Positions 1-64,000 of a stretch of 64,000 bases of DNA are shown one piece after another (position 1 is the stretch's first letter; every line of letters starts with the position of its first letter). Location: positions 558,001 to 622,000 of the forward strand of contig JADBXR010000002.1 of the NCBI GenBank assembly GCA_020403425.1, read 5' to 3'. The position numbers and the translations under genes were made by a program. The DNA comes from Chitinophagaceae bacterium. Lineage in GTDB: Bacteria > Bacteroidota > Bacteroidia > Chitinophagales > Chitinophagaceae. The notes under the pieces were generated by a model. The model was not told the DNA's origin, ran no database searches, and saw only the letters and a list, made by a program, of their open reading frames with translations.

Positions 1-1496
1 GCGTTGAAAGAGCTACCGGAATTCTCATGCGTGGTATACGCTCTCAGGTACCAGTTCTTGCTCTTCAATTCCAGTTTGAACTGGGCCATTTTCAGGTCTT
101 TCAGAGAATAACGGTCGCTACCAGTATATACGCTGTTACCGGTTCCGAAATTGGTCTGGAAGATGGCCTCGGTCCTGTCGGACAGTTTGTAATGCAGACT
201 ACCTGACAGTTTGAAGTTTACGGTATTGGGATCCACCACATCGATCTCGTTATAACCGGTTCTGCTCACAGACTGGTTATTGTAAAAATTACGGCTGGGA
301 GAAGCTCCGTATAAGATCGGAGAAACACCAGCTGTTACCAACGCACCAGCACCTGCAGCATTCAGGAAAGTATTAAAATTCGAAAGCCTCGCAGCGGGAT
401 TGGCAGCCAGCCAGCCATTGAATGCTCCCAACTGGGCACTGCCTAAACCGGCAGCAGCAAACACCTGGCTTGCAATGGTGCTGATATTCTGAGAGGTTTC
501 ATCACCATATACGTTCACGCCATCATAGTTAGGATCGGATGTTCTCCAGCCCGGAATGGCAAAACCGTTGGCAGAGCCTGTACGGCTGTAGTTGTCTGTC
601 TGGTTAGCCAGCCAGTCCTGCGCCTGCGTAAACTGGGCGCCGATCTTGAAGGCGAATTTTTCTGATACTTTCTGTGCCCAGCGAACAGTCCAGTCGTAGA
701 AAGGAGATTTGGGGCGCTGTTTAGCGTCAATATCCTTGATACCCTGTTTGATCTGGAAACTCAGACCCTGGTATTTGAATGGGCTCTTGCTGTTGATCAG
801 AACGGTACCGTTCATACCACCTGACCCGTACAGAGCAGAAGAAGCACCTGGCAGCAATTCGATATTCTCTACATCCAGTTCGGTTAAACCCACGATGCTA
901 CCTACGGCGAAGTTCAGACCGGGAGCCTGGTTATCCATACCATCCACGATCTGGTTCAAACGAACGTTACCGCTGTTGTTAAAACCACGGGTACCTACAC
1001 TGCGGAAGGTCAAACTGGCCGATACCACATCGACTCCCTTCAGGTTGGTGATCATATCGTAATAGTTAGTAGCCGGTGAGTTACGGATGGCTGCCGTACC
1101 AATTCTTTCAATCGATACAGGAGACTCCAGGATCCTTTCAGGAACCCTTGATGCCGCTACCACTACTTCATCACCCAATGTGAAGGAAGCATCAATATCT
1201 ACATTCACTACTTCGTTGTTGTTCTTAACAACAACTTCCTTGTTAAGGTATCCAACAGAAGAAAATACCAGTGTGAATGGCAGCTTCTGTACGGTGGAAA
1301 ACTTGAAATTACCCTTGTCGTCGGTAAAGGTTCCAGTAGTTGCTCCTTTGATCGTAACCGAAACGGCAGATATCGCCTCCTTCGATTTACTGTTTTTTAC
1401 ACTACCGGAGACAGTAGTCGATTGCTGGGCCGTAGCAGATACACAGATCATAGCACCCACAGCCAACAACCCGTAATGGGTTAAGAGTCTTCTCAT
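1..1496 (-). CDS. TonB-dependent outer-membrane receptor, 3' end cut by window edge
   Basis: The first ~498 residues are visible; the C-terminal barrel lies beyond position 1. The protein starts with a Sec signal peptide ending near residue 24 (SATAQQ). A CarboxypepD_reg-like beta-sandwich follows (about 26-105, with GTFTDDKG and VGYLNKEV). A TonB plug domain follows (about 115-230), containing FRSVGTRGFNN, IVDGMDNQAPG and LPGASSALYGSGGMNG. The rest is the start of the beta-barrel. This architecture is typical of Bacteroidota orphan receptors that import a bound ligand using TonB/ExbBD energy; the ligand cannot be told. No SusD-like partner is visible on this side. Start ATG at 1496; a box TATTTTTA (one mismatch to TAnnTTTG) lies about 30 nt upstream. 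The gene is divergent from purC. Confidence 0.93.
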   Translation of the reverse strand, partial: MRRLLTHYGLLAVGAMICVSATAQQSTTVSGSVKNSKSKEAISAVSVTIKGATTGTFTDDKGNFKFSTVQKLPFTLVFSSVGYLNKEVVVKNNNEVVNVDIDASFTLGDEVVVAASRVPERILESPVSIERIGTAAIRNSPATNYYDMITNLKGVDVVSASLTFRSVGTRGFNNSGNVRLNQIVDGMDNQAPGLNFAVGSIVGLTELDVENIELLPGASSALYGSGGMNGTVLINSKSPFKYQGLSFQIKQGIKDIDAKQRPKSPFYDWTVRWAQKVSEKFAFKIGAQFTQAQDWLANQTDNYSRTGSANGFAIPGWRTSDPNYDGVNVYGDETSQNISTIASQVFAAAGLGSAQLGAFNGWLAANPAARLSNFNTFLNAAGAGALVTAGVSPILYGASPSRNFYNNQSVSRTGYNEIDVVDPNTVNFKLSGSLHYKLSDRTEAIFQTNFGTGNSVYTGSDRYSLKDLKMAQFKLELKSKNWYLRAYTTHENSGSSFN

Positions 1497-1632
1497 ATTA
1501 GGCAAGTTTTAAATGAATTGTAGCTAAAAATAGCATTTGTTAGTTTTAACTGAAAATTTAATTTGTTCACAAATAACGGTCATCTGTTGAGAAAAATTAT
1601 GTTCGCTACCCCTTATTTATCAAGGCACTAAC

Positions 1633-1640
1633 TAATTTTG
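1633..1640 (+). promoter_or_regulatory. -7 box TAATTTTG of purC
   Basis: Exact match to the Bacteroidota -7 consensus TAnnTTTG. It ends 3 nt before the ATG at 1644, so transcription would start at or next to the start codon (leaderless mRNA). It rules out the TTG at 1638 as a start because that codon lies inside the box. No clear -33 TTG is seen at normal spacing. Confidence 0.6.
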
Positions 1641-1643
1641 GGC

Positions 1644-2576
1644 ATGTCTTCTTACCAATTTCCCTTTCAGACCAACGTATACCACGGCAAAGTCAGAGAC
1701 GTTTACAGCATCAAGAACGACTGGCTGGTGATGATCGCCAGCAACCGTATCTCGGCCTTTGATGTGATCCTTCCCCGCCCCATCCCTTATAAAGGACAGG
1801 TTTTAAACCAAATAGCTGCCTATATGCTGGAAGCTACGCGTGATATCTGCCCCAATTGGCTGGTGGAAGTGCCCACGCCGAACTCTTCCATCGGAAAACG
1901 TTGCACCCCTTTTAAGATCGAAATGGTGGTCAGAGGCAATGTGGTAGGGCATGCCTGGCGAACCTACAGCAGCGGTAAGAGGGAACTCTGCGGTGTAACG
2001 ATGCCGGAGGGGCTGAGGGAGAACGATTTCTTTCCCTCCCCCATCATCACCCCTTCTACCAAGGCAGATGCGGGTCATGACGAAGACATCTCCAAAGAAG
2101 AGATCATTGCCAAAGGACTGGCAACCGAAGCAGAGTGGGCCATACTGGAAGACTACACGCTTAAATTGTTTGCCCGCGGCAAGGAGATCGCGGCCTCCAG
2201 AGGCCTGATACTGGCCGACACCAAGTATGAATTTGGCAAGATCGGTGATACCATTTACCTGATGGATGAAGTACATACCCCTGATTCCTCCCGCTATTTC
2301 TATGCTGATGGATTTGAACAAAGACAGGCTACCGGCGATAAGCAAAAACAGCTGAGCAAAGAATTCGTACGAGAATGGCTGATCGCCAACAACTTCATGG
2401 GAAAAGAAGGACAGACCGTTCCCGAAATGACCGATGAATGGATAGATACCATCAGTAAGAGATATATTGAACTTTACGAAAAAGTGATCGGCAAGACATT
2501 TGTGCCGGAAGAGATCAGCGAGGAAAAAACTTACGAGAAAATCCAGATAGCGCTGGAAAGACTACTACTTCCCTAA
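1644..2576 (+). CDS. purC: phosphoribosylaminoimidazole-succinocarboxamide synthase (SAICAR synthetase)
   Basis: Cytosolic ATP-dependent ligase of de novo purine synthesis that joins aspartate to CAIR to give SAICAR. The 310-residue protein covers the whole family domain. Visible signatures are the N-terminal GKVRDVY nucleotide-binding segment, [11 protein letters not shown], the family signature [10 protein letters not shown] and [11 protein letters not shown]. The length is that of the roughly 300-residue monofunctional form. The start at 1644 is chosen because the protein begins MSSYQFPF and the -7 box ends 3 nt upstream. It is a single-gene unit ending in a strong hairpin shared with the convergent receptor gene. 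Confidence 0.96.
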
Positions 2577-2589
2577 AACAAGGGGTAAG

Positions 2590-2619
2590 AAAAAGGCCGG
2601 GATCGATCCCGGCCTTTTT
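2590..2619. terminator. bidirectional intrinsic terminator, purC / TonB receptor
   Basis: A 20-bp perfect palindrome, GGCCGGGATC followed by its complement (2595-2614), is flanked by five A's on the left and five T's on the right. It therefore forms a GC-rich hairpin with a U-tract on both strands. It sits between the convergent purC and receptor genes. Confidence 0.9.
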
Positions 2620-2623
2620 CTTA

Positions 2624-4834
2624 CTAAAAATTCACTTTCAGGCTCATGATGAAATTTCTTCCGGGGGCAGATATGCCGCTGGAGAAATAACGATAGTTCC
2701 TGTCCAGCAGGTTTTCTACCAACAGTTGTGCACTAATGGCTCCGCCCAGTTTTACCTGGCCGCGTACATTCAGGCTGTACCAGGAGGGCATGCCTTCCGG
2801 TGTGGCATACTGCTGGTTATCCTCCCCATTGGGATTATAATCTGCTATACGTTTCCAGCCATTGAATAATACATAAGTCTCTGCCTGCCAGCCGGTGCGG
2901 ATATGTTTCAGACCTATCCTGCCAAATACCGGTGGAATATGATCCAATGGAACGGTAACACCCGCATTGGTGAATTTACCCTTGGTGTAAGTGTAGACGG
3001 CTTCCAGTGTTGTGTTCTTTTCCGGCTTCCACGATGCGTTCAGGCTGAAACCGGCCACCCATGCCTTTGCTTTGTTCTGGGGAGCAAATACACCACTGTT
3101 TACATTCTGGTATACAATACTGTCGCTCCCGTTGAAGCGGAATTTATCCACCACGATCGCATTGCGGAACCAGGTATAGAATACCGATCCACCAAAACTG
3201 AAACGTTCTGTGAACTGGTTCCAGTTGATCTCTGCATTATACGTGTACTCAGGTTTCAGATCTTTGTTTGGCACCACTACGTATCCTGTTTTGGTATCAA
3301 ATACCTTGGTCAGATCATCGACGTTCGGCGACCGGAAACCACTGCTCAACAGGAATGCCAGCCGGAACCTGTTGGCATTTGCATACACCAGGCCCAGGTT
3401 ACCAGTTACCGCTGCGTGGTTCTGAACAGCTTTGTTAAAAGGGAAATGCATGAGGCTGGTATCTGCAAAACGGGCGTCCAGGTTCACCAGGTTGAAACGA
3501 AGGCCATCATTCAGCGTCCAGGCATCGTTGATCTTGAAAATATGCTGCGCATACAGTGCATTGGAACTCATTTTGGTTGGTCCGTCACTATAGCGGGTCG
3601 TGATGCGGCTAACGGCTCCGGTTACCACATTCATCCGCTCGGCAGTGGAACGCACATAATTGGTGTAGGATTCAATCCCAAAATGCAATTCATTCTTACC
3701 GCTGTAATGTTTGGCATCCATATTAAATCCCCAAACATTCACACGCTCCCAGCGCGAATCGCGGTTATTATTTTTGAACCTTCGGGTAATGCGGCTTTCT
3801 TCAATATCCTGATAGCTGGCCACAAGCCTGATCTCCTTGAAGAATCCTACCTGCTGGTTGGCAGAGAACTGGTAAGACAACATATTCCTTACCTGTGGGC
3901 CATAATACCATTCAGCATATACAGGTGTGGCACCTGATACTTCTGAGAGCCTGTCGTACCGTTGTACATTTCCCGAATTACTCAGTTGTATGTTCAGCAG
4001 GTGTTGGATATTGGCTTTGGGCTGGAACAGTATTTTCTGTGTGATATCCGTTTGCCGGTAATCGCTGCCGGTCTGTTTATTGGGATCAGGATTCACAAAA
4101 GCACTGTCGGTATTCCCGTAACGCTGAACAATAAAGTTCTTCTTGCCAAAATCAGGATACGCTGATTGACGGCTGGCACCCTGACGCATATCGCCGAAAC
4201 TTCCGTAGGTGACTGATGTAAGCGAAGCCCACTTCGTACCACCGATGGTCAGGTCTACATGCGCTTTGGCTTCTTCCGTGGCTGTCGCATAACGAACCAA
4301 TGCCGTTCCTCCAACAAGCGTTTTTCCTTTTGTGGACAGTACAGGGTTCCTGGTATACATATTCACTACGCCGCCCAACGCATCACTTCCATACAAAGTG
4401 GAAGAAGGACCATACAACACTTCCATCCGATCAAGGATATTGTTATCAACAGTGATGATATTCTGCAGGTGACCGGAACGGTAGATCGCGTTGTTCATGC
4501 GTACGCCGTCCACCATCAGTAATACACGGCTCGCTTCAAAACCGCGGATCACAGGACTGCTGCCTCCCTGCTGACTCTTCTGCACGAACAATGCCCCTGT
4601 ATTGAGCAGGATGTCCCCTGTATTAGCCTGGTTATTCAACGTATTCTTATCGCTGATGGACCTTACGGACTGTGTGAGGTGTCTTAACAATTCAGGGAAT
4701 TTATTGGCATATACCACTACGCTGCCCAGGGTCACGGGTTCTTTCTGAACCGTATCCTGCCATCGCTTCTGCTGAGCGTGGGATATAACGGGTAAAGTCA
4801 TGGCAAAAGCCATGATACATACTATTTGTTTCAT
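2624..4834 (-). CDS. TonB-dependent receptor, FepA/HmuR-like type
   Basis: A 736-residue outer-membrane receptor. A signal peptide ends near residue 20 (VISHAQQ). The plug domain spans about 37-150 and carries SVVVYANKFPE near its N-terminus, VIRGFEASRVLLMVDGVRMN and VLYGPSSTLYGSDALGGVV. The remainder is a 22-strand-type barrel ending in phenylalanine (SLKVNF), the usual C-terminal sorting residue. There is no CarboxypepD_reg domain, so it resembles classical siderophore, haem or vitamin receptors rather than SusC; the plug wording is closest to the haemoglobin/transferrin receptor group, but the substrate is not proven. It lies 48 nt downstream of a small membrane-anchored protein on the same strand, probably one operon. 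No Fur-like site was recognised. Confidence 0.93.
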   Translation of the reverse strand: MKQIVCIMAFAMTLPVISHAQQKRWQDTVQKEPVTLGSVVVYANKFPELLRHLTQSVRSISDKNTLNNQANTGDILLNTGALFVQKSQQGGSSPVIRGFEASRVLLMVDGVRMNNAIYRSGHLQNIITVDNNILDRMEVLYGPSSTLYGSDALGGVVNMYTRNPVLSTKGKTLVGGTALVRYATATEEAKAHVDLTIGGTKWASLTSVTYGSFGDMRQGASRQSAYPDFGKKNFIVQRYGNTDSAFVNPDPNKQTGSDYRQTDITQKILFQPKANIQHLLNIQLSNSGNVQRYDRLSEVSGATPVYAEWYYGPQVRNMLSYQFSANQQVGFFKEIRLVASYQDIEESRITRRFKNNNRDSRWERVNVWGFNMDAKHYSGKNELHFGIESYTNYVRSTAERMNVVTGAVSRITTRYSDGPTKMSSNALYAQHIFKINDAWTLNDGLRFNLVNLDARFADTSLMHFPFNKAVQNHAAVTGNLGLVYANANRFRLAFLLSSGFRSPNVDDLTKVFDTKTGYVVVPNKDLKPEYTYNAEINWNQFTERFSFGGSVFYTWFRNAIVVDKFRFNGSDSIVYQNVNSGVFAPQNKAKAWVAGFSLNASWKPEKNTTLEAVYTYTKGKFTNAGVTVPLDHIPPVFGRIGLKHIRTGWQAETYVLFNGWKRIADYNPNGEDNQQYATPEGMPSWYSLNVRGQVKLGGAISAQLLVENLLDRNYRYFSSGISAPGRNFIMSLKVNF

Positions 4835-4882
4835 TCAATGTTTTTTAAATACGGGATATTCTGTCTGTGGTACTTGATAGGT

Positions 4883-5416
4883 TTACACGACTTCGGGAGG
4901 CGGCGACAGGATATCGCGGACCTGACTGACAGGTTTGCTCAGTTGTTGCGGTAAGATTTTTTGAGTAAGCTGGATTGTTGGTGAGCTCATGGTGTTCTGT
5001 TGCAATTCGAATACCGATAACAACAGTTTCTGGAATAGGGCCTTGGCACCTGCAGACGATTGCTGCTGCCGCGCATGCATTCCGCTGATGACGGTGAGAA
5101 GTTTTTTCTCTGCCTGATCATTCACACAATACACAGTGGCCCGGGAACCCTGTAATTCCACAGAAATGACATCATACAGGTTCCCTTTGTAACTAAATTC
5201 CTTACCAGCTTCTTCCCAACGAAGGTCTGGATCAGCTATTTCTCCATTAGAGGTCGCAAAACTGAATACGGTATGATAAGCGTTCTCCCGGTGTGTACGC
5301 AGCCAGGTTTTCATGGTTGCTTTCAGCTCCCACCGGTATCCCAAGGCCACCAATTGGTAACCTCCCATGTAGATCACCATGCAGAACAATACTAATATGG
5401 TGGCAGTTCTCTTCAC
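4883..5416 (-). CDS. small membrane-anchored protein upstream of TonB receptor, function unknown
   Basis: A 177-residue protein not assigned to a family. One hydrophobic segment at residues 5-26 would act as an N-terminal anchor or uncleaved signal. The rest is predicted periplasmic and soluble, ending in a proline-rich tail (SPPPEVV) and containing a glutamine-rich stretch. The start is GTG at 5416; a box TATCTTTC (5438-5431, one mismatch to TAnnTTTG) lies 14 nt upstream. The 48-nt gap to the TonB receptor suggests co-transcription and a role as an accessory to that receptor. That role is inference from position only. Confidence 0.7.
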   Translation of the reverse strand: MKRTATILVLFCMVIYMGGYQLVALGYRWELKATMKTWLRTHRENAYHTVFSFATSNGEIADPDLRWEEAGKEFSYKGNLYDVISVELQGSRATVYCVNDQAEKKLLTVISGMHARQQQSSAGAKALFQKLLLSVFELQQNTMSSPTIQLTQKILPQQLSKPVSQVRDILSPPPEVV

Positions 5417-5519
5417 AGCAGTTGATGCGCGAAAGATAATAAATAGTTGAAGAGCACTGCAGAGAAAATGATGAACGCAGCACCGTTATCGCTGCATCTC
5501 GTTTCACCGGTTCAAACGA

Positions 5520-6563
5520 TCATTTTACCGGGGGTGATATTCTTGGACGGAGCCTTGCCTGGCTTTTGTTAAAGATATTCTGTCCATGCTCTACCCCCCT
5601 GCGGATCTCTTTTTGCCGTTCTACTGGCATATGAATGGTTTCCTTACAAGCAGTGCTGCAACAGCCGTCCATCGTTTCGGCACAGTCCTTACACTGAATA
5701 AAAAGCAGGTGGCAACCATCATTCTTACAATTGGTATGGTCATCGCAGGGTTTACCGCACTGGTGGCAGCTGGCGATCACATGATCCGTAATGCGTTCTC
5801 CCAACCGGTCATCGAACACGAAATTCTTCCCGATGAATTTACTTTCCAGCTCCGCCGCTTGGGCCTGGCGTGCATAATTGATGATACCACCCTCTAGATG
5901 GAATACATTCTGGAAACCCTTGTGCAGCATATAGGCACTGGCTTTTTCGCAGCGGATACCACCGGTACAATACATGATGATGTTCTTTTCCTCGTTACCC
6001 TTCATCATGTCCACGGCCATGGGCAACTGCTCGCGAAAAGTATCGGAAGGGATCTCAAGCGCATTTTCAAAATGCCCAACCTCATATTCGTAATGGTTAC
6101 GCATATCGATCACGATGGTATCAGGGTCCTGCAACAGTTCGTTCATTTGTACTGCATTCACATATTTCCCTTTCCTTTCCATGCTGAACCCGGGATCTTC
6201 AATGCCATCCGCCACGATCTTCTCGCGCACTTTGATCTTCAATACCCAGAAACTTTTACCGTCGTCATCCACCGCAATATTCAACCGTAACCCATTCAGC
6301 GGTTCTATGGAGTACAGGAAATTCCTGAAATCCTCAAACCGGTCAGTGGGCACACTCATCTGCGCATTGATCCCTTCTTTGGCCACATAGATCCTCCCGA
6401 ATGCCTGTAACGCATGCAGGTTTTTGTAGAGGTAGTCACGAAACTCCTGCGGGTTCCCGATCGGGAAATAACAATAAAAACTGATGGTGGTACGTGGAAA
6501 GGTCTCTTCCATGAGGCGCTTCTTCAGCTCCTCGTTAGATACACGATTGTGCAATAATGCCAT
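5520..6563 (-). CDS. trhO: tRNA uridine(34) hydroxylase, rhodanese family (YceA/TrhO)
   Basis: A 347-residue member of the UPF0176/TrhO family, which hydroxylates U34 of certain tRNAs on the way to 5-carboxymethoxy/methoxyuridine. An N-terminal alpha/beta domain (about 1-110) includes [16 protein letters not shown]. The rhodanese domain (about 130-235) has the active-site loop [10 protein letters not shown] cysteine-rich C-terminal region (about 270-312) contains CHQCGKPC and [12 protein letters not shown], as in the longer members of the family. All catalytic features are present. It is transcribed alone; the start ATG at 6563 gives the usual N-terminal length. The adjacent upstream DNA holds a hairpin repeat element rather than a recognisable promoter. 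Confidence 0.93.
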
Positions 6564-6660
6564 AAATAGATCATTTTAGACATCCCCGTTACAGGAATGT
6601 TCCGTTACCAATGGAGCCACTTGCAGGGTGGCCAAAATTCGGGGCAAAGATAGGGAAATG

Positions 6661-6850
6661 TGAGGCGTGAATTGTCAGTGGTGAGTTGTGAGTGGGGAGT
6701 AGTGAGTTGTCAGTGGGGAGTGACCGGCTGACTGAAATGTCAATGGCGAAAGGGAGACCCTCCCGCCTCATTGCCAATTCCCCATGCCCATTGCATTTAC
6801 CCATCATTGCCACCCTACTCCCTACTCACCACTGACGACTCCCCCCTCAC
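6661..6850. repeat. intergenic inverted-repeat element, copy 1 (GTGAGTGGTGAGT-type arms)
   Basis: Left arm (about 6661-6720) and right arm (about 6814-6850) are imperfect reverse complements built from repeated GTGAGT/GTCAGTGG/GGGAGTAG units. Both share GTCAGTGGTGAGT. About 95 bp lie between them. The right arm runs 4 bp into the 3' end of the DUF5686 gene, so it abuts that stop codon. A second copy of the same type lies at about 37621-37762. No ORF is carried, so any mobility would be non-autonomous. It could instead act as a large transcriptional hairpin. Confidence 0.7.
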
Positions 6851-9288
6851 AAGAACGGCACCGACACCCTGAACCCGCTCGGTCTGGCACCGCCTGAGGC
6901 AAATCCCTGCACAAAATCAACACGGATCAGCTTGCCGATATTTTCAATGCCAAAAAGAAGTTCATAATATTCCTGCCCGTTTCTGATATGCAAGGCGTTG
7001 GCACCGGTAACAAAGAACCAGTTCAATTTCTTGAACCCGGGGATCTTGTTACTCAGCAATCCGTTCAGGTGATATTCGGCATGCGCGGCAACACTGAAGC
7101 TGGCGGTATTACTGTAGAGGTAATATGGCGCCAGCTGGAAACTGTTGAGCTCGCGTGAGGCAAAAATGGTTTGGTTACCCAGGTAATGCTGGTAATCAGG
7201 AATGAACGTACTGGCAGCATCGAAGAACCCACTGGCTGTAATATTATAGGAGAATTTACCGGCCAGCTTCAGGTCCAGGTCGTCACTGATGCCCAGGCGC
7301 CATTTGGTATAGTCCACATCACTTCCCAGCAATCCGTGTATGCCTTTGGTAACAGAGGCGGAAAAAGTTGGATAATCGGATCCCAGGCTGATCTTACGAT
7401 CGGGGAACTCGATGTAATCGGCGCCGGGCCGCCAGGTGATTCCGGCAGTGACCACTGCAGCCTGGTTTCGAGGCATAGGAATATTCGTAAGATCTACCGG
7501 ATAATTAGGGGTGAATTTTTTATCCGATCTCTTATTCCAGCTTACCGGATCTGCCAGGTTATCCAGCGAATATCGATCCTGGAACTGAAAGCCACCGTTA
7601 ATGCTGAGTCCATTACCGATACCTGTTGTATAGATCAGTCTGAGATAATTTGCCTCATATATTTTCATATGGTTGGCCTGCGACAATAAAGTGCTCAATG
7701 TATTGATCCGCGCAGTGATGGGAGCGCTATTGTTGAATTGAAACACGGTCCTTCCTGTAGAGACACTGATACCCTGGAAATATTTTTTTCCGAAGTTATA
7801 GCCCAGGGTCAAGGAGGGATTGAGATGTCGGTTGGTAATCCCATATCTGATATCAGGATTCACTGATAAAAAATTCCTTCCTTCGAAACGCCTCGTATAC
7901 CTGGGCGAAAAAGCCACTACCGCGCCTTCCACTGTATTATAATTGAGCGTACTCAGCAGCGAAGGAAACTGTATCGTCTCTTTTCTTTTCCTTACGGTGA
8001 AGGTCTGTCCGGTGAACAGTAGTCCCGAAAGCCTGATCCGGTTACGTTTTGCATCCAGTGAATCGAGATATCGGGGATCTTTCCGAACCTGTTCCAGGCT
8101 GTCTTTCCTTTGGTAATCACGTTGCTCCTCTGTAAGCAGGGGTAGTGGCCGGATACTGTCCCAGTACGCCATTGGCTTTTTATTGGAACTGTCGTAGAAC
8201 TTCAGGATGGTATGGTCGAAGAAATCAGGCTTAAACCGCGGATCCATCGTGAACTTATCATACACCTGGACAAAACTGCCAAAAAAATCAAACCCAAAGA
8301 TCTTTCCGGAAGGATAGATCACCTGGTTCTTGATCACCCAAACATTACCGGAAGGCACATACAATTGTTGTATTCGAAGCGTATCCAGCAACTGCATTTG
8401 CTGGGCCTTTACCAATAACAGATCTACACTTTGAATGCGCCACTCATTTTCTACAATATTGATGTACCCGCTGAAAAGGGGCTCATAGGCTCTTCGGGGA
8501 ATCACTTTAATGCGGCTAATTTCCCGGCCATTCTCAAAAAAGGTACCGGCAAACTTATACTTGTAAAAATTCAATGCCCCGTTGGCGATCGGAGAGATAA
8601 AACCGCGTGGATTCAGGTCTTCCCCCACTGATATATTGTTCTCATAAAATGAGATGATCTGCGGTTCGCTTAATCCGAATGCTCCGCTGCGGCCGCTGAC
8701 TTTGGTAGAGATCACTTCCACTTTTTCTTTGGCAGGAAGTTGTACCGAATACCGGGCAACTGTTTCTGAAAGGAAGATCATTTTGCGTTTGCTGGTATCC
8801 CCATCTTCAAAGTCGATCTTTCTTCCCATGAAAGAAGCAGGGAAACTACGTAACTGCATCTGCCCTTTGATATATACTTCACACTGAAATTTCCGGATCT
8901 CATTCAGATGGGTCTCTCTCCTCGCAATGGCTTTCCGGATAATGGCATAAGCAGGGTCCTCCGCACCACTTTTCACTTCTACCTCGCGTAGGCTGTATCG
9001 TTGTTCTTCCAGGTCAAAATCGACCGTCATATCGTTCTGGGTCACCTGGATCCTCTTTTCTGAACTGGCATGACCAATGTACTGGCAGAGCAATACATAG
9101 GTACCCGGTCCTAACTGCAGCGAATACATTCCCTTACTATTGGCAGAAACACCCTGGGTGGTTCCCTTGACCAGGACAGAGGCGAAAGCCAGTGACTGTC
9201 CTTTGTCATCGCGAATGGTGCCGCTGATGGTAGCGGCCTTCAGGTTAGTGAAAATAAAACAGAAACAAAGTAAGAGCCATGTTCTCAT
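6847..9288 (-). CDS. DUF5686 / CarboxypepD_reg-like outer-membrane protein
   Basis: An 813-residue protein. A signal peptide (about 1-18, ending NLKAA) is followed by a CarboxypepD_reg-like beta-sandwich (about 20-105, ISGTIRDDKGQSLAFASVLVKG), which resembles the front end of SusC-like proteins. No TonB plug follows. Instead there is the DUF5686 region, with an alpha/beta part around DPAYAIIRKAIARRE and a long C-terminal beta-strand-rich region that looks like an outer-membrane barrel ending in phenylalanine-leucine. The family is widespread in Bacteroidota and has no established biochemical role. The gene appears monocistronic; a weak TAATTTCG box lies just upstream. Confidence 0.88.
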   Translation of the reverse strand: MRTWLLLCFCFIFTNLKAATISGTIRDDKGQSLAFASVLVKGTTQGVSANSKGMYSLQLGPGTYVLLCQYIGHASSEKRIQVTQNDMTVDFDLEEQRYSLREVEVKSGAEDPAYAIIRKAIARRETHLNEIRKFQCEVYIKGQMQLRSFPASFMGRKIDFEDGDTSKRKMIFLSETVARYSVQLPAKEKVEVISTKVSGRSGAFGLSEPQIISFYENNISVGEDLNPRGFISPIANGALNFYKYKFAGTFFENGREISRIKVIPRRAYEPLFSGYINIVENEWRIQSVDLLLVKAQQMQLLDTLRIQQLYVPSGNVWVIKNQVIYPSGKIFGFDFFGSFVQVYDKFTMDPRFKPDFFDHTILKFYDSSNKKPMAYWDSIRPLPLLTEEQRDYQRKDSLEQVRKDPRYLDSLDAKRNRIRLSGLLFTGQTFTVRKRKETIQFPSLLSTLNYNTVEGAVVAFSPRYTRRFEGRNFLSVNPDIRYGITNRHLNPSLTLGYNFGKKYFQGISVSTGRTVFQFNNSAPITARINTLSTLLSQANHMKIYEANYLRLIYTTGIGNGLSINGGFQFQDRYSLDNLADPVSWNKRSDKKFTPNYPVDLTNIPMPRNQAAVVTAGITWRPGADYIEFPDRKISLGSDYPTFSASVTKGIHGLLGSDVDYTKWRLGISDDLDLKLAGKFSYNITASGFFDAASTFIPDYQHYLGNQTIFASRELNSFQLAPYYLYSNTASFSVAAHAEYHLNGLLSNKIPGFKKLNWFFVTGANALHIRNGQEYYELLFGIENIGKLIRVDFVQGFASGGARPSGFRVSVPFL

Positions 9289-9492
9289 AACGTCCGGTTA
9301 GCGCGAAATTAGCGGCAAAATCCGGGGTTAAACCTGACTCTCAACAAATAAAAGATGAGTTTAACGTATTCTTAAACGGTGCCCAGGTGCACGAAATCAT
9401 TCTCCCGAAAACCGGCAGAGGAAGTACTGGTATTTCAGCCAATACGCCTCCCATACCCGTTCATCAGTGATAACGGTCATGCTAAGGCTACC

Positions 9493-9840
9493 TTATTTCC
9501 TCAGATAGCTTCCTGTCAATGCAGCCAATCCACTGACCAGTCCACCAACGATACCCGTTACCAGGATGAGCACCAGGTAAGAGCCGCCCAGTGGCAGCAT
9601 GGTGGCCACTTTGGTAGATAGGATATGTTCATTGGCCGCATCTTTGATGAACGCCAACGCTACCCAAAGCAGGAAAAGTCCCAGAAATCCGGATAAAAAG
9701 GATCTTCCGGGCCGCTGGTGTACCGAAACCGATACCAACAGCGAACTGACCGCAAAACACCACCAGGGAAGTGTGCTGTAGATACCGAGTACATATGCAA
9801 GAAATCCGGTTAAAACAATGGCTGTGATGGTCTTCTTCAT
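9493..9840 (-). CDS. small integral membrane protein, function unknown
   Basis: A 115-residue protein with about four hydrophobic helices (roughly residues 5-20, 24-40, 49-66 and 85-112) and a short soluble loop between the third and fourth. No family was recognised. It begins 9 nt after the stop codon of the penicillin-acylase gene on the same strand, so the two are almost certainly one transcript. Whether it helps that enzyme or merely shares its transcript cannot be told from sequence. Confidence 0.75.
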   Translation of the reverse strand: MKKTITAIVLTGFLAYVLGIYSTLPWWCFAVSSLLVSVSVHQRPGRSFLSGFLGLFLLWVALAFIKDAANEHILSTKVATMLPLGGSYLVLILVTGIVGGLVSGLAALTGSYLRK

Positions 9841-9849
9841 ATCGTTTGT

Positions 9850-12315
9850 TTAGCTGTTAGTAAAGGTCATATGCCATTTCACTCGTTCGTGTTTGGCCGC
9901 AGCGGCCTGTTGCAGAAACAGGATTCGGTAATATTTTCCGGTGGCCCAGTTGTCTACGAATGAATCATAATACTTGCTGCCCGGATTACCGCTTTGTCCG
10001 CCGGGATATACACCATAGGCTTCGATCTCATCTGTCATATGCACGATCATACGCCAGCTGGGACCGTGTGTTTCCTTGGTAGCGTTGATGATGTGTTCCC
10101 CTCCCCCGATAGGCAAGTGCAGACGGCTCAGTGCCGGGATCTTCAACAGGTGGTTCACCTTGGTGTCTTTCATGACAGCCCATTCCAGTTTGTTCGCAGC
10201 TTCCAGTTCTTTCAGGTGAGGAACGGCTTTTTTAAGGGCTTCAGCCAGGTCATCGTAAATGGTCTCCACCTTACCCTGAGTATTGATGTTGTCTGCAAAA
10301 CGGAACGTAGAGTCCCGCAGCAGGCTCTCCAGTAAAGTAGCGGCATCCGGCTTGGGAAGTGGCAGACTGGCTTTTTTGATCTCATCGCCCCAAACCTCTG
10401 TTTCCAGGCTATCCCAGATGGATTTGAACACGGTGGCCCCTTTGGCCCCTGGATCATTCCGCAGGTTCCAGTTCTTGAGGATATCTATATATTTCTTCTC
10501 ATCTGCGCTCAACCGGGACTCATCCAGGTAACGCATCAAAACCGGCCTTGCATATTCGGCAAACACGTTATAATTATCTGTCTGTAACTGTTGCATGTCT
10601 TCCGGTGTGATCATATTCATCTGCGCCAGTTTACGGTTGATGATGATACCCCGGTATAGTGGAAAATTACTGGGCGCACCCAGGTAATAAGGGTAGGTTG
10701 AATCGGTCGACATCTGGTTGGCGCTGCTCACAAAACCACGGATGGGATTATGCATCATCGGATTCTCTTCAACCGGGATGATGCCCTGCCAAGCGTAGGA
10801 TGTATCTGTGCCTGGCATGATGAAGTCGCCCTGTCTTTTCCAGCGTGCCACAAATGCACCCTGTTGTTTGATCGCGATATCGCCCGTTTTGGAAGCAAAG
10901 GCAAAATTCTGTCCCGGACATTCCCATTGCGAAATAGCACCCAGGTAATCATCATAATTTCTGGCACGGTTCAGTTTGTAGAAAGTCTGTAAGCCGGTCC
11001 CCGCTTTGTGGGCTGTCCAGCGGATGGCCAGGTACTTGCCTTCGGTGCTGATATTCTTATACGCATTATCATACATGACCGGTCCAAATACTGTCATGGC
11101 GATATTTTCCACCAGATCTGGCTTGCCTTTGATCTTGATCACTTCCTGGCGATGTTTGGCTTGCACCCATTCCCCGTTGTACCAATATTCGGATAAAGTG
11201 GAGTCTTTGAACTTGATATCATAATAATCCAGCACATCTCTTCCGGCGTTGGTCACACCCCAGGCTATACTATCATTAAAGCCGATGATCACAGCGGGCG
11301 AACCGGGAAAACTGGCGCCATAAGTGTTATGCGTAGGTGTATGTATCTGCACTTCGAACCAGAGCGAAGGAAGGTTCAGTCCCAGGTGCGGGTCGTTGCT
11401 TAGGATGGGCCTACCGCTTTTGGTCTTGGCCCCACCTACCACCCAGTTGTTACTGCCGTTGTCTTTATCCGGAACCATGGGTAATAGGGCGGTGCTGCTG
11501 TTAGCGGTCTTACCCAGGTACAAGGAATCTCTACTGGCAGGTACCACTGGTACGATTGCCGGTTTCAGGTACTCCGTCCCCTTGGGCACGATCGGATCCA
11601 GAGAATCCTGCACATTGGGATAGAGTTTATCAAAATCATCAAACCCGAAATAATTTCTGGCATTGGTCATCTGCAGATCCGCAGTGGCGCCGCGTGCAGT
11701 AAGGTCATACGACATGAACATCAGGAAAAGATAGGTCTTCAACGGTGTCCATTTCTCCGGGGTATAATCCAGCAGTTTGTACTCGAACGGGATCTCCTGT
11801 GGCTTTAATGAACTGATATAGGCGTTAACCCCCTCCGCATACGCTTCCACAGTGGCTTTCATTTCTGGATTCTTTTCCATATTGGCGAGCGTCTGTTCCG
11901 CGCCATATACCATACCCAGTCGGCGGAACATACGGTCGATAGGCAAACGCTCCTCGCCCAGTATCTCACTCAGCCTGCCTCCGGCCACACGTGTCTGGAA
12001 CTCCATCTGCCAAAGGCGGAATTTGGCGTGGATATATCCCTGCACATAATAGGCATCCAGGTCATTCTCAGCATAGATATGCGGCACCAGCCTGTCGTCC
12101 ACATATACATCCACCTTACCATTCAGGGCGGGTAATTTTACATTTCCATCAAAACTGGTATTCACAGGTTCGGCATTCTGCCAGAAACCCAATTGCGGGG
12201 AAAGAAAATAACCCAGGCGAGGTGTTTTGCTGCCTCCAGCCGGCAGCTGTGTGTTCAAAGCCACCACCAGCCCTGCGGTGCAGATACCGGAGATCAGGAA
12301 AGGAAGAAATCGCAT
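9850..12315 (-). CDS. penicillin acylase family protein (N-terminal nucleophile hydrolase)
   Basis: An 821-residue secreted or periplasmic amidase precursor. The N-terminus is a hydrophobic signal or anchor (residues 4-20). The alpha-chain region contains DRLVPHIYAENDLDAYYVQG and LWQMEFQTRVAGGRLSE. The self-cleavage site is Gly287-Ser288 in NGSNNWVVGG, where Ser288 becomes the N-terminal nucleophile of the beta chain. Further family motifs are SNDPHLGLNLPSLW, GASFPGSPAVIIGFNDSIAWG and, near the end, GGQSGNPGSKYYDS. In the family these enzymes hydrolyse amide bonds of penicillins, acyl-homoserine lactones or other N-acyl compounds; the substrate here is unknown. First gene of a two-gene operon. 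Confidence 0.93.
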   Translation of the reverse strand: MRFLPFLISGICTAGLVVALNTQLPAGGSKTPRLGYFLSPQLGFWQNAEPVNTSFDGNVKLPALNGKVDVYVDDRLVPHIYAENDLDAYYVQGYIHAKFRLWQMEFQTRVAGGRLSEILGEERLPIDRMFRRLGMVYGAEQTLANMEKNPEMKATVEAYAEGVNAYISSLKPQEIPFEYKLLDYTPEKWTPLKTYLFLMFMSYDLTARGATADLQMTNARNYFGFDDFDKLYPNVQDSLDPIVPKGTEYLKPAIVPVVPASRDSLYLGKTANSSTALLPMVPDKDNGSNNWVVGGAKTKSGRPILSNDPHLGLNLPSLWFEVQIHTPTHNTYGASFPGSPAVIIGFNDSIAWGVTNAGRDVLDYYDIKFKDSTLSEYWYNGEWVQAKHRQEVIKIKGKPDLVENIAMTVFGPVMYDNAYKNISTEGKYLAIRWTAHKAGTGLQTFYKLNRARNYDDYLGAISQWECPGQNFAFASKTGDIAIKQQGAFVARWKRQGDFIMPGTDTSYAWQGIIPVEENPMMHNPIRGFVSSANQMSTDSTYPYYLGAPSNFPLYRGIIINRKLAQMNMITPEDMQQLQTDNYNVFAEYARPVLMRYLDESRLSADEKKYIDILKNWNLRNDPGAKGATVFKSIWDSLETEVWGDEIKKASLPLPKPDAATLLESLLRDSTFRFADNINTQGKVETIYDDLAEALKKAVPHLKELEAANKLEWAVMKDTKVNHLLKIPALSRLHLPIGGGEHIINATKETHGPSWRMIVHMTDEIEAYGVYPGGQSGNPGSKYYDSFVDNWATGKYYRILFLQQAAAAKHERVKWHMTFTNS

Positions 12316-12442
12316 AGCAGTCGTTTAGGCAATGAAAATACTGATTTTTAAGAACCCGGCCGAATCCCTGATAATGAACAATGGTTCATCGTCCATTATT
12401 AATTTTTAATTACCAATTATTCATTCCCCTTGCCGAACTCCC

Positions 12443-12450
12443 TAATTTTG
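12443..12450 (+). promoter_or_regulatory. -7 box TAATTTTG of ispH
   Basis: Exact TAnnTTTG match ending 7 nt before the ATG at 12458, giving a predicted 5' leader of only a few nucleotides. The preceding 80 bp are AT-rich (ATTAATTTTTAATTACCAATTATT-like). Confidence 0.6.
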
Positions 12451-12457
12451 CGGTATC

Positions 12458-13681
12458 ATGAAGCAATTCAAAGTTCCCAACATATACCGCAGCCCGCTGA
12501 TCAGTGCCATCAAACAGCAAAGGAAACAGGAGGATAAACTGAAAAAGGATTTCACTCCCACACTGATGGACCTTGGGCCACTGCATATCTACCTGGCCAG
12601 ACATTTTGGTTTTTGTTACGGGGTGGAAAACGCGATCGAGATCGCTTTCAATACGATCGAATCCAATCCCGGAAAACGCATCTTCCTGTTAAGCGAGATG
12701 ATACACAATCCTCAGGTGAACAAGGACCTTGCAGAAAGGGGGGTGCAGTTCCTGCAAGACACCTACGGCAAACAGGTGATCCCTTTTGAAGAGATCACCA
12801 GCGATGATGTGGTCATCATTCCTGCTTTCGGCACTACGCTGGAGATCGAAAAGATGCTGCAGAACAAAGGCATCCCCACGGCACAATACAATACCACCTG
12901 CCCCTTCGTGGAGAAGGTATGGAACCGCAGCGAACAGATCGCAGAAAAAGGTTACAGCATTGTGGTGCATGGCAAACCCAAACACGAAGAGACCCGCGCC
13001 ACTTTTTCGCATGCTTCCTCGCATACGCCGACGGTTGTGGTGAATGATATGGAGGAAACAGTGGCACTGGCCAGCTATATCACCGGCGAAAAACCGGCGG
13101 ACGACTTTTACACCGAGTTCAAGGGCCGTTATTCAGAGGGTTTCGACATCACAAGGGACCTGCAGAAAATCGGCGTGGTGAACCAGACCACGCAGCTGGC
13201 CAGCGATACACAAGCGATCTCCGATTATCTCAAATCAGTATTCATCCGGAAATACCAGCTTACCGCGGAAACTATCAGCGAACGTTTTGCAGACACCAGG
13301 GACACACTGTGTTATGCCACCAACGACAACCAGACCGCTGTTACCGGCATGCTGGATACCGATGCCGATATCGCCATCGTTATCGGCGGACATAACAGCA
13401 GCAACAGCTCGCACCTGGTGGAACTCTGCGAACATAAACTTACTACCTATTTTATCGATTCTGCCGACCGGCTACTTGACGCCAATACCATCGAACACCG
13501 TAACTGGCGCACCAAAGAATTGAGCACCATCAGCCATTACCTGCCGCAGAAGTCCCCTTTACGTATCCTCATAACCAGCGGTGCCAGCTGCCCGGATGCT
13601 GTGGTAGAAAGGGTCATCCGCAAACTGGCCGGATTTTATGCTGCTGAGGCAGCAGTCGATTCATTCAGCAGCCAACACTGA
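12458..13681 (+). CDS. ispH: 4-hydroxy-3-methylbut-2-enyl diphosphate reductase (long form)
   Basis: Last enzyme of the MEP isoprenoid pathway; a cytosolic [4Fe-4S] protein reducing HMBPP to IPP and DMAPP. The iron-sulfur ligand cysteines correspond to C53 (ARHFGFCYG), C148 (NTTCPFV) and C285 (DTLCYATNDNQ). Histidine motifs EMIHN and HGKPKHEE are present, as is GHNSSNSSHL. At 407 residues it is about 90 longer than the E. coli enzyme. The extra length is an N-terminal lysine-rich extension of about 40 residues and insertions around 205-235, as in the longer cyanobacterial/plant-type proteins. It is single-gene, with a strong terminator directly after it. Confidence 0.95.
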   Translation: MKQFKVPNIYRSPLISAIKQQRKQEDKLKKDFTPTLMDLGPLHIYLARHFGFCYGVENAIEIAFNTIESNPGKRIFLLSEMIHNPQVNKDLAERGVQFLQDTYGKQVIPFEEITSDDVVIIPAFGTTLEIEKMLQNKGIPTAQYNTTCPFVEKVWNRSEQIAEKGYSIVVHGKPKHEETRATFSHASSHTPTVVVNDMEETVALASYITGEKPADDFYTEFKGRYSEGFDITRDLQKIGVVNQTTQLASDTQAISDYLKSVFIRKYQLTAETISERFADTRDTLCYATNDNQTAVTGMLDTDADIAIVIGGHNSSNSSHLVELCEHKLTTYFIDSADRLLDANTIEHRNWRTKELSTISHYLPQKSPLRILITSGASCPDAVVERVIRKLAGFYAAEAAVDSFSSQH

Positions 13682-13694
13682 ACCCAGATATTCA

Positions 13695-13730
13695 CAAAGA
13701 ACCCGCTTCAGTATTGAGGCGGGTTCTTTG
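13695..13730 (+). terminator. intrinsic terminator after ispH
   Basis: A perfect 12-bp stem (13695-13706 with 13719-13730, CAAAGAACCCGC and its complement) extends inward through TTCA/TGAG to a four-base loop. It starts 14 nt after the ispH stop and ends in TTCTTTG, with GTTCACTC following. Confidence 0.85.
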
Positions 13731-13895
13731 TTCACTCATCGTTCCGGTTTATCCAAAATCAGTATAGATGAAGTCTGTTGTTGTTTGCTGAATCAAAGTT
13801 ACTATGACATAACAGCCTGTGAACTGATATTTGTCATACCGGATCATGATTTTAAGCACTGATCTGTCCGTTCCTAACAGCCCGTATCGCTCGGG

Positions 13896-13907
13896 TGACA
13901 ATTGTCA
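13896..13907. promoter_or_regulatory. palindrome TGACAATTGTCA upstream of the P-type ATPase
   Basis: A perfect 12-bp palindrome 64 nt before the ATPase start. Two more half-like elements occur upstream in the same gap: ATGACATAA near 13803 and TTTGTCATAC near 13831. Repeated TGACA/TGTCA units suggest an operator for a dimeric regulator, possibly metal-responsive. This is inference; no regulator gene is adjacent. Confidence 0.35.
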
Positions 13908-13971
13908 TGTATGGCTACCGCATATTTCTGTAACTTACCGCTACTGGTTTTGTACCACCAATACTATTTAC

Positions 13972-16470
13972 ATGTCTGTCAACAATTTCCAGATCAGCGG
14001 TTTAACAGATGAGGAAGTGCTCCGGGCCAGGGAGCTGCACGGGCAGAACAAATTGGCCTTCAAAAAGGAGAATGGATTTATCGATGCTGTGAAGAGTCTG
14101 GCCAAAGAGCCCATGGTGATCCTTTTGTTGGCGGCCTCCTCCATTTACCTGATCAGCGGACAAACAGGGGATGCCATTTTTCTTGCTTCAGCCATTGTAC
14201 TGGTGGCAGCTATTTCACTGTACCAGGATTCCAGGAGCCGTAATGCCCTGGAAAAACTGAAGAGCCTGACGCAGCCCAATTCAAAAGTGATCCGTAACGG
14301 AGAGATCAGGGAGATACCTACAGAAGCGCTTGTCATCGGTGATCACCTGCTGATAGAAGAGGGATGCCTGGTGGCGGCGGATGGTAAGATCATCCATTCC
14401 AACGATTTTTCTGTGAATGAAGCGATACTGACCGGCGAATCCTTGCCGGTATATAAAGACGCATCCCGGGAAGACAATACCGTATACAGTGGTACAACCG
14501 TAGCCAGTGGTCTGGCCATCATTGTCATCCATGCCATTGGCAATGATACACAACTGGGTAATATCGGCAAGAGCCTGGAAAGCATTGAAGAAGAAGCCAC
14601 ACCTCTGGAAAAACAGATCAGCCATTTTGTGAAGAAGATGGTGCTGGTTGGTGCGCTTGTTTTCCTGGTCGTATGGGCCATCAACTTCGTGAAATCAAAA
14701 CTGCTACTTGACAGTCTGCTCAAGGCGTTGACATTGGCCATGAGCATTCTGCCGGAAGAGATCCCGGTTGCCTTTACCACCTTTATGGCATTGGGTGCCT
14801 GGCGGTTAATGAAGATGGGCATCCTGGTAAAACAGATGAAAACGGTGGAGACCCTGGGCAGTGCCACCGTTATCTGTACCGACAAGACCGGCACACTTAC
14901 AGAGAACAAGATGAGTCTGGCCAAAACATTTACACTGGCCAGCCAACAGATGCTGAACACAGATACCATCACGGACCCGGAACAGAAGGAACTGGTAAAA
15001 CTGGCCATGTGGGCCAGCGAACCCATTCCGTTCGACCCGATGGAAGTGGCATTGCACCAGGCATACGCCAATTTACCTGAAGAGGATGAACGCCCGCTTT
15101 ATGGTATTATCCACGAGTATCCTTTGGATGGAATGCCGCCGATGATGACGCATATATTCGAGAACCAACACGGGCAGCGGATCATTGCGGCAAAAGGTGC
15201 ACCGGAGGCATTGACAGCGCTCTCTCATCTGTCTGAAACGGAACAACAACAGGTGGAAGAAGCCATTGAACAAATGGCAAAAGAAGGGTATCGTATACTG
15301 GGTGTTGCGGAAGCCTATTTCTCAGGGCCCGATTTCCCGGTTACCCAGCAGGAGCTAAGTTTCCAGTTCAAGGGGTTGGTGGCATTTCATGATCCCCCAA
15401 AAAAGAATATTGCGCAGGTGCTGCAGGATTTTTATACAGCGGGCATTTCCGTAAAAATCGTCACCGGCGATAATGCGGCCACCACCTGTTCCATTGCCAG
15501 GGAAGTAGGTTTCAAAGGACACGATACCAGCATCAGCGGAGAAGCGCTGATGAAACTCAGCCAACAGGAACTCCGTGAGACCGTGATGCATACACAGTTG
15601 TTCACCCGCATGTTCCCCGAAGCCAAACTACGGATCATCAATGCCCTGAAGGCACAGCAGGAGATCGTGGCCATGACAGGCGACGGCGTCAATGACGGTC
15701 CTGCATTGAAAGCGGCGCATATCGGTATTGCCATGGGCAAAAAGGGATCGGAGATCGCCAAACAGGCGGCCTCACTGATATTGCTGGAAGATGATCTGTC
15801 CAGCATGGTAAAAGCCGTAGCAATGGGCCGGCGCATTTACACCAACCTGAAAAAAGCGATACAGTACATCATCTCCATACATATCCCCATCGTACTGACC
15901 GTTTTCCTGCCATTGGCATTGGGATGGGTATACCCCAATATCTTTTCACCGGTGCACGTGATCTTCCTGGAGCTCATCATGGGCCCTACCTGTTCCATCA
16001 TTTATGAAAATGAACCCATGGAGCAGAATACCATGCTGCAAAAACCAAGACCTTTCTCGAATACCTTCTTTAACTGGAAGGAACTGACCACCAGCATCCT
16101 GCAAGGTCTGCTGATCACCGCAGGCACGCTGTTCGTTTACCGATACGCCGTTCGGGAAGGAAGCAACGAAGCCATTACCCGTTCCATGGTATTCACCGTG
16201 CTTATCAGTGCCAACATATTCCTGACACTTGTCAACCGTTCCTTCTATTACTCCGTTCTTACCACACTCAGTTACCGAAATAACCTGGTACTACTCATCA
16301 TCGGCATTACCGTTGCAGTCACCGGATCCCTGCTCTTCATACATCCCCTGGCACAGTTCTTCCAGTTCGAACCATTGAGCATATCTCAGCTGCTCATCAG
16401 CATCGCTACGGGCTTCGTATCTGTAACCTGGTTCGAACTCATCAAATGGCGCAAGAGAAAAACTGCCTGA
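13972..16470 (+). CDS. cation-translocating P-type ATPase (P2-like)
   Basis: An 832-residue inner-membrane ion pump. N-terminal cation-ATPase domain (about 10-50). Two helices follow around 48-84. The actuator domain has TGES at 154-157. The M3-M4 region carries PEEIP at 261-265, which differs from the PEGLP of well-studied Ca2+ pumps. The phosphorylation site is D304 in CTDKTGTLT. The nucleotide-binding domain has AAKGAPEAL, and the hinge is TGDGVNDGPALKAAHIGIAMG. About four to six C-terminal helices follow. All catalytic motifs are intact. The transported ion is uncertain (Ca2+, Mn2+ or other). The start is MSVNNFQISGLT at 13972, matching the family N-terminus; earlier in-frame codons would cross the candidate operator region. 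Confidence 0.92.
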   Translation: MSVNNFQISGLTDEEVLRARELHGQNKLAFKKENGFIDAVKSLAKEPMVILLLAASSIYLISGQTGDAIFLASAIVLVAAISLYQDSRSRNALEKLKSLTQPNSKVIRNGEIREIPTEALVIGDHLLIEEGCLVAADGKIIHSNDFSVNEAILTGESLPVYKDASREDNTVYSGTTVASGLAIIVIHAIGNDTQLGNIGKSLESIEEEATPLEKQISHFVKKMVLVGALVFLVVWAINFVKSKLLLDSLLKALTLAMSILPEEIPVAFTTFMALGAWRLMKMGILVKQMKTVETLGSATVICTDKTGTLTENKMSLAKTFTLASQQMLNTDTITDPEQKELVKLAMWASEPIPFDPMEVALHQAYANLPEEDERPLYGIIHEYPLDGMPPMMTHIFENQHGQRIIAAKGAPEALTALSHLSETEQQQVEEAIEQMAKEGYRILGVAEAYFSGPDFPVTQQELSFQFKGLVAFHDPPKKNIAQVLQDFYTAGISVKIVTGDNAATTCSIAREVGFKGHDTSISGEALMKLSQQELRETVMHTQLFTRMFPEAKLRIINALKAQQEIVAMTGDGVNDGPALKAAHIGIAMGKKGSEIAKQAASLILLEDDLSSMVKAVAMGRRIYTNLKKAIQYIISIHIPIVLTVFLPLALGWVYPNIFSPVHVIFLELIMGPTCSIIYENEPMEQNTMLQKPRPFSNTFFNWKELTTSILQGLLITAGTLFVYRYAVREGSNEAITRSMVFTVLISANIFLTLVNRSFYYSVLTTLSYRNNLVLLIIGITVAVTGSLLFIHPLAQFFQFEPLSISQLLISIATGFVSVTWFELIKWRKRKTA

Positions 16471-16474
16471 GCCC

Positions 16475-16510
16475 CATTCACGCAATCACTCATCCACTCA
16501 TTCACTCATT
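16475..16510. repeat. degenerate CACTCATT tandem repeat right after a stop codon
   Basis: Five imperfect units of the type CATTCA/CACTCATC/CACTCATT lie 4 nt after the ATPase stop codon. A related array occurs at 52387-52419, again immediately after a stop codon. Confidence 0.5.
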
Positions 16511-16575
16511 ATATCTTGTCGCATTCAGCCTTCACAAAGTCGTTTTTACCCCTGAAAGATTCTATTAAAAAAAAC

Positions 16576-16583
16576 TACATTTG
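16576..16583 (+). promoter_or_regulatory. -7 box TACATTTG of the SRPBCC gene
   Basis: Exact TAnnTTTG match, 29 nt before the ATG at 16613, in an A-rich region. Confidence 0.5.
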
Positions 16584-16612
16584 AAATACATTACCACACC
16601 CAACCATTACCT

Positions 16613-17143
16613 ATGCTAATCCTCTTGGTGATCCTGGCCATTCTGGCCATACCATTGACTGCTGCAGCCTTCATGGATAAACAATTCACGATCGAAGAAA
16701 CGATATTGATCCGCAAACCCCTGAGCGAGGTATTCAGTTACCTGAAACTGCTGAGAAATGCAGAGAATTACAATAAGTGGGTTATGACGGACCCTAAACT
16801 GCAGAAAGAATTCTCGGGCACTGATGGCACAGCTGGCTTCATCTACCGCTGGAAAAGCGATATGAAACAGGTAGGCCAAGGCGAGCAGGAGATCAAACAG
16901 ATCATTGAAGGGGACCGCATCGATTACGAGATCCGTTTCATCAAACCATTTTCAGGTACTTCGGTTTCTTCCTTGCTGACCCAACCTGCCGGTAATGGGC
17001 AAACAGAGGTTACCTGGACATTCAGCGGCACTCGGAATTATGTGATGTGCCTATTTCACCTGTTGTTCAATCTCTCCAGCGCACTGAGCAAAGACCTGCA
17101 GACCAGCTTACAGAACCAGAAACAACAGATTGAAAAAAACTGA
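16613..17143 (+). CDS. SRPBCC-family (START-like) membrane-anchored protein
   Basis: A 176-residue protein. An N-terminal hydrophobic helix (1-20) anchors it to the membrane. A polyketide-cyclase/START-like ligand-binding domain follows (about 27-170), with the typical early segment FTIEETILIRKPLSEVFSYL and a later TEVTWTFSG strand. Members of this fold bind lipids or other hydrophobic ligands; several Bacteroidota homologues are uncharacterised, and no catalytic residues can be named. The next small gene starts 22 nt after the stop, so the two may be co-transcribed. Confidence 0.8.
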   Translation: MLILLVILAILAIPLTAAAFMDKQFTIEETILIRKPLSEVFSYLKLLRNAENYNKWVMTDPKLQKEFSGTDGTAGFIYRWKSDMKQVGQGEQEIKQIIEGDRIDYEIRFIKPFSGTSVSSLLTQPAGNGQTEVTWTFSGTRNYVMCLFHLLFNLSSALSKDLQTSLQNQKQQIEKN

Positions 17144-17165
17144 CACATACGTATCCTACCTTTTT

Positions 17166-17375
17166 ATGATAGAAGTTTTTAAAACCAATGTGGAAGAGAC
17201 GGGCGAGTCTGCAAGGATCATTGCACGCCTTCGCGACCTGTATCCGAAGGGCAGGATCAACTTTGACCTGTCTGATTGCGACAGGATCCTACGAATAGAG
17301 GCCGACCAGGTATGTATCTCAGAGATCATCAACCTTATGACCTCCATCGGTTACCGATGCGAGGTATTGCTGTAA
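17166..17375 (+). CDS. 69-residue protein with HMA-like fold lacking the metal motif
   Basis: The sequence begins MIEVFKTNVEETGESARI and ends SIGYRCEVLL. Its predicted beta-alpha-beta-beta-alpha-beta order and size resemble heavy-metal-associated (Atx1-like) domains. However, the CxxC loop is absent; only isolated cysteines occur (DLSDCDR, DQVCIS, YRCEV). Start ATG 17166; a TTG at 17130 would overlap the previous gene and is less likely. It follows the SRPBCC gene by 22 nt. Function unknown; the fold suggestion is inference. Confidence 0.6.
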   Translation: MIEVFKTNVEETGESARIIARLRDLYPKGRINFDLSDCDRILRIEADQVCISEIINLMTSIGYRCEVLL

Positions 17376-17527
17376 CACCACTGTTATCGACATTTCATAC
17401 GCCCAAAAGATATGGATCATTTGACAGCCGGGATCGATCGGTCGGATTACGACAGTTCATCATGGCTCCATTTCAGAGTGTGCTACAAAAGCAGGTTTGC
17501 GGTAAAGGTTGTGTATCGTTTCGCCCA

Positions 17528-17535
17528 TATCTTTG
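17528..17535 (+). promoter_or_regulatory. -7 box TATCTTTG upstream of the ChaN-like gene
   Basis: Exact TAnnTTTG match 87 nt before the ATG at 17623. A TTG at 17509-17511 lies 16 nt upstream, slightly short for the usual -33 spacing. Confidence 0.5.
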
Positions 17536-17622
17536 TAAGAATGGGAGCACTCAGATAACTGAAGAGAACGATACGAGTTCCCGACCTATTGTAGATCCGA
17601 TGATACCAATCAACCGTACCAT

Positions 17623-18477
17623 ATGAAACAACTGTTCACACTTATCGCCTTTATATGCATGGCGACCCTGGTCCACGCCCAGCAGAAACCAGCTTATCTC
17701 CTCTACAATGCCAAAGGTAAAAAAGTGAGTTACGAAAAGATGATCCGGGTATTGGCAGAAAAAGATATCGTACTCTTCGGAGAATACCATAACAATCCGA
17801 TCGCTCACTGGCTGCAGTTGGAAGTGACCACTTCGCTGAAAGAAAAAAGAGACCTGGTATTGGGTGCTGAAATGTTTGAACAGGATAACCAGGAGGCGCT
17901 GGACCTATACCTGCAGGGAAAGATCAAGGCAAAAGGACTGGATTCCATGGCTCGTTTATGGAAGAACTATAACACAGATTATGCCCCATTGGTGAATTTT
18001 GCCAAAAATAACCAGCTTGCTTTTGCCGCTACCAACGTGCCCCGCAAATATGCATCAATGATAGCCAAAGGAGGTTTTGAGGTGCTGGATACGCTGAGTG
18101 TGCGCGAAAAACAGTGGATCGCTCCATTACCCATCGCCTACGATGCAGAACTGCCGGGTTATAAAAAGATGATCGAAATGATGGGTGGTCATGGCGGGAG
18201 CAACCTGCCCAAAGCCCAGGCCATTAAAGACGCCACCATGGCCCATTTCATCCTGCAATACCACAAGACAGGCAGCCTGTTCATTCATTACAACGGATCT
18301 TACCATTCCAACAATTACGAGGGTATTGGATGGTACCTGAAACTGAAACGGCCTGAACTAAAAATAGGCACCATCACCACCGTGTCGCAGAAAGATGTGG
18401 CCACTTTGCTCGAGGAGAACAAGGGATTGGCTGATTTCATCATTTGCGTGCCGGAGAATATGACCACGACCTATTGA
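17623..18477 (+). CDS. ChaN-like (DUF399) haem-binding family protein, secreted
   Basis: A 284-residue protein with a signal peptide (1-19, ending LVHAQQ); no lipobox cysteine follows. The mature part matches the ChaN/DUF399 family: VLFGEYHNNPIAHWLQLEV, LGAEMFEQDNQEALDLYL, FAATNVPRKYASMIAKGG and a late H-rich segment FIHYNGSYHSNNYEGI. Family members are iron-regulated or bind haem in several bacteria; here only the two conserved histidine regions can be pointed out. It is flanked by a secreted protein of unknown function starting 49 nt downstream, possibly in its own transcription unit. Confidence 0.86.
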   Translation: MKQLFTLIAFICMATLVHAQQKPAYLLYNAKGKKVSYEKMIRVLAEKDIVLFGEYHNNPIAHWLQLEVTTSLKEKRDLVLGAEMFEQDNQEALDLYLQGKIKAKGLDSMARLWKNYNTDYAPLVNFAKNNQLAFAATNVPRKYASMIAKGGFEVLDTLSVREKQWIAPLPIAYDAELPGYKKMIEMMGGHGGSNLPKAQAIKDATMAHFILQYHKTGSLFIHYNGSYHSNNYEGIGWYLKLKRPELKIGTITTVSQKDVATLLEENKGLADFIICVPENMTTTY

Positions 18478-18526
18478 CCTGCATGCCCGGCACCTGCCAA
18501 TACAGAAAAAGGCTTAATTTGTTTCT

Positions 18527-19135
18527 GTGAAAACCCCGCTCGGCTTACCTAAATATATAACAGCGCTGGCGCTGACCTTTGTGCTACACACAGCTATGCA
18601 TGCACAGACCAAGAGCATAAACGTATATGCACAGCAGCTTTTCCTCAACGTTTACACCAGCCAGCCGGATACTTCCATCGCTCCTTTTCTGCGCGACCAT
18701 ATACCATCCCTGTATGACAAAAACAGATTGACCACCGGTAATACCAGCACGGATAAGAACACCAGTAGCCGCATCGAGATACATACTTTCGTATTCGATA
18801 AACACCCCTATTTTGTCACCGGTTTCGTCAATGGCAAGTTAGAATTCTATTGCCGGCATTTTTCTGATAGCAGGGGTGAGCAGGTATTTGACGTGAAACT
18901 CTGGTTCGAATTTGAGAACCAGCTGGAGGCAGAAATGGCCTTTTCGAAACTGGTAGAACGCTTCCTGCCCATCAGTCAGGGCAAACGGTTCAGCAGCACC
19001 AATGGTGCGCAGCGGGCAGAGTTCGCAAGCACCGCACAGGAACCGGGTTTTAACAAAGTGCAATTCCGGCTAACAGCAGATAACCTTGATCGACACCGGT
19101 TCAAGATCCTGTTCGAAACCGGCAATGAACTCTGA
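18527..19135 (+). CDS. secreted protein of unknown function, GTG start
   Basis: A 202-residue protein. A signal peptide is visible (hydrophobic 9-24, cleavage after MHAQ). The mature protein is rich in aromatic and charged residues (FVFDKHPYFVTGFVNGKLEFYCRHFSD, in two overlapping strands) and is not recognised as a known family. The start is GTG at 18527, since no ATG fits. A box TTAATTTG (18514-18521, one mismatch to TAnnTTTG) ends 5 nt before it, consistent with a leaderless mRNA. It is convergent with cmk, with only 11 nt between the stop codons. Confidence 0.7.
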   Translation: MKTPLGLPKYITALALTFVLHTAMHAQTKSINVYAQQLFLNVYTSQPDTSIAPFLRDHIPSLYDKNRLTTGNTSTDKNTSSRIEIHTFVFDKHPYFVTGFVNGKLEFYCRHFSDSRGEQVFDVKLWFEFENQLEAEMAFSKLVERFLPISQGKRFSSTNGAQRAEFASTAQEPGFNKVQFRLTADNLDRHRFKILFETGNEL

Positions 19136-19146
19136 CCAAAAAGTAG

Positions 19147-19827
19147 CTAGCCAGCAATTTTCTCTTTGGCCCATTGCAGGGCGATCGCCAACTGTTCGTC
19201 GCGGGTCAGGTTGGTATTATCAAGTTCCACCGCATCCTCAGCCCTTCTGAGCGGACTGAATTCACGGTTGCTGTCTATATAATCACGCATTTCGAGGTTG
19301 GCTTTCACTTCTTCCACGGTAATAGAGGGATTTTTGGCGTAGAGCTCCTTGAACCTTCTCTCCACGCGTATGGCGGGATCGGCCGTTACGAATATTTTCA
19401 GTTCTGCTTTGGGAAACACGGTAGTGCCGATATCTCTCCCATCCATCACGATCCCTTTTTTGACCCCCATCTGTTGCTGCTGTGCCACGGCGAATTCGCG
19501 CACTTCCTTCAAAGCGGCCACTTCACTCACGTGCTCACTCACCAGCATATCACGGATCAGTGCTTCCACATTCTCATCATTCAGGAACATATCACTTTGC
19601 CCGGATTGATCATTATATTGAAAATCGAGTGTAATCTCACCCAATGCCTTGTGCACTTCCTTCTCATGACGCCAGTCAACATGTTGCCGCAGAAAATACA
19701 AAGTGATGGCCCGGTACATGGCACCACTGTCGATGAAGACATAGTTCAACTCATTGGCCAGCTGACGGGCCAGGGTGCTTTTTCCGCAGGAAGAATAACC
19801 GTCGAGTGTGATGATGATCTTTTTCAT
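19147..19827 (-). CDS. cmk: cytidylate kinase
   Basis: A 226-residue nucleotide monophosphate kinase phosphorylating CMP and dCMP with ATP in the cytosol. The P-loop is GYSSCGKST near residues 9-17. FIDSGAMYRAIT (the CMP-binding region), VMDGRDIGTTVFPKAELKIFVTA and the lid segment RVERRFKEL are all present, as is a C-terminal DNTNLT motif. Length matches the family. The gene stands alone and points away from katG, with a 523-bp gap between their start codons. Confidence 0.95.
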   Translation of the reverse strand: MKKIIITLDGYSSCGKSTLARQLANELNYVFIDSGAMYRAITLYFLRQHVDWRHEKEVHKALGEITLDFQYNDQSGQSDMFLNDENVEALIRDMLVSEHVSEVAALKEVREFAVAQQQQMGVKKGIVMDGRDIGTTVFPKAELKIFVTADPAIRVERRFKELYAKNPSITVEEVKANLEMRDYIDSNREFSPLRRAEDAVELDNTNLTRDEQLAIALQWAKEKIAG

Positions 19828-20048
19828 AATGCAACCATTCAGGGTAGGCGGCCGGCCTGGTGATATAAATCAAGCCTGAAGAGGCAGGCCAAAGGCGGGT
19901 ACAAAGTTGCAGCAAATAATCGCCAATGCAAAACCTAAGTTGTTAAACAGCAGCCCCGGAAGATCTGGCCTGTGAACCATTCTCTTCTTCTGCTACCAAC
20001 ACTGGTCAACAGATGACAAGAGCCATAGTTGCAGTGCCCCTGTGACGA

Positions 20049-20076
20049 TTCTTACAGTATTGTCCGGATGTAAGAA
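20049..20076. promoter_or_regulatory. inverted repeat TTCTTACA-N12-TGTAAGAA upstream of katG
   Basis: Perfect 8-bp arms separated by 12 bp, followed at 20079 by a further TTCTTATC half-like element. It could be an operator for a peroxide or iron regulator of katG, but it lies about 275 bp from the start codon, so this is speculative. Confidence 0.3.
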
Positions 20077-20325
20077 CATTCTTATCATTCTGTTAACTTT
20101 TCATCAGACCATGACTTTTTGCTGTGATTTGCACAAAAAACTAACAGTTACAGCAGCTTTCATTCAAAAAAAGGCCGGGGTCGAAAACAATCCGTACATA
20201 GACTTGTTAGAGGTGTCGTGCAACCGAATGATGATGGGTTCAATAAAGGCCTTTGCCTTATCTTTACCTCCGGTTAAAATACCGTCATTCGGGGTCAACG
20301 TAAACCCTGATCAACTTCGTTTAGA

Positions 20326-22585
<2,260 letters not shown>

Positions 22586-22606
22586 ACGATCGATCCTAAC
22601 AAACAT

Positions 22607-22639
22607 AAAAAAGGTGGTCTGCTATCAGACCACCTTTTT
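22607..22639. terminator. bidirectional terminator, katG / pirin
   Basis: The stem AGGTGGTCTG pairs with CAGACCACCT (22612-22621 and 22626-22635) around a CTAT loop. An A-tract precedes it and a T-tract follows, so it works on both strands. Confidence 0.9.
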
Positions 22640-22661
22640 ATTTATATTGATTGCATACCGG

Positions 22662-23540
22662 TTAATCTTCCAGGTATCCGAATTTGCCGGCATTATAATC
22701 ATTAAAGGCCTGCAGCAGTTCCTGCTGTGTATTCATCACAAAAGGGCCATGTGCCGCAATTGGCTCCTGTATCGGTTCTCCACTTAACACTAGTACCACA
22801 GCATCTTCATCTGTCTTAATGGTGAACTGTTCACCTTCATTGGTAAACAATGCAAAATGGTTTGTGGGAACCTGGTGGGTATCATTGATCCTGATCTTCC
22901 CCTCCAGCACCAAGGCCGCCGTATTGTAATTGGCGGGAAAACTGAAAGCTGCCTGACCGCCCTGTTTCAGTTTTACATTCAGCAGATGCACCGGAGTAAA
23001 AGTGGAAGCTGCTCCTTTGATACCTTCGTAAACGCCAGCGATCACTTCCACTTCTCCTGTATTGTTCTCCAGGTAATACCTGCCGATATCCTTGTTAGAC
23101 AATGCCTGGTATTTGGGTCTCGACATTTTGTCCTTTGCGGGCAGGTTCACCCACAACTGAACCATCTGGAACAATCCGCCTTTTTTGCTCCACTCCTTTT
23201 CATGAAATTCCTTGTGCAATACGCCCGAGGCCGCGGTCATCCACTGTACATCTCCTTCATCGATCACACCACCACCACCACTGCTGTCGTGGTGCTCTAC
23301 TTTACCTTTATAGGCGATGGTAACCGTTTCAAAACCACGGTGCGGATGTACCCCGACCCCTCTCGGTGTATCGCTGGCCGGGAAATGGTAAGGCGAATTG
23401 TAATCAAGCATGATAAACGGGCTCATCCGCTGCATACTCAAGCCCTGGCTACCGGGAATGATGTTATGCACACGGAAACCATCACCTACAAAATGCGTTC
23501 CTCCGGGCGCAATGACCCTTTCTATGGTTTTTACTAACAT
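22662..23540 (-). CDS. pirin family protein (cupin; quercetinase-like)
   Basis: A 292-residue two-cupin protein. The N-terminal cupin carries the metal motif VHPHRGFETVTIAYKG, then HHDSSGGGGVIDEGDVQWMTAASGVLHKE, giving the histidines and glutamate of the pirin metal site. A C-terminal cupin (about 180-290) ends GPFVMNTQQELLQAFNDY, a conserved pirin tail. Family members include YhhW-type quercetin 2,3-dioxygenases and stress-linked proteins. The start at 23540 (MLVKTIERV) is fixed by the -7 box TAACTTTG lying 18 nt upstream; the TTG at 23570 lies upstream of the expected transcript start. Confidence 0.92.
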   Translation of the reverse strand: MLVKTIERVIAPGGTHFVGDGFRVHNIIPGSQGLSMQRMSPFIMLDYNSPYHFPASDTPRGVGVHPHRGFETVTIAYKGKVEHHDSSGGGGVIDEGDVQWMTAASGVLHKEFHEKEWSKKGGLFQMVQLWVNLPAKDKMSRPKYQALSNKDIGRYYLENNTGEVEVIAGVYEGIKGAASTFTPVHLLNVKLKQGGQAAFSFPANYNTAALVLEGKIRINDTHQVPTNHFALFTNEGEQFTIKTDEDAVVLVLSGEPIQEPIAAHGPFVMNTQQELLQAFNDYNAGKFGYLED

Positions 23541-23558
23541 GATCTTGATTTTGTACAC

Positions 23559-23566
23559 CAAAGTTA
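23559..23566 (-). promoter_or_regulatory. -7 box TAACTTTG of the pirin gene
   Basis: Exact TAnnTTTG match on the minus strand, 18 nt before the ATG at 23540. Confidence 0.55.
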
Positions 23567-23636
23567 ACAATACCTCCCACCTCTATCATGTAATCTATGT
23601 TAAGAATGGGCTGTAAGTGTCATTTCTCTGTCATGA

Positions 23637-24206
23637 TCACACAGTGAGTGAACAGCGGAATCCCCTGGCTGCATAATAAGAATCTGCTCCGTTGTGATAG
23701 AGGAAGACCGTATCATATCTGCGATCACAGAAAACAGCCCCACCCAGTTTTCTGATGGCAGGTGGTGTCTGTACCCAGCTGGATGTCTTGGTATCGAACT
23801 TTCCCAGTGTCTGCAATTCCCGGTATTGTGCTTCCGTCAGTAATGATACTCCCATTTCGGTTGCCATCTCAACGGCACTGTTTTTGGGTTTGTATTCTTT
23901 CCGTGCTTCCAGTGCTGCACGGTCATAACAAACACTGCGGCGACCTGCGGGGCTTTCTGCAGAACAATCGTAAAAGAAGTAGGTATCCTTCTTTTTATCA
24001 TAGCCTACCACATCTGGTTCGCCACCGGTATTTTCCATCTCCTGCAATGACCATAACTTATCCTGATCGGCTTCCAGTTTAGCCTGCACTTTTGCCCAGC
24101 TCATACCCTTATGACGATCCATATTTTTCTCAAAACGGGTTCTGAGCACCTTTAACAACTCATCACGTTGTGATAACGACAATTCTTTCCTGTTAACTTT
24201 AGCCAT
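23637..24206 (-). CDS. DUF4256 domain-containing protein
   Basis: A 189-residue soluble protein covering the complete DUF4256 domain: LLKVLRTRFEKNMDRHKGMSW, GGEPDVVGYDKK, CSAESPAGRRSVCYDRAAL, LLTEAQYRELQ and LGGAVFCDRRYDTVFLYHNGADSYY. The family is widespread and uncharacterised; no catalytic residues can be named. It has no signal peptide. The 153-bp gap to the next upstream gene suggests its own transcription. Confidence 0.86.
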   Translation of the reverse strand: MAKVNRKELSLSQRDELLKVLRTRFEKNMDRHKGMSWAKVQAKLEADQDKLWSLQEMENTGGEPDVVGYDKKKDTYFFYDCSAESPAGRRSVCYDRAALEARKEYKPKNSAVEMATEMGVSLLTEAQYRELQTLGKFDTKTSSWVQTPPAIRKLGGAVFCDRRYDTVFLYHNGADSYYAARGFRCSLTV

Positions 24207-24359
24207 TTTGACCTTTTTTATTTTATGAATGATCAGCTCCTGCTATCTAGAAAAAAAACAACATGAACAGGATGTGAACTATGATCCGATGAGGTAAATG
24301 GATGGTCCCCATAAAACTAAATATAGTAAAGTTGCCTCAAAAAAACCACCATCACATAC

Positions 24360-24932
24360 TCATAGATTCGCCTTTGTGATCTCATTCAATTCCTTTTCGT
24401 CCAGGCAGGCAGATGCCAATACGGAGACGATAAATGCTGTTTTCCGCTTTGTATAATCTTCCCGTGTCATGTACACATCTTTTACCAGCTCCTGTTTCAG
24501 TTGTGCATACCTGCTCATGAGTGAGGGTTCCGTTAACAATGCATTTCTGAATACAAGATGGTTCTTTAAGGCCAGGCTGTCGGAATAACAGACATAAAGG
24601 TGATGCGCCTGCCAATTTTTATCGTTGTGGGTTTTAGGCACCCGCCCTGACAACTGCTTGAAAGCAAATCGACCGGCGATACCTTGTTCTCCGGCATTTT
24701 TATACCCGAGTTCTTCCAATCTTACAGATATGGCATCCTTATCTTCCCTGGCTGATAATACGATGTCGATATCCAGGATCGGCTTGGCACAGAGGCCGGG
24801 TATGGAAGTGCTTCCTATATGTTGGATATCGATCTCAAAATGGGATAAGGCAGCCATTAGCACCTGTTTTAGCTCTTCAAATCCGGTTTTCCAATCCGGG
24901 TCATAGGGCACGATCAAATTTGTCAGACACAT
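24360..24932 (-). CDS. GrpB family (UPF0157) nucleotidyltransferase-like protein
   Basis: A 190-residue cytosolic protein. It shows the GrpB hallmarks IVPYDPDWKTGFEEL, IQHIGSTSIPGLCAKPILDIDIVL (a nucleotidyltransferase-fold GS motif followed by DxD) and HHLYVCYSDS, then a helical C-terminal segment YAQLKQELV. The fold predicts nucleotide transfer, but no substrate is established for the family. It lies 62 nt downstream of the glycerophosphodiesterase gene, perhaps in the same transcript. Confidence 0.87.
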   Translation of the reverse strand: MCLTNLIVPYDPDWKTGFEELKQVLMAALSHFEIDIQHIGSTSIPGLCAKPILDIDIVLSAREDKDAISVRLEELGYKNAGEQGIAGRFAFKQLSGRVPKTHNDKNWQAHHLYVCYSDSLALKNHLVFRNALLTEPSLMSRYAQLKQELVKDVYMTREDYTKRKTAFIVSVLASACLDEKELNEITKANL

Positions 24933-24994
24933 GTGCTATTGGGTTCAAAGATGTATACGGCCCGCTCGGTCATGTTGATATGAACTATCCACCA

Positions 24995-25894
24995 CTATTT
25001 CAGAAACAGATCCGGATAATCTGTTATCACACCTGTAACCCCCATTTTCTTCAACTCTTTGATCCGAACGGGATCATTCACTGTCCAGGGGATCAACCCG
25101 ATACCAGCATCCCTGCATTGTTTCACCAACAAAGGCGTGACCAGCGTATGCGCCGGACTGTAAACCGATGGTATAAAGCCAAGGTTCTGTAATTGCAGGG
25201 CAAAAGGTTTGGTATCATCCTCCTCTATCAGCAATGCCGTTTTGATAAGGGGATATTTCCCATGCAGATACTGCAGTGTTCTCGGATCAAAAGACTGAAT
25301 AATGACCCTCTCCGAAATATCCTTACGGTTGATCACCTCCACCAGCAATTCCACAAATTCGGAAGGCACAGGATGGTACTGCCCGTCTGTTGCAGGCTGG
25401 CTTTTGGTTTCTATGTTATACCTGGGAAGCGGCTTCCGATTCCTGCGGCAATAGGCTTCCACTGAATCGATCATATCCGACAGCAGGGGCTTATGTACTG
25501 ACAGCTTCTGCTGATCCGGAAAACGGGGATGCTTTTTCAGGCCTACATCATATCTTTTCACCTCAGCATATGGCATCTGGTAAATATTGAGGCTTTTCTC
25601 TTCCGTTTCAGTCACCGGTGTGCCATCGGGTTTGGAACTGATCTCGTGATTGAAAAAAGGTTCATGACTGAGTATCACCTGCTTATCCTTTGTGATCACA
25701 ACGTCCGTTTCCAGCGTGGTAACTTCCAGATCAATGGCATGCAGCATAGCGGGAATGGTATTCTCCGGCATCAATCCGCGACAGCCCCGATGGCCCTGCT
25801 TATCGAAATTCTTTACTTCCAAACGTTGTGTTTTCAAACCGCCCGTACAGGCGGTCATTGAAAAAGTCATTATCAGTACCGCAAATGTTTTCAT
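24995..25894 (-). CDS. glycerophosphodiester phosphodiesterase, lipoprotein
   Basis: A 299-residue enzyme. The N-terminus is a lipoprotein signal with lipobox SMTAC (acylated C16). The GDPD TIM-barrel follows, starting GHRGCRGLMPENTIPAML (catalytic histidine and arginine), then LETDVVITKDKQVILSHEP (metal ligands and second histidine), YNIETKSQ and VIIQSFDPRTLQYL, ending WTVNDPVRIKELKKMGVTGVITDYP. It should cleave glycerophosphodiesters to glycerol-3-phosphate and an alcohol in the periplasm or at the envelope. Its ATG overlaps the stop codon of the upstream PaiB-like gene by 4 nt (ATGA), so the two are translationally coupled. Confidence 0.93.
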   Translation of the reverse strand: MKTFAVLIMTFSMTACTGGLKTQRLEVKNFDKQGHRGCRGLMPENTIPAMLHAIDLEVTTLETDVVITKDKQVILSHEPFFNHEISSKPDGTPVTETEEKSLNIYQMPYAEVKRYDVGLKKHPRFPDQQKLSVHKPLLSDMIDSVEAYCRRNRKPLPRYNIETKSQPATDGQYHPVPSEFVELLVEVINRKDISERVIIQSFDPRTLQYLHGKYPLIKTALLIEEDDTKPFALQLQNLGFIPSVYSPAHTLVTPLLVKQCRDAGIGLIPWTVNDPVRIKELKKMGVTGVITDYPDLFLK

Positions 25895-26523
25895 CGATCG
25901 AACAGCTGATCTTTTCTTTTGCGCATTTCCTTTGCCACGGCCTGCGCACCCGGATCACCTGCTTCCAAGTTAGCCAAAATATTGTCATAACTTTTGAGAT
26001 CGCGGTTCTGGCTCAGTTTAAATACATGTTCCAGTCTGACGACCCTGACCTCAAAAGCAACGATGGCTTTTGATAGCCGCATCACATAATCGGGGGACAT
26101 TTCTTTATATAAGGCAGGTGAAACAGGATCGTTCTCGTAAAAACTGGTGGTCTCATCCAGTATTTCCAGCAGCTCTTTCTCTGCAAGAAAAGTAAGTTCG
26201 CCGCGCGCATGCACCGTCATATAGTTCCAGGTGGATGCCTGCTGTTTGTTCTCATACCAGCTGGCGCTTATATAGGCATGCGGGCCGGTGAACAATACCA
26301 GCACCTGCTGGTTCAGCTCCATCGCTTTATGATGGTCGGTACCTTTCATGATATGTCCACGTAAATACAAATGTTCCCCCCGCTCTGTAAACAAAAAAGG
26401 GATCTGCGTGGCTACAGGCTTCTGTTCTGCATCAACACAGATCAACGTGGCGAAGGAATGTTGTTTCATGAATTCGAGTACCACGGAAGCATCTTTTTCT
26501 TTGAAATGAGGGAGACTATACAT
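25891..26523 (-). CDS. FMN-binding split-barrel protein, PaiB family
   Basis: A 210-residue PaiB/FMN-binding negative transcriptional regulator family protein: MYSLPHFKEKDASVVLEFM, FATLICVDAEQKPVATQIPFLF, GHIMKGTDHHK, VLFTGPHAYISASWY and TWNYMTVHARGEL. These cover the flavin-reductase-like split barrel. The name regulator comes from B. subtilis PaiB; a direct DNA-binding role is not obvious from the sequence. It overlaps the downstream lipoprotein glycerophosphodiesterase by 4 nt. Confidence 0.88.
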   Translation of the reverse strand: MYSLPHFKEKDASVVLEFMKQHSFATLICVDAEQKPVATQIPFLFTERGEHLYLRGHIMKGTDHHKAMELNQQVLVLFTGPHAYISASWYENKQQASTWNYMTVHARGELTFLAEKELLEILDETTSFYENDPVSPALYKEMSPDYVMRLSKAIVAFEVRVVRLEHVFKLSQNRDLKSYDNILANLEAGDPGAQAVAKEMRKRKDQLFDR

Positions 26524-26616
26524 GAACTGACAGGTTATTAATGACCGATTATAATATTCAGGACCAGCTCCAGGGCTTAACCCCCTACTGTAAGGCCTTT
26601 GCTAAGGTATCAAAAC

Positions 26617-26653
26617 AAAAAGCTCCATTCATCTTACAAATGATGAATGGAGC
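26617..26653 (-). terminator. intrinsic terminator of mrp
   Basis: A perfect 12-bp stem (GCTCCATTCATC at 26622-26633 with 26642-26653) and 8-nt loop. On the minus strand it is followed by TTTTTGTTTTG, so it ends the mrp transcript. Confidence 0.85.
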
Positions 26654-26686
26654 GTAGTAAGTATGGATACATGGAGTGATGGCTGG

Positions 26687-27781
26687 TCACTGTACCATCT
26701 GGATCACCTGTGTTTGCGGCATATTGGCATTCCGCATGGCGATATTACGTACCGCGGCAGACACAAAGGCCCTGAACGCCTGCTGGCTTACCGCATCGTC
26801 GCCTACCATAGCAGGTACGCCGCTATCGCCACCTTCGCGGATGGATTGCACCAAGGGTACCTGGCCCAGGAAAGGTAGTTCATATTCTTCCGCAAGGCGC
26901 TTACCGCCTTCTTTACCAAAGAGGTAGTATTTGTTTTCCGGTAATTCGGCCGGGGTAAAATAGGCCATATTCTCCACCAGGCCGATAATAGGTACGTTGA
27001 TCTGTGCCTGCCCGAACATGGCGATCGCTTTTTTGGCATCGGCAAGGGCCACATTCTGTGGCGTGGTAACGATCACCACACCGGTAACAGGTACGGTCTG
27101 CATCAAGGTAAGATGGATATCGCCGGTGCCGGGTGGCATATCGATCACGAGATAATCCAGCTCGCCCCAGTCCACATCGGTAATGAACTGACGGATGGCG
27201 CTGCTGGCCATGGGGCCACGCCACACCACGGCATTCTTCTCATCTACCAGCAAGCCGATGCTGATCAGGCTGATACCGTATTTCTGCAGGGGAACGATCA
27301 TGCCTTTCCCTTCAACCTCTTTCATCATAGGGCGCTCGCCACGAACACCGAACATGATGGGAACACTCGGGCCATAAATATCCGCATCCATCAGGCCTAC
27401 TTTGGCACCGCCTTCGGCCAGGGCCAGGGCCAGGTTGGCCGATACGGTACTTTTACCTACTCCCCCCTTTCCACTTACTACGGCGATGATGTTCTTGACG
27501 CCTGTAAGCACCTGCTGGTTATCTTTACGGGTGGTGGAAGTATTTGCAGTAAAATTCACCTGCACAACAGCCTCTTTGTTCACCAGTAATTTTATGGCAT
27601 TTTCGCTGGCCGTACGCATCATATCCTTCATCGGACAGGCCGGTGTTGTCAGTACAATGGTAAAACTCACCTCATTACCGTTTATGCTGATGTCCTTTAC
27701 CATGTTCAGCGTTACGAGGTCCTTGCCCAGATCGGGCTCCTGCACGTTACTCAGCGCCTTCAGTATATCTGCTTCTGTCAT
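26687..27781 (-). CDS. mrp: Mrp/NBP35-type iron-sulfur cluster carrier ATPase
   Basis: A 364-residue cytosolic P-loop NTPase. An N-terminal MIP18/DUF59 domain (about 1-85) carries LTTPACPMKDMM. The deviant Walker A is SGKGGVGKST near residues 103-112. GLMDADIYGPSVP, VIDMPPGTGDIHLT and TTPQNVALADAKKAI are the remaining ParA/MinD-like motifs. Family members (ApbC, Nbp35) bind and transfer [4Fe-4S] clusters. The two-cysteine CxxC found in some members near the C-terminus is not apparent. Start ATG 27781 is preferred to an adjacent upstream GTG. It is a single gene with its own terminator. Confidence 0.93.
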   Translation of the reverse strand: MTEADILKALSNVQEPDLGKDLVTLNMVKDISINGNEVSFTIVLTTPACPMKDMMRTASENAIKLLVNKEAVVQVNFTANTSTTRKDNQQVLTGVKNIIAVVSGKGGVGKSTVSANLALALAEGGAKVGLMDADIYGPSVPIMFGVRGERPMMKEVEGKGMIVPLQKYGISLISIGLLVDEKNAVVWRGPMASSAIRQFITDVDWGELDYLVIDMPPGTGDIHLTLMQTVPVTGVVIVTTPQNVALADAKKAIAMFGQAQINVPIIGLVENMAYFTPAELPENKYYLFGKEGGKRLAEEYELPFLGQVPLVQSIREGGDSGVPAMVGDDAVSQQAFRAFVSAAVRNIAMRNANMPQTQVIQMVQ

Positions 27782-27910
27782 CACGAAAGTTTTTGTTAAA
27801 AAAGAATTCAGGCTGCAAAGTTAACAGTTGGCGCCCTTACTTTGTTGGAAATAGTAAGTCCCCCGGATTATAGGGGTCCCGGATGGTGAATTTTGTGTAC
27901 AAACGCTTTG

Positions 27911-27918
27911 TATTTTTG
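27911..27918 (+). promoter_or_regulatory. -7 box TATTTTTG of the 27925 gene
   Basis: Exact TAnnTTTG match ending 6 nt before the ATG at 27925. It excludes the upstream in-frame GTG at 27883. A TTTTG at 27891-27895 lies 15 bp upstream. Confidence 0.6.
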
Positions 27919-27924
27919 AGCCGA

Positions 27925-28572
27925 ATGAGGAAATCGTTACAATACCTTCTTTTACTGGTAACATTGCTTTTTGCACGGCAAGGCTGGGCCCAGCAGGTCA
28001 GCCCCTATCGCGATTCAGTGGTTCAACTGTATGGGGTTGTGATGACGGCAGACAGCCTCCAGGGCATTCCCTCCTGCAGTGTGATCGTGGAAGGAAAGGG
28101 CCGGGGTACCATTACCAGCTATGATGGGGTATTCTCCATTGCGGTGCTAAAGGGCGATCGCATCACTTTTTCCAGCATCGGTTTTAAGAACCGGAGCATC
28201 CAGATACCGCATAACCTGGATGGTAATCAATACAGTGTGATTCAACTGCTGGTGAGTGACACCGCCTACCTGCCGGCCACTATCCTGAAACCCCGCCCTA
28301 CCCGCGAACAGTTTGAACGCGATTTCGTCAACAATAAAGTGGCAGATGACCTCTACGAAACTGCCCGTAAGAATACTGATGAGGCCCAGCGCCGTATACT
28401 GCTGAACAGTTTGCCGGCCGATGGCAGGGAAGCCATCAATTATCAGCTGCGCCAGCAGGCCACCAAAGCCTATTACAGTGGCCAGGTACCTCCAATGAAT
28501 ATCCTGAACCCTGCCGCTTGGGCAGACTTCATCAAAGCCTGGAAACGGGGCGATTTCAAGAGCAAGAAATAA
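27925..28572 (+). CDS. secreted CarboxypepD_reg-like domain protein
   Basis: A 215-residue exported protein. A signal peptide spans 1-22 (GWAQQ). One CarboxypepD_reg-like beta-sandwich follows (about 34-115): VQLYGVVMTADSLQGIPSCSVIVEGKGRGTITS in two pieces, then DGVFSIAVLKGDRITFSSIGF. A helical, basic C-terminal region (about 125-215) ends in lysines. There is no TonB plug or barrel, so it is a stand-alone member of the domain family common in Bacteroidota envelopes. Function unknown. It is followed on the same strand by an acyl-CoA dehydrogenase with its own promoter. Confidence 0.82.
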   Translation: MRKSLQYLLLLVTLLFARQGWAQQVSPYRDSVVQLYGVVMTADSLQGIPSCSVIVEGKGRGTITSYDGVFSIAVLKGDRITFSSIGFKNRSIQIPHNLDGNQYSVIQLLVSDTAYLPATILKPRPTREQFERDFVNNKVADDLYETARKNTDEAQRRILLNSLPADGREAINYQLRQQATKAYYSGQVPPMNILNPAAWADFIKAWKRGDFKSKK

Positions 28573-28660
28573 GGAGCATCTACCTCTGATAGGGTGGCAG
28601 CCAATGTGCTACACCTTAAATTCTTTTGGAATAAAGCCCTGATATGAATGTCCGGCCTTT

Positions 28661-28668
28661 TACCTTTG
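28661..28668 (+). promoter_or_regulatory. -7 box TACCTTTG of the 3-hydroxyacyl-CoA dehydrogenase gene
   Basis: Exact TAnnTTTG match, 33 nt before the ATG at 28702. It makes the in-frame ATG at 28648 unusable because that codon lies upstream of the transcript start. Confidence 0.55.
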
Positions 28669-28701
28669 CCTGAAACGATTGCCAAACCAAACCTAGTTAG
28701 T

Positions 28702-29598
28702 ATGTCACTGAAAAATATCACCGTCATCGGTGCGGGCACCATGGGAAATGGGATCGCCCACGTATTTGCCCAGTCAGGATTTATGGTCACCCTGGTGGAT
28801 GTAAATGTGATGCAGCTCGAGAAAGCCATGCAGACCATCGAAAAGAATCTGGAAAGGCAGGTGACCAAGGGTACACTTACCTCAGAGCAGAAAAAACAGG
28901 CCTTGGCCAACCTAACCACCCAAAGCGACCTGACAAGGGGCGTAGCCCATGCCGACCTGGTGGTGGAAGCCGCTACAGAAAATGTGGAGCTGAAACTCAG
29001 GATCTTTGCACAACTGGACGAAGCCGCACCGACACATACCATACTTGCCACCAATACCTCTTCCATTTCCATCACAAAGATCGCTGCGGCCACACAGCGC
29101 CCGGAGAAAGTGATCGGCATGCATTTTATGAACCCGGTTCCGGTCATGAAGCTGGTGGAGATCATCAATGGCTATGCCACCCAAAAAGAAGTGTCCGATA
29201 CGATCGTACAACTTAGTAAGGAACTGGGCAAGGTTCCCTGCGTAGTGAATGATTATCCCGGTTTTATTGCCAACCGGATATTGATGCCAATGATCAACGA
29301 AGCCATTTACAGTCTGTATGAAGGTGTGGCTGGTGTTGAAGCCATCGATACAGTGATGAAACTTGGTATGGCACATCCCATGGGACCTCTGCAGTTAGCT
29401 GATTTTATTGGCCTGGATGTATGCCTGAGTATCCTGAACGTATTACACCAAGGATTCGGCAATCCCAAATATGCCCCCTGCCCTTTACTTGTGAATATGG
29501 TAACTGCCGGTAAACTTGGGGTGAAAAGCGGGGAAGGATTTTACAGCTATACAGCGGGCAGCAAAGATCTGGTGGTGAGTAAATCTTTCACAAAATAA
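28702..29598 (+). CDS. 3-hydroxybutyryl-CoA / 3-hydroxyacyl-CoA dehydrogenase
   Basis: A 298-residue NAD(P)-dependent enzyme oxidising 3-hydroxyacyl-CoA in fatty-acid or butyrate-type metabolism. The N-terminal Rossmann fold begins at once with ITVIGAGTMGNGIAHVFAQSG. Catalytic features are LATNTSSISITKIA, IGMHFMNPVPVMKLVEII (the HFMNP histidine) and PGFIANRILMPMINEAI. The C-terminal dimer domain has DTVMKLGMAHPMGPLQLADFIGLD in two adjacent parts and KSGEGFYSY. Length matches the Hbd/PaaH family. No other beta-oxidation gene is adjacent. Confidence 0.94.
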   Translation: MSLKNITVIGAGTMGNGIAHVFAQSGFMVTLVDVNVMQLEKAMQTIEKNLERQVTKGTLTSEQKKQALANLTTQSDLTRGVAHADLVVEAATENVELKLRIFAQLDEAAPTHTILATNTSSISITKIAAATQRPEKVIGMHFMNPVPVMKLVEIINGYATQKEVSDTIVQLSKELGKVPCVVNDYPGFIANRILMPMINEAIYSLYEGVAGVEAIDTVMKLGMAHPMGPLQLADFIGLDVCLSILNVLHQGFGNPKYAPCPLLVNMVTAGKLGVKSGEGFYSYTAGSKDLVVSKSFTK

Positions 29599-29610
29599 GT
29601 GCCCCGAACA

Positions 29611-29653
29611 GAACCGCATCTTTGCGATCAGGTGTTACGGAAAGATGCGGTTC
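29611..29653. terminator. 13-bp stem-loop after the dehydrogenase gene
   Basis: GAACCGCATCTTT (29611-29623) pairs with its complement at 29641-29653 around a 17-nt loop. It is followed by CGTTATTC, so the U-tract is weak. It is probably a transcript end or processing hairpin. Confidence 0.6.
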
Positions 29654-29697
29654 CGTTATTCTGGTAAGAATATGCTATCTTTTCCAAAACACGATGT

Positions 29698-30456
29698 ATG
29701 TTTTTTGTCCTGTCCAAAGTATTATACTTCCTGCTCATCCCTTTCTGGTGGATCGTACTATTGCTGCTACTAAGGCTGGTCGTTCGTAATACAAAATGGA
29801 AAAAAAACCTGGGGATCGTGGCAGTACTGATTGCTCTCGTCTTCACCAATCCCTATCTGCATCGTAAAGCCAATCTTGCCTGGCAGCCCGCACCCGTGGA
29901 CCTGTCGGCAAACAAGACCTATGAAGCGGGGATCTTATTGGGGGGTATGGCAGGTTACGACAAAAACGACAGGGGATATTTTGGAACCAGCGCCGATCGT
30001 TTTATTCAGACAGCCAATTTATATCACCAGGGAATCATCAAAAAGATCATTGTAACGGGAGGTACCGGAAGTCTACTTCAAAAAGAGCCCGCTGAATCCA
30101 TTTATCTGCAGGCTCAGTTGGTAGCCAATGGCGTAAAGTCCGAAGACATCATCATGGAAAGCCGTTCCAGGAACACGTATGAAAATGCGGTGTATACCAA
30201 ACAGCTGACGGACTCTATGCACCTACAGCCACCCTTTGTATTGATCACTTCTGCCCAGCATATGAAACGTTCTGTGAGCGTATTCAACAAAGCCCGGTTC
30301 CAGGTGCAACCCTACCCTTGTGATTACAGGGAGATACCTTTGCGGGATACGATAGGCAACACAGTGATCCCAGATGGAAGCCTGTTAACCGATTGGTCGT
30401 TCCTGATCAAGGAAATCGTAGGACTTTACGTATACAAGCTCACTGGCAAAGCCTGA
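29698..30456 (+). CDS. YdcF/SanA-like DUF218 membrane protein
   Basis: A 252-residue protein. Two N-terminal hydrophobic helices (about 2-28 and 38-52) precede a DUF218 domain on the periplasmic side: EAGILLGGMAGY, ADRFIQTANLYHQGIIKKIIVTGG, SRNTYENAVYTKQ and FVLITSAQHMKRSVSVFNKARF. DUF218 proteins (SanA, ElyC, YdcF) act in envelope integrity or bind nucleotides; the role here is unproven. The start ATG at 29698 directly precedes the first helix. It is convergent with the YigZ gene, with 9 nt between the stop codons. Confidence 0.88.
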   Translation: MFFVLSKVLYFLLIPFWWIVLLLLLRLVVRNTKWKKNLGIVAVLIALVFTNPYLHRKANLAWQPAPVDLSANKTYEAGILLGGMAGYDKNDRGYFGTSADRFIQTANLYHQGIIKKIIVTGGTGSLLQKEPAESIYLQAQLVANGVKSEDIIMESRSRNTYENAVYTKQLTDSMHLQPPFVLITSAQHMKRSVSVFNKARFQVQPYPCDYREIPLRDTIGNTVIPDGSLLTDWSFLIKEIVGLYVYKLTGKA

Positions 30457-30465
30457 GAACTTTCT

Positions 30466-31080
30466 CTATTTTTTTATCACCGGTGATATCTCTACGCCAC
30501 GAATATCATTGAGTTTATACATGACCTCATCCAGGCGTGCTTTGGGAACACCGATCCGGAGCAGGCAGAACAGCTGCATTTCCTGGGCAGCAATGCTGCA
30601 GCCGGTCTGTTTCACTACCATCATCACATCATTCATTAAGGTATAATCAAAATGCAGCTCGTATAATACCTCTATCGGTTTTTGAACGATGGGGATCAGC
30701 TGCAGCGCCATGGCAGTGGCTGATTTGTAGGCCTGTATCAAGCCTGGAACACCCAGCAAAGTACCTCCAAAATATCGCACTACGATGACCTGGATGTTGG
30801 TAAGCTGTTTACTGTCGATCTGACCTAAAATGGGTCGTCCGGCTGTCCCAGAGGGTTCTCCATCATCGCTTACCCTGAACTGGGTTCCTTCCCAACCCAA
30901 CCGATAGGCAAAACAGTGATGCACGGCCTTGGGATGTTCTTTTTTCAGCAAGAGCAGGTTTTGTTTACAATCTTCCAGTGTCTGTACCGGATACGCAAAT
31001 GCCAGGAACTTGCTGCCCCTGTCTTTGTACTCGGCCATTGCCGTTTTTTCGATGGTCAGGAAATAATCAGGTTCACTCAT
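30466..31080 (-). CDS. YigZ/IMPACT family protein (UPF0029)
   Basis: A 204-residue cytosolic protein. The family signature FRVSDDGEPSGTAGRPIL is complete. KSKFLAFAYPV-like beginning (GSKFLAFAYPV), HHCFAYRLG, VVRYFGGTLLGVPGLIQAYKSA and a C-terminal DUF1949-like half follow. The eukaryotic IMPACT homologue affects translation control; bacterial YigZ is poorly characterised. Its ATG overlaps the stop of the upstream EamA transporter gene by 4 nt, so the two are translationally coupled. Confidence 0.9.
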   Translation of the reverse strand: MSEPDYFLTIEKTAMAEYKDRGSKFLAFAYPVQTLEDCKQNLLLLKKEHPKAVHHCFAYRLGWEGTQFRVSDDGEPSGTAGRPILGQIDSKQLTNIQVIVVRYFGGTLLGVPGLIQAYKSATAMALQLIPIVQKPIEVLYELHFDYTLMNDVMMVVKQTGCSIAAQEMQLFCLLRIGVPKARLDEVMYKLNDIRGVEISPVIKK

Positions 31081-31970
31081 AAGGAATCACCAAATGCGAT
31101 CAGGTAAATGGCCAGCAAAGATAACGCGATCCCCATCCAGTTCCATTGGGATAGTTTTTCTTTGAACAGCAACCAGGCCACCACAGAGCTGAACAGTACA
31201 ATACCCATATTGTTCACCGGGATACTGGCACTGCTTTGCCAGGGACTCTCTTTCAGGAACCGAACCAGGCACCAGATGGAAAAATAGTTCGGAATGCCGA
31301 TCAGTATACCTGCCAGTACGTTCCTGTAAGAGAACATCTGTTTACCACGGGCATATTGTATCAGCAATACCGTGGCACCGATCGTACCGGCAGAGGCAAA
31401 GCCGCTGATCAGGTATGCATTGTAGTTCTCATCCGTTACATAGGTCTTCTGTACATGATTGATCAGCGCGTCCAGCAAACCGCTGCCAATGAAAAGGATC
31501 AATGGAAGCAGGTATTCCCATTTTTTATGTGATGGGAGTGTGTCACTACCTGCTGACTTACCAGTTGGGTAACAGGTCAAAACCACTGCTACCAGTGCCA
31601 GTAATACCCCTGCCAGCTTCCAACCGGCCACTGTTTCCCTGTACAGGTATACTGATAGCACAACGGGTATGATCAGTGATAATTTATTGGCCACAGAAGC
31701 TACGGCCACACCGATCTTCTGAGCCGTAAGGCCTACCACGTTGAAAATAGAAACGAATAATACACCCATCACCAGGGCCCAGTGAAACCAGGGCGTCTGT
31801 ACCACTTTACCATTGATTGGAAAAGAACCATTGAAAACCGATCCAGTGATGACGCAGGTGATGTAATTGAATACGATAGCCTGAAAAATACTTATCCGGT
31901 AACGCTCACAGACCTTGAATGCCAAAGTGAGATAACTGGTGAGTATGATACTGCCAATGAGGTAGAGCAT
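31077..31970 (-). CDS. EamA/DMT family transporter
   Basis: A 297-residue inner-membrane protein with about ten hydrophobic helices in two EamA-type halves (about 1-125 and 145-295). Motifs fitting the family are VASVANKLSLIIPVVLSVYLYRE at the end of the first half in two adjacent pieces, and PVNNMGIVLFSSVVAWLLFKEKLS in the second. The family exports or imports small metabolites such as amino acids or nucleotide sugars; the substrate cannot be told. It overlaps the downstream YigZ gene by 4 nt. It starts 18 nt after the ribD stop on the same strand, so read-through from ribD is possible. Confidence 0.87.
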   Translation of the reverse strand: MLYLIGSIILTSYLTLAFKVCERYRISIFQAIVFNYITCVITGSVFNGSFPINGKVVQTPWFHWALVMGVLFVSIFNVVGLTAQKIGVAVASVANKLSLIIPVVLSVYLYRETVAGWKLAGVLLALVAVVLTCYPTGKSAGSDTLPSHKKWEYLLPLILFIGSGLLDALINHVQKTYVTDENYNAYLISGFASAGTIGATVLLIQYARGKQMFSYRNVLAGILIGIPNYFSIWCLVRFLKESPWQSSASIPVNNMGIVLFSSVVAWLLFKEKLSQWNWMGIALSLLAIYLIAFGDSL

Positions 31971-31988
31971 GATGGAATAGGTTAGTTG

Positions 31989-33077
31989 TTACTGGATGCT
32001 GGGTGCTGGATGCTGGATGCTGGATGCTGGATGCTGGATCTTGGTATAGATTGATAGGGTATCTGTTCCTATCTTTTCTGTTTGTATGGGCAAATATTCC
32101 TTTAATACGGGAGATGGCAGGCCTTTCGTTATGGTGAGTAATGGGTTGGTAATAACCCTGGCTTCATCCCAGAGACCTTTGTCAATAAAAGATTGCAGCA
32201 AGGCGGTTCCACCCTCCACCAGGATGCTTTGCAGGTTCTCCCCAACGGCAATGGCCAATAGAGATTCAATAGAATCCGCCTCAGCAGGGATCTTATGGTA
32301 ACTGAGATTTTTTCCCTCTTCAGCCTTTATCGTATTGATCACTATGGTCCTTTGCTGCTGATCGAACAGTTTCAGGCTGACAGGTAAACGCAGGTTCCTG
32401 TCTATCACCATTCTTACCGGACTATTCCCGGTCCATAACCGGTTGGTCAAGGAAGGATCATCCTGCAAGGCGGTATCGGTTCCAACCAGTATCGCCGCTT
32501 CCTCACTGCGCCATTGGTGTACCAGGCGGTTGGTATAATCGTTACTGATCAGCAAACGGTCTCCGCCATCCCCTGCAATACATCCGTTGGCAGTTTGCGC
32601 CCATTTGAGAATGATATATGGCCGCCGGGCCGTTACAAAAGTGAAGAACCTGCGATTGAGGTCATGACAGGCCTGTTCCAATACCCCGCAGATCACTTCC
32701 ACCCCTGCACGGCGGAGTTTCTCAATGCCCTTACCGTCCACTTCCGGAAAAGGGTCACGGCACCCTACCACTACTTTAGGTATCTTATTGCGTATGATGA
32801 GGTCGCTGCAGGGAGGTGTTTTGCCAAAATGGGCACAGGGTTCCAGGGACACATATAGGGTAGATAACGGGATCAGCGGCAGATCCTCCGCTTGTACCGA
32901 ATCGATACAGTTCACTTCTGCGTGCGGACCACCATATTGCCGGTGATAGCCCTCACCGATGATGCGGTGCTCATATACCAGCACAGCCCCCACCATAGGG
33001 TTGGGAGCTACGGAACCTGCCCCCATCCGGGCCAGTTCCAGGCAACGATGCATATATAGCTGGTGATTATCCTGCAT
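31989..33077 (-). CDS. ribD: bifunctional riboflavin biosynthesis deaminase/reductase RibD
   Basis: A 362-residue cytosolic enzyme for two steps of riboflavin synthesis. The N-terminal deaminase domain has the zinc motif GGPHAEVNCID and LEPCAHFGKTPPC, preceded by GAGSVAPNPMVGAVL. The C-terminal reductase domain (about 150-345) has ILKWAQTANGCIA, LVGTDTALQDDPSLTNRL and SILVEGGTALLQSF. The last ~17 residues (HPASSIQHPAPSIQ) are encoded by a heptanucleotide repeat and do not belong to the family. The start at 33077 (MQDNHQLYMHRC) is fixed by a -7 box 10 nt upstream. It is divergent from prmC. Confidence 0.94.
   Translation of the reverse strand: MQDNHQLYMHRCLELARMGAGSVAPNPMVGAVLVYEHRIIGEGYHRQYGGPHAEVNCIDSVQAEDLPLIPLSTLYVSLEPCAHFGKTPPCSDLIIRNKIPKVVVGCRDPFPEVDGKGIEKLRRAGVEVICGVLEQACHDLNRRFFTFVTARRPYIILKWAQTANGCIAGDGGDRLLISNDYTNRLVHQWRSEEAAILVGTDTALQDDPSLTNRLWTGNSPVRMVIDRNLRLPVSLKLFDQQQRTIVINTIKAEEGKNLSYHKIPAEADSIESLLAIAVGENLQSILVEGGTALLQSFIDKGLWDEARVITNPLLTITKGLPSPVLKEYLPIQTEKIGTDTLSIYTKIQHPASSIQHPAPSIQ
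31992..32040. repeat. seven tandem copies of CTGGATG inside the 3' end of ribD
   Basis: Seven contiguous 7-bp units (one CTGGGTG, last one CTGGATC), reading CCAGCAT on the coding strand. Three units equal seven codons, so the repeat encodes a seven-residue period. The ribD stop codon is at the edge of the array. Confidence 0.85.
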
Positions 33078-33087
33078 AGAGAATTGG

Positions 33088-33095
33088 CAAAAATA
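33088..33095 (-). promoter_or_regulatory. -7 box TATTTTTG of ribD
   Basis: Exact TAnnTTTG match on the minus strand, 10 nt before the ATG at 33077. Confidence 0.6.
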
Positions 33096-33107
33096 ACCAA
33101 ATGGTGC

Positions 33108-33115
33108 TAACATTG
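33108..33115 (+). promoter_or_regulatory. -7 box TAACATTG of prmC
   Basis: One mismatch to TAnnTTTG; it ends 4 nt before the prmC ATG. It lies 12 bp from the ribD box on the other strand, so the two polymerase footprints must overlap. Confidence 0.45.
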
Positions 33116-33119
33116 CAGC

Positions 33120-33980
33120 ATGACCCTTGCTCAGGCACAAACAGACACACTTGCCAAACTGGCTTTGTTATACGATGACCGCGAAGCGGCCAATATCTGC
33201 GATTGGGTATTGGAAAAGGTCACCGGCCAAAAAAGGATCGACCGGCTGATCAACAAACAGGCCGATCTGCCGCAAGAACAGGTTATCCGGCTGCAACAGA
33301 TCATTGCAGAATTACAAAGCCACCGGCCCGTTCAGTATGTACTCGGCGAAGCCTGGTTCGCCGGCATGCGTTTTTTTGTGAATGAATCCGTATTGATACC
33401 GAGGCCTGAGACTGAAGAACTGGTAGAATGGATCGTGACCGAATGCGGGAAACCAGACAGCAGAAACAGAAAATGCCATATCCTTGATATCGGCAGCGGT
33501 AGTGGTTGTATACCGATAGCTTTACAAAAGAAACTGCAGCAGTACACTGTCAGTTCCCTGGATATCAGTAACGCTGCTTTGGCCATAGCTAGAAAAAATG
33601 CAGCAATGCTTGATGCAAATGTCCATTTTCAACAATTCGATTTTTTGGAGGAAGCCAGCTGGTCAAAACTACCGGTTTTCGATGTGATCGTGAGTAACCC
33701 TCCCTATGTCAAACAATCAGAGCGATCATCCATGGCCAAACATGTGCTGGACTTTGAACCCTCCCTTGCCTTGTTTGTACCGGATGAAGATGCCCTGGTA
33801 TTTTATCGTAAGATAGCCGCATTTGGCAAGACACACCTTAGCAAGGGTGGCGCTATCTTTTTAGAGATCAATGAGACTCTGGGAAAAGAAACCGTTTCAC
33901 TATACGAACAGGAAGGTTATACAACCGAACTCAGAAAAGACCTCCAGGGAAAGGACCGTATGGTCAAAGCCTCACTGTAA
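33120..33980 (+). CDS. prmC: peptide chain release factor N5-glutamine methyltransferase
   Basis: A 286-residue SAM-dependent methylase acting on the GGQ glutamine of release factors RF1 and RF2. The N-terminal helical domain includes HRPVQYVLGEAWFAG. The Rossmann methylase domain has ILDIGSGSGCIPIAL (SAM-binding motif I), the catalytic VSNPPYV motif and FLEINETLGKE. VLIPRPETEELVEWI is the conserved PrmC linker. Length is standard. A near -7 box ends 4 nt before the start. Convergent with exbD. Confidence 0.95.
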   Translation: MTLAQAQTDTLAKLALLYDDREAANICDWVLEKVTGQKRIDRLINKQADLPQEQVIRLQQIIAELQSHRPVQYVLGEAWFAGMRFFVNESVLIPRPETEELVEWIVTECGKPDSRNRKCHILDIGSGSGCIPIALQKKLQQYTVSSLDISNAALAIARKNAAMLDANVHFQQFDFLEEASWSKLPVFDVIVSNPPYVKQSERSSMAKHVLDFEPSLALFVPDEDALVFYRKIAAFGKTHLSKGGAIFLEINETLGKETVSLYEQEGYTTELRKDLQGKDRMVKASL

Positions 33981-34034
33981 GAGGCCAATGCATAAACTGT
34001 TGTTAGCACCTGACAACAGGTGAGCCAGCTACCT

Positions 34035-34439
34035 CTATTTCTGACCGCCATTATCTACCGCCATCACCGGCGTTGCCCCTAATTTCTTGATCACCTGCAT
34101 CACACGGATAGCGGTGCCAAGATGTGCGGTACTGTCACCATTGATCACGACCGATGGTTTATCCGTTTCCTTGGCCAGGTAGTTTTTCAACTCCTCTTCC
34201 AGGGCTTCAATGGTAATGGGTTTCTGGGCCAGGAACAGCTGCTGGTCTTTATCCACCGTGATCACAACCGTTTGCTTCGATTTGGTATCGCTTTTGGCTT
34301 TAGGGTTGGAGACCTTGATCACATTGGGATTGGCCAGGGTAGAAACGATCAGGAAGAACAACAGCAGGATGAACAGAATGTCGTTCAGCGCGCCGGTATG
34401 CACTTCGGGGTGTGACTTTAATCGTTTCCTGATATTCAT
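34035..34439 (-). CDS. exbD: ExbD/TolR family biopolymer transport protein
   Basis: A 134-residue protein with one N-terminal transmembrane helix (about 18-40) carrying the essential aspartate in GALNDILFILLLFF. A periplasmic domain follows, ending VMQVIKKLGATPVMAVD. With ExbB it forms the proton-driven motor that energises TonB (or acts as TolQR). It is 11 nt downstream of exbB in the same operon. No tonB gene is nearby, and only one exbD copy is present, whereas many Bacteroidota loci carry two. Confidence 0.92.
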   Translation of the reverse strand: MNIRKRLKSHPEVHTGALNDILFILLLFFLIVSTLANPNVIKVSNPKAKSDTKSKQTVVITVDKDQQLFLAQKPITIEALEEELKNYLAKETDKPSVVINGDSTAHLGTAIRVMQVIKKLGATPVMAVDNGGQK

Positions 34440-34450
34440 GATACTTGCGA

Positions 34451-35134
34451 TTAATGGGTGGGTTCCTGTAAGATATCCATAAACTCTGCACTGGCCGCTT
34501 CCATCTTATTGGCGGTCTTATCGATCTGGGTGGTCAGTACGTTGTGACCGATATAGGCCAATAAACCAATGATCAGACCGGTACCCGAAGTGATCATTTT
34601 CACATAGATACCACCGGCAATATCGTTTAGTGTGAACTGCCCTGAGCTGGCAATACCGTAGAACAGCTGTATCATACCTACAATGGTTCCTAGAAAACCG
34701 AACATGGGTGCAATACCTGCGATCAGCGAGAGAATGGATAGGTTCTTCTCCATGGTATACATTTCCAGTTTACCCACATTCTCCATACTTTTTTCGATGG
34801 CATCGATAGGTTTACCGATCCGCTGCAGTCCCTTATCGATCATACGGGCCACCGGGTTATTGGTATTCTTTGCCAGGTTACGGGCAGCCGCCACATTGCC
34901 GCTGATGATATTATCGCGGATGATGTTCATAAAATTGGCCTCAATGCGGGAAGCTTTCCGAATGGCGATCAAACGTTCTATGAATACGAATACGGCACCT
35001 ACGAACAGCAGGTACAGCGGATACATGATCCATCCGCCTTTTTCCAAAAGTGCCCATAAGGATATTTTTTCCGCCGCTGCCGGTATGGCTGCCGCCGCTT
35101 TCTGAAGGGTATCTACCTGGAGCAGATCGAACAT
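34451..35134 (-). CDS. exbB: MotA/TolQ/ExbB family proton channel protein
   Basis: A 227-residue inner-membrane protein. An N-terminal segment of about 30 residues rich in alanine precedes three transmembrane helices (about 35-55, 130-155 and 175-197). The ExbB signature regions are LSLIAGIAPMFGFLGTIVGMIQLF and TSGTGLIIGLLAYIGHN. A near -7 box TAATTTTA (35164-35157) lies 22 nt before the ATG. First gene of exbB-exbD. It may power the receptors in this window; that link is inference. Confidence 0.93.
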   Translation of the reverse strand: MFDLLQVDTLQKAAAAIPAAAEKISLWALLEKGGWIMYPLYLLFVGAVFVFIERLIAIRKASRIEANFMNIIRDNIISGNVAAARNLAKNTNNPVARMIDKGLQRIGKPIDAIEKSMENVGKLEMYTMEKNLSILSLIAGIAPMFGFLGTIVGMIQLFYGIASSGQFTLNDIAGGIYVKMITSGTGLIIGLLAYIGHNVLTTQIDKTANKMEAASAEFMDILQEPTH

Positions 35135-35248
35135 CTGAAATAAGTTTAGGTGACGCTAAAATTAGATGCTTCTACAAAAGAACAGTATGGTTGTGAATAA
35201 ATATGCCAACCAGCGGCTTTTTAGGAAAGCTTTTACACATATGGGCAA

Positions 35249-35280
35249 CAAAAAAGGTTGTTAAAAAACAACCTTTTTGT
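35249..35280 (-). terminator. intrinsic terminator of the SPFH gene
   Basis: AAAAAGGTTGTT (35251-35262) pairs with AACAACCTTTTT (35267-35278) around AAAA. The minus strand continues into further T residues. Confidence 0.85.
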
Positions 35281-35296
35281 GAATTCTATTATGGGA

Positions 35297-36229
35297 TCAG
35301 CCCCTGTTGGCTTCTTTCATTTTCATCATGGCCATGATCTGACGCATATTATTCTCCATACCTTCCGGACTACCGTCCAGGAAGATGATATTACCCTTGC
35401 CTACTTCCGCAAAGTTCTTGATGGCTTCTGTCCACATACTGAACAGGATCACATTCGTATCCAGATTGGCCTGTTTCATCTGTTCGGCGGCCTGGCTCAT
35501 ACCTTTGGCCACTTCCTCACGGAACAATGCTACACCCTGTCCGCGCAAACGGGCCGCTTCTTTTTCGGCATTGGCCGATATCTTGATGGCATTACCCTCT
35601 GCTTCAGCGGCTTTGGTCTTGGTGATCAGCAGGGCCTGACCTTCGTTCTCGGCAGCGGCTTTCAGGTTATTACTGGCCACCACTTTACTCATGCTTTCCA
35701 TGATGAGCTGGTCGAATGTGATATCGTTGATCTGCAGGTCCTGCAAATGGTAACCCCAGCTTTCCAGCGACTGATCGATCTGTTCTTTTACGAACTCAAC
35801 GATCTCCCTGCGCAGTAACAGGATCTCTGCCTGCTTTTTGGTGGCCACGAAACCCCGGATACTGCCCTCTACGGTCCTGATAAGGGCCTGCATCAGGTCC
35901 TTTTCGCTGATGAACTTGAACGCCACATTTTTAATGGTCTCTTCTTCCTGGTTGATAACCGAGTAGAGTAGCATGCTTTTAAAGTATACATTGGCCTGAT
36001 CAAGCGTGACCGCCTGGAATTCCAGTTCCACCGAACGGTTCTGGATACTAACGGTCTTGAATACCTGCTCTATCAACGGGATTTTGAAATTCAAACCGGG
36101 GCGTAAAACACGGCGATATTTACCAAACATGGTGATTACCGCAATGGTTCCCTGGTTAACCGTAACCAGGCCGGTAAACAGGATCAGTAAGGCTACCAAT
36201 AGCCACCAGTATTCTGCAAGAAAACTCAT
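35297..36229 (-). CDS. SPFH/band-7 (stomatin/QmcA-like) membrane protein
   Basis: A 310-residue protein. A single N-terminal transmembrane helix (about 8-28) is followed by the SPFH domain (about 25-190: GTIAVITMFGKYRRVLRPGLNFKIPLIE in two pieces, SIQNRSVELEFQAVTLD, LMQALIRTVEGSIRG). A long alanine/glutamate-rich coiled coil follows (about 195-265). A methionine-rich tail (MRQIMAMMKMKE) ends it. Such proteins oligomerise into membrane microdomain scaffolds. No NfeD or protease partner gene is adjacent. It is probably transcribed alone, with a good terminator. Confidence 0.91.
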   Translation of the reverse strand: MSFLAEYWWLLVALLILFTGLVTVNQGTIAVITMFGKYRRVLRPGLNFKIPLIEQVFKTVSIQNRSVELEFQAVTLDQANVYFKSMLLYSVINQEEETIKNVAFKFISEKDLMQALIRTVEGSIRGFVATKKQAEILLLRREIVEFVKEQIDQSLESWGYHLQDLQINDITFDQLIMESMSKVVASNNLKAAAENEGQALLITKTKAAEAEGNAIKISANAEKEAARLRGQGVALFREEVAKGMSQAAEQMKQANLDTNVILFSMWTEAIKNFAEVGKGNIIFLDGSPEGMENNMRQIMAMMKMKEANRG

Positions 36230-36324
36230 AACAATTAATTTTAGGTAAGGTACTATTATAAAAGGTTAGTAGCAAGGAAAGAGCGAATATTACAGGGTCT
36301 GCCGGAATTATTATATCACACCGG

Positions 36325-37575
36325 TCATGCACCTGCCTTTTCTTCCCATACCTGAACCAGCGTCACCAGCATTTCTACCGCTTTCTCCATATCCCTTACC
36401 CCTATCCACTCATGTTTGCTGTGAATGGCCTGCATCCCGGTGAACAGGTTAGGACAAGGCAATCCCATGAAACTCAACCGGCTGCCATCGGTACCTCCCC
36501 TGATCGGCTCTTTCACCACGGTCAGTCCCACCCGATGATACGCTTCTTCTGCATATTGGATGATATGCGGATGCTCATCTAGCACTTCTTTCATATTCCG
36601 GTATTGTTCCTGAACAGAAAAATGCAGGGTGGCTTTCGGGTATGCTGTCACTACCCGCTCGGCCAGTTGCTTCAGGCGAGTTTCGTGAACTGAAAGCTGC
36701 AGGGTATCAAAATCCCGTACAATAAATTCCAATATCGCTTTTTCAGCGGATCCGTCTATCCGTAATGGATGCACGAAACCCTGTTTCTTATCCGTTGTTT
36801 CCGGCGACCATTCCGTTTTGGGTAGTGCTGACAGTATCTCACCGGCGATCTTCAGCGCGTTCACCATTTTATCTTTTGCATACCCCGGATGTGAGATCAC
36901 ACCCTGTATTTCCATCACTACCCCATCCGCGCTAAACGTCTCATCTTCCAGTGTACCGAGTTCTCCTCCATCCAGTGTATATGCATAATCCGCACCCAGT
37001 TTTGCCAGGTCAAGTTTGGCGGTACCCTTCCCGACTTCCTCATCCGGCGTGAACAACAAGCGGATGTTCCCATGAGCGATCTCTGGATGTGTTACCAGGT
37101 AATGTGCCATATCCATGATCTCAGCTACACCAGCTTTATCATCAGCTCCCAGCAGGGTAAGACCACTGGCCGTAATGATATTGTTACCAATATGCTCCTT
37201 CAGATAAGGGTGATCTGACATACGGATCACCTGTGTGGTATCATCCGGTAATACAATATCTGCCCCATCGTATGACTTGTGCAGAATGGGTTTTACCAAA
37301 GTGCCGCTGCAATCAGGTGCAGTATCCACATGACTGCAGAAACAGATCACAGGAACGTTTTTGGAAGATGTGGCCGGTATGGTGGCGTATACATACCCGT
37401 ATGCATCCATGTGTGCGTCTTTGATACCCATAGCGTGCAATTCGTTTACCAACAATACCGACAGGTCTTTCTGCCGGGCCGAACTCGGATGTGCCTCACT
37501 CAACGGATCACTCTGGGTATCAACCTGTACATATCGCATGAAACGGTCCACCACGGTATACGCATAATCTGTCAT
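36325..37575 (-). CDS. pepT: peptidase T (tripeptide aminopeptidase)
   Basis: A 416-residue M20B zinc peptidase releasing the N-terminal residue from tripeptides in the cytosol. Metal and catalytic motifs are visible in order: FCSHVDTAPDCSG, LLGADDKAGVAEIM, TPDEEVGKGT, TLDGGELGTLEDETF and PIRGGTDGSRLSFMGLPCPNLFTG. The dimerisation domain sits between about residues 210 and 320. Length matches the family. The stretch upstream contains repeat element copy 2 rather than a clear promoter. Confidence 0.95.
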   Translation of the reverse strand: MTDYAYTVVDRFMRYVQVDTQSDPLSEAHPSSARQKDLSVLLVNELHAMGIKDAHMDAYGYVYATIPATSSKNVPVICFCSHVDTAPDCSGTLVKPILHKSYDGADIVLPDDTTQVIRMSDHPYLKEHIGNNIITASGLTLLGADDKAGVAEIMDMAHYLVTHPEIAHGNIRLLFTPDEEVGKGTAKLDLAKLGADYAYTLDGGELGTLEDETFSADGVVMEIQGVISHPGYAKDKMVNALKIAGEILSALPKTEWSPETTDKKQGFVHPLRIDGSAEKAILEFIVRDFDTLQLSVHETRLKQLAERVVTAYPKATLHFSVQEQYRNMKEVLDEHPHIIQYAEEAYHRVGLTVVKEPIRGGTDGSRLSFMGLPCPNLFTGMQAIHSKHEWIGVRDMEKAVEMLVTLVQVWEEKAGA

Positions 37576-37620
37576 CGGTAGTTAATTTTCAGCAAGATAC
37601 ACGAGGCAGCGTAATTGACA

Positions 37621-37762
37621 ATCGTGAATCATGAGTGGTGAGTGGGCAGTTGTGAATGGGCAATGAGCTATGACCATCGATCACCGGCTGTAAGGCAAAC
37701 GGCATTCACCATCACCGCTTGCCTTACTTCCTACTCACTACTGACTACTCACCACTCACGCT
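37621..37762. repeat. intergenic inverted-repeat element, copy 2 (GTGAGTGGTGAGT-type arms)
   Basis: Left arm (about 37630-37668, ATGAGTGGTGAGTGGGCAGT and continuing) and right arm (about 37722-37762) are imperfect reverse complements made of the same GAGTGGTGAGT/GTCAGTAGTGAGT units as the element at 6661-6850. Both elements also contain CCGGCTG in the centre. It fills most of the 241-bp gap between pepT and the next gene. Confidence 0.65.
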
Positions 37763-37816
37763 CTTGCATTTACCAAAAGCATTTTCTATTTTGTTTCATA
37801 AACCAAACACCTGCAT

Positions 37817-38368
37817 ATGAAAAAGAACATTATCGGCGCACTGGTGGGGGGCTTTCTCATATTCATATGGCAAACGCTTTCCTGGACCGCGCTGGACCTG
37901 CACAGGCCCTCGCAGGATTATACCGCCAAACAGGATACCATCCTCAGTTTCCTGAACACACATCTTGACAAGGAAGGCGGGTATTTACTGCCTGCTGTGC
38001 CTAAAGGCAGTTCTTTTGAGGATGCCACCAAACTGGGGGAACAAAGCCAGAACAAACCCTGGGCCACCATTCAATACCACAAGTCACTCAACAGTTCCAT
38101 GAACGAGATGTACCTGAATATGGTACGGGGTTTTGTAGCAACCGTGTTCATGGTCTGGTTGCTATGCTGGATCCTGGGCAAATGGGCAAAGGCAAGTTTT
38201 GTGAATATTTTCCTGGCCTGCCTGTTCACCGGGCTCATCATTTTCATCAACGAGCCCTACAACCAGTTCATCTGGTACAAAATATTCGATGTACGCGCTC
38301 ACCTGATCGATACACTTGCCAGCTGGGGACTTTGCGGGATCTGGCTGGGATGGTGGATGAGGAGATAA
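37817..38368 (+). CDS. integral membrane protein of unknown function
   Basis: A 183-residue protein with about four hydrophobic helices (roughly 4-24, 103-125, 130-147 and 160-180). A periplasmic loop of about 75 residues after the first helix contains GGYLLPAVPKGSSFEDATKL. The C-terminus WLGWWMRR is tryptophan-rich. No family was assigned with confidence. It is preceded by the repeat element and followed by a shared terminator, so it is likely monocistronic. Confidence 0.7.
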   Translation: MKKNIIGALVGGFLIFIWQTLSWTALDLHRPSQDYTAKQDTILSFLNTHLDKEGGYLLPAVPKGSSFEDATKLGEQSQNKPWATIQYHKSLNSSMNEMYLNMVRGFVATVFMVWLLCWILGKWAKASFVNIFLACLFTGLIIFINEPYNQFIWYKIFDVRAHLIDTLASWGLCGIWLGWWMRR

Positions 38369-38398
38369 TTAATAACCAGGAAGAACAGGCTTCTATGC

Positions 38399-38430
38399 AA
38401 AGAGTCCGATAGATCACTATCGGACTCTTT
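38399..38430. terminator. bidirectional terminator, membrane protein / FKBP isomerase
   Basis: A perfect 14-bp stem, AAAGAGTCCGATAG, around an ATCA loop. It sits between convergent genes and is followed by AATAATTCTTAATT on the plus side. Confidence 0.85.
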
Positions 38431-38459
38431 AATAATTCTTAATTACTGATTATTACCTA

Positions 38460-38915
38460 TCAGGGCATAATGATCAAAGGTGTACCACCGCTGATCTCCA
38501 CCAGTTCCAGGTCGAAGATCAGGTCTTCACCGGCCAGTGGATGGTTGGCATCCAGGATGACCACTTCTTCCCGTACCTCTACGATCACAACTGGAAAATT
38601 CTGTCCCTGGCCATTGCTCATATTCAGCTGCATGCCAGCTTCCGGTGTCATATCAGCAGGAAAACGGTCCTTGGGGAATTCCATGATCATCTCTTCCTGC
38701 TTTTGTCCGTATGCTTCATCTGCCGGGATCTGAATGGTCCTTTTTTCACCAACGGTCATTCCGGTAACGCCCTGGTCAAAACCCGGTATCACCATTCCGC
38801 CACCTACTTCGAACTCCAGTGGCTCACGTCCTTCAGAGCTGTCGAATGTGGTACCGTCTGTTAACTTTCCATGATAATGTACTTTTACAGTATCACCTTT
38901 TTTTACTTGTTGCAT
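38460..38915 (-). CDS. FKBP-type peptidyl-prolyl cis-trans isomerase, SlyD-like
   Basis: A 151-residue cytosolic prolyl isomerase and chaperone. The FKBP half has [29 protein letters not shown] in two pieces and [20 protein letters not shown]. The insert-in-flap chaperone domain spans about 70-125. The strand [24 protein letters not shown], here [15 protein letters not shown], is the SlyD hallmark. The histidine/cysteine-rich metal-binding tail of E. coli SlyD is absent, as in many short family members. Confidence 0.92.
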
Positions 38916-39128
38916 AATGCATTTTTGAGTGTAAATAATGTGGAGCCAGTTTCAGATTTTCCCAGCATTCGTTGCGCAATTCCCACAAATGAAGGGAGTT
39001 TCATACCTCTATGAAAGAGAACCGCAACAAGAAAACAGAAATACCGATTTCCAGCCTACAAAAGTACAATCCAAAATCAAGAACCGGTAAGTTTTTTGGT
39101 TAACTTTCCCCTCTGCAAAATCCCTCAT

Positions 39129-40415
39129 ATGAAGAAAATCATATCTCTATTACTGATCGGACTGGTATTCAACCTTTTTACCTCTCAACTGTCGATCGCC
39201 CAATCCACCAAACGCACCGTTTCTCAGGCCGAAATATTGCCTGCAGCTTATCGTACCGAAGTGTATGTGCCTTTACTAAAAGGCAAGCGGGTGGGTGTTT
39301 TCGCGAATCATACCGCTACGATCGGCCGGAAACATCTGGTGGACAGCCTTTTGTCACTCGGCATCACCATCACGAAAGCCTTTGGTCCGGAGCACGGATT
39401 CCGCGGCACTGCGGATGCCGGGGAAAAGATCGAGAACTATATTGATCCGGCCACTGGTATTCCGGTAGTGTCTCTGTATGGCAAAAAAAGGAAACCAACT
39501 ACAGAAGACCTTGCAGATGTGGATGTACTTCTGTTCGATATTCAGGATGTGGGCACCCGTTTCTATACCTATATTTCCTCTCTACAGGAGTTCATGGAAG
39601 CCGCTTTCGAGAACAGCAAACCGCTGATGGTACTCGACCGTCCCAACCCCAATGGTTTTTATGTTGACGGGCCAGTGCTGGATACCGCTTTCCGGAGTTT
39701 TGTGGGCATGCAACCCATTCCTATCGTATATGGTATGACCATGGGGGAATATGCCCTTATGCTGGCTTGTGAACGCTGGCTAACACCAAAGGCCAACGAA
39801 AAACACGATTATTACAAACGCGCCAAGAACAGTGCTGATACAGCTTTTCATTTTCAGGTCATCAAATGTGCCAATTATACGCACAAGAGTAAATACCAGC
39901 TACCCATTGCACCTTCACCCAATCTTCCGGATATGGCATCGGTGTACTGGTATGCCAGCACCTGTATTTTTGAGGGTACCGCACTCAGTGAAGGCAGAGG
40001 GACCGATCACCCGTTTGCGATCTTCGGACATCCTTCCCTGCCCAACAACCTCTATGCATTTACACCCACCAGCCGGGCTGGCGCCAAAGAGCCCAAACTG
40101 AAAGACCAGCTTTGTTACGGCTGGAATTTATATGCGGATAATAAAAGCATCCTGAAACAGCTGAATAACCAGGTACAGATCAAATACCTGCTGGATGCTT
40201 ACCAGGCCTTCCCGGACAAAGAGAAATTCTTCCTGGTACCCAAAGCAGGTAACATACAGTTCAGTTCATTCAACCGTCTCGCAGGCAGCAGTGAACTGAT
40301 GGCGCAGATCAAAGCCGGCAAAACAGAAGCGGAGATCCGGAAGAGCTGGCAACCTAAACTGGAGCAGTTCAAAAAGATCCGAAAGAAATATCTGCTGTAC
40401 ACCGATTTTGAATAG
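39129..40415 (+). CDS. exo-beta-N-acetylmuramidase NamZ-like (DUF1343)
   Basis: A 428-residue secreted protein. A signal peptide spans 1-25 (LSIAQ). The DUF1343 domain fills the rest: LLKGKRVGVFANHTATIG, FGPEHGFRGTADAGEKI, PVVSLYGKKRKPT, LFDIQDVGTRFYTYISSLQ, VLDRPNPNG and FEGTALSEGRGTDHPF. The characterised member NamZ removes terminal MurNAc residues from peptidoglycan fragments, so a role in wall turnover or recycling is likely. The start at 39129 is chosen for the signal peptide; TAACTTTC (39101-39108, one mismatch to TAnnTTTG) lies upstream and excludes the TTG at 39096. Confidence 0.9.
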   Translation: MKKIISLLLIGLVFNLFTSQLSIAQSTKRTVSQAEILPAAYRTEVYVPLLKGKRVGVFANHTATIGRKHLVDSLLSLGITITKAFGPEHGFRGTADAGEKIENYIDPATGIPVVSLYGKKRKPTTEDLADVDVLLFDIQDVGTRFYTYISSLQEFMEAAFENSKPLMVLDRPNPNGFYVDGPVLDTAFRSFVGMQPIPIVYGMTMGEYALMLACERWLTPKANEKHDYYKRAKNSADTAFHFQVIKCANYTHKSKYQLPIAPSPNLPDMASVYWYASTCIFEGTALSEGRGTDHPFAIFGHPSLPNNLYAFTPTSRAGAKEPKLKDQLCYGWNLYADNKSILKQLNNQVQIKYLLDAYQAFPDKEKFFLVPKAGNIQFSSFNRLAGSSELMAQIKAGKTEAEIRKSWQPKLEQFKKIRKKYLLYTDFE

Positions 40416-40425
40416 TTTCCGGTTT

Positions 40426-40506
40426 GATTGGTTTATCCGTTCAAGATGGGTTGACGTGGTATTGGTATTGCCTGTAACCGCCATCTTTCGAACCGATAAA
40501 CCAATC
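40426..40506. repeat. 81-bp near-perfect inverted repeat between namZ-like gene and fmt
   Basis: Arms of 24 and 26 bp (40426-40449 and 40481-40506), both of the form GATTGGTTTATC-N-GTTC-AAGATGG with a 2-bp insertion in one, flank 31 bp. It starts 10 nt after the namZ-like stop and ends 10 nt before the fmt -7 box. It is probably the transcript end of the upstream gene, although it lacks a U-tract. Confidence 0.75.
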
Positions 40507-40516
40507 TACAAACATT

Positions 40517-40524
40517 TATCTTTG
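40517..40524 (+). promoter_or_regulatory. -7 box TATCTTTG of fmt
   Basis: Exact TAnnTTTG match ending 4 nt before the ATG at 40529, implying an almost leaderless mRNA. Confidence 0.6.
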
Positions 40525-40528
40525 CCCC

Positions 40529-41470
40529 ATGACAATGCAAGAACTCCGTATCGTATTCATGGGAACCCCTGATTTTGCAGTGGCTTCGCTGGATGCATTG
40601 GTACAGGCGGGCTGTACTATCGTAGGCGTGGTCACCGCACCGGATAAACCTGCCGGCAGGGGTATGAAATTAACCGAGAGTGCCGTAAAGAAATATGCAG
40701 TTGAAAAAGGATTGAAGGTTCTGCAGCCCGAGAAACTGAAAAACCCCTCCTTTATTGAAGAGTTGCGAGCCTTACAGGCCGACCTTCAGATCGTGGTGGC
40801 GTTCCGCATGTTACCGGAACTGGTCTGGAACATGCCGCCCATGGGGACCGTTAACCTGCATGGCTCATTACTGCCGCAATACCGCGGTGCAGCCCCCATT
40901 CACTGGGCGGTGATCAATGGTGAAAAAGAGACCGGCGTCACCACGTTCAAACTCAAGCATGAAATAGATACTGGTGATATTCTGTTGCAGAAGAGTTTCC
41001 CGATCGGGGAAGAGGAGACCACAGGCGATGTACATGACAGGATGAAACTCATCGGGGCAGCTTTACTAGTGGAGACCGTAAAAGGCCTGGCAGAAGGAAG
41101 TTTACAGAAGATCGACCAGTCGGTCCTGATACAGGGCAGATCCACCACATTGAAACATGCTCCTAAATTATTTACCGAAGATGCACAGATCGACTGGACT
41201 GCTCCTGCTGATAAGATCCATAATCTTATCCGTGGGCTCTCCCCATTTCCCGGTGCGCTAAGCACACTGGACGGTAAGATCCTGAAGATATACCGATCTA
41301 AAAAAGAGTTGGCAGTACACCATCATCCGGCGGGAAAAGTGATCACCGATGGCAAAACCTTTCTCAAGTTTGCCTGCACCGATGGCTATATACACCTCCT
41401 AGACCTTCAACTTGAGGGCAAAAAAAGGATGCTGATCGACGATTTTCTGCGTGGTTACCGGATTCCCTAA
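40529..41470 (+). CDS. fmt: methionyl-tRNA formyltransferase
   Basis: A 313-residue cytosolic enzyme that formylates initiator Met-tRNA using 10-formyl-THF. The N-terminal catalytic domain has RIVFMGTPDFAVASLDAL, TAPDKPAGRG and the active-site region NLHGSLLPQYRGAAPIHWAVINGE with the catalytic Asn and His. ETGVTTFKLKHEIDTGDIL follows. The C-terminal OB-fold (about 205-310) includes the Fmt linker DWTAPADKIHNLIRGLSPFPGA. The length is complete. An internal in-frame ATG at 40535 is an alternative start two codons later. Convergent with the rhodanese-thioredoxin gene. Confidence 0.95.
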   Translation: MTMQELRIVFMGTPDFAVASLDALVQAGCTIVGVVTAPDKPAGRGMKLTESAVKKYAVEKGLKVLQPEKLKNPSFIEELRALQADLQIVVAFRMLPELVWNMPPMGTVNLHGSLLPQYRGAAPIHWAVINGEKETGVTTFKLKHEIDTGDILLQKSFPIGEEETTGDVHDRMKLIGAALLVETVKGLAEGSLQKIDQSVLIQGRSTTLKHAPKLFTEDAQIDWTAPADKIHNLIRGLSPFPGALSTLDGKILKIYRSKKELAVHHHPAGKVITDGKTFLKFACTDGYIHLLDLQLEGKKRMLIDDFLRGYRIP

Positions 41471-41505
41471 CACAGCTTCAACGACTGACCGATCGTAATA
41501 AAAAA

Positions 41506-41548
41506 CGTTGTTTCTCCATGCCATGCGTATCAGCATAAAGAAACAACG
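41506..41548. terminator. stem-loop between fmt and the rhodanese-thioredoxin gene
   Basis: CGTTGTTTCT (41506-41515) pairs with AGAAACAACG (41539-41548) around a 23-nt loop that can itself form ATGC/GCAT. On the minus strand TTTTTTATTAC follows, so it terminates the minus-strand gene. Confidence 0.7.
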
Positions 41549-41567
41549 AGATACCATCCGACAGAAA

Positions 41568-42260
41568 CTAGTTGGCCAGTTTTGCTTTCAGTTCGGACAA
41601 TTCAATCACCCCCTGCTTACGCCAGGTCTCTTTCCCGTTTTTATAGATAATGAATACAGGAAGTGTTTCTACGTTCTGAGATCTCATCACATCAATATCC
41701 AGCCCGCCATCTACCTTAACCAATTTGAATTTGCCTGCCAGCTCTTTCTGCAACTGCATTAGCACAGGTTTCATTTTTTTACAGGGAGGGCACCATTCTG
41801 CACCAAAATCGACCAGCACCACTTCCCCTGACCGCGTAAGCGCCTGATACTGATCAAGCGTCATCTGCGCAGAAGCCGACGGTGCTTCTATCGTTTTTCC
41901 TTCCAGCTTCCAGGCTGTGAGTCCGCCTTTCAGGTTCTGTACTTCTTTAAAACCATTGCTCTGCAGATATTTGGCAGCTGCTGCGCTACGCACACCCGAT
42001 GCGCAGTATACCAGCAAAGGTTTTGATTTATCAAGATATTTAATGCGTTCTGCAAACTGCACCTTATCCAGCCAGTCTGCCTGCAGGGAATTTTTGAGAT
42101 GGCCTGATTGAAACTCTCCAGCAGTCCTAACATCCAATAATTGCACCTGCCCTGCCTGAATACGTTTCTCGAAAGCTCCAGGCGGTAATCCGTCCTGGGC
42201 ATTGCCCTGACAGGAGATCAGCAAGGCTGAGAGTGCGAAGAATGCAAGTAGTTTTTTCAT
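41568..42260 (-). CDS. rhodanese-thioredoxin fusion lipoprotein
   Basis: A 230-residue envelope protein. The lipoprotein signal has the lipobox LISC (acylated C17). A rhodanese domain (about 28-122) carries the active cysteine C86 in VYCASGVRSA. A thioredoxin domain (about 132-230) has WCPPC at 156-160 and the cis-proline segment VETLPVFIIYKNGKE. The two redox-active sulfur domains in one periplasmic lipoprotein suggest persulfide handling: the rhodanese cysteine could carry sulfane sulfur that the CxxC pair reduces. The domains are seen; the coupling is inference. It lies 15 nt downstream of the LysM gene. Confidence 0.9.
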   Translation of the reverse strand: MKKLLAFFALSALLISCQGNAQDGLPPGAFEKRIQAGQVQLLDVRTAGEFQSGHLKNSLQADWLDKVQFAERIKYLDKSKPLLVYCASGVRSAAAAKYLQSNGFKEVQNLKGGLTAWKLEGKTIEAPSASAQMTLDQYQALTRSGEVVLVDFGAEWCPPCKKMKPVLMQLQKELAGKFKLVKVDGGLDIDVMRSQNVETLPVFIIYKNGKETWRKQGVIELSELKAKLAN

Positions 42261-42275
42261 GTGCTGTGTTTTATC

Positions 42276-43304
42276 TTATTCGAAATAAGTAACGGTAACC
42301 GTGAATTTCTGATCAACCAGACCCAAAGCTGCTGCTGCTGAATTACTGATCCTGACCAATAAACCTGATGCGCCCTTGGTCTCCTGCAGCGGCCCCAGTA
42401 CCATGGCACAGATACTTCTGTTGCCCTGACCTGTGACCCGTACGATGGTCTTAGGTGCCACATCATTCATGAGCACATAAAATTTCCGGTCCGTCCAGCC
42501 ACTAATGGTTTTGAATGTAGACGCATCTCCTGAACGGAACTGCTGAACCTGTGCTTTTTCGTGTTCGGCATATGCAGCAGCAAAATATCCTTCATCATCA
42601 TCCCTGGGAACATAGTCACTGTTGAGGATGGCCTCTTCTTTCACTGCTGGTTTCACAGGGTCCTTGCTTTCTGTTTTTTTCTCCTGAACCAGGGTCACTG
42701 TAGTTGACAGTGTATCGTTTTTTGCAACAGGAGAAGCGATGGCTGTATTTTTCTTTCCGGCATTCTTTTTCCCGGCTGCTTCCACCTGCTGTACCGGTTG
42801 TTGTATTACAGGAGACACCTCTTTTGCAACAACAGGATGGGTATCTGATAGCGCCAGTGGTCTTGCATTTACCATATAGCCAATGACCAGTTGCTGACCC
42901 AGTTTTACCACATCTTTTGTAAGATGATTCCATTCGCGCAGGCTCGACATCGGTACATTGTAGTAGATCTTACTGATCCTGTATATATTTTCCCCTTTCC
43001 CGATCACATGAACCACCGGAGCACTGTTCTCACTTTGACGCTGTAACAGGTTATCATGTGTCAGGGGTATTTTGATCTTTGTGCCTTTGGGCAATACAGC
43101 AGAGGCATTGATATTAATGCGGTTATAATCGCTGAGTTTTTTTACAGAAAACCCGAACTGACTACTGACTGTCTGTAAGGTTTCTGATCCGCTCAGTACA
43201 TACAATACATATAGATTAGGAGCCTTCCCTTTCACTTCCAATTTTTCCTGCGCCGAAGAAGCCAGGGCTAGCAGGCAGGCCATCATCAAACCATATATCT
43301 TCAT
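42276..43304 (-). CDS. LysM-domain secreted protein
   Basis: A 342-residue exported protein. The signal peptide ends near residue 18 (ASSAQE). Two LysM-like peptidoglycan-binding repeats follow (about 35-78: LYVLSGSETLQTVSSQFGFSVKKLSDYN in two pieces; about 93-140: VHVIGKGENIYRISKIYYNV and LREWN). A low-complexity lysine/alanine/glutamine linker spans about 165-225. The C-terminal domain (about 265-342) contains VLMNDVAPKTIVRVTG and resembles septal/RlpA-like or SPOR-type modules only weakly. No catalytic domain was recognised. The start at 43304 follows from the signal peptide and a -7 box 21 nt upstream. Confidence 0.86.
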   Translation of the reverse strand: MKIYGLMMACLLALASSAQEKLEVKGKAPNLYVLYVLSGSETLQTVSSQFGFSVKKLSDYNRININASAVLPKGTKIKIPLTHDNLLQRQSENSAPVVHVIGKGENIYRISKIYYNVPMSSLREWNHLTKDVVKLGQQLVIGYMVNARPLALSDTHPVVAKEVSPVIQQPVQQVEAAGKKNAGKKNTAIASPVAKNDTLSTTVTLVQEKKTESKDPVKPAVKEEAILNSDYVPRDDDEGYFAAAYAEHEKAQVQQFRSGDASTFKTISGWTDRKFYVLMNDVAPKTIVRVTGQGNRSICAMVLGPLQETKGASGLLVRISNSAAAALGLVDQKFTVTVTYFE

Positions 43305-43325
43305 GTTCTTCTGAATTGAGTATCG

Positions 43326-43333
43326 CAAATTTA
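43326..43333 (-). promoter_or_regulatory. -7 box TAAATTTG of the LysM gene
   Basis: Exact TAnnTTTG match on the minus strand. It overlaps the last codons of the upstream methylase gene and lies 21 nt before the ATG at 43304. Confidence 0.55.
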
Positions 43334-44686
43334 CTCTTTTAATATTCTCCATTCTGCCGGATAGTAGTTATTCAAACGATTTGGCAAAACTTTCACCCAG
43401 CCCAATGGCAGGTCTTCATATGCCACCAGGTTCCAGCCTTTGGGGGCATCGGGCAATAAAAGATCTTTCCTGCGCAGATAAACAAGGGCCTGCTCTTTCG
43501 ATAAATCTATAGGTGTAAAATGCCCTTTCCACAAGTGACTCATGGCCAGTTCATGCTCCGGTATCACATCTTTTCCCTTAATGGAGCCGATACGCACACC
43601 CGCCTTTTTGATATACAATGTTTTGGCCAATACCTGCAGGTCCTTATACCAGCGAACCGGGACTGCCCGGATCTGTTCTCCCTGTTTGAATAACAAATGG
43701 GTTTCGGGGAGCTGTAAAAATGATTGCACCTGCTGCACTTCCTGCCTGGAAAGGATCGGCAGTGCCAGTTCTTTCAGCCTGTGGCTCTCTGTAACCATCG
43801 ATCTTTTCCGAAATACAGCGATAAAGAATCCTTCCCCTTTGATACGATCAGGATAAAAACGATAACCGGTTGCCTTGTTCCGTGGCGATAGGGTCTCCAC
43901 GATGCCCCAGTCTGACGGTATGGACAAAGAGATGGCTTCCATTCCCATCTCCTGCACCAGCCAATCAGCAATGGTCTCGTCTTCCTCCATTGAGTAAGAA
44001 CAGGTGGAGTAGATCAGGATACCTTCTTCTGCCAGAGCGGGCAGCACATCGGCCAATATTCTCTGCTGACGCTGGCTGCAGAGCTGCACAGCATGTTCGC
44101 TCCATTCCTCCATCGCGGCCGGATCTTTGCGGAACATACCACTGCCACTGCAGGGAGCGTCTACCACCATTACATCAAAATAACCGGGTAATGATTGAAA
44201 ATGAGCAGGATCATTATTGGTAACTACCACATGATCGGTTCCCCACTTGGTCATATTTTCCACCAGTACAGCAGCCCTTTGTTTGATCACTTCATTGGCT
44301 ACCACCCATCCGTTGGTGAAATAAGATGCCAGTAAACTGCTTTTACCTCCTGGCGCCGCACAAAGGTCCAGCACTTTTTTTTCGGTGTCCGTGCCGATCA
44401 ATTGCTGTAATACAAACCAGATAAACATACTGCTGGCTTCCTGCACATAGTAAGCCCCGGCATGAAAAAGAGGGTCCAATGTAAAAGAGGGTCTTTCCGG
44501 GAGATAGTAACCATAAGGGCACCAGGGAACCTGCTTACAGCCTGACAGGTCAAGACCACTATTTTTTCCTGGATTTACCCGGATGGAAGTCACCTGCTCA
44601 CCTGATGCATGCACGGCCTCGAAAGATGAACGGTTAAAACCCGCCACACCCGTTAAGGATTCCAAAAAAGCCTGGGGTAATGCCAT
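43331..44686 (-). CDS. RsmF-like rRNA/tRNA cytosine-C5 methyltransferase (NOL1/NOP2/sun)
   Basis: A 451-residue SAM-dependent RNA methylase. After an N-terminal RNA-binding part (TSIRVNPGK, FHAGAYYVQEASSMF), the Rossmann domain has VLDLCAAPGGKSSLLASY (motif I), VVDAPCSGSGMFRKDP (motif IV cysteine) and ILIYSTCSYSMEEDE (motif VI catalytic cysteine). A C-terminal region of about 170 residues resembles the RsmF extension that helps bind RNA. Both cysteines are present. The start at 44686 (MALPQAFLESL) is decided by the -7 box TATATTTG, which ends 4 nt upstream and makes the ATG at 44713 unusable. Confidence 0.93.
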   Translation of the reverse strand: MALPQAFLESLTGVAGFNRSSFEAVHASGEQVTSIRVNPGKNSGLDLSGCKQVPWCPYGYYLPERPSFTLDPLFHAGAYYVQEASSMFIWFVLQQLIGTDTEKKVLDLCAAPGGKSSLLASYFTNGWVVANEVIKQRAAVLVENMTKWGTDHVVVTNNDPAHFQSLPGYFDVMVVDAPCSGSGMFRKDPAAMEEWSEHAVQLCSQRQQRILADVLPALAEEGILIYSTCSYSMEEDETIADWLVQEMGMEAISLSIPSDWGIVETLSPRNKATGYRFYPDRIKGEGFFIAVFRKRSMVTESHRLKELALPILSRQEVQQVQSFLQLPETHLLFKQGEQIRAVPVRWYKDLQVLAKTLYIKKAGVRIGSIKGKDVIPEHELAMSHLWKGHFTPIDLSKEQALVYLRRKDLLLPDAPKGWNLVAYEDLPLGWVKVLPNRLNNYYPAEWRILKE

Positions 44687-44690
44687 CTGG

Positions 44691-44698
44691 CAAATATA
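44691..44698 (-). promoter_or_regulatory. -7 box TATATTTG of the RsmF-like gene
   Basis: Exact TAnnTTTG match on the minus strand ending 4 nt before the ATG at 44686, predicting a leaderless mRNA. Confidence 0.6.
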
Positions 44699-44800
44699 CA
44701 ACAGCCCATTCATTTACTTCTTTACCTGCTCAGGCTGCCCTATAACTAAGGGGTTCTGGCTACTATGGAACAAATGGGAATTTTCGGTCCGGCATACCTA

Positions 44801-45598
44801 TCAAAAACGGATCGTGAAATGCTGTTTCACTTTCTGCTCTTTCCGGAAGAATACGAGTCCGATGACAAAAAGATCGATACTCAACGTTACAGCATCATCC
44901 TGGCTGATCTCCTTCCAGGCCTGTTCCATTTCACAACTACTGTGAATATCACCCAAAATGAGTATCGAGTGCTCATGCAGGTTAGGTAATAGTTCGCGAT
45001 AATACCGGACCGTGGCCCCATAACGGTGCTCGCCGTTCATGACAGCCATATCGATCCTGCCGATCCGCTGCAGGGTGGTTGTTAGAGTAGCATCAAAATC
45101 TCCCTCTACCAAATCGATATGCTGCAGTCCCAGTTTATCAAAATTCTGGCGGGCCACAGACGCCACAGAAGAATCGTCTTCCATAGTTAGTATGCGGTTA
45201 TCCCTATTGGCCGAGGCAAGGTATGCAGTGGTAATTCCCAAAGATGTTCCCAACTCCAGCACCTGCCTGGGTGCATAATGATCTACCATGCGGAACAACA
45301 ACTGCCCGAATTTCCTGGGTTTTAACGACGAACGGGCAATATCTGCGACGGTACAAGTTTTTCTTTTTTTGACCTTTGACCCTTCACCAGGATCCTCTAT
45401 CACAAGCTCCTGCCGGTTCAGCAATAATAACTCACGCAGGTTCTCGATCTGTCGGTAAGCATAGAACTGCCTATCGTCATTCATCACCTGTGTGATCAAT
45501 TCAAATACAAATGGGGAATGCATTCCATGCCCCTTACCATTGGATGCGGTAAGATAATACCGGGCATAACGGACAGCTAGCTGAACAGGCGAATACAT
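44801..45598 (-). CDS. class I SAM-dependent methyltransferase (O-methyltransferase-like)
   Basis: A 265-residue protein. The central Rossmann domain has motif I VLELGTSLGITTAYLA, acidic MEDDSSVASVARQNF, LVEGDFDATL and MAVMNGEHRYGATVRYYREL. This pattern resembles the Methyltransf_24 group of catechol-O-methylase-like enzymes. An unusual N-terminal part of about 100 residues contains NGKGHGMHSPFVFELITQVM. The substrate is unknown. Its ATG follows the stop of the upstream membrane protein with no gap, so it is the last gene of the folA operon. Confidence 0.87.
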   Translation of the reverse strand: MYSPVQLAVRYARYYLTASNGKGHGMHSPFVFELITQVMNDDRQFYAYRQIENLRELLLLNRQELVIEDPGEGSKVKKRKTCTVADIARSSLKPRKFGQLLFRMVDHYAPRQVLELGTSLGITTAYLASANRDNRILTMEDDSSVASVARQNFDKLGLQHIDLVEGDFDATLTTTLQRIGRIDMAVMNGEHRYGATVRYYRELLPNLHEHSILILGDIHSSCEMEQAWKEISQDDAVTLSIDLFVIGLVFFRKEQKVKQHFTIRF

Positions 45599-46063
45599 TT
45601 ATGTGTTTCTGGATTGATAAGGTAATTCGTTCTGCAACCAAAGTAACGCATAACCTGAACAACATGCACTCAGGTAAACCGGTATCTTGGTAAAAAGATC
45701 ATAATCATTCCAGGAATACACGGGATCATTCCAGTATAACAGCAATAGCAACAGCAGGCTATACCATCGGTTTTGACGCAAGGGTCGATACAGGAAAAAC
45801 CAGGGCAGAAAAATTACCAGCAATAATCTTATGCTCATCAAGTCGAGCTGGAATATCTGTTCCGGCTGCTTCAACTGGAACTGCCTGGAAAACTGATACA
45901 GGGCAACCAGTTTCCTCACCAGGAAGATGGAATAACCGATCAGCAAAAGATTGGATACAGCCAGCAGGTTCGTGAATAGCTTCCGGATGCCGCCTCCTGC
46001 GACCAATAAGCCCAGTAACAACAAGGGTACGGTGATACAATAAGCTACCTGTATAAACTGCAT
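45599..46063 (-). CDS. small membrane protein in the folA operon
   Basis: A 154-residue protein with about five hydrophobic helices (roughly 5-23, 29-47, 74-92, 98-112 and 130-147). It is leucine- and tyrosine-rich (YSLLLLLLLYWNDPVYSWND). No family was recognised. It begins 8 nt after folA and its stop directly abuts the start of the methyltransferase gene, so the three genes are one tight operon. Confidence 0.78.
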   Translation of the reverse strand: MQFIQVAYCITVPLLLLGLLVAGGGIRKLFTNLLAVSNLLLIGYSIFLVRKLVALYQFSRQFQLKQPEQIFQLDLMSIRLLLVIFLPWFFLYRPLRQNRWYSLLLLLLLYWNDPVYSWNDYDLFTKIPVYLSACCSGYALLWLQNELPYQSRNT

Positions 46064-46071
46064 ATACCCGT

Positions 46072-46569
46072 TTATACTTTAATTCTTTCCCATACCTGGA
46101 AATGATAGGCAAACGCATGTTTGGCATCGGGCATGAATGGTTGCTCCGAGGTGAGCTGCCACTGTTCAGGATCGATATCTGGGAAATAGGTATCAGCATC
46201 CGGCGCCGTATCCACACGGGTAAGGTAAATCTTGCTGGCAACGGGCAGCGCTTCCTTGTAGATCTCGCCACCGCCTATCACAAACACTTCTTTGTAATGT
46301 GCTTTTTTAGCAGCTTCCATAGCTTCTGCAAGTGAGTGCACCACTATGACACCTTCCGGTTGCCAGTGATGCTGACGGGTGATCACAATATTCAATCGGC
46401 CCTGCAGGGGTTTGCCCAGTGATTCATATGTCTTACGTCCCATCAATACCGGCATAGCCCAGGTGGTGCTCTTAAAGAACTTCATGTCGTTCGGTAGCGA
46501 CCAGAGCAACCGGTTGTCTTTGCCTATGGCATTGTTTTTTGCTGCCGCTACTACCAACGAAACCTTCAT
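46072..46569 (-). CDS. folA: dihydrofolate reductase
   Basis: A 165-residue NADPH-dependent enzyme regenerating tetrahydrofolate. Conserved features: LVVAAAKNNAIGKDNRLLWSLPNDMKFF in two pieces (with the substrate-binding acid in PNDMK), VLMGRKTYESLGKPL, NIVITRQ, VFVIGGGEIYKEALP and the terminal strand FAYHFQVWER. It lies 74 nt downstream of thyA but has its own -7 box, so the thyA-folA pairing is functional with separate or overlapping transcription. First gene of a three-gene operon. Confidence 0.96.
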   Translation of the reverse strand: MKVSLVVAAAKNNAIGKDNRLLWSLPNDMKFFKSTTWAMPVLMGRKTYESLGKPLQGRLNIVITRQHHWQPEGVIVVHSLAEAMEAAKKAHYKEVFVIGGGEIYKEALPVASKIYLTRVDTAPDADTYFPDIDPEQWQLTSEQPFMPDAKHAFAYHFQVWERIKV

Positions 46570-46607
46570 AGCACGCCACTGGGGTGTTTACAATGATGAA
46601 TGAACAG

Positions 46608-46615
46608 CAAAACTA
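46608..46615 (-). promoter_or_regulatory. -7 box TAGTTTTG upstream of folA
   Basis: Exact TAnnTTTG match on the minus strand, 38 nt before the folA ATG, located in the thyA-folA gap. Confidence 0.5.
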
Positions 46616-46643
46616 TGCTATTTCAACTTAGGGGATCAGGTCT

Positions 46644-47438
46644 TTATACGGCAACCGGCGCCTTGATAGGTGCATGGTGCTGGTAATTCTCCAACGTAAA
46701 ATCCTCGAACCTGAAACCAAAAATATCTTTCACTTCCGGATTGATCTTCAGGGTGGGCAATGGATAAGGCTCGCGGCTAAGCTGCAGTTTCGCCTGTTCT
46801 ATGTGATTGTTGTACAAATGCACATCACCGAAACTGTGTACAAAGTCACCATATTCCAGGTCGCAGACCTGCGCCACCATCATTGTCAGTAACGCATAGG
46901 AAGCGATGTTGAACGGAACACCCAGGAATACATCTGCGCTGCGCTGGTACAGCTGGCAGCTGAGTTTACCATCGGCTACATAGAACTGGAATAAGGTATG
47001 ACAGGGCATCAATGCCATCTTGGGCAGTTCTGCCACATTCCAGGCGCTTACGATCAGTCTTCTGCTATCCGGTGTTTTTTTGATCTGACTGATGAGATCA
47101 GCGATCTGGTCGATCACCACGCCATCTGCCCCCTGCCAGCTGCGCCATTGTTTTCCATACACCGGCCCAAGGTTCCCATTGGCATCCGCCCATTCGTCCC
47201 AGATAGTTACTTTGTGATCGTTGAGGTATTTGATATTGGTATCACCCTGCAAGAACCAGAGCAATTCGTAAATGATACTTTTCAGGTGCAGCTTTTTGGT
47301 GGTCACCATCGGAAAACCTTTCTGCAGGTCGAACCGCATCTGGTAGCCAAAACAACTGATGGTGCCGGTACCGGTGCGGTCGGTCTTCTGGCTGCCATTT
47401 TCCATAATATGCCTGAGTAGATCCTGGTATTGCTGCAT
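46644..47438 (-). CDS. thyA: thymidylate synthase
   Basis: A 264-residue cytosolic enzyme converting dUMP to dTMP with methylene-THF. Visible features: [19 protein letters not shown], the substrate-binding [20 protein letters not shown] in two parts, GDTNIKYLN, the catalytic cysteine in [38 protein letters not shown] and GDVHLYNNH. The length is that of the standard short form. Start ATG 47438 is preferred to the TTG three codons earlier. It lies immediately upstream of folA, which recycles the dihydrofolate it produces. Confidence 0.97.
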
Positions 47439-47508
47439 AGGCTGCAAAATACATCCGAAAAAGGATGTAGTAAAGGCGGCACTTCCAGCTGGGGAGAATC
47501 TGTGAATT

Positions 47509-48696
47509 CTATGCCTGTTTCCTGCGCTTGAGTTCCTGGCGGATCAACGAAAGTTCCCGACCAGTCTGGCCGCTGACACTGCTGTTCTCCTGTGCCCGGC
47601 GCATCAGGTATGGGATCACATCCCTGATCGGGCCAAAAGGCAGGTACTTGCTTACATTGAAGCCCTCTTTGGCCAGGTTGAATGTGATATTGTCGCTCAT
47701 ACCATATAACTGCGAAAAATGCACATGCGGATGGTTATGGGGCAAGCCCTTTTCTTCCATCAGCCTGGCCGCAAGCAGATTGCTCTCATCATTATGAGAG
47801 GCCACGATCACAGAGATATCATCAGCATTCTGGATACAGTACCTTACCGATTCATCATAATCACGGTCTGTGGATGCCTTATCTGGCTGGATAGGACTTG
47901 CATAACCGTTATCACGGGCACGCTCCCTTTCTTTCTCCATATAGGCTCCACGTACCAGTTTCATTCCCAGCTTGAATCCTTGCTGTTGTGCGATCTTGTG
48001 TGAGAGTTTGAGAAAATTCAACCGATCGTGACGGTATAACTGGATCGTATTGTACACGATCACTTTCTCTTTGTTGAAGATGCCCATCATTTCGATCGTA
48101 AGCCTGTCCACAGGATCCTGGATCCAGCTTTCTTCCGCATCGATCAGTACGCCGATGTTCTTTTCCGCTGCTGCTTCACAGATGATGTACATACGTTCAC
48201 GAACCCTGTCCCACTCCGCGATCTCCGCTTCATGATCATGGATACCACTACGCAGGCGGGGGGCTTCGTCCAAAGTTTGCAGGAGCCCGAAACGTGCCAG
48301 ACCGGTAACCTTGATACTGATAAAGGGAATATTATGCTGTGTGGCCGCATAATTGATCACACGGATAAATTCGTCGGTGGCACGGTCATAGTTGTCCTCT
48401 CCTTCTTTTCCTTCTACGCCATAATCCAGTATCACCTGTACACCGTATTTTCCCAGCACCGCACCAACGGCAGCGGTTTCTTCAAGGGTTTCGCCCCCGA
48501 CAAACTGTTTGAAAATGGTCTTTCGTATGATACCATGTACCGGCAAACCGGTCTTCATGATGAACGGTGTCAACCGCGTACCTAACTGTACGAACCAGGG
48601 AAATTCCATGGTCTTGAACAGGAAACCAGCAGCCTTCAATTCCGAATCGGATTTGTAGGCAAATGCATTTTCAGTGTTGTCGAAGGAAATATTCAT
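47509..48696 (-). CDS. proline dehydrogenase
   Basis: A 395-residue FAD enzyme oxidising proline to pyrroline-5-carboxylate, of the monofunctional PRODH type. The TIM-barrel shows [84 protein letters not shown] and [14 protein letters not shown], ending [22 protein letters not shown] in two parts. No P5C dehydrogenase domain or gene is adjacent. The start at 48696 ([12 protein letters not shown]) is supported by the near -7 box AACATTTG (48710-48703) ending 6 nt before it. Confidence 0.94.
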
Positions 48697-49089
48697 TACT
48701 AACAAATGTTCGTGATGCGAATATCGGTATGCCAGCGTTAAGGAAAAAAGGTTTTCGGAGAAAGTTGCATTTATTTTCGAAAAAAAATCCATGTTTCCGG
48801 GCCAGCAACCAACCTGCCCACGATCATTTCCAACAGCGGTGCGGGCTACAGTGGTAGCTGCCTTTTCCCTTCCTCAGCGCTCCCGATCCGACCCCTTCCA
48901 GCAAACGTCACAGGAGTAGTTATCAGGAAGCCAGACATACCCTATCTAAGACCTGCTAGTAACTGCTATCGCTGCATGAACCTTCGCTATCCGGGCTTTC
49001 GTAACACAACAGGAATGGGTCTCCGGCAATTTCAGAAAAGAAACACATCCGGATAAGGCAGTATTGGTGATAAAAACGGAAATTTGCAC
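48697..49089. other. 393-bp divergent intergenic region, proline dehydrogenase / dipeptide epimerase
   Basis: Near -7 boxes sit at both ends (AACATTTG at 48710-48703 on the minus strand, GAAATTTG at 49079-49086 on the plus strand). Nothing else was recognised in between: no ORF with family features, no RNA gene, no strong hairpin. Confidence 0.5.
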
Positions 49090-50187
49090 ATGACTATCAC
49101 AAAAACGGAGATCTACAAATACACGATCCCCATGGTGCCTTTTACCATCGCCACCGGTACCATGGCCAATGCACAGAACCTATTAGTGAGGATCCATACC
49201 AGCGAAGGCATCATTGGCGTGGGGGAATGTTCCGCCTTCCCGATGATCGTTGGCGAAACACAGGCCACCTGTTATGAAATGGCCAAAGATTTCGCCACCC
49301 AGTGGAAACACAAAGATGCCGCGGATATTACCGCCAGAATGGAAGAGCTGGACCTGCTGACAGCCGGTAATTTCACTGCCAAAAGCGCTTTTGACCTGGC
49401 ACTCTACGATATTGCTGCCAAAGCTGCTCAGCTACCCCTGTACCAATACCTGGGCGGACAGAAGAAAACGATTGAAAGTGACCTCACCATCGGTATAGGC
49501 ACCCCGGAAGAGATGGCGGCCACTGCCGTGACTTTCGTCGAAAAGAACGTGAAGATCATCAAGGTGAAACTGGGTAAGAAACCCGAGGAAGATATCGAAC
49601 GCATACGCCAGATCCGGAAAGCCATCGGCAACGACACCCGGCTACGCATTGATGCCAACCAGGGCTGGAGTTATGAAGGGGCCGTGAAGGCTTTGACCGC
49701 TTTAGGAGAATTCGATATCCAGTTCTGCGAACAACCCATGCGCCGCTGGAACGACGAACGGTTACCGGAACTATGCAGGATCTCTCCCATACCCATCATG
49801 GCAGATGAAAGTGTGTTTACCCATTACGATGCAGAACGCATTATCCGCAATAAGGCCTGCGCTTCCATCAATATCAAATTTGCCAAAAGCGGGGGCATAC
49901 ACGAAGCCATCAAGATCAATGATGTGGCTGAAAAGAACCAGATTCCCTGCATGATGGGCGGTATGCTGGAAAGCCGGGTGGCATTAACTGCCAAAGTGCA
50001 TTTTGCCATGGCCAAGAACAATGTCAAATTCTATGATCTTGACACCTGCCTGCTGGGACACCTGGCAGATCCTGTTACCGGCGGAGTAACCTATCAGGGT
50101 ATGCAGCTGCTCTTACCGGATGCAATAGGTATCGGTGCCGATGTGGACCCTGCCTATCTCCAAAAACTGGAACAGGTGGTTATTTGA
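49090..50187 (+). CDS. dipeptide epimerase (enolase superfamily, Ala-Glu epimerase type)
   Basis: A 365-residue enolase-superfamily enzyme of the MLE subgroup. The N-terminal capping domain (TGTMANAQNLLVRI, GVGECSAFPMIVGET) is followed by a barrel with the catalytic KxK lysines in IIKVKLGKKPEED. Metal ligands are in RIDANQGW, FCEQPM and IMADES, and the second lysine is in INIKFAKSGG. CMMGGMLESRVAL closes the active site. The family includes L-Ala-D/L-Glu epimerase of murein peptide recycling, which would fit the NamZ-like and LysM genes nearby; specificity is not proven. Start ATG 49090, with a near -7 box ending 3 nt upstream. Confidence 0.92.
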   Translation: MTITKTEIYKYTIPMVPFTIATGTMANAQNLLVRIHTSEGIIGVGECSAFPMIVGETQATCYEMAKDFATQWKHKDAADITARMEELDLLTAGNFTAKSAFDLALYDIAAKAAQLPLYQYLGGQKKTIESDLTIGIGTPEEMAATAVTFVEKNVKIIKVKLGKKPEEDIERIRQIRKAIGNDTRLRIDANQGWSYEGAVKALTALGEFDIQFCEQPMRRWNDERLPELCRISPIPIMADESVFTHYDAERIIRNKACASINIKFAKSGGIHEAIKINDVAEKNQIPCMMGGMLESRVALTAKVHFAMAKNNVKFYDLDTCLLGHLADPVTGGVTYQGMQLLLPDAIGIGADVDPAYLQKLEQVVI

Positions 50188-50199
50188 GGTTTGTGACTG

Positions 50200-50207
50200 T
50201 ATCTTTG
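50200..50207 (+). promoter_or_regulatory. -7 box TATCTTTG of the thioesterase gene
   Basis: Exact TAnnTTTG match 14 nt before the ATG at 50222. It fixes that start and rules out in-frame codons inside the upstream epimerase gene. Confidence 0.55.
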
Positions 50208-50221
50208 CCCAAACTGAATCA

Positions 50222-50737
50222 ATGGAACCCAAGAAAGCAAGTGAGAGTTTTGTGGTTATGAACGAGCTGGTACTGCCCAACGATACCAATACTTTTGGTA
50301 ATCTGATGGGAGGCCGTTTGATGTATTGGATGGATATAGCCGCCGGTATTGCTGCCGGCAGGCATTGCAATACCCCCAGCATGACGGCATCGGTAGATAA
50401 CCTGAGCTTCAAGAACCCCATCAAACTGGGGAATGTGGTACGCATAGAAGCCAAAGTATGCCGGGCTTTCAATACTTCCATGGAGATCCATATACGCGTA
50501 TGGGGTGAGGACCTGCTGCACCAGTATAAATATGAGAGCAACGAGGCCTTCTTCACTTTTGTAGCCCTTGATCCTAACGGAAAACCCCGCAAAGTGCCAC
50601 CCGTGATCCCTGAAACAGAGGAAGAACAGCGCCTGTACGATGGTGCCATGCGCAGAAGGCAGTTGCGCCTGGTACTGGCCGGCAAAATGGACCCACATGA
50701 TGCCAGTGAGCTGAAAGCCATTTTCTTCAAAGATTAG
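50222..50737 (+). CDS. acyl-CoA thioesterase (hotdog fold, ACOT/YciA type)
   Basis: A 171-residue cytosolic enzyme cleaving acyl-CoA to fatty acid and CoA. A single hotdog domain has the family pattern VLPNDTNTFGNLMGGRLMYWMDIAAG in two pieces (NxxGxxxGG), TASVDNLSFKNPIKLGNVVRIEAKV in two pieces and SMEIHIRVWGEDL. A basic helical C-terminal tail follows (YDGAMRRRQLRLVLAG). The gene lies 34 nt after the epimerase gene but has its own promoter and ends in a strong convergent terminator. Confidence 0.92.
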   Translation: MEPKKASESFVVMNELVLPNDTNTFGNLMGGRLMYWMDIAAGIAAGRHCNTPSMTASVDNLSFKNPIKLGNVVRIEAKVCRAFNTSMEIHIRVWGEDLLHQYKYESNEAFFTFVALDPNGKPRKVPPVIPETEEEQRLYDGAMRRRQLRLVLAGKMDPHDASELKAIFFKD

Positions 50738-50758
50738 CCGGACCGGCCCCCCAATAAG

Positions 50759-50808
50759 AACGCCTTTGTGTTTAGCGGGTAGATATTTCCCCGAAACACA
50801 AAGGCGTT
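50759..50808. terminator. bidirectional terminator, thioesterase / acyltransferase
   Basis: A perfect 15-bp stem (50759-50773 with 50794-50808, AACGCCTTTGTGTTT). The loop can pair further through CGGG/CCCG. It lies between convergent genes. Confidence 0.85.
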
Positions 50809-50827
50809 TGATTATCTGTGTAACCCT

Positions 50828-51595
50828 TTATTTATCCAGTAAATGCATGACATGGTGTTTACTTCGGAGCATATAGTTCTTACTCTGTTCAATGGCTTCC
50901 ATCACCTGCTCCAGAATTTCCTCTACCGGCTTACCATAATCGATCACCAGGGGTTCTTTAAAACGGATAGATAACTGTGATCCCCTTTTTTTAAAAGACA
51001 GTCCCTTTTTATTGAACGCTCTCCAGAAACCATTGATCACAACCGGTACCACAACGGGTTGGTTATTCTTGATGATATGGGCAGTACCCTTCCGGCCAGG
51101 TGCAAAAGGTTTGGTGGTTCCCTGCGGGAAAGTGATGACCCAGCTTTTATGCAGGGCCTGGTCAATTTTGCAGGTATCCGACTCATCCCGTTCACGATTG
51201 ATATCCTTTCCCTCGGCCCGCCAGGTCCTTTTTACGGTCAATGCCCCGGCCAACTTGAAGAAGCGACTGACCCAATTACCATTCATGGTTTCTTCAGCTG
51301 CTACAAAATACACATTGGTAAATGGATTCAAGAGATAGTAAGGAATGCCCAACCTGTTCTTTTTCCGCCATTTTACTGCACAGAAAATATGGATGAATGC
51401 GATCACATCCGCAAAATAGGTCTGATGGTTACTTACGAAAAGAACATTTCTCCTGGGGAGATCCCGCAGATGTTCGGTTCCTTCAATACGGATCTTATTG
51501 AACATGGCCAGACCGGGGTAAGTGATCATCCCCACCGATCCGTAGACCAATGACCGAACTATCCTGATGTACTTAAGACGTTCAATTATCTTCAT
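50828..51595 (-). CDS. PlsC-like 1-acyl-glycerol-3-phosphate acyltransferase family protein
   Basis: A 255-residue membrane-associated acyltransferase. The usual HX4D motif appears as NHQTYFAD (H57, D63), which is HX5D, one residue longer. The second motif is FPQGTTKPFAPGRKG in place of FPEGTR. Later strands VVVPVVINGFWRAF and a C-terminal EPLVIDY fit the LPLAT fold. An N-terminal hydrophobic segment lies around residues 12-30. The expected product is phosphatidic acid or a related acyl lipid, but the altered motifs leave substrate and activity open. Start ATG 51595; a TTATTTTG box (51624-51617) 21 nt upstream overlaps the only earlier TTG. Confidence 0.85.
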   Translation of the reverse strand: MKIIERLKYIRIVRSLVYGSVGMITYPGLAMFNKIRIEGTEHLRDLPRRNVLFVSNHQTYFADVIAFIHIFCAVKWRKKNRLGIPYYLLNPFTNVYFVAAEETMNGNWVSRFFKLAGALTVKRTWRAEGKDINRERDESDTCKIDQALHKSWVITFPQGTTKPFAPGRKGTAHIIKNNQPVVVPVVINGFWRAFNKKGLSFKKRGSQLSIRFKEPLVIDYGKPVEEILEQVMEAIEQSKNYMLRSKHHVMHLLDK

Positions 51596-51696
51596 AAGGG
51601 GGTATTGCAAGCTTCGCAAAATAAGGAATTAGCCGATATACAGGGCGATTGTTTAAAAAAAGCGAATCCAGGGAGCCATACTAACCACACGGATAA

Positions 51697-51704
51697 TACA
51701 TTTG
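51697..51704 (+). promoter_or_regulatory. -7 box TACATTTG of the HAD phosphatase gene
   Basis: Exact TAnnTTTG match, 18 nt before the ATG at 51723. The in-frame TTG at 51702 falls inside the box and cannot be the start. Confidence 0.55.
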
Positions 51705-51722
51705 CGGTCTGAAAACAGGTAT

Positions 51723-52385
51723 ATGGAACTGAACACCGTGATTTTTGACATAGACGGCTTACTGATCGACAGCGAACCTCTCTGGAACGAAGCAGCATCG
51801 GAAGTTTTCCGTCAGTATGGCGTTAACCTTACCGAAGAACAATACAAGACCACCACAGGCCTGCGTACCAAAGAGTTCGTTCACTGGTGGTTCTCCTATT
51901 TCAATATTGGTGAAGCAGAACTGGCCAGGGCTGAAAAACAGATCGTATATAGTGTCTTGGACAAAATAGAACGAAAAGGCACCATCATGCCCGGCGTACC
52001 CTATATTTTCGAATTCTTTGCCCGTAAGTCGTTCAGGATCGGATTGGCCACCTCCTCTCCACCGGCCCTGATAGACCTGGTGGTCAAGATGACCGGTATC
52101 GGTAAATACCTGCATGCCACATCATCTGCAGAAAGCCTTCCATACGGCAAACCGCATCCGCAGGTGTACCTGAATTGTGCGGAACAGCTGAATAGTCATC
52201 CAACTGAATGTATCTGTTTTGAAGATTCTTTCAACGGCCTTATCGCCGCCAAATCTGCCCGTATGAAATGCGTGATCGTTCCGCATATCTCGCAGGCCAA
52301 AGAGGAAAAATGGGGTGCAGCTGACCTGAAACTTTCCTCCCTCCAGAATTTCGGCGAATTACACTTCAACCTCCTAAACCCCTAA
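51723..52385 (+). CDS. HAD-family sugar phosphatase (YniC/HxpB-like)
   Basis: A 220-residue cytosolic phosphatase. Motif I is FDIDGLLIDSEPLW with nucleophile D9 and acid D11. Helical cap residues run about 15-90. Motif II is GLATSSPP, motif III is the lysine in YGKPHPQVYL, and motif IV is CFEDSFNGLIAAKSA. This set matches the 2-deoxyglucose-6-phosphate/hexitol phosphatase group; the actual sugar phosphate is not determined. Own promoter, and a convergent terminator after it. Confidence 0.91.
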   Translation: MELNTVIFDIDGLLIDSEPLWNEAASEVFRQYGVNLTEEQYKTTTGLRTKEFVHWWFSYFNIGEAELARAEKQIVYSVLDKIERKGTIMPGVPYIFEFFARKSFRIGLATSSPPALIDLVVKMTGIGKYLHATSSAESLPYGKPHPQVYLNCAEQLNSHPTECICFEDSFNGLIAAKSARMKCVIVPHISQAKEEKWGAADLKLSSLQNFGELHFNLLNP

Positions 52386-52386
52386 A

Positions 52387-52419
52387 TCATCCATTCACTC
52401 ATTCTATCATTCTATCATT
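52387..52419. repeat. degenerate ATTC(A/T)-CTCATT tandem repeat right after a stop codon
   Basis: Units TCCATTCACTCATT, CTATCATT and CTATCATT follow the HAD gene stop by one base. It is related in sequence and placement to the array at 16475-16510. Confidence 0.5.
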
Positions 52420-52423
52420 ACGA

Positions 52424-52458
52424 AAAAACGCCCCTCTGAAAATCAGCGGGGCGTTTTT
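52424..52458. terminator. bidirectional terminator, HAD phosphatase / OmpA-like gene
   Basis: AAAAACGCCCC (52424-52434) pairs with GGGGCGTTTTT (52448-52458), with CTGA/TCAG pairing inside. A-tract and T-tract on either side give a U-tract on both strands. Confidence 0.9.
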
Positions 52459-52479
52459 CTATCAAAAGAATGCCAGCAA

Positions 52480-54009
52480 TTAGTGCTTGCTTCTCAGGTT
52501 TGGATGTGGAGCAGGTACCGTATTCGGACCTTCTTCTGTGGTTCCCTGTAAGTCCACAGTATTGGCATCGCCATCCTGTGCATACACGAACAACAGTCTG
52601 CTTTCAGAAACACCTTGCTTTTCAACCAGGTATTTGATAACAGCGTTTACTCTTTCCCAGCTCAGTTGCTGTGCAGATTTGCTGGAAGCACCGTAACCGA
52701 TCACCTTGATCTTACAGGTAGGGTTAGCGTTCACTTTAGCAGCTACAGAAGCCAGTGCAGTTTGTGCAGCTTTGCTCAGCTTAGCATTGCCTTTGAACTG
52801 GATGCTGGGCAGGTTGCCGATAGCACACTCTTTTTCAGCTGGTTTCCAGTTAGCCATCATGTCTTTGATCTCTTTGCAACATGCTGGTTCAGGACAGCTA
52901 CCAACGCCATCATTGTTTACAGGGAAACAAGCTTTCGGAGTCAGCACTTCCTTGTCTTTGAAATCAGGAACACCATCACCATCGGTATCTTTAGATACAC
53001 CATGGCTGTCAACCGGTGCGCCTTTCGGAGTGTTTGGCTCCAGGTCGAACTGGTCAGTTACGCCATCACCATCTGCATCAGGCAATACCACTTTAGGCAT
53101 TTTCATGTGCTTGGGTGAGTTCAGCTCGCTGTAAACAAAGTTGTTTGGATTGAGCCAGTATAAAGGTTCCACTCTCTTAGACTTGTTACCGATATTGATA
53201 TTCAGTCTTGCACTGGTGTAAGAGTAGAAGTCATTGCTGTTACCACCTTTGTAAGCATCCAGGTAATCATATCCTGGAGCAGTGAAAGTGTATTTCTGCT
53301 CAAGGCCAATGTTCACTTTGTTAGACAGTTTGAAAGCAATACCTGCACCCAGGTTAAGACCATGGAACAGAGAGTAAGCATGACGGTTATTCACGGTTGC
53401 TCCGCCAAAAGTGCTGATGAGCCCAGACTGGCTATTGGCACCATTGGCACCGGTCTGACCGTAGAAAATGTTGTAACCACCAGGTTGTGCACCTGGCAAT
53501 CCTTTGTAAAACACTTCAGCAGCATTCAGGCTGTAACCTGTAACGAGGTAAACATTGGTTTTAGGATTTCCCCTGTAATTACTACCGGCATTCAGTGACG
53601 TAAGTACATCAAAACTCAACTGGTAGGTTTTGTTTTTGTAGTCAACCTGTCCTGTAGCAATACCATAGGCACTAGGAGAACCAGAGTTCCACAGACCGGT
53701 CAGACCAGTTCTGATAGAAAATACATGGCTCAGTGCCTTACGCAAGGTAATGTTAGCACCAAAACCTGTTTTACCGTTCACATCACCCCTGATGGAGCTG
53801 ATACCTGCACCAAATCCCAGTTCCCACTGGTCACGCGGACGTGCCGGGTAAGGGTATTGGTTGTTTAAGAACTCATTGTGCTGGGGCAGATTTTTCACTG
53901 CGATCTTGGAAGTATCCTTCCAATCCCAACCCCAATCTGTTTGAGCTAAGCCGACCGACTGTATCAGAACGATCAGCGCCGCAACTAAAATGTACTTTTT
54001 GCTTGCCAT
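52480..54009 (-). CDS. OmpA family outer-membrane protein with TSP type-3 repeats
   Basis: A 509-residue envelope protein. The signal peptide ends near residue 22 (VGLAQ). A barrel-like N-terminal region (about 60-300) contains alternating aromatic strands (WELGFGAGISSIRGD, FKLSNKVNIGLEQKYTF). Calcium-binding thrombospondin type-3 repeats follow (about 315-380: DADGDGVTDQFDLEPNTPKG, DTDGDGVPDFKD). The C-terminal OmpA peptidoglycan-binding domain (about 400-500) has IKVIGYGASSKSAQQLSWERVNAVIKYL in two pieces. It likely links the outer membrane to the wall. Start ATG 54009 is preferred to codons further upstream because the signal peptide begins MASKKY and the promoter leaves a 54-nt leader. 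Confidence 0.92.
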   Translation of the reverse strand: MASKKYILVAALIVLIQSVGLAQTDWGWDWKDTSKIAVKNLPQHNEFLNNQYPYPARPRDQWELGFGAGISSIRGDVNGKTGFGANITLRKALSHVFSIRTGLTGLWNSGSPSAYGIATGQVDYKNKTYQLSFDVLTSLNAGSNYRGNPKTNVYLVTGYSLNAAEVFYKGLPGAQPGGYNIFYGQTGANGANSQSGLISTFGGATVNNRHAYSLFHGLNLGAGIAFKLSNKVNIGLEQKYTFTAPGYDYLDAYKGGNSNDFYSYTSARLNINIGNKSKRVEPLYWLNPNNFVYSELNSPKHMKMPKVVLPDADGDGVTDQFDLEPNTPKGAPVDSHGVSKDTDGDGVPDFKDKEVLTPKACFPVNNDGVGSCPEPACCKEIKDMMANWKPAEKECAIGNLPSIQFKGNAKLSKAAQTALASVAAKVNANPTCKIKVIGYGASSKSAQQLSWERVNAVIKYLVEKQGVSESRLLFVYAQDGDANTVDLQGTTEEGPNTVPAPHPNLRSKH

Positions 54010-54063
54010 ATAGATATTTATTAGTAAAAGTGAATAATACATTTCTTGGGGGGAGAAACATAG

Positions 54064-54094
54064 CAAAATTATGCATTATGTCTCATTCATGCAA
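54064..54094 (-). promoter_or_regulatory. complete -33/-7 promoter of the OmpA-like gene
   Basis: On the minus strand a TTG (54094-54092) is followed after 20 bp by an exact -7 box TAATTTTG (54071-54064). This is the clearest two-part Bacteroidota promoter in the window, with a leader of about 50 nt, in keeping with an abundant outer-membrane protein. Confidence 0.65.
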
Positions 54095-54212
54095 TTTTTG
54101 GGCCAAAATTATCAGGTATTAATGCTACGTAAAGACCGCAGCAATTCAATTAACGCTGCTTCCAGGGGTTTTATTGCTGATATCAATCTTATATTGCACC
54201 ATATTTCGAACC

Positions 54213-55175
54213 ATGAAATTAGCAAAACAGGTTATCGCAGAGGAACTTAATATGTTCGAATCACACTTTAAAGAAGCTGTGAAAAGCAGGGTTGCACTGC
54301 TGGATAGGGTCATGCAATACATCGTAAAACGGAAAGGAAAGCAGATGCGGCCCATGTTTGTGTTATTAAGCGCCAAGCTGGGCGGAGCTGTAAATGAAAG
54401 CAGTTACCGGGCAGCTTCCCTGGTAGAACTGGTTCATACCGCCACACTGGTGCATGATGATGTGGTGGATGATTCTATGGAGAGAAGGGGGTTCTTCTCC
54501 GTGAACGCGCTCTGGAAAAATAAGATCGCCGTCCTGGTGGGGGATTACCTGCTTGCCAAAGGGTTGCTGTTATCGCTCAACAACAAGGACCATATGGTCC
54601 TGGAGATCCTTACCGATGCTTTCCGGTTAATGAGTGAAGGTGAACTGCTGCAATTCGAAAAATCAAGGAAACTAAACCTTACTGAGGACATATATTACGA
54701 GATCATCAAAGGAAAAACCGCATCATTACTGGCTTCGGCCTGTGCCTCCGGTGCCTCCACCACGTTCAGCAATGCCGAAGATGTGAACCGGATGAAATTA
54801 TTCGGCGAAAAAGTGGGCATGGCGTTCCAGATCAAAGACGATCTTTTTGATTATGGTTCGCAGGATGTGGGGAAACCTACCGGCAATGACATCAAAGAGA
54901 AGAAATTGACCCTGCCTTTGATCTATACACTCAATAATACCTCTCCTGAGATGAGGCGAAAACTGATCCATATCATCAAGAACGACAATACAGACAAACA
55001 TAAGGTGCAGTTTGTACTGGATGAGGTTAACAGGTCAGGCGGTATCCGTTATGCTACTGAAAAAATGTATGCCTACCGCGACGAAGCCCTGGCAGTTCTT
55101 CACCAGTTCCCTGAATCGGATGTACGCAATGCCCTTGAAGAGCTGGTTCGCTACACAACCGACAGAGCCTACTGA
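54213..55175 (+). CDS. polyprenyl diphosphate synthase (trans, long-chain)
   Basis: A 320-residue class I prenyltransferase extending allylic diphosphates with IPP, likely for the menaquinone side chain. The first aspartate-rich motif is LVHDDVVDDSMERRG (82-87) and the second is FQIKDDLFDYGS. GKQMRPMFVLLSAKL (IPP-binding basic residues) and GKPTGNDIKEKKLTLPLIY in two pieces are conserved. Chain length cannot be read with certainty. Start ATG 54213 matches the family. Its stop overlaps the recJ start by one base, so the two genes form an operon. Confidence 0.94.
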   Translation: MKLAKQVIAEELNMFESHFKEAVKSRVALLDRVMQYIVKRKGKQMRPMFVLLSAKLGGAVNESSYRAASLVELVHTATLVHDDVVDDSMERRGFFSVNALWKNKIAVLVGDYLLAKGLLLSLNNKDHMVLEILTDAFRLMSEGELLQFEKSRKLNLTEDIYYEIIKGKTASLLASACASGASTTFSNAEDVNRMKLFGEKVGMAFQIKDDLFDYGSQDVGKPTGNDIKEKKLTLPLIYTLNNTSPEMRRKLIHIIKNDNTDKHKVQFVLDEVNRSGGIRYATEKMYAYRDEALAVLHQFPESDVRNALEELVRYTTDRAY

Positions 55176-56872
55176 TGCAGAAAAGGTGGAACATACTACA
55201 GGCCAGTGAGGAAAAAACGACCTCACTCAGGGATTCCCTGAAGATCAATCCTGTTTTGTGTAAGATTCTTGTTCAAAGAGGCATCGACGATTTCGACAAG
55301 GCCAAGAGGTATTTCCGCCCCCAATTGACCGACCTGCATTCGCCCTGGCTGATGAAGGATATGGACAAGGCGGTGGAACGCATCCTTTCCGCATTTGAAA
55401 AGGGAGAAAAGATACTTGTGTTCGGTGATTATGACGTGGATGGCACCACTTCGGTGGCAAGTATGTACCAGTTCATCCACGGTATCTATAGCGATACGGA
55501 TTTTTATATCCCGCACCGTTACCGGGAAGGATATGGGGTCTCAAAAATGGGGATCGATTTCGCCAAAGAGAACGGGTTTACCCTGATCATCTCCCTCGAC
55601 TGTGGCATCAAATCGGTAGACCTGATCCGTTACGCAAGAACGCTCGGCATAGATTTCATTGTTTGCGACCACCACCTGCCCGATAAGGAACTTCCTCCCG
55701 CTGTGGCCATCCTCAACGCCAAACAGGCGGATTGCCCATATCCTTATAAAGAACTCTGCGGTTGTGGGGTCGGATTCAAACTGATGACGGCGCTGGCTGA
55801 AAAACTGGGACTGCCAGATGAATCTTACCTGGCTTACCTTGACCTGGTGGCCACAGCCATAGCGGCAGATATTGTTCCGATCACTGGCGAGAACAGGGCA
55901 CTGGCCTATTTCGGTCTGCAAAAAGTGAATGAGAATCCTTGCTCCGGTATCAAAGCACTGATGCAACTGGCCGGTGTACAGAAACAGATGCACATCACCA
56001 ATCTCGTATTTGTGATCGCTCCCAGGGTGAATGCCGCAGGCAGGATGGACGATGCCCGCAAAGCAGTGCAACTCTTCATCGAAAAGGATTATAACAAAGC
56101 ACTCGCTTTTGCAGAAATGCTGCACAGCGACAATGCCGACCGGAAAGAGGCTGACAGCAGTATCACACAGGAGGCACTGGAGCTGATCCGACAGGATCCA
56201 CATGCTGATAGCCGCAAGACCACCGTGGTTTTCCAGGAACATTGGCACAAAGGAGTAGTTGGCATTGTGGCCAGCCGTTTGATAGAGACCTATTACCGCC
56301 CTACCATCGTGTTGACCCTGAGTGGGGATTATGTTGCCGGTAGTGCCCGCAGTGTGGCAGGGTTCAATTTGTACGAAGCCATCCATGCCTGTCGTGAGCA
56401 CCTGCTGGGCTACGGCGGCCACTTTGCTGCTGCAGGTATGACACTGTTACCCGAAAAAGTGGCCAGCTTTGCTGAGGCTTTCGAAGAGGAAGTGAACAAA
56501 CTCATCACAGATGACCTGCTCATACCAGAGATCATCATTGACGCCGAGATTGGTTTTGCAGACATCACCCCTTCTTTTTTCAGCATCCTTTCACAGATGG
56601 AGCCATTCGGCCCCGACAATATGCGGCCTGTATTCATTGCCCGTAAAGTGACAGATACCGGCTTCTCCAAGATCGTGAAGGAGCAGCATATCCGTTTTGT
56701 GCTGAAACAAAACAACATCAGTTTTACCGGTATTGGTTTTAATATGGCCGATAAATTCCCGCTGCTTCAACAGCAGCAACCGATCGATATCGTCTTCACC
56801 ATCGATGAGAACGTATGGAACGGAGAAACCAGTTTGCAGCTGAAGATGATTGACCTGCGGGTTTCGGTCTAA
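55175..56872 (+). CDS. recJ: single-stranded-DNA-specific exonuclease RecJ
   Basis: A 565-residue 5'-3' ssDNA exonuclease for recombination and repair. The DHH phosphoesterase core shows ILVFGDYDVDGTTSVASMY, ISLDCGIKS, IVCDHHLPDKELPPA and LCGCGVGFKLM. The DHHA1 domain (about 345-450) has HKGVVGIVASRLIE, GSARSVAGFNLYEAI and GYGGHFAAAGMTL. A C-terminal OB-like domain starts with EPFGPDNMRPVF. Full-length for the family. Downstream partner of the polyprenyl synthase gene; the gene remnant that follows overlaps its stop codon in another frame. Confidence 0.95.
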   Translation: MQKRWNILQASEEKTTSLRDSLKINPVLCKILVQRGIDDFDKAKRYFRPQLTDLHSPWLMKDMDKAVERILSAFEKGEKILVFGDYDVDGTTSVASMYQFIHGIYSDTDFYIPHRYREGYGVSKMGIDFAKENGFTLIISLDCGIKSVDLIRYARTLGIDFIVCDHHLPDKELPPAVAILNAKQADCPYPYKELCGCGVGFKLMTALAEKLGLPDESYLAYLDLVATAIAADIVPITGENRALAYFGLQKVNENPCSGIKALMQLAGVQKQMHITNLVFVIAPRVNAAGRMDDARKAVQLFIEKDYNKALAFAEMLHSDNADRKEADSSITQEALELIRQDPHADSRKTTVVFQEHWHKGVVGIVASRLIETYYRPTIVLTLSGDYVAGSARSVAGFNLYEAIHACREHLLGYGGHFAAAGMTLLPEKVASFAEAFEEEVNKLITDDLLIPEIIIDAEIGFADITPSFFSILSQMEPFGPDNMRPVFIARKVTDTGFSKIVKEQHIRFVLKQNNISFTGIGFNMADKFPLLQQQQPIDIVFTIDENVWNGETSLQLKMIDLRVSV

Positions 56873-57045
56873 AAGTAGAAAACAAATGCATAATTGAGAT
56901 CAAGTCGATCGATGCCATAGCAAAGGTGCACTATAAACAGGTATTGACCTATCTGAAACTAACCAACCTCAAACTAGGGCTGTTGATCAACTTCAATGAA
57001 GAACTGATCAAGACTGGAGTCCGCCGGATCATAAACAATCTCTAA
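56872..57045 (+). pseudogene. C-terminal remnant of a GxxExxY protein gene
   Basis: Reading from 56872 in one open frame to a TAA at 57043-57045 gives about 57 residues: KVENKCIIEIKSIDAIAKVH, then YKQVLTYLKLTNLKLGLLIN, then FNEELIKTGVRRIINNL. This is the second half of the GxxExxY family (a PD-(D/E)xK-like nuclease fold), including the ExK-type IEIKS and the QVLTYLKLTN...GLLINF signature. The first half, which carries the Gly-Glu-Tyr motif that names the family, is missing, and there is no in-frame start. The frame begins at the recJ stop, so the 5' half was lost at that junction. Confidence 0.85.
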
Positions 57046-57072
57046 CCGCGTCTCGCGCCTTTGCGAGAAAAT

Positions 57073-57101
57073 AAAAAGCTGCTTACCAAATGATAAGCAG
57101 C
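57073..57101 (-). terminator. intrinsic terminator of htpG
   Basis: GCTGCTTA (57078-57085) pairs with TAAGCAGC (57094-57101). On the minus strand it is followed by TTTTTAT. It lies about 20 nt after the htpG stop. Confidence 0.75.
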
Positions 57102-57120
57102 CCTTTACCAAAGACTGGTC

Positions 57121-58971
57121 TTAAGCATTCACCTTCATCTCTCCCTGCAGTAATTCCACACTACGGTTGATGAAATTGGTGAGTTCATTCCCTTTGAGCA
57201 ATCCCTGCGACAACAGGGCAAGATCTGCCAGGTTACGTACCTGCTTCTGTTGCAGATCGCTGTTCTTTTCCTGTAACAGGCTCTGGTAAATGGGGTGATT
57301 ACCGTTTACGGTCAGGGTCACTTCATCCGGCATCTGCGCATAAAAAGCCGTCATGCCTCCACCTACAGCTCCCATATCCTTCATACGACGCATGAACTCT
57401 GGACGCGTAGCAATCACGGGTGCAGATTCCGGACTAAGCCCTTTGATCTCCGTAGTCACATGCAGGTTATCTATCTGGAGAACAAACAGGTCCTTCAGTT
57501 TGGTCTCATCATCTTTACTCAGAACCGTATCATGGGTTTCCTGTTTGTCGATCAGGTTGTCCACAATATCCGCATCCACCCTCACAAAACTCACGTTCTC
57601 CCATTTCATCTCCATGGTATTGATAAAAGCCGCGTCCACTAACGTTTCCATCTTCACTACGGTATATCCCTTCAACTTACAGGCCTGAACATATGCATCC
57701 TGCTGAACAGGATTGGTGGTATACAGGATCACCTGTTTGCCATCCTTGTTCTTCTGGACATTCTCGGTAGCTGTTTTATATTCATCCAGTGTATGAAACT
57801 TACCGTCGATATCTTCCATCACTAAGAATTTATTCGCTTTTTCCAGGAACTTATCGTCGGTCATCATTCCATACTTAACGAACAGGCCGAGGCTCTCCCA
57901 TTTCTCTTCGAGCGAACTCCTTTCCGTACGGAAGATCTCATCCAGCTTATCCGCCACTTTTTTGGTAATATGCGCGTTGATCTTTTTCACATTCGGATCA
58001 CCCTGCAGGTAGCTGCGGCTCACGTTCAGCGGTATGTCCGGGCTATCGATCACTCCCTGCAGCAACATCAGGAATTCCGGAACGATGTCTTTTACCTCAT
58101 CGGTCACGAATACCTGGTTGCAGTACAACTGTATCTTATCTTTCTGTATCTCATAGCTCTGTTTGATCTTGGGGAAATACAATACACCCGTAAGATTGAA
58201 CGGATAATCCACATTCAGGTGTATCCAGAACAACGGCGTTTCATTGAAAGGATATAATTCCTTGTAAAACTTCTCATAATCCTCCTTCTGCAATTCGGAG
58301 GGTTTCTTTACCCAGATGGGGTCAGTATTGTTGATCGGCTTCTCTTCACCTTCTTTTTTCTCTCCTTCCTCAGAGAAATAAATGGCGATAGGCAAAAACT
58401 TACAGAACCTTTCCAGGATACTGCGGATCCTTCCGGCTTCCAGGAACTCCTTGCTCTCTTCGTTGATGTGCAAAACGATCTTGGTGCCTCGCTGGTTATA
58501 ATCCACATCGTATAACTCAAATTCGGGACTTCCATCACAACTCCAGTAAACCCCACTTCCTTCCTTATGGCTCTTGGTGTAGATCTCTACTTTATCACTG
58601 ACCATGAAGGAACTGTAGAATCCCAGACCAAAATGACCGATAATATTGGCATCCTTGTATTTCTGCATGAATTCTTCCGCACCACTAAAAGCCACCTGAT
58701 TGATATATTTATCCACCTCCTCACCGGTCATGCCCACACCACGGTCAATGATGCTGAGGGTCTTTTCTTTGGCATCCAGAACTACATCGATTCTCAGTTC
58801 TCCCAGTTCTCCTTTGGCCTCACCAATGGACGAAAGGGTCTTTAATTTCTGCGATGCATCAACCGCATTGCTCACCAGCTCACGCAGGAAGATCTCGTGG
58901 TCGCTATACAGGAATTTCTTGATGATGGGAAAGATATTCTCGGTCTGAACCCGTATCTGGCCTTTTTGCAT
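57121..58971 (-). CDS. htpG: molecular chaperone HtpG (bacterial Hsp90)
   Basis: A 616-residue ATP-dependent cytosolic chaperone. The GHKL N-domain carries FLRELVSNAVDASQKL (catalytic Glu and metal Asn), DRGVGMTGEEV and IIGHFGLGFYSSFMV. The middle domain has TPLFWIHLNVDYPFNLTGVLYFP in two pieces, LYCNQVFVTDEVKDIVPEFL and DSPDIPLNVSRSYLQGD. The C-terminal dimer domain (about 500-616) ends GEMKVNA. Start ATG 58971 (MQKGQIRVQTENIFP) matches the family; upstream in-frame codons add an unrelated cysteine-rich stretch. No heat-shock CIRCE element was seen upstream. Confidence 0.96.
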   Translation of the reverse strand: MQKGQIRVQTENIFPIIKKFLYSDHEIFLRELVSNAVDASQKLKTLSSIGEAKGELGELRIDVVLDAKEKTLSIIDRGVGMTGEEVDKYINQVAFSGAEEFMQKYKDANIIGHFGLGFYSSFMVSDKVEIYTKSHKEGSGVYWSCDGSPEFELYDVDYNQRGTKIVLHINEESKEFLEAGRIRSILERFCKFLPIAIYFSEEGEKKEGEEKPINNTDPIWVKKPSELQKEDYEKFYKELYPFNETPLFWIHLNVDYPFNLTGVLYFPKIKQSYEIQKDKIQLYCNQVFVTDEVKDIVPEFLMLLQGVIDSPDIPLNVSRSYLQGDPNVKKINAHITKKVADKLDEIFRTERSSLEEKWESLGLFVKYGMMTDDKFLEKANKFLVMEDIDGKFHTLDEYKTATENVQKNKDGKQVILYTTNPVQQDAYVQACKLKGYTVVKMETLVDAAFINTMEMKWENVSFVRVDADIVDNLIDKQETHDTVLSKDDETKLKDLFVLQIDNLHVTTEIKGLSPESAPVIATRPEFMRRMKDMGAVGGGMTAFYAQMPDEVTLTVNGNHPIYQSLLQEKNSDLQQKQVRNLADLALLSQGLLKGNELTNFINRSVELLQGEMKVNA

Positions 58972-59094
58972 AGTACTCGTTTTGGCTGCAAATGAACAAA
59001 TTAAATACCAAACAACCCTATGCTGACAGGTTGACAAGTCCCAATACCCCATAAAGGCGGTTATTCCGTTCTGGCAGGAAAAAAATGCAGGATT

Positions 59095-60435
59095 TCAGTT
59101 ACCCAGCACCCGGACATCATCGATCTGGAAGCGGGTGGTACGGTGGTCAAAAATAGATACGGGATCAGCCCCTTCATACCGGAAAGCAATATGAACCGTA
59201 CCTGAAAAAGTGGAGAGACTGATATCGCCGGACGACACCCAGCCAGCATTGATCGATGAAACGGATCCTTTGGATATAAGAGCCCGCAAAGGCGTCCAAC
59301 GGGCTTTCCAGGGAACATTTGCACCGTCGTAATTACCCGATACCAACACCTGCAGGGTGGCTCCGTTATCATACCCATCTTTGGTAACGAACCGAAGGAT
59401 CTCATTGGCAGAGTTGGACAGGTTCACCGGCGGACTAATCAGCCAGGATACCAAGACAGGTTTACCAGTGGCAAAAGCACTGATCTCGGCATACCGGTTG
59501 CCCTGCGTGCTGTTGATCAGAAATAACTGATCGCCGGATTCTGCGATCGTCTTCCAGCCATTGTCACCTACCACACCATTGGTCTGCTGTTCAAAGTCCT
59601 CTATCAGTAATTCCTTGATACCGGGTGGGCGGCAACGCAACCCGGTCAGCTGTACATCTGAAGTATCCCGTATCAATAACTGTTTGTCATATCGGAACAC
59701 ACTGTATACCGCCGTGATACTCCCATTACCCCTGGGAACACGGGCAGAGGCGAACCTCGCAAAACCACTGGTACGGACATAGGCGCTTCCGCCGCCACAG
59801 GCTTTTACGGTCAGGTTCGATGAAATCCGGTTTACCGGATCCGCATAGGTCTTACCCGTATCGTTCACCGCAAACTCAAGCTGGTCGATCCTTATTAGGC
59901 AACTCTGCAACGAATCGGCCAGTTCATCCAGCCGCACCTGTTTGGGAACAATAGGCTGGTTCAATTCTTTTTTAACAAGGAACCTGTTGAACAAGGGCAC
60001 AGGTATGGGTCTGATCTCCGGGTAAGCCGGTACGGACCTATCAACGCCGGCACCCAGTTGCAGCATGCCCGCATAATCGCCCATCCACAGACCTTTGAGT
60101 TTTACGGCCAATCTTCTTCCCACCGGATAATCGGTGTACAGGCCGAAGCCGTCGAGTCGGATGGTGATACCGCCGGTGCTATCCTGTATCACCACAGATT
60201 TATAAAAATTATCGCGGCTATCGTCCGCAACCACGATACCTTCTATTACACTGTCCTCGGTTAGATACTCGAAGTTACCGGGGGTATGCCGGTTACGCAA
60301 TTCACGAATTCCCATGTTGGGACGTATATCCGGTCCCCGGTACACAGGAGGTTCATCGAATTTTTTATTACAATGCGCGCAAAACAGAAGGCATGCGCAG
60401 CAGACATATCCCATACATTGTTTTCTCTTTGTCAT
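59095..60435 (-). CDS. DUF5689 domain envelope protein (receptor partner)
   Basis: A 446-residue exported protein. A short hydrophobic N-terminus is followed by cysteines (LLFCAHCNKK); acylation at C22 is possible but the lipobox is not canonical. The DUF5689 domain (about 35-255) has GNFEYLTEDSVIEGIVVADDS in two pieces, FYKSVVIQDSTGGITIRLDG and KGLWMGDYAGMLQLGAG, an OB-like beta fold. The C-terminal half (about 265-446) resembles a choice-of-anchor/jelly-roll module (LLIEDFEQQ, FQIDDVRVLG). Its ATG overlaps the upstream TonB-receptor stop by 4 nt, so the pair is coupled like SusC-SusD. It probably binds the ligand of that receptor. Confidence 0.86.
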   Translation of the reverse strand: MTKRKQCMGYVCCACLLFCAHCNKKFDEPPVYRGPDIRPNMGIRELRNRHTPGNFEYLTEDSVIEGIVVADDSRDNFYKSVVIQDSTGGITIRLDGFGLYTDYPVGRRLAVKLKGLWMGDYAGMLQLGAGVDRSVPAYPEIRPIPVPLFNRFLVKKELNQPIVPKQVRLDELADSLQSCLIRIDQLEFAVNDTGKTYADPVNRISSNLTVKACGGGSAYVRTSGFARFASARVPRGNGSITAVYSVFRYDKQLLIRDTSDVQLTGLRCRPPGIKELLIEDFEQQTNGVVGDNGWKTIAESGDQLFLINSTQGNRYAEISAFATGKPVLVSWLISPPVNLSNSANEILRFVTKDGYDNGATLQVLVSGNYDGANVPWKARWTPLRALISKGSVSSINAGWVSSGDISLSTFSGTVHIAFRYEGADPVSIFDHRTTRFQIDDVRVLGN

Positions 60436-62999
60436 AACCGGAGAGAAATATTTACAGAATAATTCAGTCCCATGGCATAAAAATATTTGGATGGAAATCG
60501 GTTTACATTCTTTGTATCCATATCAAACCTTAATTGTTCATACCCGCCGGACAGGATGTCTTTCCTGTTCAACAGGTTATTGATGCCTGCATACAACAGG
60601 AGGGTCTGAAAATGTTTGGCTCCCGGCAACCGTAAGCGGATAGAGCATCCTCCCGACAGATCAAGGGTCAACTGTTCCGGTAATTTCTCCTGCCCGATGA
60701 TACGATACCACTGTTCCGATCCCTCGGTAACATTCTCCATGGCCTGATAGGTTCGTCGGATGGGATTGAACGACAGCCAGTGCTCCCTGAAATAACTGGC
60801 ATACATATTCAGGTAGCTGTTATTGTGCTGATAGCTGATCCCCAGCCCATAAGCTTCCTGCGGCGTTCCTTCCACCCTGAAATTTTTCATGTACACCTGC
60901 CCTTTCTCCAATACGAAGGCATCGTTATCCGCCGTTACCGAATATGCAGGCCTATTGCTGTAATAGTACCTACCTGCGGCAATACCCAGTTGAAGCGTCC
61001 ACTTACCGGTCAGCTTATATTCACCGCCCAGTTCAGTTCCGTAATGAACTTTACCGATGCCGGATAAAGCATAATTCACAAGACTCCTGTACGCATCATG
61101 GTAGAAGCTGAGCACGTTCATGGATCCACTCAGCGCGGTGATATAGGCAGAGAGCCTGATCTTCAGTTTGGGTGAATTCAAGATAAGTCCTGACTCTGCA
61201 TTGACCATCATTTCGCTGGTCACCTTTTCCTGCCGGGTATCCCTGGTCCTGGGCGAGATAAAAATATTATCAAAGAATGGTGCCCTGCTCATGGCCAGAG
61301 CCTGCAGGTACAGGTATTTACGGCCGCTGACCTTATAGTTGAACCCGGCTTTGACAGACAGGTTGGTAAATGACAGCGTTGCCGATATGCCATAAGAATC
61401 AAAAGGGAATAATCCATTCCGCATCCTGCCTTCCCGCGTATATTCCGTAGTTGACAGGGATATTCCGGCAAAGCCATCCACTTTTTGCCAGGATGCCGTT
61501 ACCGTGCCTGTTATGCCCGCTAGGCCCGTGTTCACCAGATAATCATACCCATACCTGTCACCTTCCCGCAATACGCGGTTCGGATGATGGAGGTCGTTCT
61601 GGATGGCATTGACATTTCCCGGATAATCATTTTCTGCGAATGTGTTCCAGTCAACTGAATACTCGGCCCCCAACAGGTCCCGGATCCGGTTATACCGATG
61701 CGTCTGCTGCAATTGCAGGTAAACATCCGCGTTGAGGGTCACCAGGTTGCTGATGCGGGAGGTATAAGTCACGCTGAGTTCGGCCTTCCTGGTATCGGTC
61801 ACCCTTTCCGCCAGCAGGTAACGGGCCCGTAAGCCGGAGAACTGGTTGCCCCTGATGCCATCCACATCCTCAATCGTCTCCCAACTGTTCCTGTTCACAT
61901 CATATAACCTTTGCCAGTTGATCTGTAACAACGACGGCTGGCCCTGTATCTCTTCTGTTACCAGTTTACGCAACAGGGTATCGGTTTGGTATGAGGGCAG
62001 GTACCGGTAATAATCGGGTCTGGGATCAGGCGCATCGTACCAGTCCAATGCAGTGGCGCTCCTACGTCCCGCCATCAATCCCAAAGAGATCGTACATGCC
62101 GATTGGTTATCGGGACGGAACTCATCCAACAGGATCAGCATCGGGAGATGCGACCGGTTGGTATTGGCATTCCTTTTCCTGCCTCCCTGCCATCCCCAGT
62201 AAGGATTGTAAAAGGAATCGCCGTTCAGCTGCACGGTCTCTTTCAGTACCGGTCCCTGCCGGGCGGTCGTTACGGCATTACCCAAAAGCACCAGCGAGAG
62301 CAAATGCCCTTCGCGGGTCTGTTTGTCAATTGCGAAATAATAACCGCCACCTTCCTGGTATGTTCCCGGAAAATGGCTTTCCACAGCTCCCCGCCAGTTA
62401 ACAGAAAAAGCAGATGCCCATCCTGTTTTGTTCATACCCCGGTTCCATGTAAATGAAAAACGCCTGCTGAACATCCGGCTACTCAATGCAGTGCTGATCA
62501 GTAGCTGTTCCCTTTGGCGGGAAGCACGCAGATCCATCAGCAGTGTATTGCCGGGGTTGGTAAATCCCAACTCTGCAGTACCTGTACCCAGTATCACACG
62601 ATTATTTCTGGTCACTTCGTTCAGTCCTGACCAGACAGACCATTGCGGGGTCCCATCCTCAGGATCATTCAGGTGCAGCCCGTTGATCTGCACACCCGAC
62701 ATGTCCGGAGCATACCCACGCAGGCGAAACCGCTTCACAGAAAAATGAAAGGCCGCCATCGAATAGAGTATATCCCGGTTGGCCATGAGCAGACCCGGCA
62801 CAAAAACACCATCTTCCGCCGTACGTTCTGTTTCGTTAAGTGTGATGATGGGCAGATCGTACCATTGCCCCTCCTTCAATAAGGACGCAGCGGCACTATC
62901 TGTGAACTTGTTTTTTTCTTTGTCAGGCCGGTGATACCGCTGCGCATGCATATTGTTGCAAAAGCATAGCAACAGTAAAGGCCATAGTGATCGTAACAT
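60432..62999 (-). CDS. TonB-dependent receptor paired with DUF5689 protein
   Basis: An 855-residue outer-membrane protein. The signal peptide is 1-19 (NNMHAQ). There is no CarboxypepD_reg domain and the plug is divergent (about 80-155): FSVKRFRLRGYAPDMSGVQI, NGLHLNDPEDGTPQWSVWSG and VILGTGTAELGFTNPGNTLL. The rest is a long barrel (about 160-855) ending SVNISLRL. It overlaps the DUF5689 gene by 4 nt and is divergent from a secreted EEP-family nuclease/phosphatase gene with 163 bp between the start codons. The layout suggests uptake of a product released by that enzyme, such as nucleic-acid or phosphate compounds; this is inference. Confidence 0.88.
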   Translation of the reverse strand: MLRSLWPLLLLCFCNNMHAQRYHRPDKEKNKFTDSAAASLLKEGQWYDLPIITLNETERTAEDGVFVPGLLMANRDILYSMAAFHFSVKRFRLRGYAPDMSGVQINGLHLNDPEDGTPQWSVWSGLNEVTRNNRVILGTGTAELGFTNPGNTLLMDLRASRQREQLLISTALSSRMFSRRFSFTWNRGMNKTGWASAFSVNWRGAVESHFPGTYQEGGGYYFAIDKQTREGHLLSLVLLGNAVTTARQGPVLKETVQLNGDSFYNPYWGWQGGRKRNANTNRSHLPMLILLDEFRPDNQSACTISLGLMAGRRSATALDWYDAPDPRPDYYRYLPSYQTDTLLRKLVTEEIQGQPSLLQINWQRLYDVNRNSWETIEDVDGIRGNQFSGLRARYLLAERVTDTRKAELSVTYTSRISNLVTLNADVYLQLQQTHRYNRIRDLLGAEYSVDWNTFAENDYPGNVNAIQNDLHHPNRVLREGDRYGYDYLVNTGLAGITGTVTASWQKVDGFAGISLSTTEYTREGRMRNGLFPFDSYGISATLSFTNLSVKAGFNYKVSGRKYLYLQALAMSRAPFFDNIFISPRTRDTRQEKVTSEMMVNAESGLILNSPKLKIRLSAYITALSGSMNVLSFYHDAYRSLVNYALSGIGKVHYGTELGGEYKLTGKWTLQLGIAAGRYYYSNRPAYSVTADNDAFVLEKGQVYMKNFRVEGTPQEAYGLGISYQHNNSYLNMYASYFREHWLSFNPIRRTYQAMENVTEGSEQWYRIIGQEKLPEQLTLDLSGGCSIRLRLPGAKHFQTLLLYAGINNLLNRKDILSGGYEQLRFDMDTKNVNRFPSKYFYAMGLNYSVNISLRL

Positions 63000-63038
63000 G
63001 GCTGAACTGTTTTACTTACTTCGCACAGGGAATACAAT

Positions 63039-63166
63039 GGAGGAGACAAATCGTGGCTAAAATAATTTCCGATACCATCAAAAACAAGTACAAGAAAAAA
63101 GATTGCGGTAAATACGCTACCATAGCTGCTGAAGTCACTGTAGGTTTATTGAAAAGCATTTCATGA
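63039..63166 (+). CDS. possible 37-residue small ORF with strong Shine-Dalgarno, overlapping the EEP gene start
   Basis: GGAGGAG at 63039-63045 is an ideal Shine-Dalgarno, 7 nt before GTG at 63053. The frame encodes about 37 residues, lysine-rich at first (AKIISDTIKNKYKKKDCGKY) and then ATIAAEVTVGLLKSIS, ending in TGA at 63164-63166. That stop overlaps the ATG of the EEP gene by 4 nt (ATGA). Such coupling and ribosome site suggest a leader peptide or small protein, but no family is recognised and the frame is open further upstream, so chance cannot be excluded. The CDS proper would be 63053-63166. Confidence 0.3.
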
Positions 63167-64000
63167 AATATGGTATCCTGCTGTTATGGCTGATCGGTCA
63201 CACGACCGCAGAGGCACAACGATACAAGGCCTGCGTGGTCGCTTTTTACAATCTCGAAAATCTCTATGATACCATCAACAACCCGTTGGTGAACGATGAT
63301 GACTTCACACCTTCCGGTAGCAAACACTACACTAAAAATATCTATCTCGACAAACTGGAGAAACTTGCTACTGTTATCAGCCAGATCGGTAAAGAGACCA
63401 GTCCCACCGGACCTGCATTACTGGGTGTGGCCGAGATCGAGAATGATACGGTATTGTATGACCTTACACATCACCCTTTCCTGGTCCAGCGTCATTACGG
63501 AATGATCCATTACGACTCCCGCGATGCAAGGGGCATCGATGTGGCTTTGCTGTACAACCCTTCCATCTTCACGCCTGAAAAAGCGGAGAAATTGGAGGTA
63601 CAGCTTCCAGGCAACAGCAAAGAAGCCTTCTTTACCAGGGATATCCTGTACGTGACCGGCTGGCTGGCCGGAGAACGCATCCATGTATATGTGAACCACT
63701 GGCCCAGCCGTCGCGGCGGCGAGGAAAGAAGTTCCCCCGCACGCGAACAGGCGGCGCTCACCTGCCGAAAACATATCTATTCTGTACAACAGAAAAATCC
63801 AGGCGCCAAGATCATCCTTATGGGCGACCTGAATGATGATCCCGACAGTCCCAGCATTACCCGCTCATTGGGAGCCCGGTCAGAAATGAGCCGGACCCGG
63901 CCCGGAGAATTGTTCAACCCCTGGGCCGAACTCCATGCGAGGGGGATCGGTACCCTGGCCAACCGCGACAGTTGGGGACTTTTCGACCAGATCCTGCTCT
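63163..64000 (+). CDS. secreted endonuclease/exonuclease/phosphatase (EEP) family protein, 3' end cut by window edge
   Basis: The first ~279 residues are visible. A signal peptide (1-19, TTAEAQ) is followed by the EEP (DNase I-like) fold: VVAFYNLENLYDTI (metal Asn), LLGVAEIENDTVLYDL (metal Glu), DSRDARGIDVALLYNP, VYVNHWPSRRGGEERS (catalytic His) and ILMGDLNDDPDSPSI (Asp/Asn). The last motif, the terminal SDH histidine, would lie beyond the window, where FDQIL is just reached. The enzyme would hydrolyse phosphodiester or phosphomonoester bonds outside the cytosol, in nucleic acids, nucleotides or phospholipids. Start ATG 63163; divergent from the receptor-DUF5689 operon. Confidence 0.9.
   Translation, partial: MKYGILLLWLIGHTTAEAQRYKACVVAFYNLENLYDTINNPLVNDDDFTPSGSKHYTKNIYLDKLEKLATVISQIGKETSPTGPALLGVAEIENDTVLYDLTHHPFLVQRHYGMIHYDSRDARGIDVALLYNPSIFTPEKAEKLEVQLPGNSKEAFFTRDILYVTGWLAGERIHVYVNHWPSRRGGEERSSPAREQAALTCRKHIYSVQQKNPGAKIILMGDLNDDPDSPSITRSLGARSEMSRTRPGELFNPWAELHARGIGTLANRDSWGLFDQILL

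What the first reader, a model, noticed from the sequence alone, without database searches (positions are those of the whole stretch)
60432..64000. Receptor-DUF5689 operon divergent from a secreted EEP nuclease/phosphatase: candidate nucleic-acid or phosphate scavenging module
The TonB receptor (divergent plug, no CarboxypepD_reg domain) and the DUF5689 protein overlap by 4 nt, like SusC-SusD pairs. The EEP enzyme with signal peptide and intact metal motifs shares their 163-bp divergent control region. Together they make a degrade-bind-import set. The likely ligand is a product of phosphodiester cleavage, not a glycan, since no glycoside hydrolase or SusD is present. Of all loci here this is the best candidate for an under-described uptake system.
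Basis: partly seen in the sequence, partly recalled or inferred. Interest (0 to 1): 0.7.

Follow-up and report, generated by a model that had tools for sequence, protein, structure and literature searches.

The report
Bacteroidota DNA-uptake gene trio
Three neighbouring genes look like the outer-membrane part of a machine by which many Bacteroidota may take up DNA: a channel, a surface lipoprotein and a partner nuclease; the first two have a proven counterpart in one species, and the nuclease is a new, testable suspect for a missing step.

Summary
The three genes are real and as described; the EEP gene runs past the window, to 64194. The receptor is predicted to fold as a plugged TonB-dependent transporter. 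Receptor and DUF5689 lipoprotein correspond to RA0C_RS04915 and RA0C_RS04920 of Riemerella anatipestifer; deleting either abolishes natural transformation (PMC8459023). Linked EEPs form one subfamily (98 of 99 on one side of a tree branch, with 3 others), with conserved catalytic residues and no room for a type 9 secretion tail, hence probably periplasmic. In R. anatipestifer the EEP is RA0C_RS04910, whose role I found untested. None of 20 Bacteroidota ComECs checked has the nuclease domain that degrades one strand elsewhere, so this EEP is a candidate for that step. Best reading: outer-membrane DNA uptake for natural transformation rather than mainly nucleotide or phosphate import. The pair's role is published for one species; the nuclease partner and the spread beyond Flavobacteriaceae were not met in the papers searched. 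DNA passage through the receptor and the EEP's role are inferred.

The parts
59095..60435 (-). DUF5689 + choice-of-anchor J protein, 446 aa, probable outer-membrane lipoprotein (Cys22 is invariant in 28 relatives); counterpart of RA0C_RS04920
   Evidence: Cys22; 28% over 483 positions with the R. anatipestifer protein; C-terminal jelly roll
60432..62999 (-). TonB-dependent receptor with plug, 855 aa, no CarboxypepD_reg domain; counterpart of RA0C_RS04915
   Evidence: family 947 bits or more, next best 228; 27% over 872 positions; fold
60432..60435 (-). 4-nt overlap of receptor stop and DUF5689 start: translationally coupled pair (coupling inferred)
63000..63162 (.). 163-bp divergent intergenic region; no TAnnTTTG promoter-like box in it, though that box is enriched in the same region of relatives (46 of 77 on the receptor strand, 38 of 77 on the EEP strand; shuffles mean 10, highest 16)
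63163..64000 (+). Exo_endo_phos_3 (EEP) protein of the linked subfamily; gene continues outside the window to position 64194 (343 aa in all); counterpart of RA0C_RS04910
   Evidence: 42% over 302 positions

Best explanation
The locus encodes the outer-membrane stage of DNA uptake for natural transformation, of the type first met in Riemerella anatipestifer. The surface lipoprotein (DUF5689 + jelly roll) binds DNA and sits on the plugged receptor; TonB energy opens the receptor and DNA passes into the periplasm; helix-hairpin-helix proteins hold it there; the periplasmic EEP nuclease trims it or removes one strand; ComEC takes one strand through the inner membrane to DprA and RecA. Shown elsewhere by experiment: receptor and lipoprotein are essential for transformation, and TonB contributes, in R. 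anatipestifer. Shown here: the window genes are counterparts of that pair, genomes with the pair have an EEP that mostly lies beside it and belongs to one subfamily, and the ComECs checked lack a nuclease domain. Inferred: that DNA goes through the receptor, that DUF5689 binds DNA, that the EEP acts in this pathway and at this step, and that the window's host is transformable.
For: Clean deletions of RA0C_RS04915 and RA0C_RS04920 are not transformable (below about 4e-10; wild type 5.4e-5; PMC8459023). The genome G431 carries recA to DUF5689 in the order and spacing of RA0C_RS04870-04920, and the best hit of its receptor is named R. anatipestifer, 94%. Window against it: receptor 27%, DUF5689 protein 28%, EEP 42%. 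Receptor and DUF5689 in the same 50 of 217 class genomes, adjacent in 48; EEP in 50, within 6 kb in 40, in four arrangements. Linked EEPs one subfamily with conserved catalytic residues. TonB-receptor fold; tonBA and tonBB mutants transform less (PMC8383284). No Lactamase_B in 20 of 20 ComECs, while that domain does the strand removal elsewhere (PMC8579336 abstract; PMC12455585 passages). The window's genome has ComEC, DprA, a protein with three HHH_3 domains and DUF1343 proteins.
Against: No transformation data for the window's host or for any EEP of this subfamily; the EEP gene was not among the hits of the 3000-mutant screen, which was small. F. johnsoniae was not transformable under the conditions tried, though the paper lists Flavobacterium homologues. 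ComEC and DprA are nearly universal (213 and 212 of 217) and HHH_3 and DUF1343 occur also in three genomes without the pair, so their presence proves little. The EEP is not linked in 10 of 50 class and 10 of 28 phylum-sample genomes. One genome, G134, has an EEP of this subfamily without the pair. ComEC lacks the nuclease domain in no-pair genomes too. The authors explain the tonBB effect by iron. DUF5689 as a DNA binder has only weak sequence support.
Confidence: 0.62

Rival explanations
1. Nucleic-acid scavenging: the trio takes up DNA or its pieces and breaks them down as a source of phosphate, nitrogen or nucleosides; transformation is a by-product.
For: Transformation of R. columbina rises about two-fold without phosphate and five-fold without peptone, and its authors discuss DNA as food (PMC7965970); receptor plus lipoprotein resembles nutrient importers in layout and the receptor in fold.
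Against: Both deletions were seen through loss of transformation, which needs long DNA reaching RecA. The EEP is probably periplasmic, so it does not prepare small pieces outside. No phosphatase, nucleosidase or nucleoside transporter is a shared neighbour: beyond the trio, the most widespread neighbour family is in 10 of 27 core loci.
Confidence: 0.2
2. The pair acts indirectly: it keeps the outer membrane or surface polysaccharide in shape, or imports a factor needed for competence, and its loss blocks transformation without its being the DNA channel.
For: The family is named after M949_1556, an R. anatipestifer gene reported to affect antigenicity, virulence and LPS (seen only as citations and one review passage); tonB effects may run through iron; the jelly-roll domain resembles a carbohydrate-binding domain.
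Against: Loss was complete in both deletions; whether M949_1556 is RS04920 was not established here; the partner gene beside the pair encodes a nuclease-type enzyme.
Confidence: 0.13
3. The pair is the DNA-uptake apparatus but the EEP is only a neighbour with its own task, such as a periplasmic phosphodiesterase.
For: EEP not linked in 10 of 50 class genomes and 10 of 28 phylum-sample genomes; not hit in the screen; PF19580 is common without the pair, in 80 of 167 class genomes.
Against: Linked EEPs are one subfamily; only 1 of 26 EEPs from loci of genomes without the pair and 1 of 17 second copies fall in it. Four arrangements argue that linkage was kept or regained several times. It is the best conserved of the three between window and R. 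anatipestifer.
Confidence: 0.25

Closest known systems
RA0C_RS04915/RA0C_RS04920 transformation genes of Riemerella anatipestifer (Huang et al. 2021, PMC8459023)
   Same: Same receptor family and DUF5689 + choice-of-anchor J family, adjacent on one strand, with a divergent EEP gene upstream (RA0C_RS04910).
   Different: Window receptor lacks the CarboxypepD_reg domain; identity only 27-28%; window DUF5689 protein is below the M949_1556 subfamily cut-off. The paper does not discuss the EEP beyond its transcription and reports the receptor homologue only from Flavobacteriaceae.
SusC/SusD-type and BtuB/BtuG-type TonB receptor plus surface lipoprotein pairs of Bacteroidota
   Different: No SusD: the lipoprotein is DUF5689 + jelly roll; the proposed cargo is DNA.
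EndA of Streptococcus pneumoniae and the beta-lactamase-like nuclease domain of ComEC
   Same: Proposed same task: removal of one strand before inner-membrane passage (PMC12455585, passages).
   Different: A different enzyme family (Exo_endo_phos_3), probably free in the periplasm; function inferred only.
ExeM/NucH extracellular nucleases
   Same: Same broad EEP fold family; 4 of 28 DUF5689 relatives match the ExeM-GG model and 4 the LTD domain.
   Different: Far below the family cut-off: 15.9 of 300 bits for the window EEP part.
Type IV pilus and T4SS (Com) DNA-uptake machines (recalled; PMC6668835 passages)
   Same: Same task: DNA across the outer membrane to ComEC.
   Different: No pilus or secretion parts noticed among the shared neighbours; a TonB-dependent receptor takes the place. 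Absence of type IV pili from the whole genome was not tested.

Membership tests
R. anatipestifer-type transformation pair (RS04915/RS04920) | Receptor of the same family, full length | tested here: met
   27% over 872 positions, 323 bits; family of 28 at 947 bits or more, next best 228 bits
R. anatipestifer-type transformation pair (RS04915/RS04920) | DUF5689 + choice-of-anchor J lipoprotein directly downstream on the same strand | tested here: met
R. anatipestifer-type transformation pair (RS04915/RS04920) | ComEC, DprA, HHH protein and DUF1343 protein in the genome | tested here: met
   not specific, also in genomes without the pair; ComF and RecA not searched
R. anatipestifer-type transformation pair (RS04915/RS04920) | Loss abolishes natural transformation | not testable with these tools
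   Known for R. anatipestifer only
NCBIfam M949_1556 lipoprotein subfamily (NF052645) | Score over the curated cut-off of 475 bits | tested here: not met
   202.5 bits; the R. anatipestifer protein scores 599.3
TonB-dependent receptors | Plug inside an outer-membrane beta barrel | tested here: met
SusC/SusD glycan uptake pair | SusD-family lipoprotein | tested here: not met
   DUF5689 is the only Pfam family in the partner at E 1 or less
ExeM/NucH extracellular nucleases | Score over the NF033681 cut-off of 300 bits | tested here: not met
   15.9 bits for the part in the window
Exo_endo_phos_3 (PF19580) | Score over the cut-off and conserved catalytic residues | tested here: met
   287.1 bits for the part in the window, 357.1 on the genome; residues
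EndA/ComEC-type transformation nuclease (as a function) | Degrades the non-transforming strand | not testable with these tools
   Needs an assay; only the lack of the ComEC nuclease domain was tested
OB-fold nucleic-acid binding (DUF5689 domain) | OB fold | tested here: inconclusive
   3 of 28 relatives match the tRNA_anti-codon OB-fold family, best E 0.0016; the fold search list covered residues 270-446 only

The most novel reading that the evidence does not exclude
Bacteroidota have a DNA-uptake machine of their own kind: a TonB-powered receptor used as a DNA channel with a DNA-binding lid lipoprotein, and a dedicated periplasmic EEP nuclease that does the strand removal which ComEC does with its own domain in other bacteria. 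It spans several orders of the class and is a separate invention from pilus- and T4SS-driven uptake.
Probability: 0.42. Interest if true: 0.86.

Novelty: new member of a known kind. Interest (0 to 1): 0.66.

Why it matters
How DNA crosses the outer membrane in Bacteroidota is open: the R. anatipestifer screen found factors without homologues in the known machines (PMC8459023), and a 2025 review of natural transformation holds none of the words Riemerella, Bacteroid-, Flavobact- or Porphyromonas (PMC12236230, term search only). A conserved trio with a dedicated nuclease gives a short list of genes to test in many genera, a possible marker for which Bacteroidota can be transformed, a possible case of a TonB receptor carrying DNA, and a candidate for the step that the R. 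anatipestifer model left to 'an unidentified protein'.

Tried and rejected
Nucleotide or phosphate import as the main role: kept as a rival. SusCD pair: no SusD. Presence of ComEC and DprA as support: set aside as uninformative, both nearly universal; HHH_3 and DUF1343 also occur in the three genomes without the pair that were searched (G134, G007, G033). ComEC near the pair: about 4 kb in R. anatipestifer, about 32 kb in G199 and 26 kb in G053, read by eye; too few to mean anything. PDB sequence searches: no EEP match at E 0.01 or less, one chance-like match for DUF5689, receptor alone two chance-like matches, receptor profile only weak matches to OprC, a SusC fragment and scaffoldins. Fold search of the DUF5689 protein: the 50 listed rows all lie on the C-terminal jelly roll, so the N-terminal domain stays untested; no OB-fold chain was listed. 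Promoter box: enriched in relatives but absent from the window's own intergenic region.

Limits of the counts. Phylum and class samples share genomes, and all genomes share ancestry, so counts are not independent events. One search used places copied by hand, whose lists were partly cut by the tool. Gene calls in fetched loci are my own (first start codon), so some starts are too long. EEP tree: FastTree with SH-like support; L197 has a long branch. Its 92 linked rows come from 89 loci and include second copies near the same pair in L042, L050 and L136. Of the three other rows on the linked side, L099 is in truth linked (receptor hit, not called by my ORF finder). One of 40 extra EEP loci (L190) gave no ORF hit and was dropped, as were EEPs of core, named and new loci outside 300-460 aa. 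G205 was dropped from the ComEC check (no ORF found), and the ComEC ORF of G284 is short (426 aa). The shuffles keep single-base content only.

Full report

The lead. In the held paper library 'DUF5689' occurs in one paper: a transposon screen for natural transformation in Riemerella anatipestifer (PMC8459023; outline, passages and section 18 seen). Clean deletions of RA0C_RS04915 (outer membrane, CarboxypepD_reg) and RA0C_RS04920 (DUF5689, choice-of-anchor J) were not transformable: below a limit of about 4e-10, wild type 5.4e-5. The authors propose that DNA binds RS04920 and crosses the outer membrane through RS04915, that an unidentified protein makes it single-stranded, and that ComEC, DprA and RecA follow. 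They report the RS04915 homologue only from Flavobacteriaceae.

Are the window genes the same? A relative genome, G431 (one contig of 2,164,087 bases), shows recA, dinB, sdhB, sdhA, sdhC, comEC, a hypothetical gene, a carboxylase, EEP, receptor, DUF5689 in that order (recA, dinB, sdhB, comEC, carboxylase and the trio by family, sdhA and sdhC named by me from protein starts). That fits RS04870 (recA), RS04895 (comEC), RS04915 and RS04920 in steps of five and makes the EEP RS04910, which the paper names only as the upstream gene whose transcription did not change. The best hit of its receptor is named Riemerella anatipestifer (94%), and named Chryseobacterium proteins stand at 66% at best, as in the paper (65.9%). 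Window against G431: receptor 27% over 872 positions, DUF5689 protein 28% over 483, EEP 42% over 302. A profile of 27 receptors separates the family sharply: in 198 phylum genomes, 28 members at 947 bits or more, then 228 bits.

Linkage. In the phylum sample the 28 receptor genomes are the 28 that have DUF5689 at 147 bits or more (compared by eye); the pair is adjacent in 27 of 28 (all but G017), and an EEP lies beside the receptor in 18 of 28. In the class sample of 217 genomes, receptor (E 1e-100 or less) and DUF5689 (E 1e-18 or less) occupy the same 50; they are adjacent in 48 (exceptions G017, scattered, and G281, on different contigs); an EEP is in 50 of 50 and within 6 kb in 40: 31 divergent upstream, 6 downstream on the opposite strand, 2 upstream and 1 downstream on the same strand; 5 lie farther on the contig and 5 on other contigs. 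Of 80 named-genome loci fetched by the receptor, my ORF finder saw the receptor in 79; DUF5689 is beside it in 73 of 79 (5 are cut by a contig end, 1 has none), and an EEP is within 6 kb in 59 of 79 (6 are cut by a contig end, 14 have room and none). The titles name Chitinophagaceae, Saprospiraceae, Flavobacteriales, Bacteroidales and others, mostly metagenome bins, so names are rough. In the family that holds G431 the receptor is in 58 of 60 genomes.

A dedicated nuclease subfamily. PF19580 alone is common: 130 of 217 class genomes, 80 of the 167 without the pair. I therefore compared linked EEPs with second copies in pair genomes and with EEPs of genomes without the pair. In a tree of 143 rows, one branch (support 98) has 98 of 99 linked or displaced EEPs on one side together with 3 others; 1 linked row and 41 others lie on the far side. 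Of the 3, one (L099) is linked in truth; so 1 of 26 no-pair rows (G134) and 1 of 17 second copies (L197, a long branch) join the subfamily. In 91 linked EEPs the residues N30, E91, H179, D222, N224, D330 and H331 are 99-100% conserved, and 90 lack a lipobox-like pattern in the first 40 residues. In the 88 of 91 with a recognisable SDHxP end the tail after it is 10 residues at the median and 22 at most, too short for a type 9 secretion signal of some 70-100 residues (size recalled). An export signal with neither lipid anchor nor such a tail suggests the periplasm (inference).

Why a nuclease is wanted. ComEC elsewhere degrades the unused strand with a C-terminal beta-lactamase-like domain (PMC8579336, abstract and outline); in pneumococcus EndA does it, and for H. 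pylori the means is unknown (PMC12455585, passages). Bacteroidetes ComEC is mostly of the type without that domain (PMC6299819, passages). I checked 20 ComECs: 10 from pair genomes, including the window's own and that of R. anatipestifer, and 10 from genomes without the pair; none of the 20 has a Lactamase_B match at E 0.1 or less. The window's ComEC has some 190 unassigned residues at its end, so a degenerate domain is not excluded; the R. anatipestifer one (602 aa) has little room. The link to the EEP is my inference, and the lack of the domain is not specific to pair genomes.

Other supports and doubts. tonBA and tonBB mutants of R. anatipestifer transform less and the triple mutant less still (PMC8383284, section 20), as a TonB-driven receptor predicts, though the authors tie tonBB to iron (passages). 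EDTA blocks and Ca, Mg, Zn or Mn restore transformation of R. columbina; lack of phosphate or peptone raises it; F. johnsoniae was not transformable under the same conditions (PMC7965970, passages). ComEC is in 50 and DprA in 49 of the 50 pair genomes, but both are nearly universal. The window's genome also has a protein with three HHH_3 domains and three DUF1343 (NamZ_N) proteins. The family name M949_1556 comes from an R. anatipestifer gene reported to affect antigenicity, virulence and LPS; I saw only citations and passages and cannot say whether it is RS04920. The R. anatipestifer protein passes that family's cut-off (599.3 against 475); the window protein does not (202.5).

Verdict. A search for RA0C_RS04910, RS04915 and RS04920 found only the 2021 paper, and the listings of searches showed none on a nuclease partner or on such a system in other orders; preprints and most subscription journals are not held. 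Interest is high for the open question it makes testable, moderated because the pair's role is already published for one species.

Noticed in passing
window 39096-40415 (+): A DUF1343/NamZ_N protein (251.7 bits), one of three in this genome; a DUF1343 protein (RA0C_RS09020) is essential for transformation in R. anatipestifer. Which of the three is its counterpart was not worked out.
   Followed up: partly
G017: receptor C8:644914, DUF5689 C9:183303, EEP C8:323769: The only genome of the phylum sample in which all three genes are kept but scattered.
   Followed up: no
G134 (L066:9161-10201): An EEP of the linked subfamily in a genome without receptor or DUF5689 match of this type: loss of the pair or another use of the enzyme.
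   Followed up: no
for example L104, L113, L137, L146, L147: Two DUF5689 proteins in a row after the receptor; elsewhere longer proteins with two DUF5689 stretches.
   Followed up: no
PF18942 control genomes: The DUF5689 model also matches Bacillus subtilis over its cut-off; from memory this may be the secreted nuclease YhcR, which would fit a nucleic-acid role. Not checked.
   Followed up: no
window 57121-59052 (-) and L002:7377 onward: An htpG-like gene follows the DUF5689 gene on the same strand after 42 bp (shared by 3 of 27 core loci); genes that look like rpsF and rplI follow the EEP. Names recalled from protein starts.
   Followed up: no
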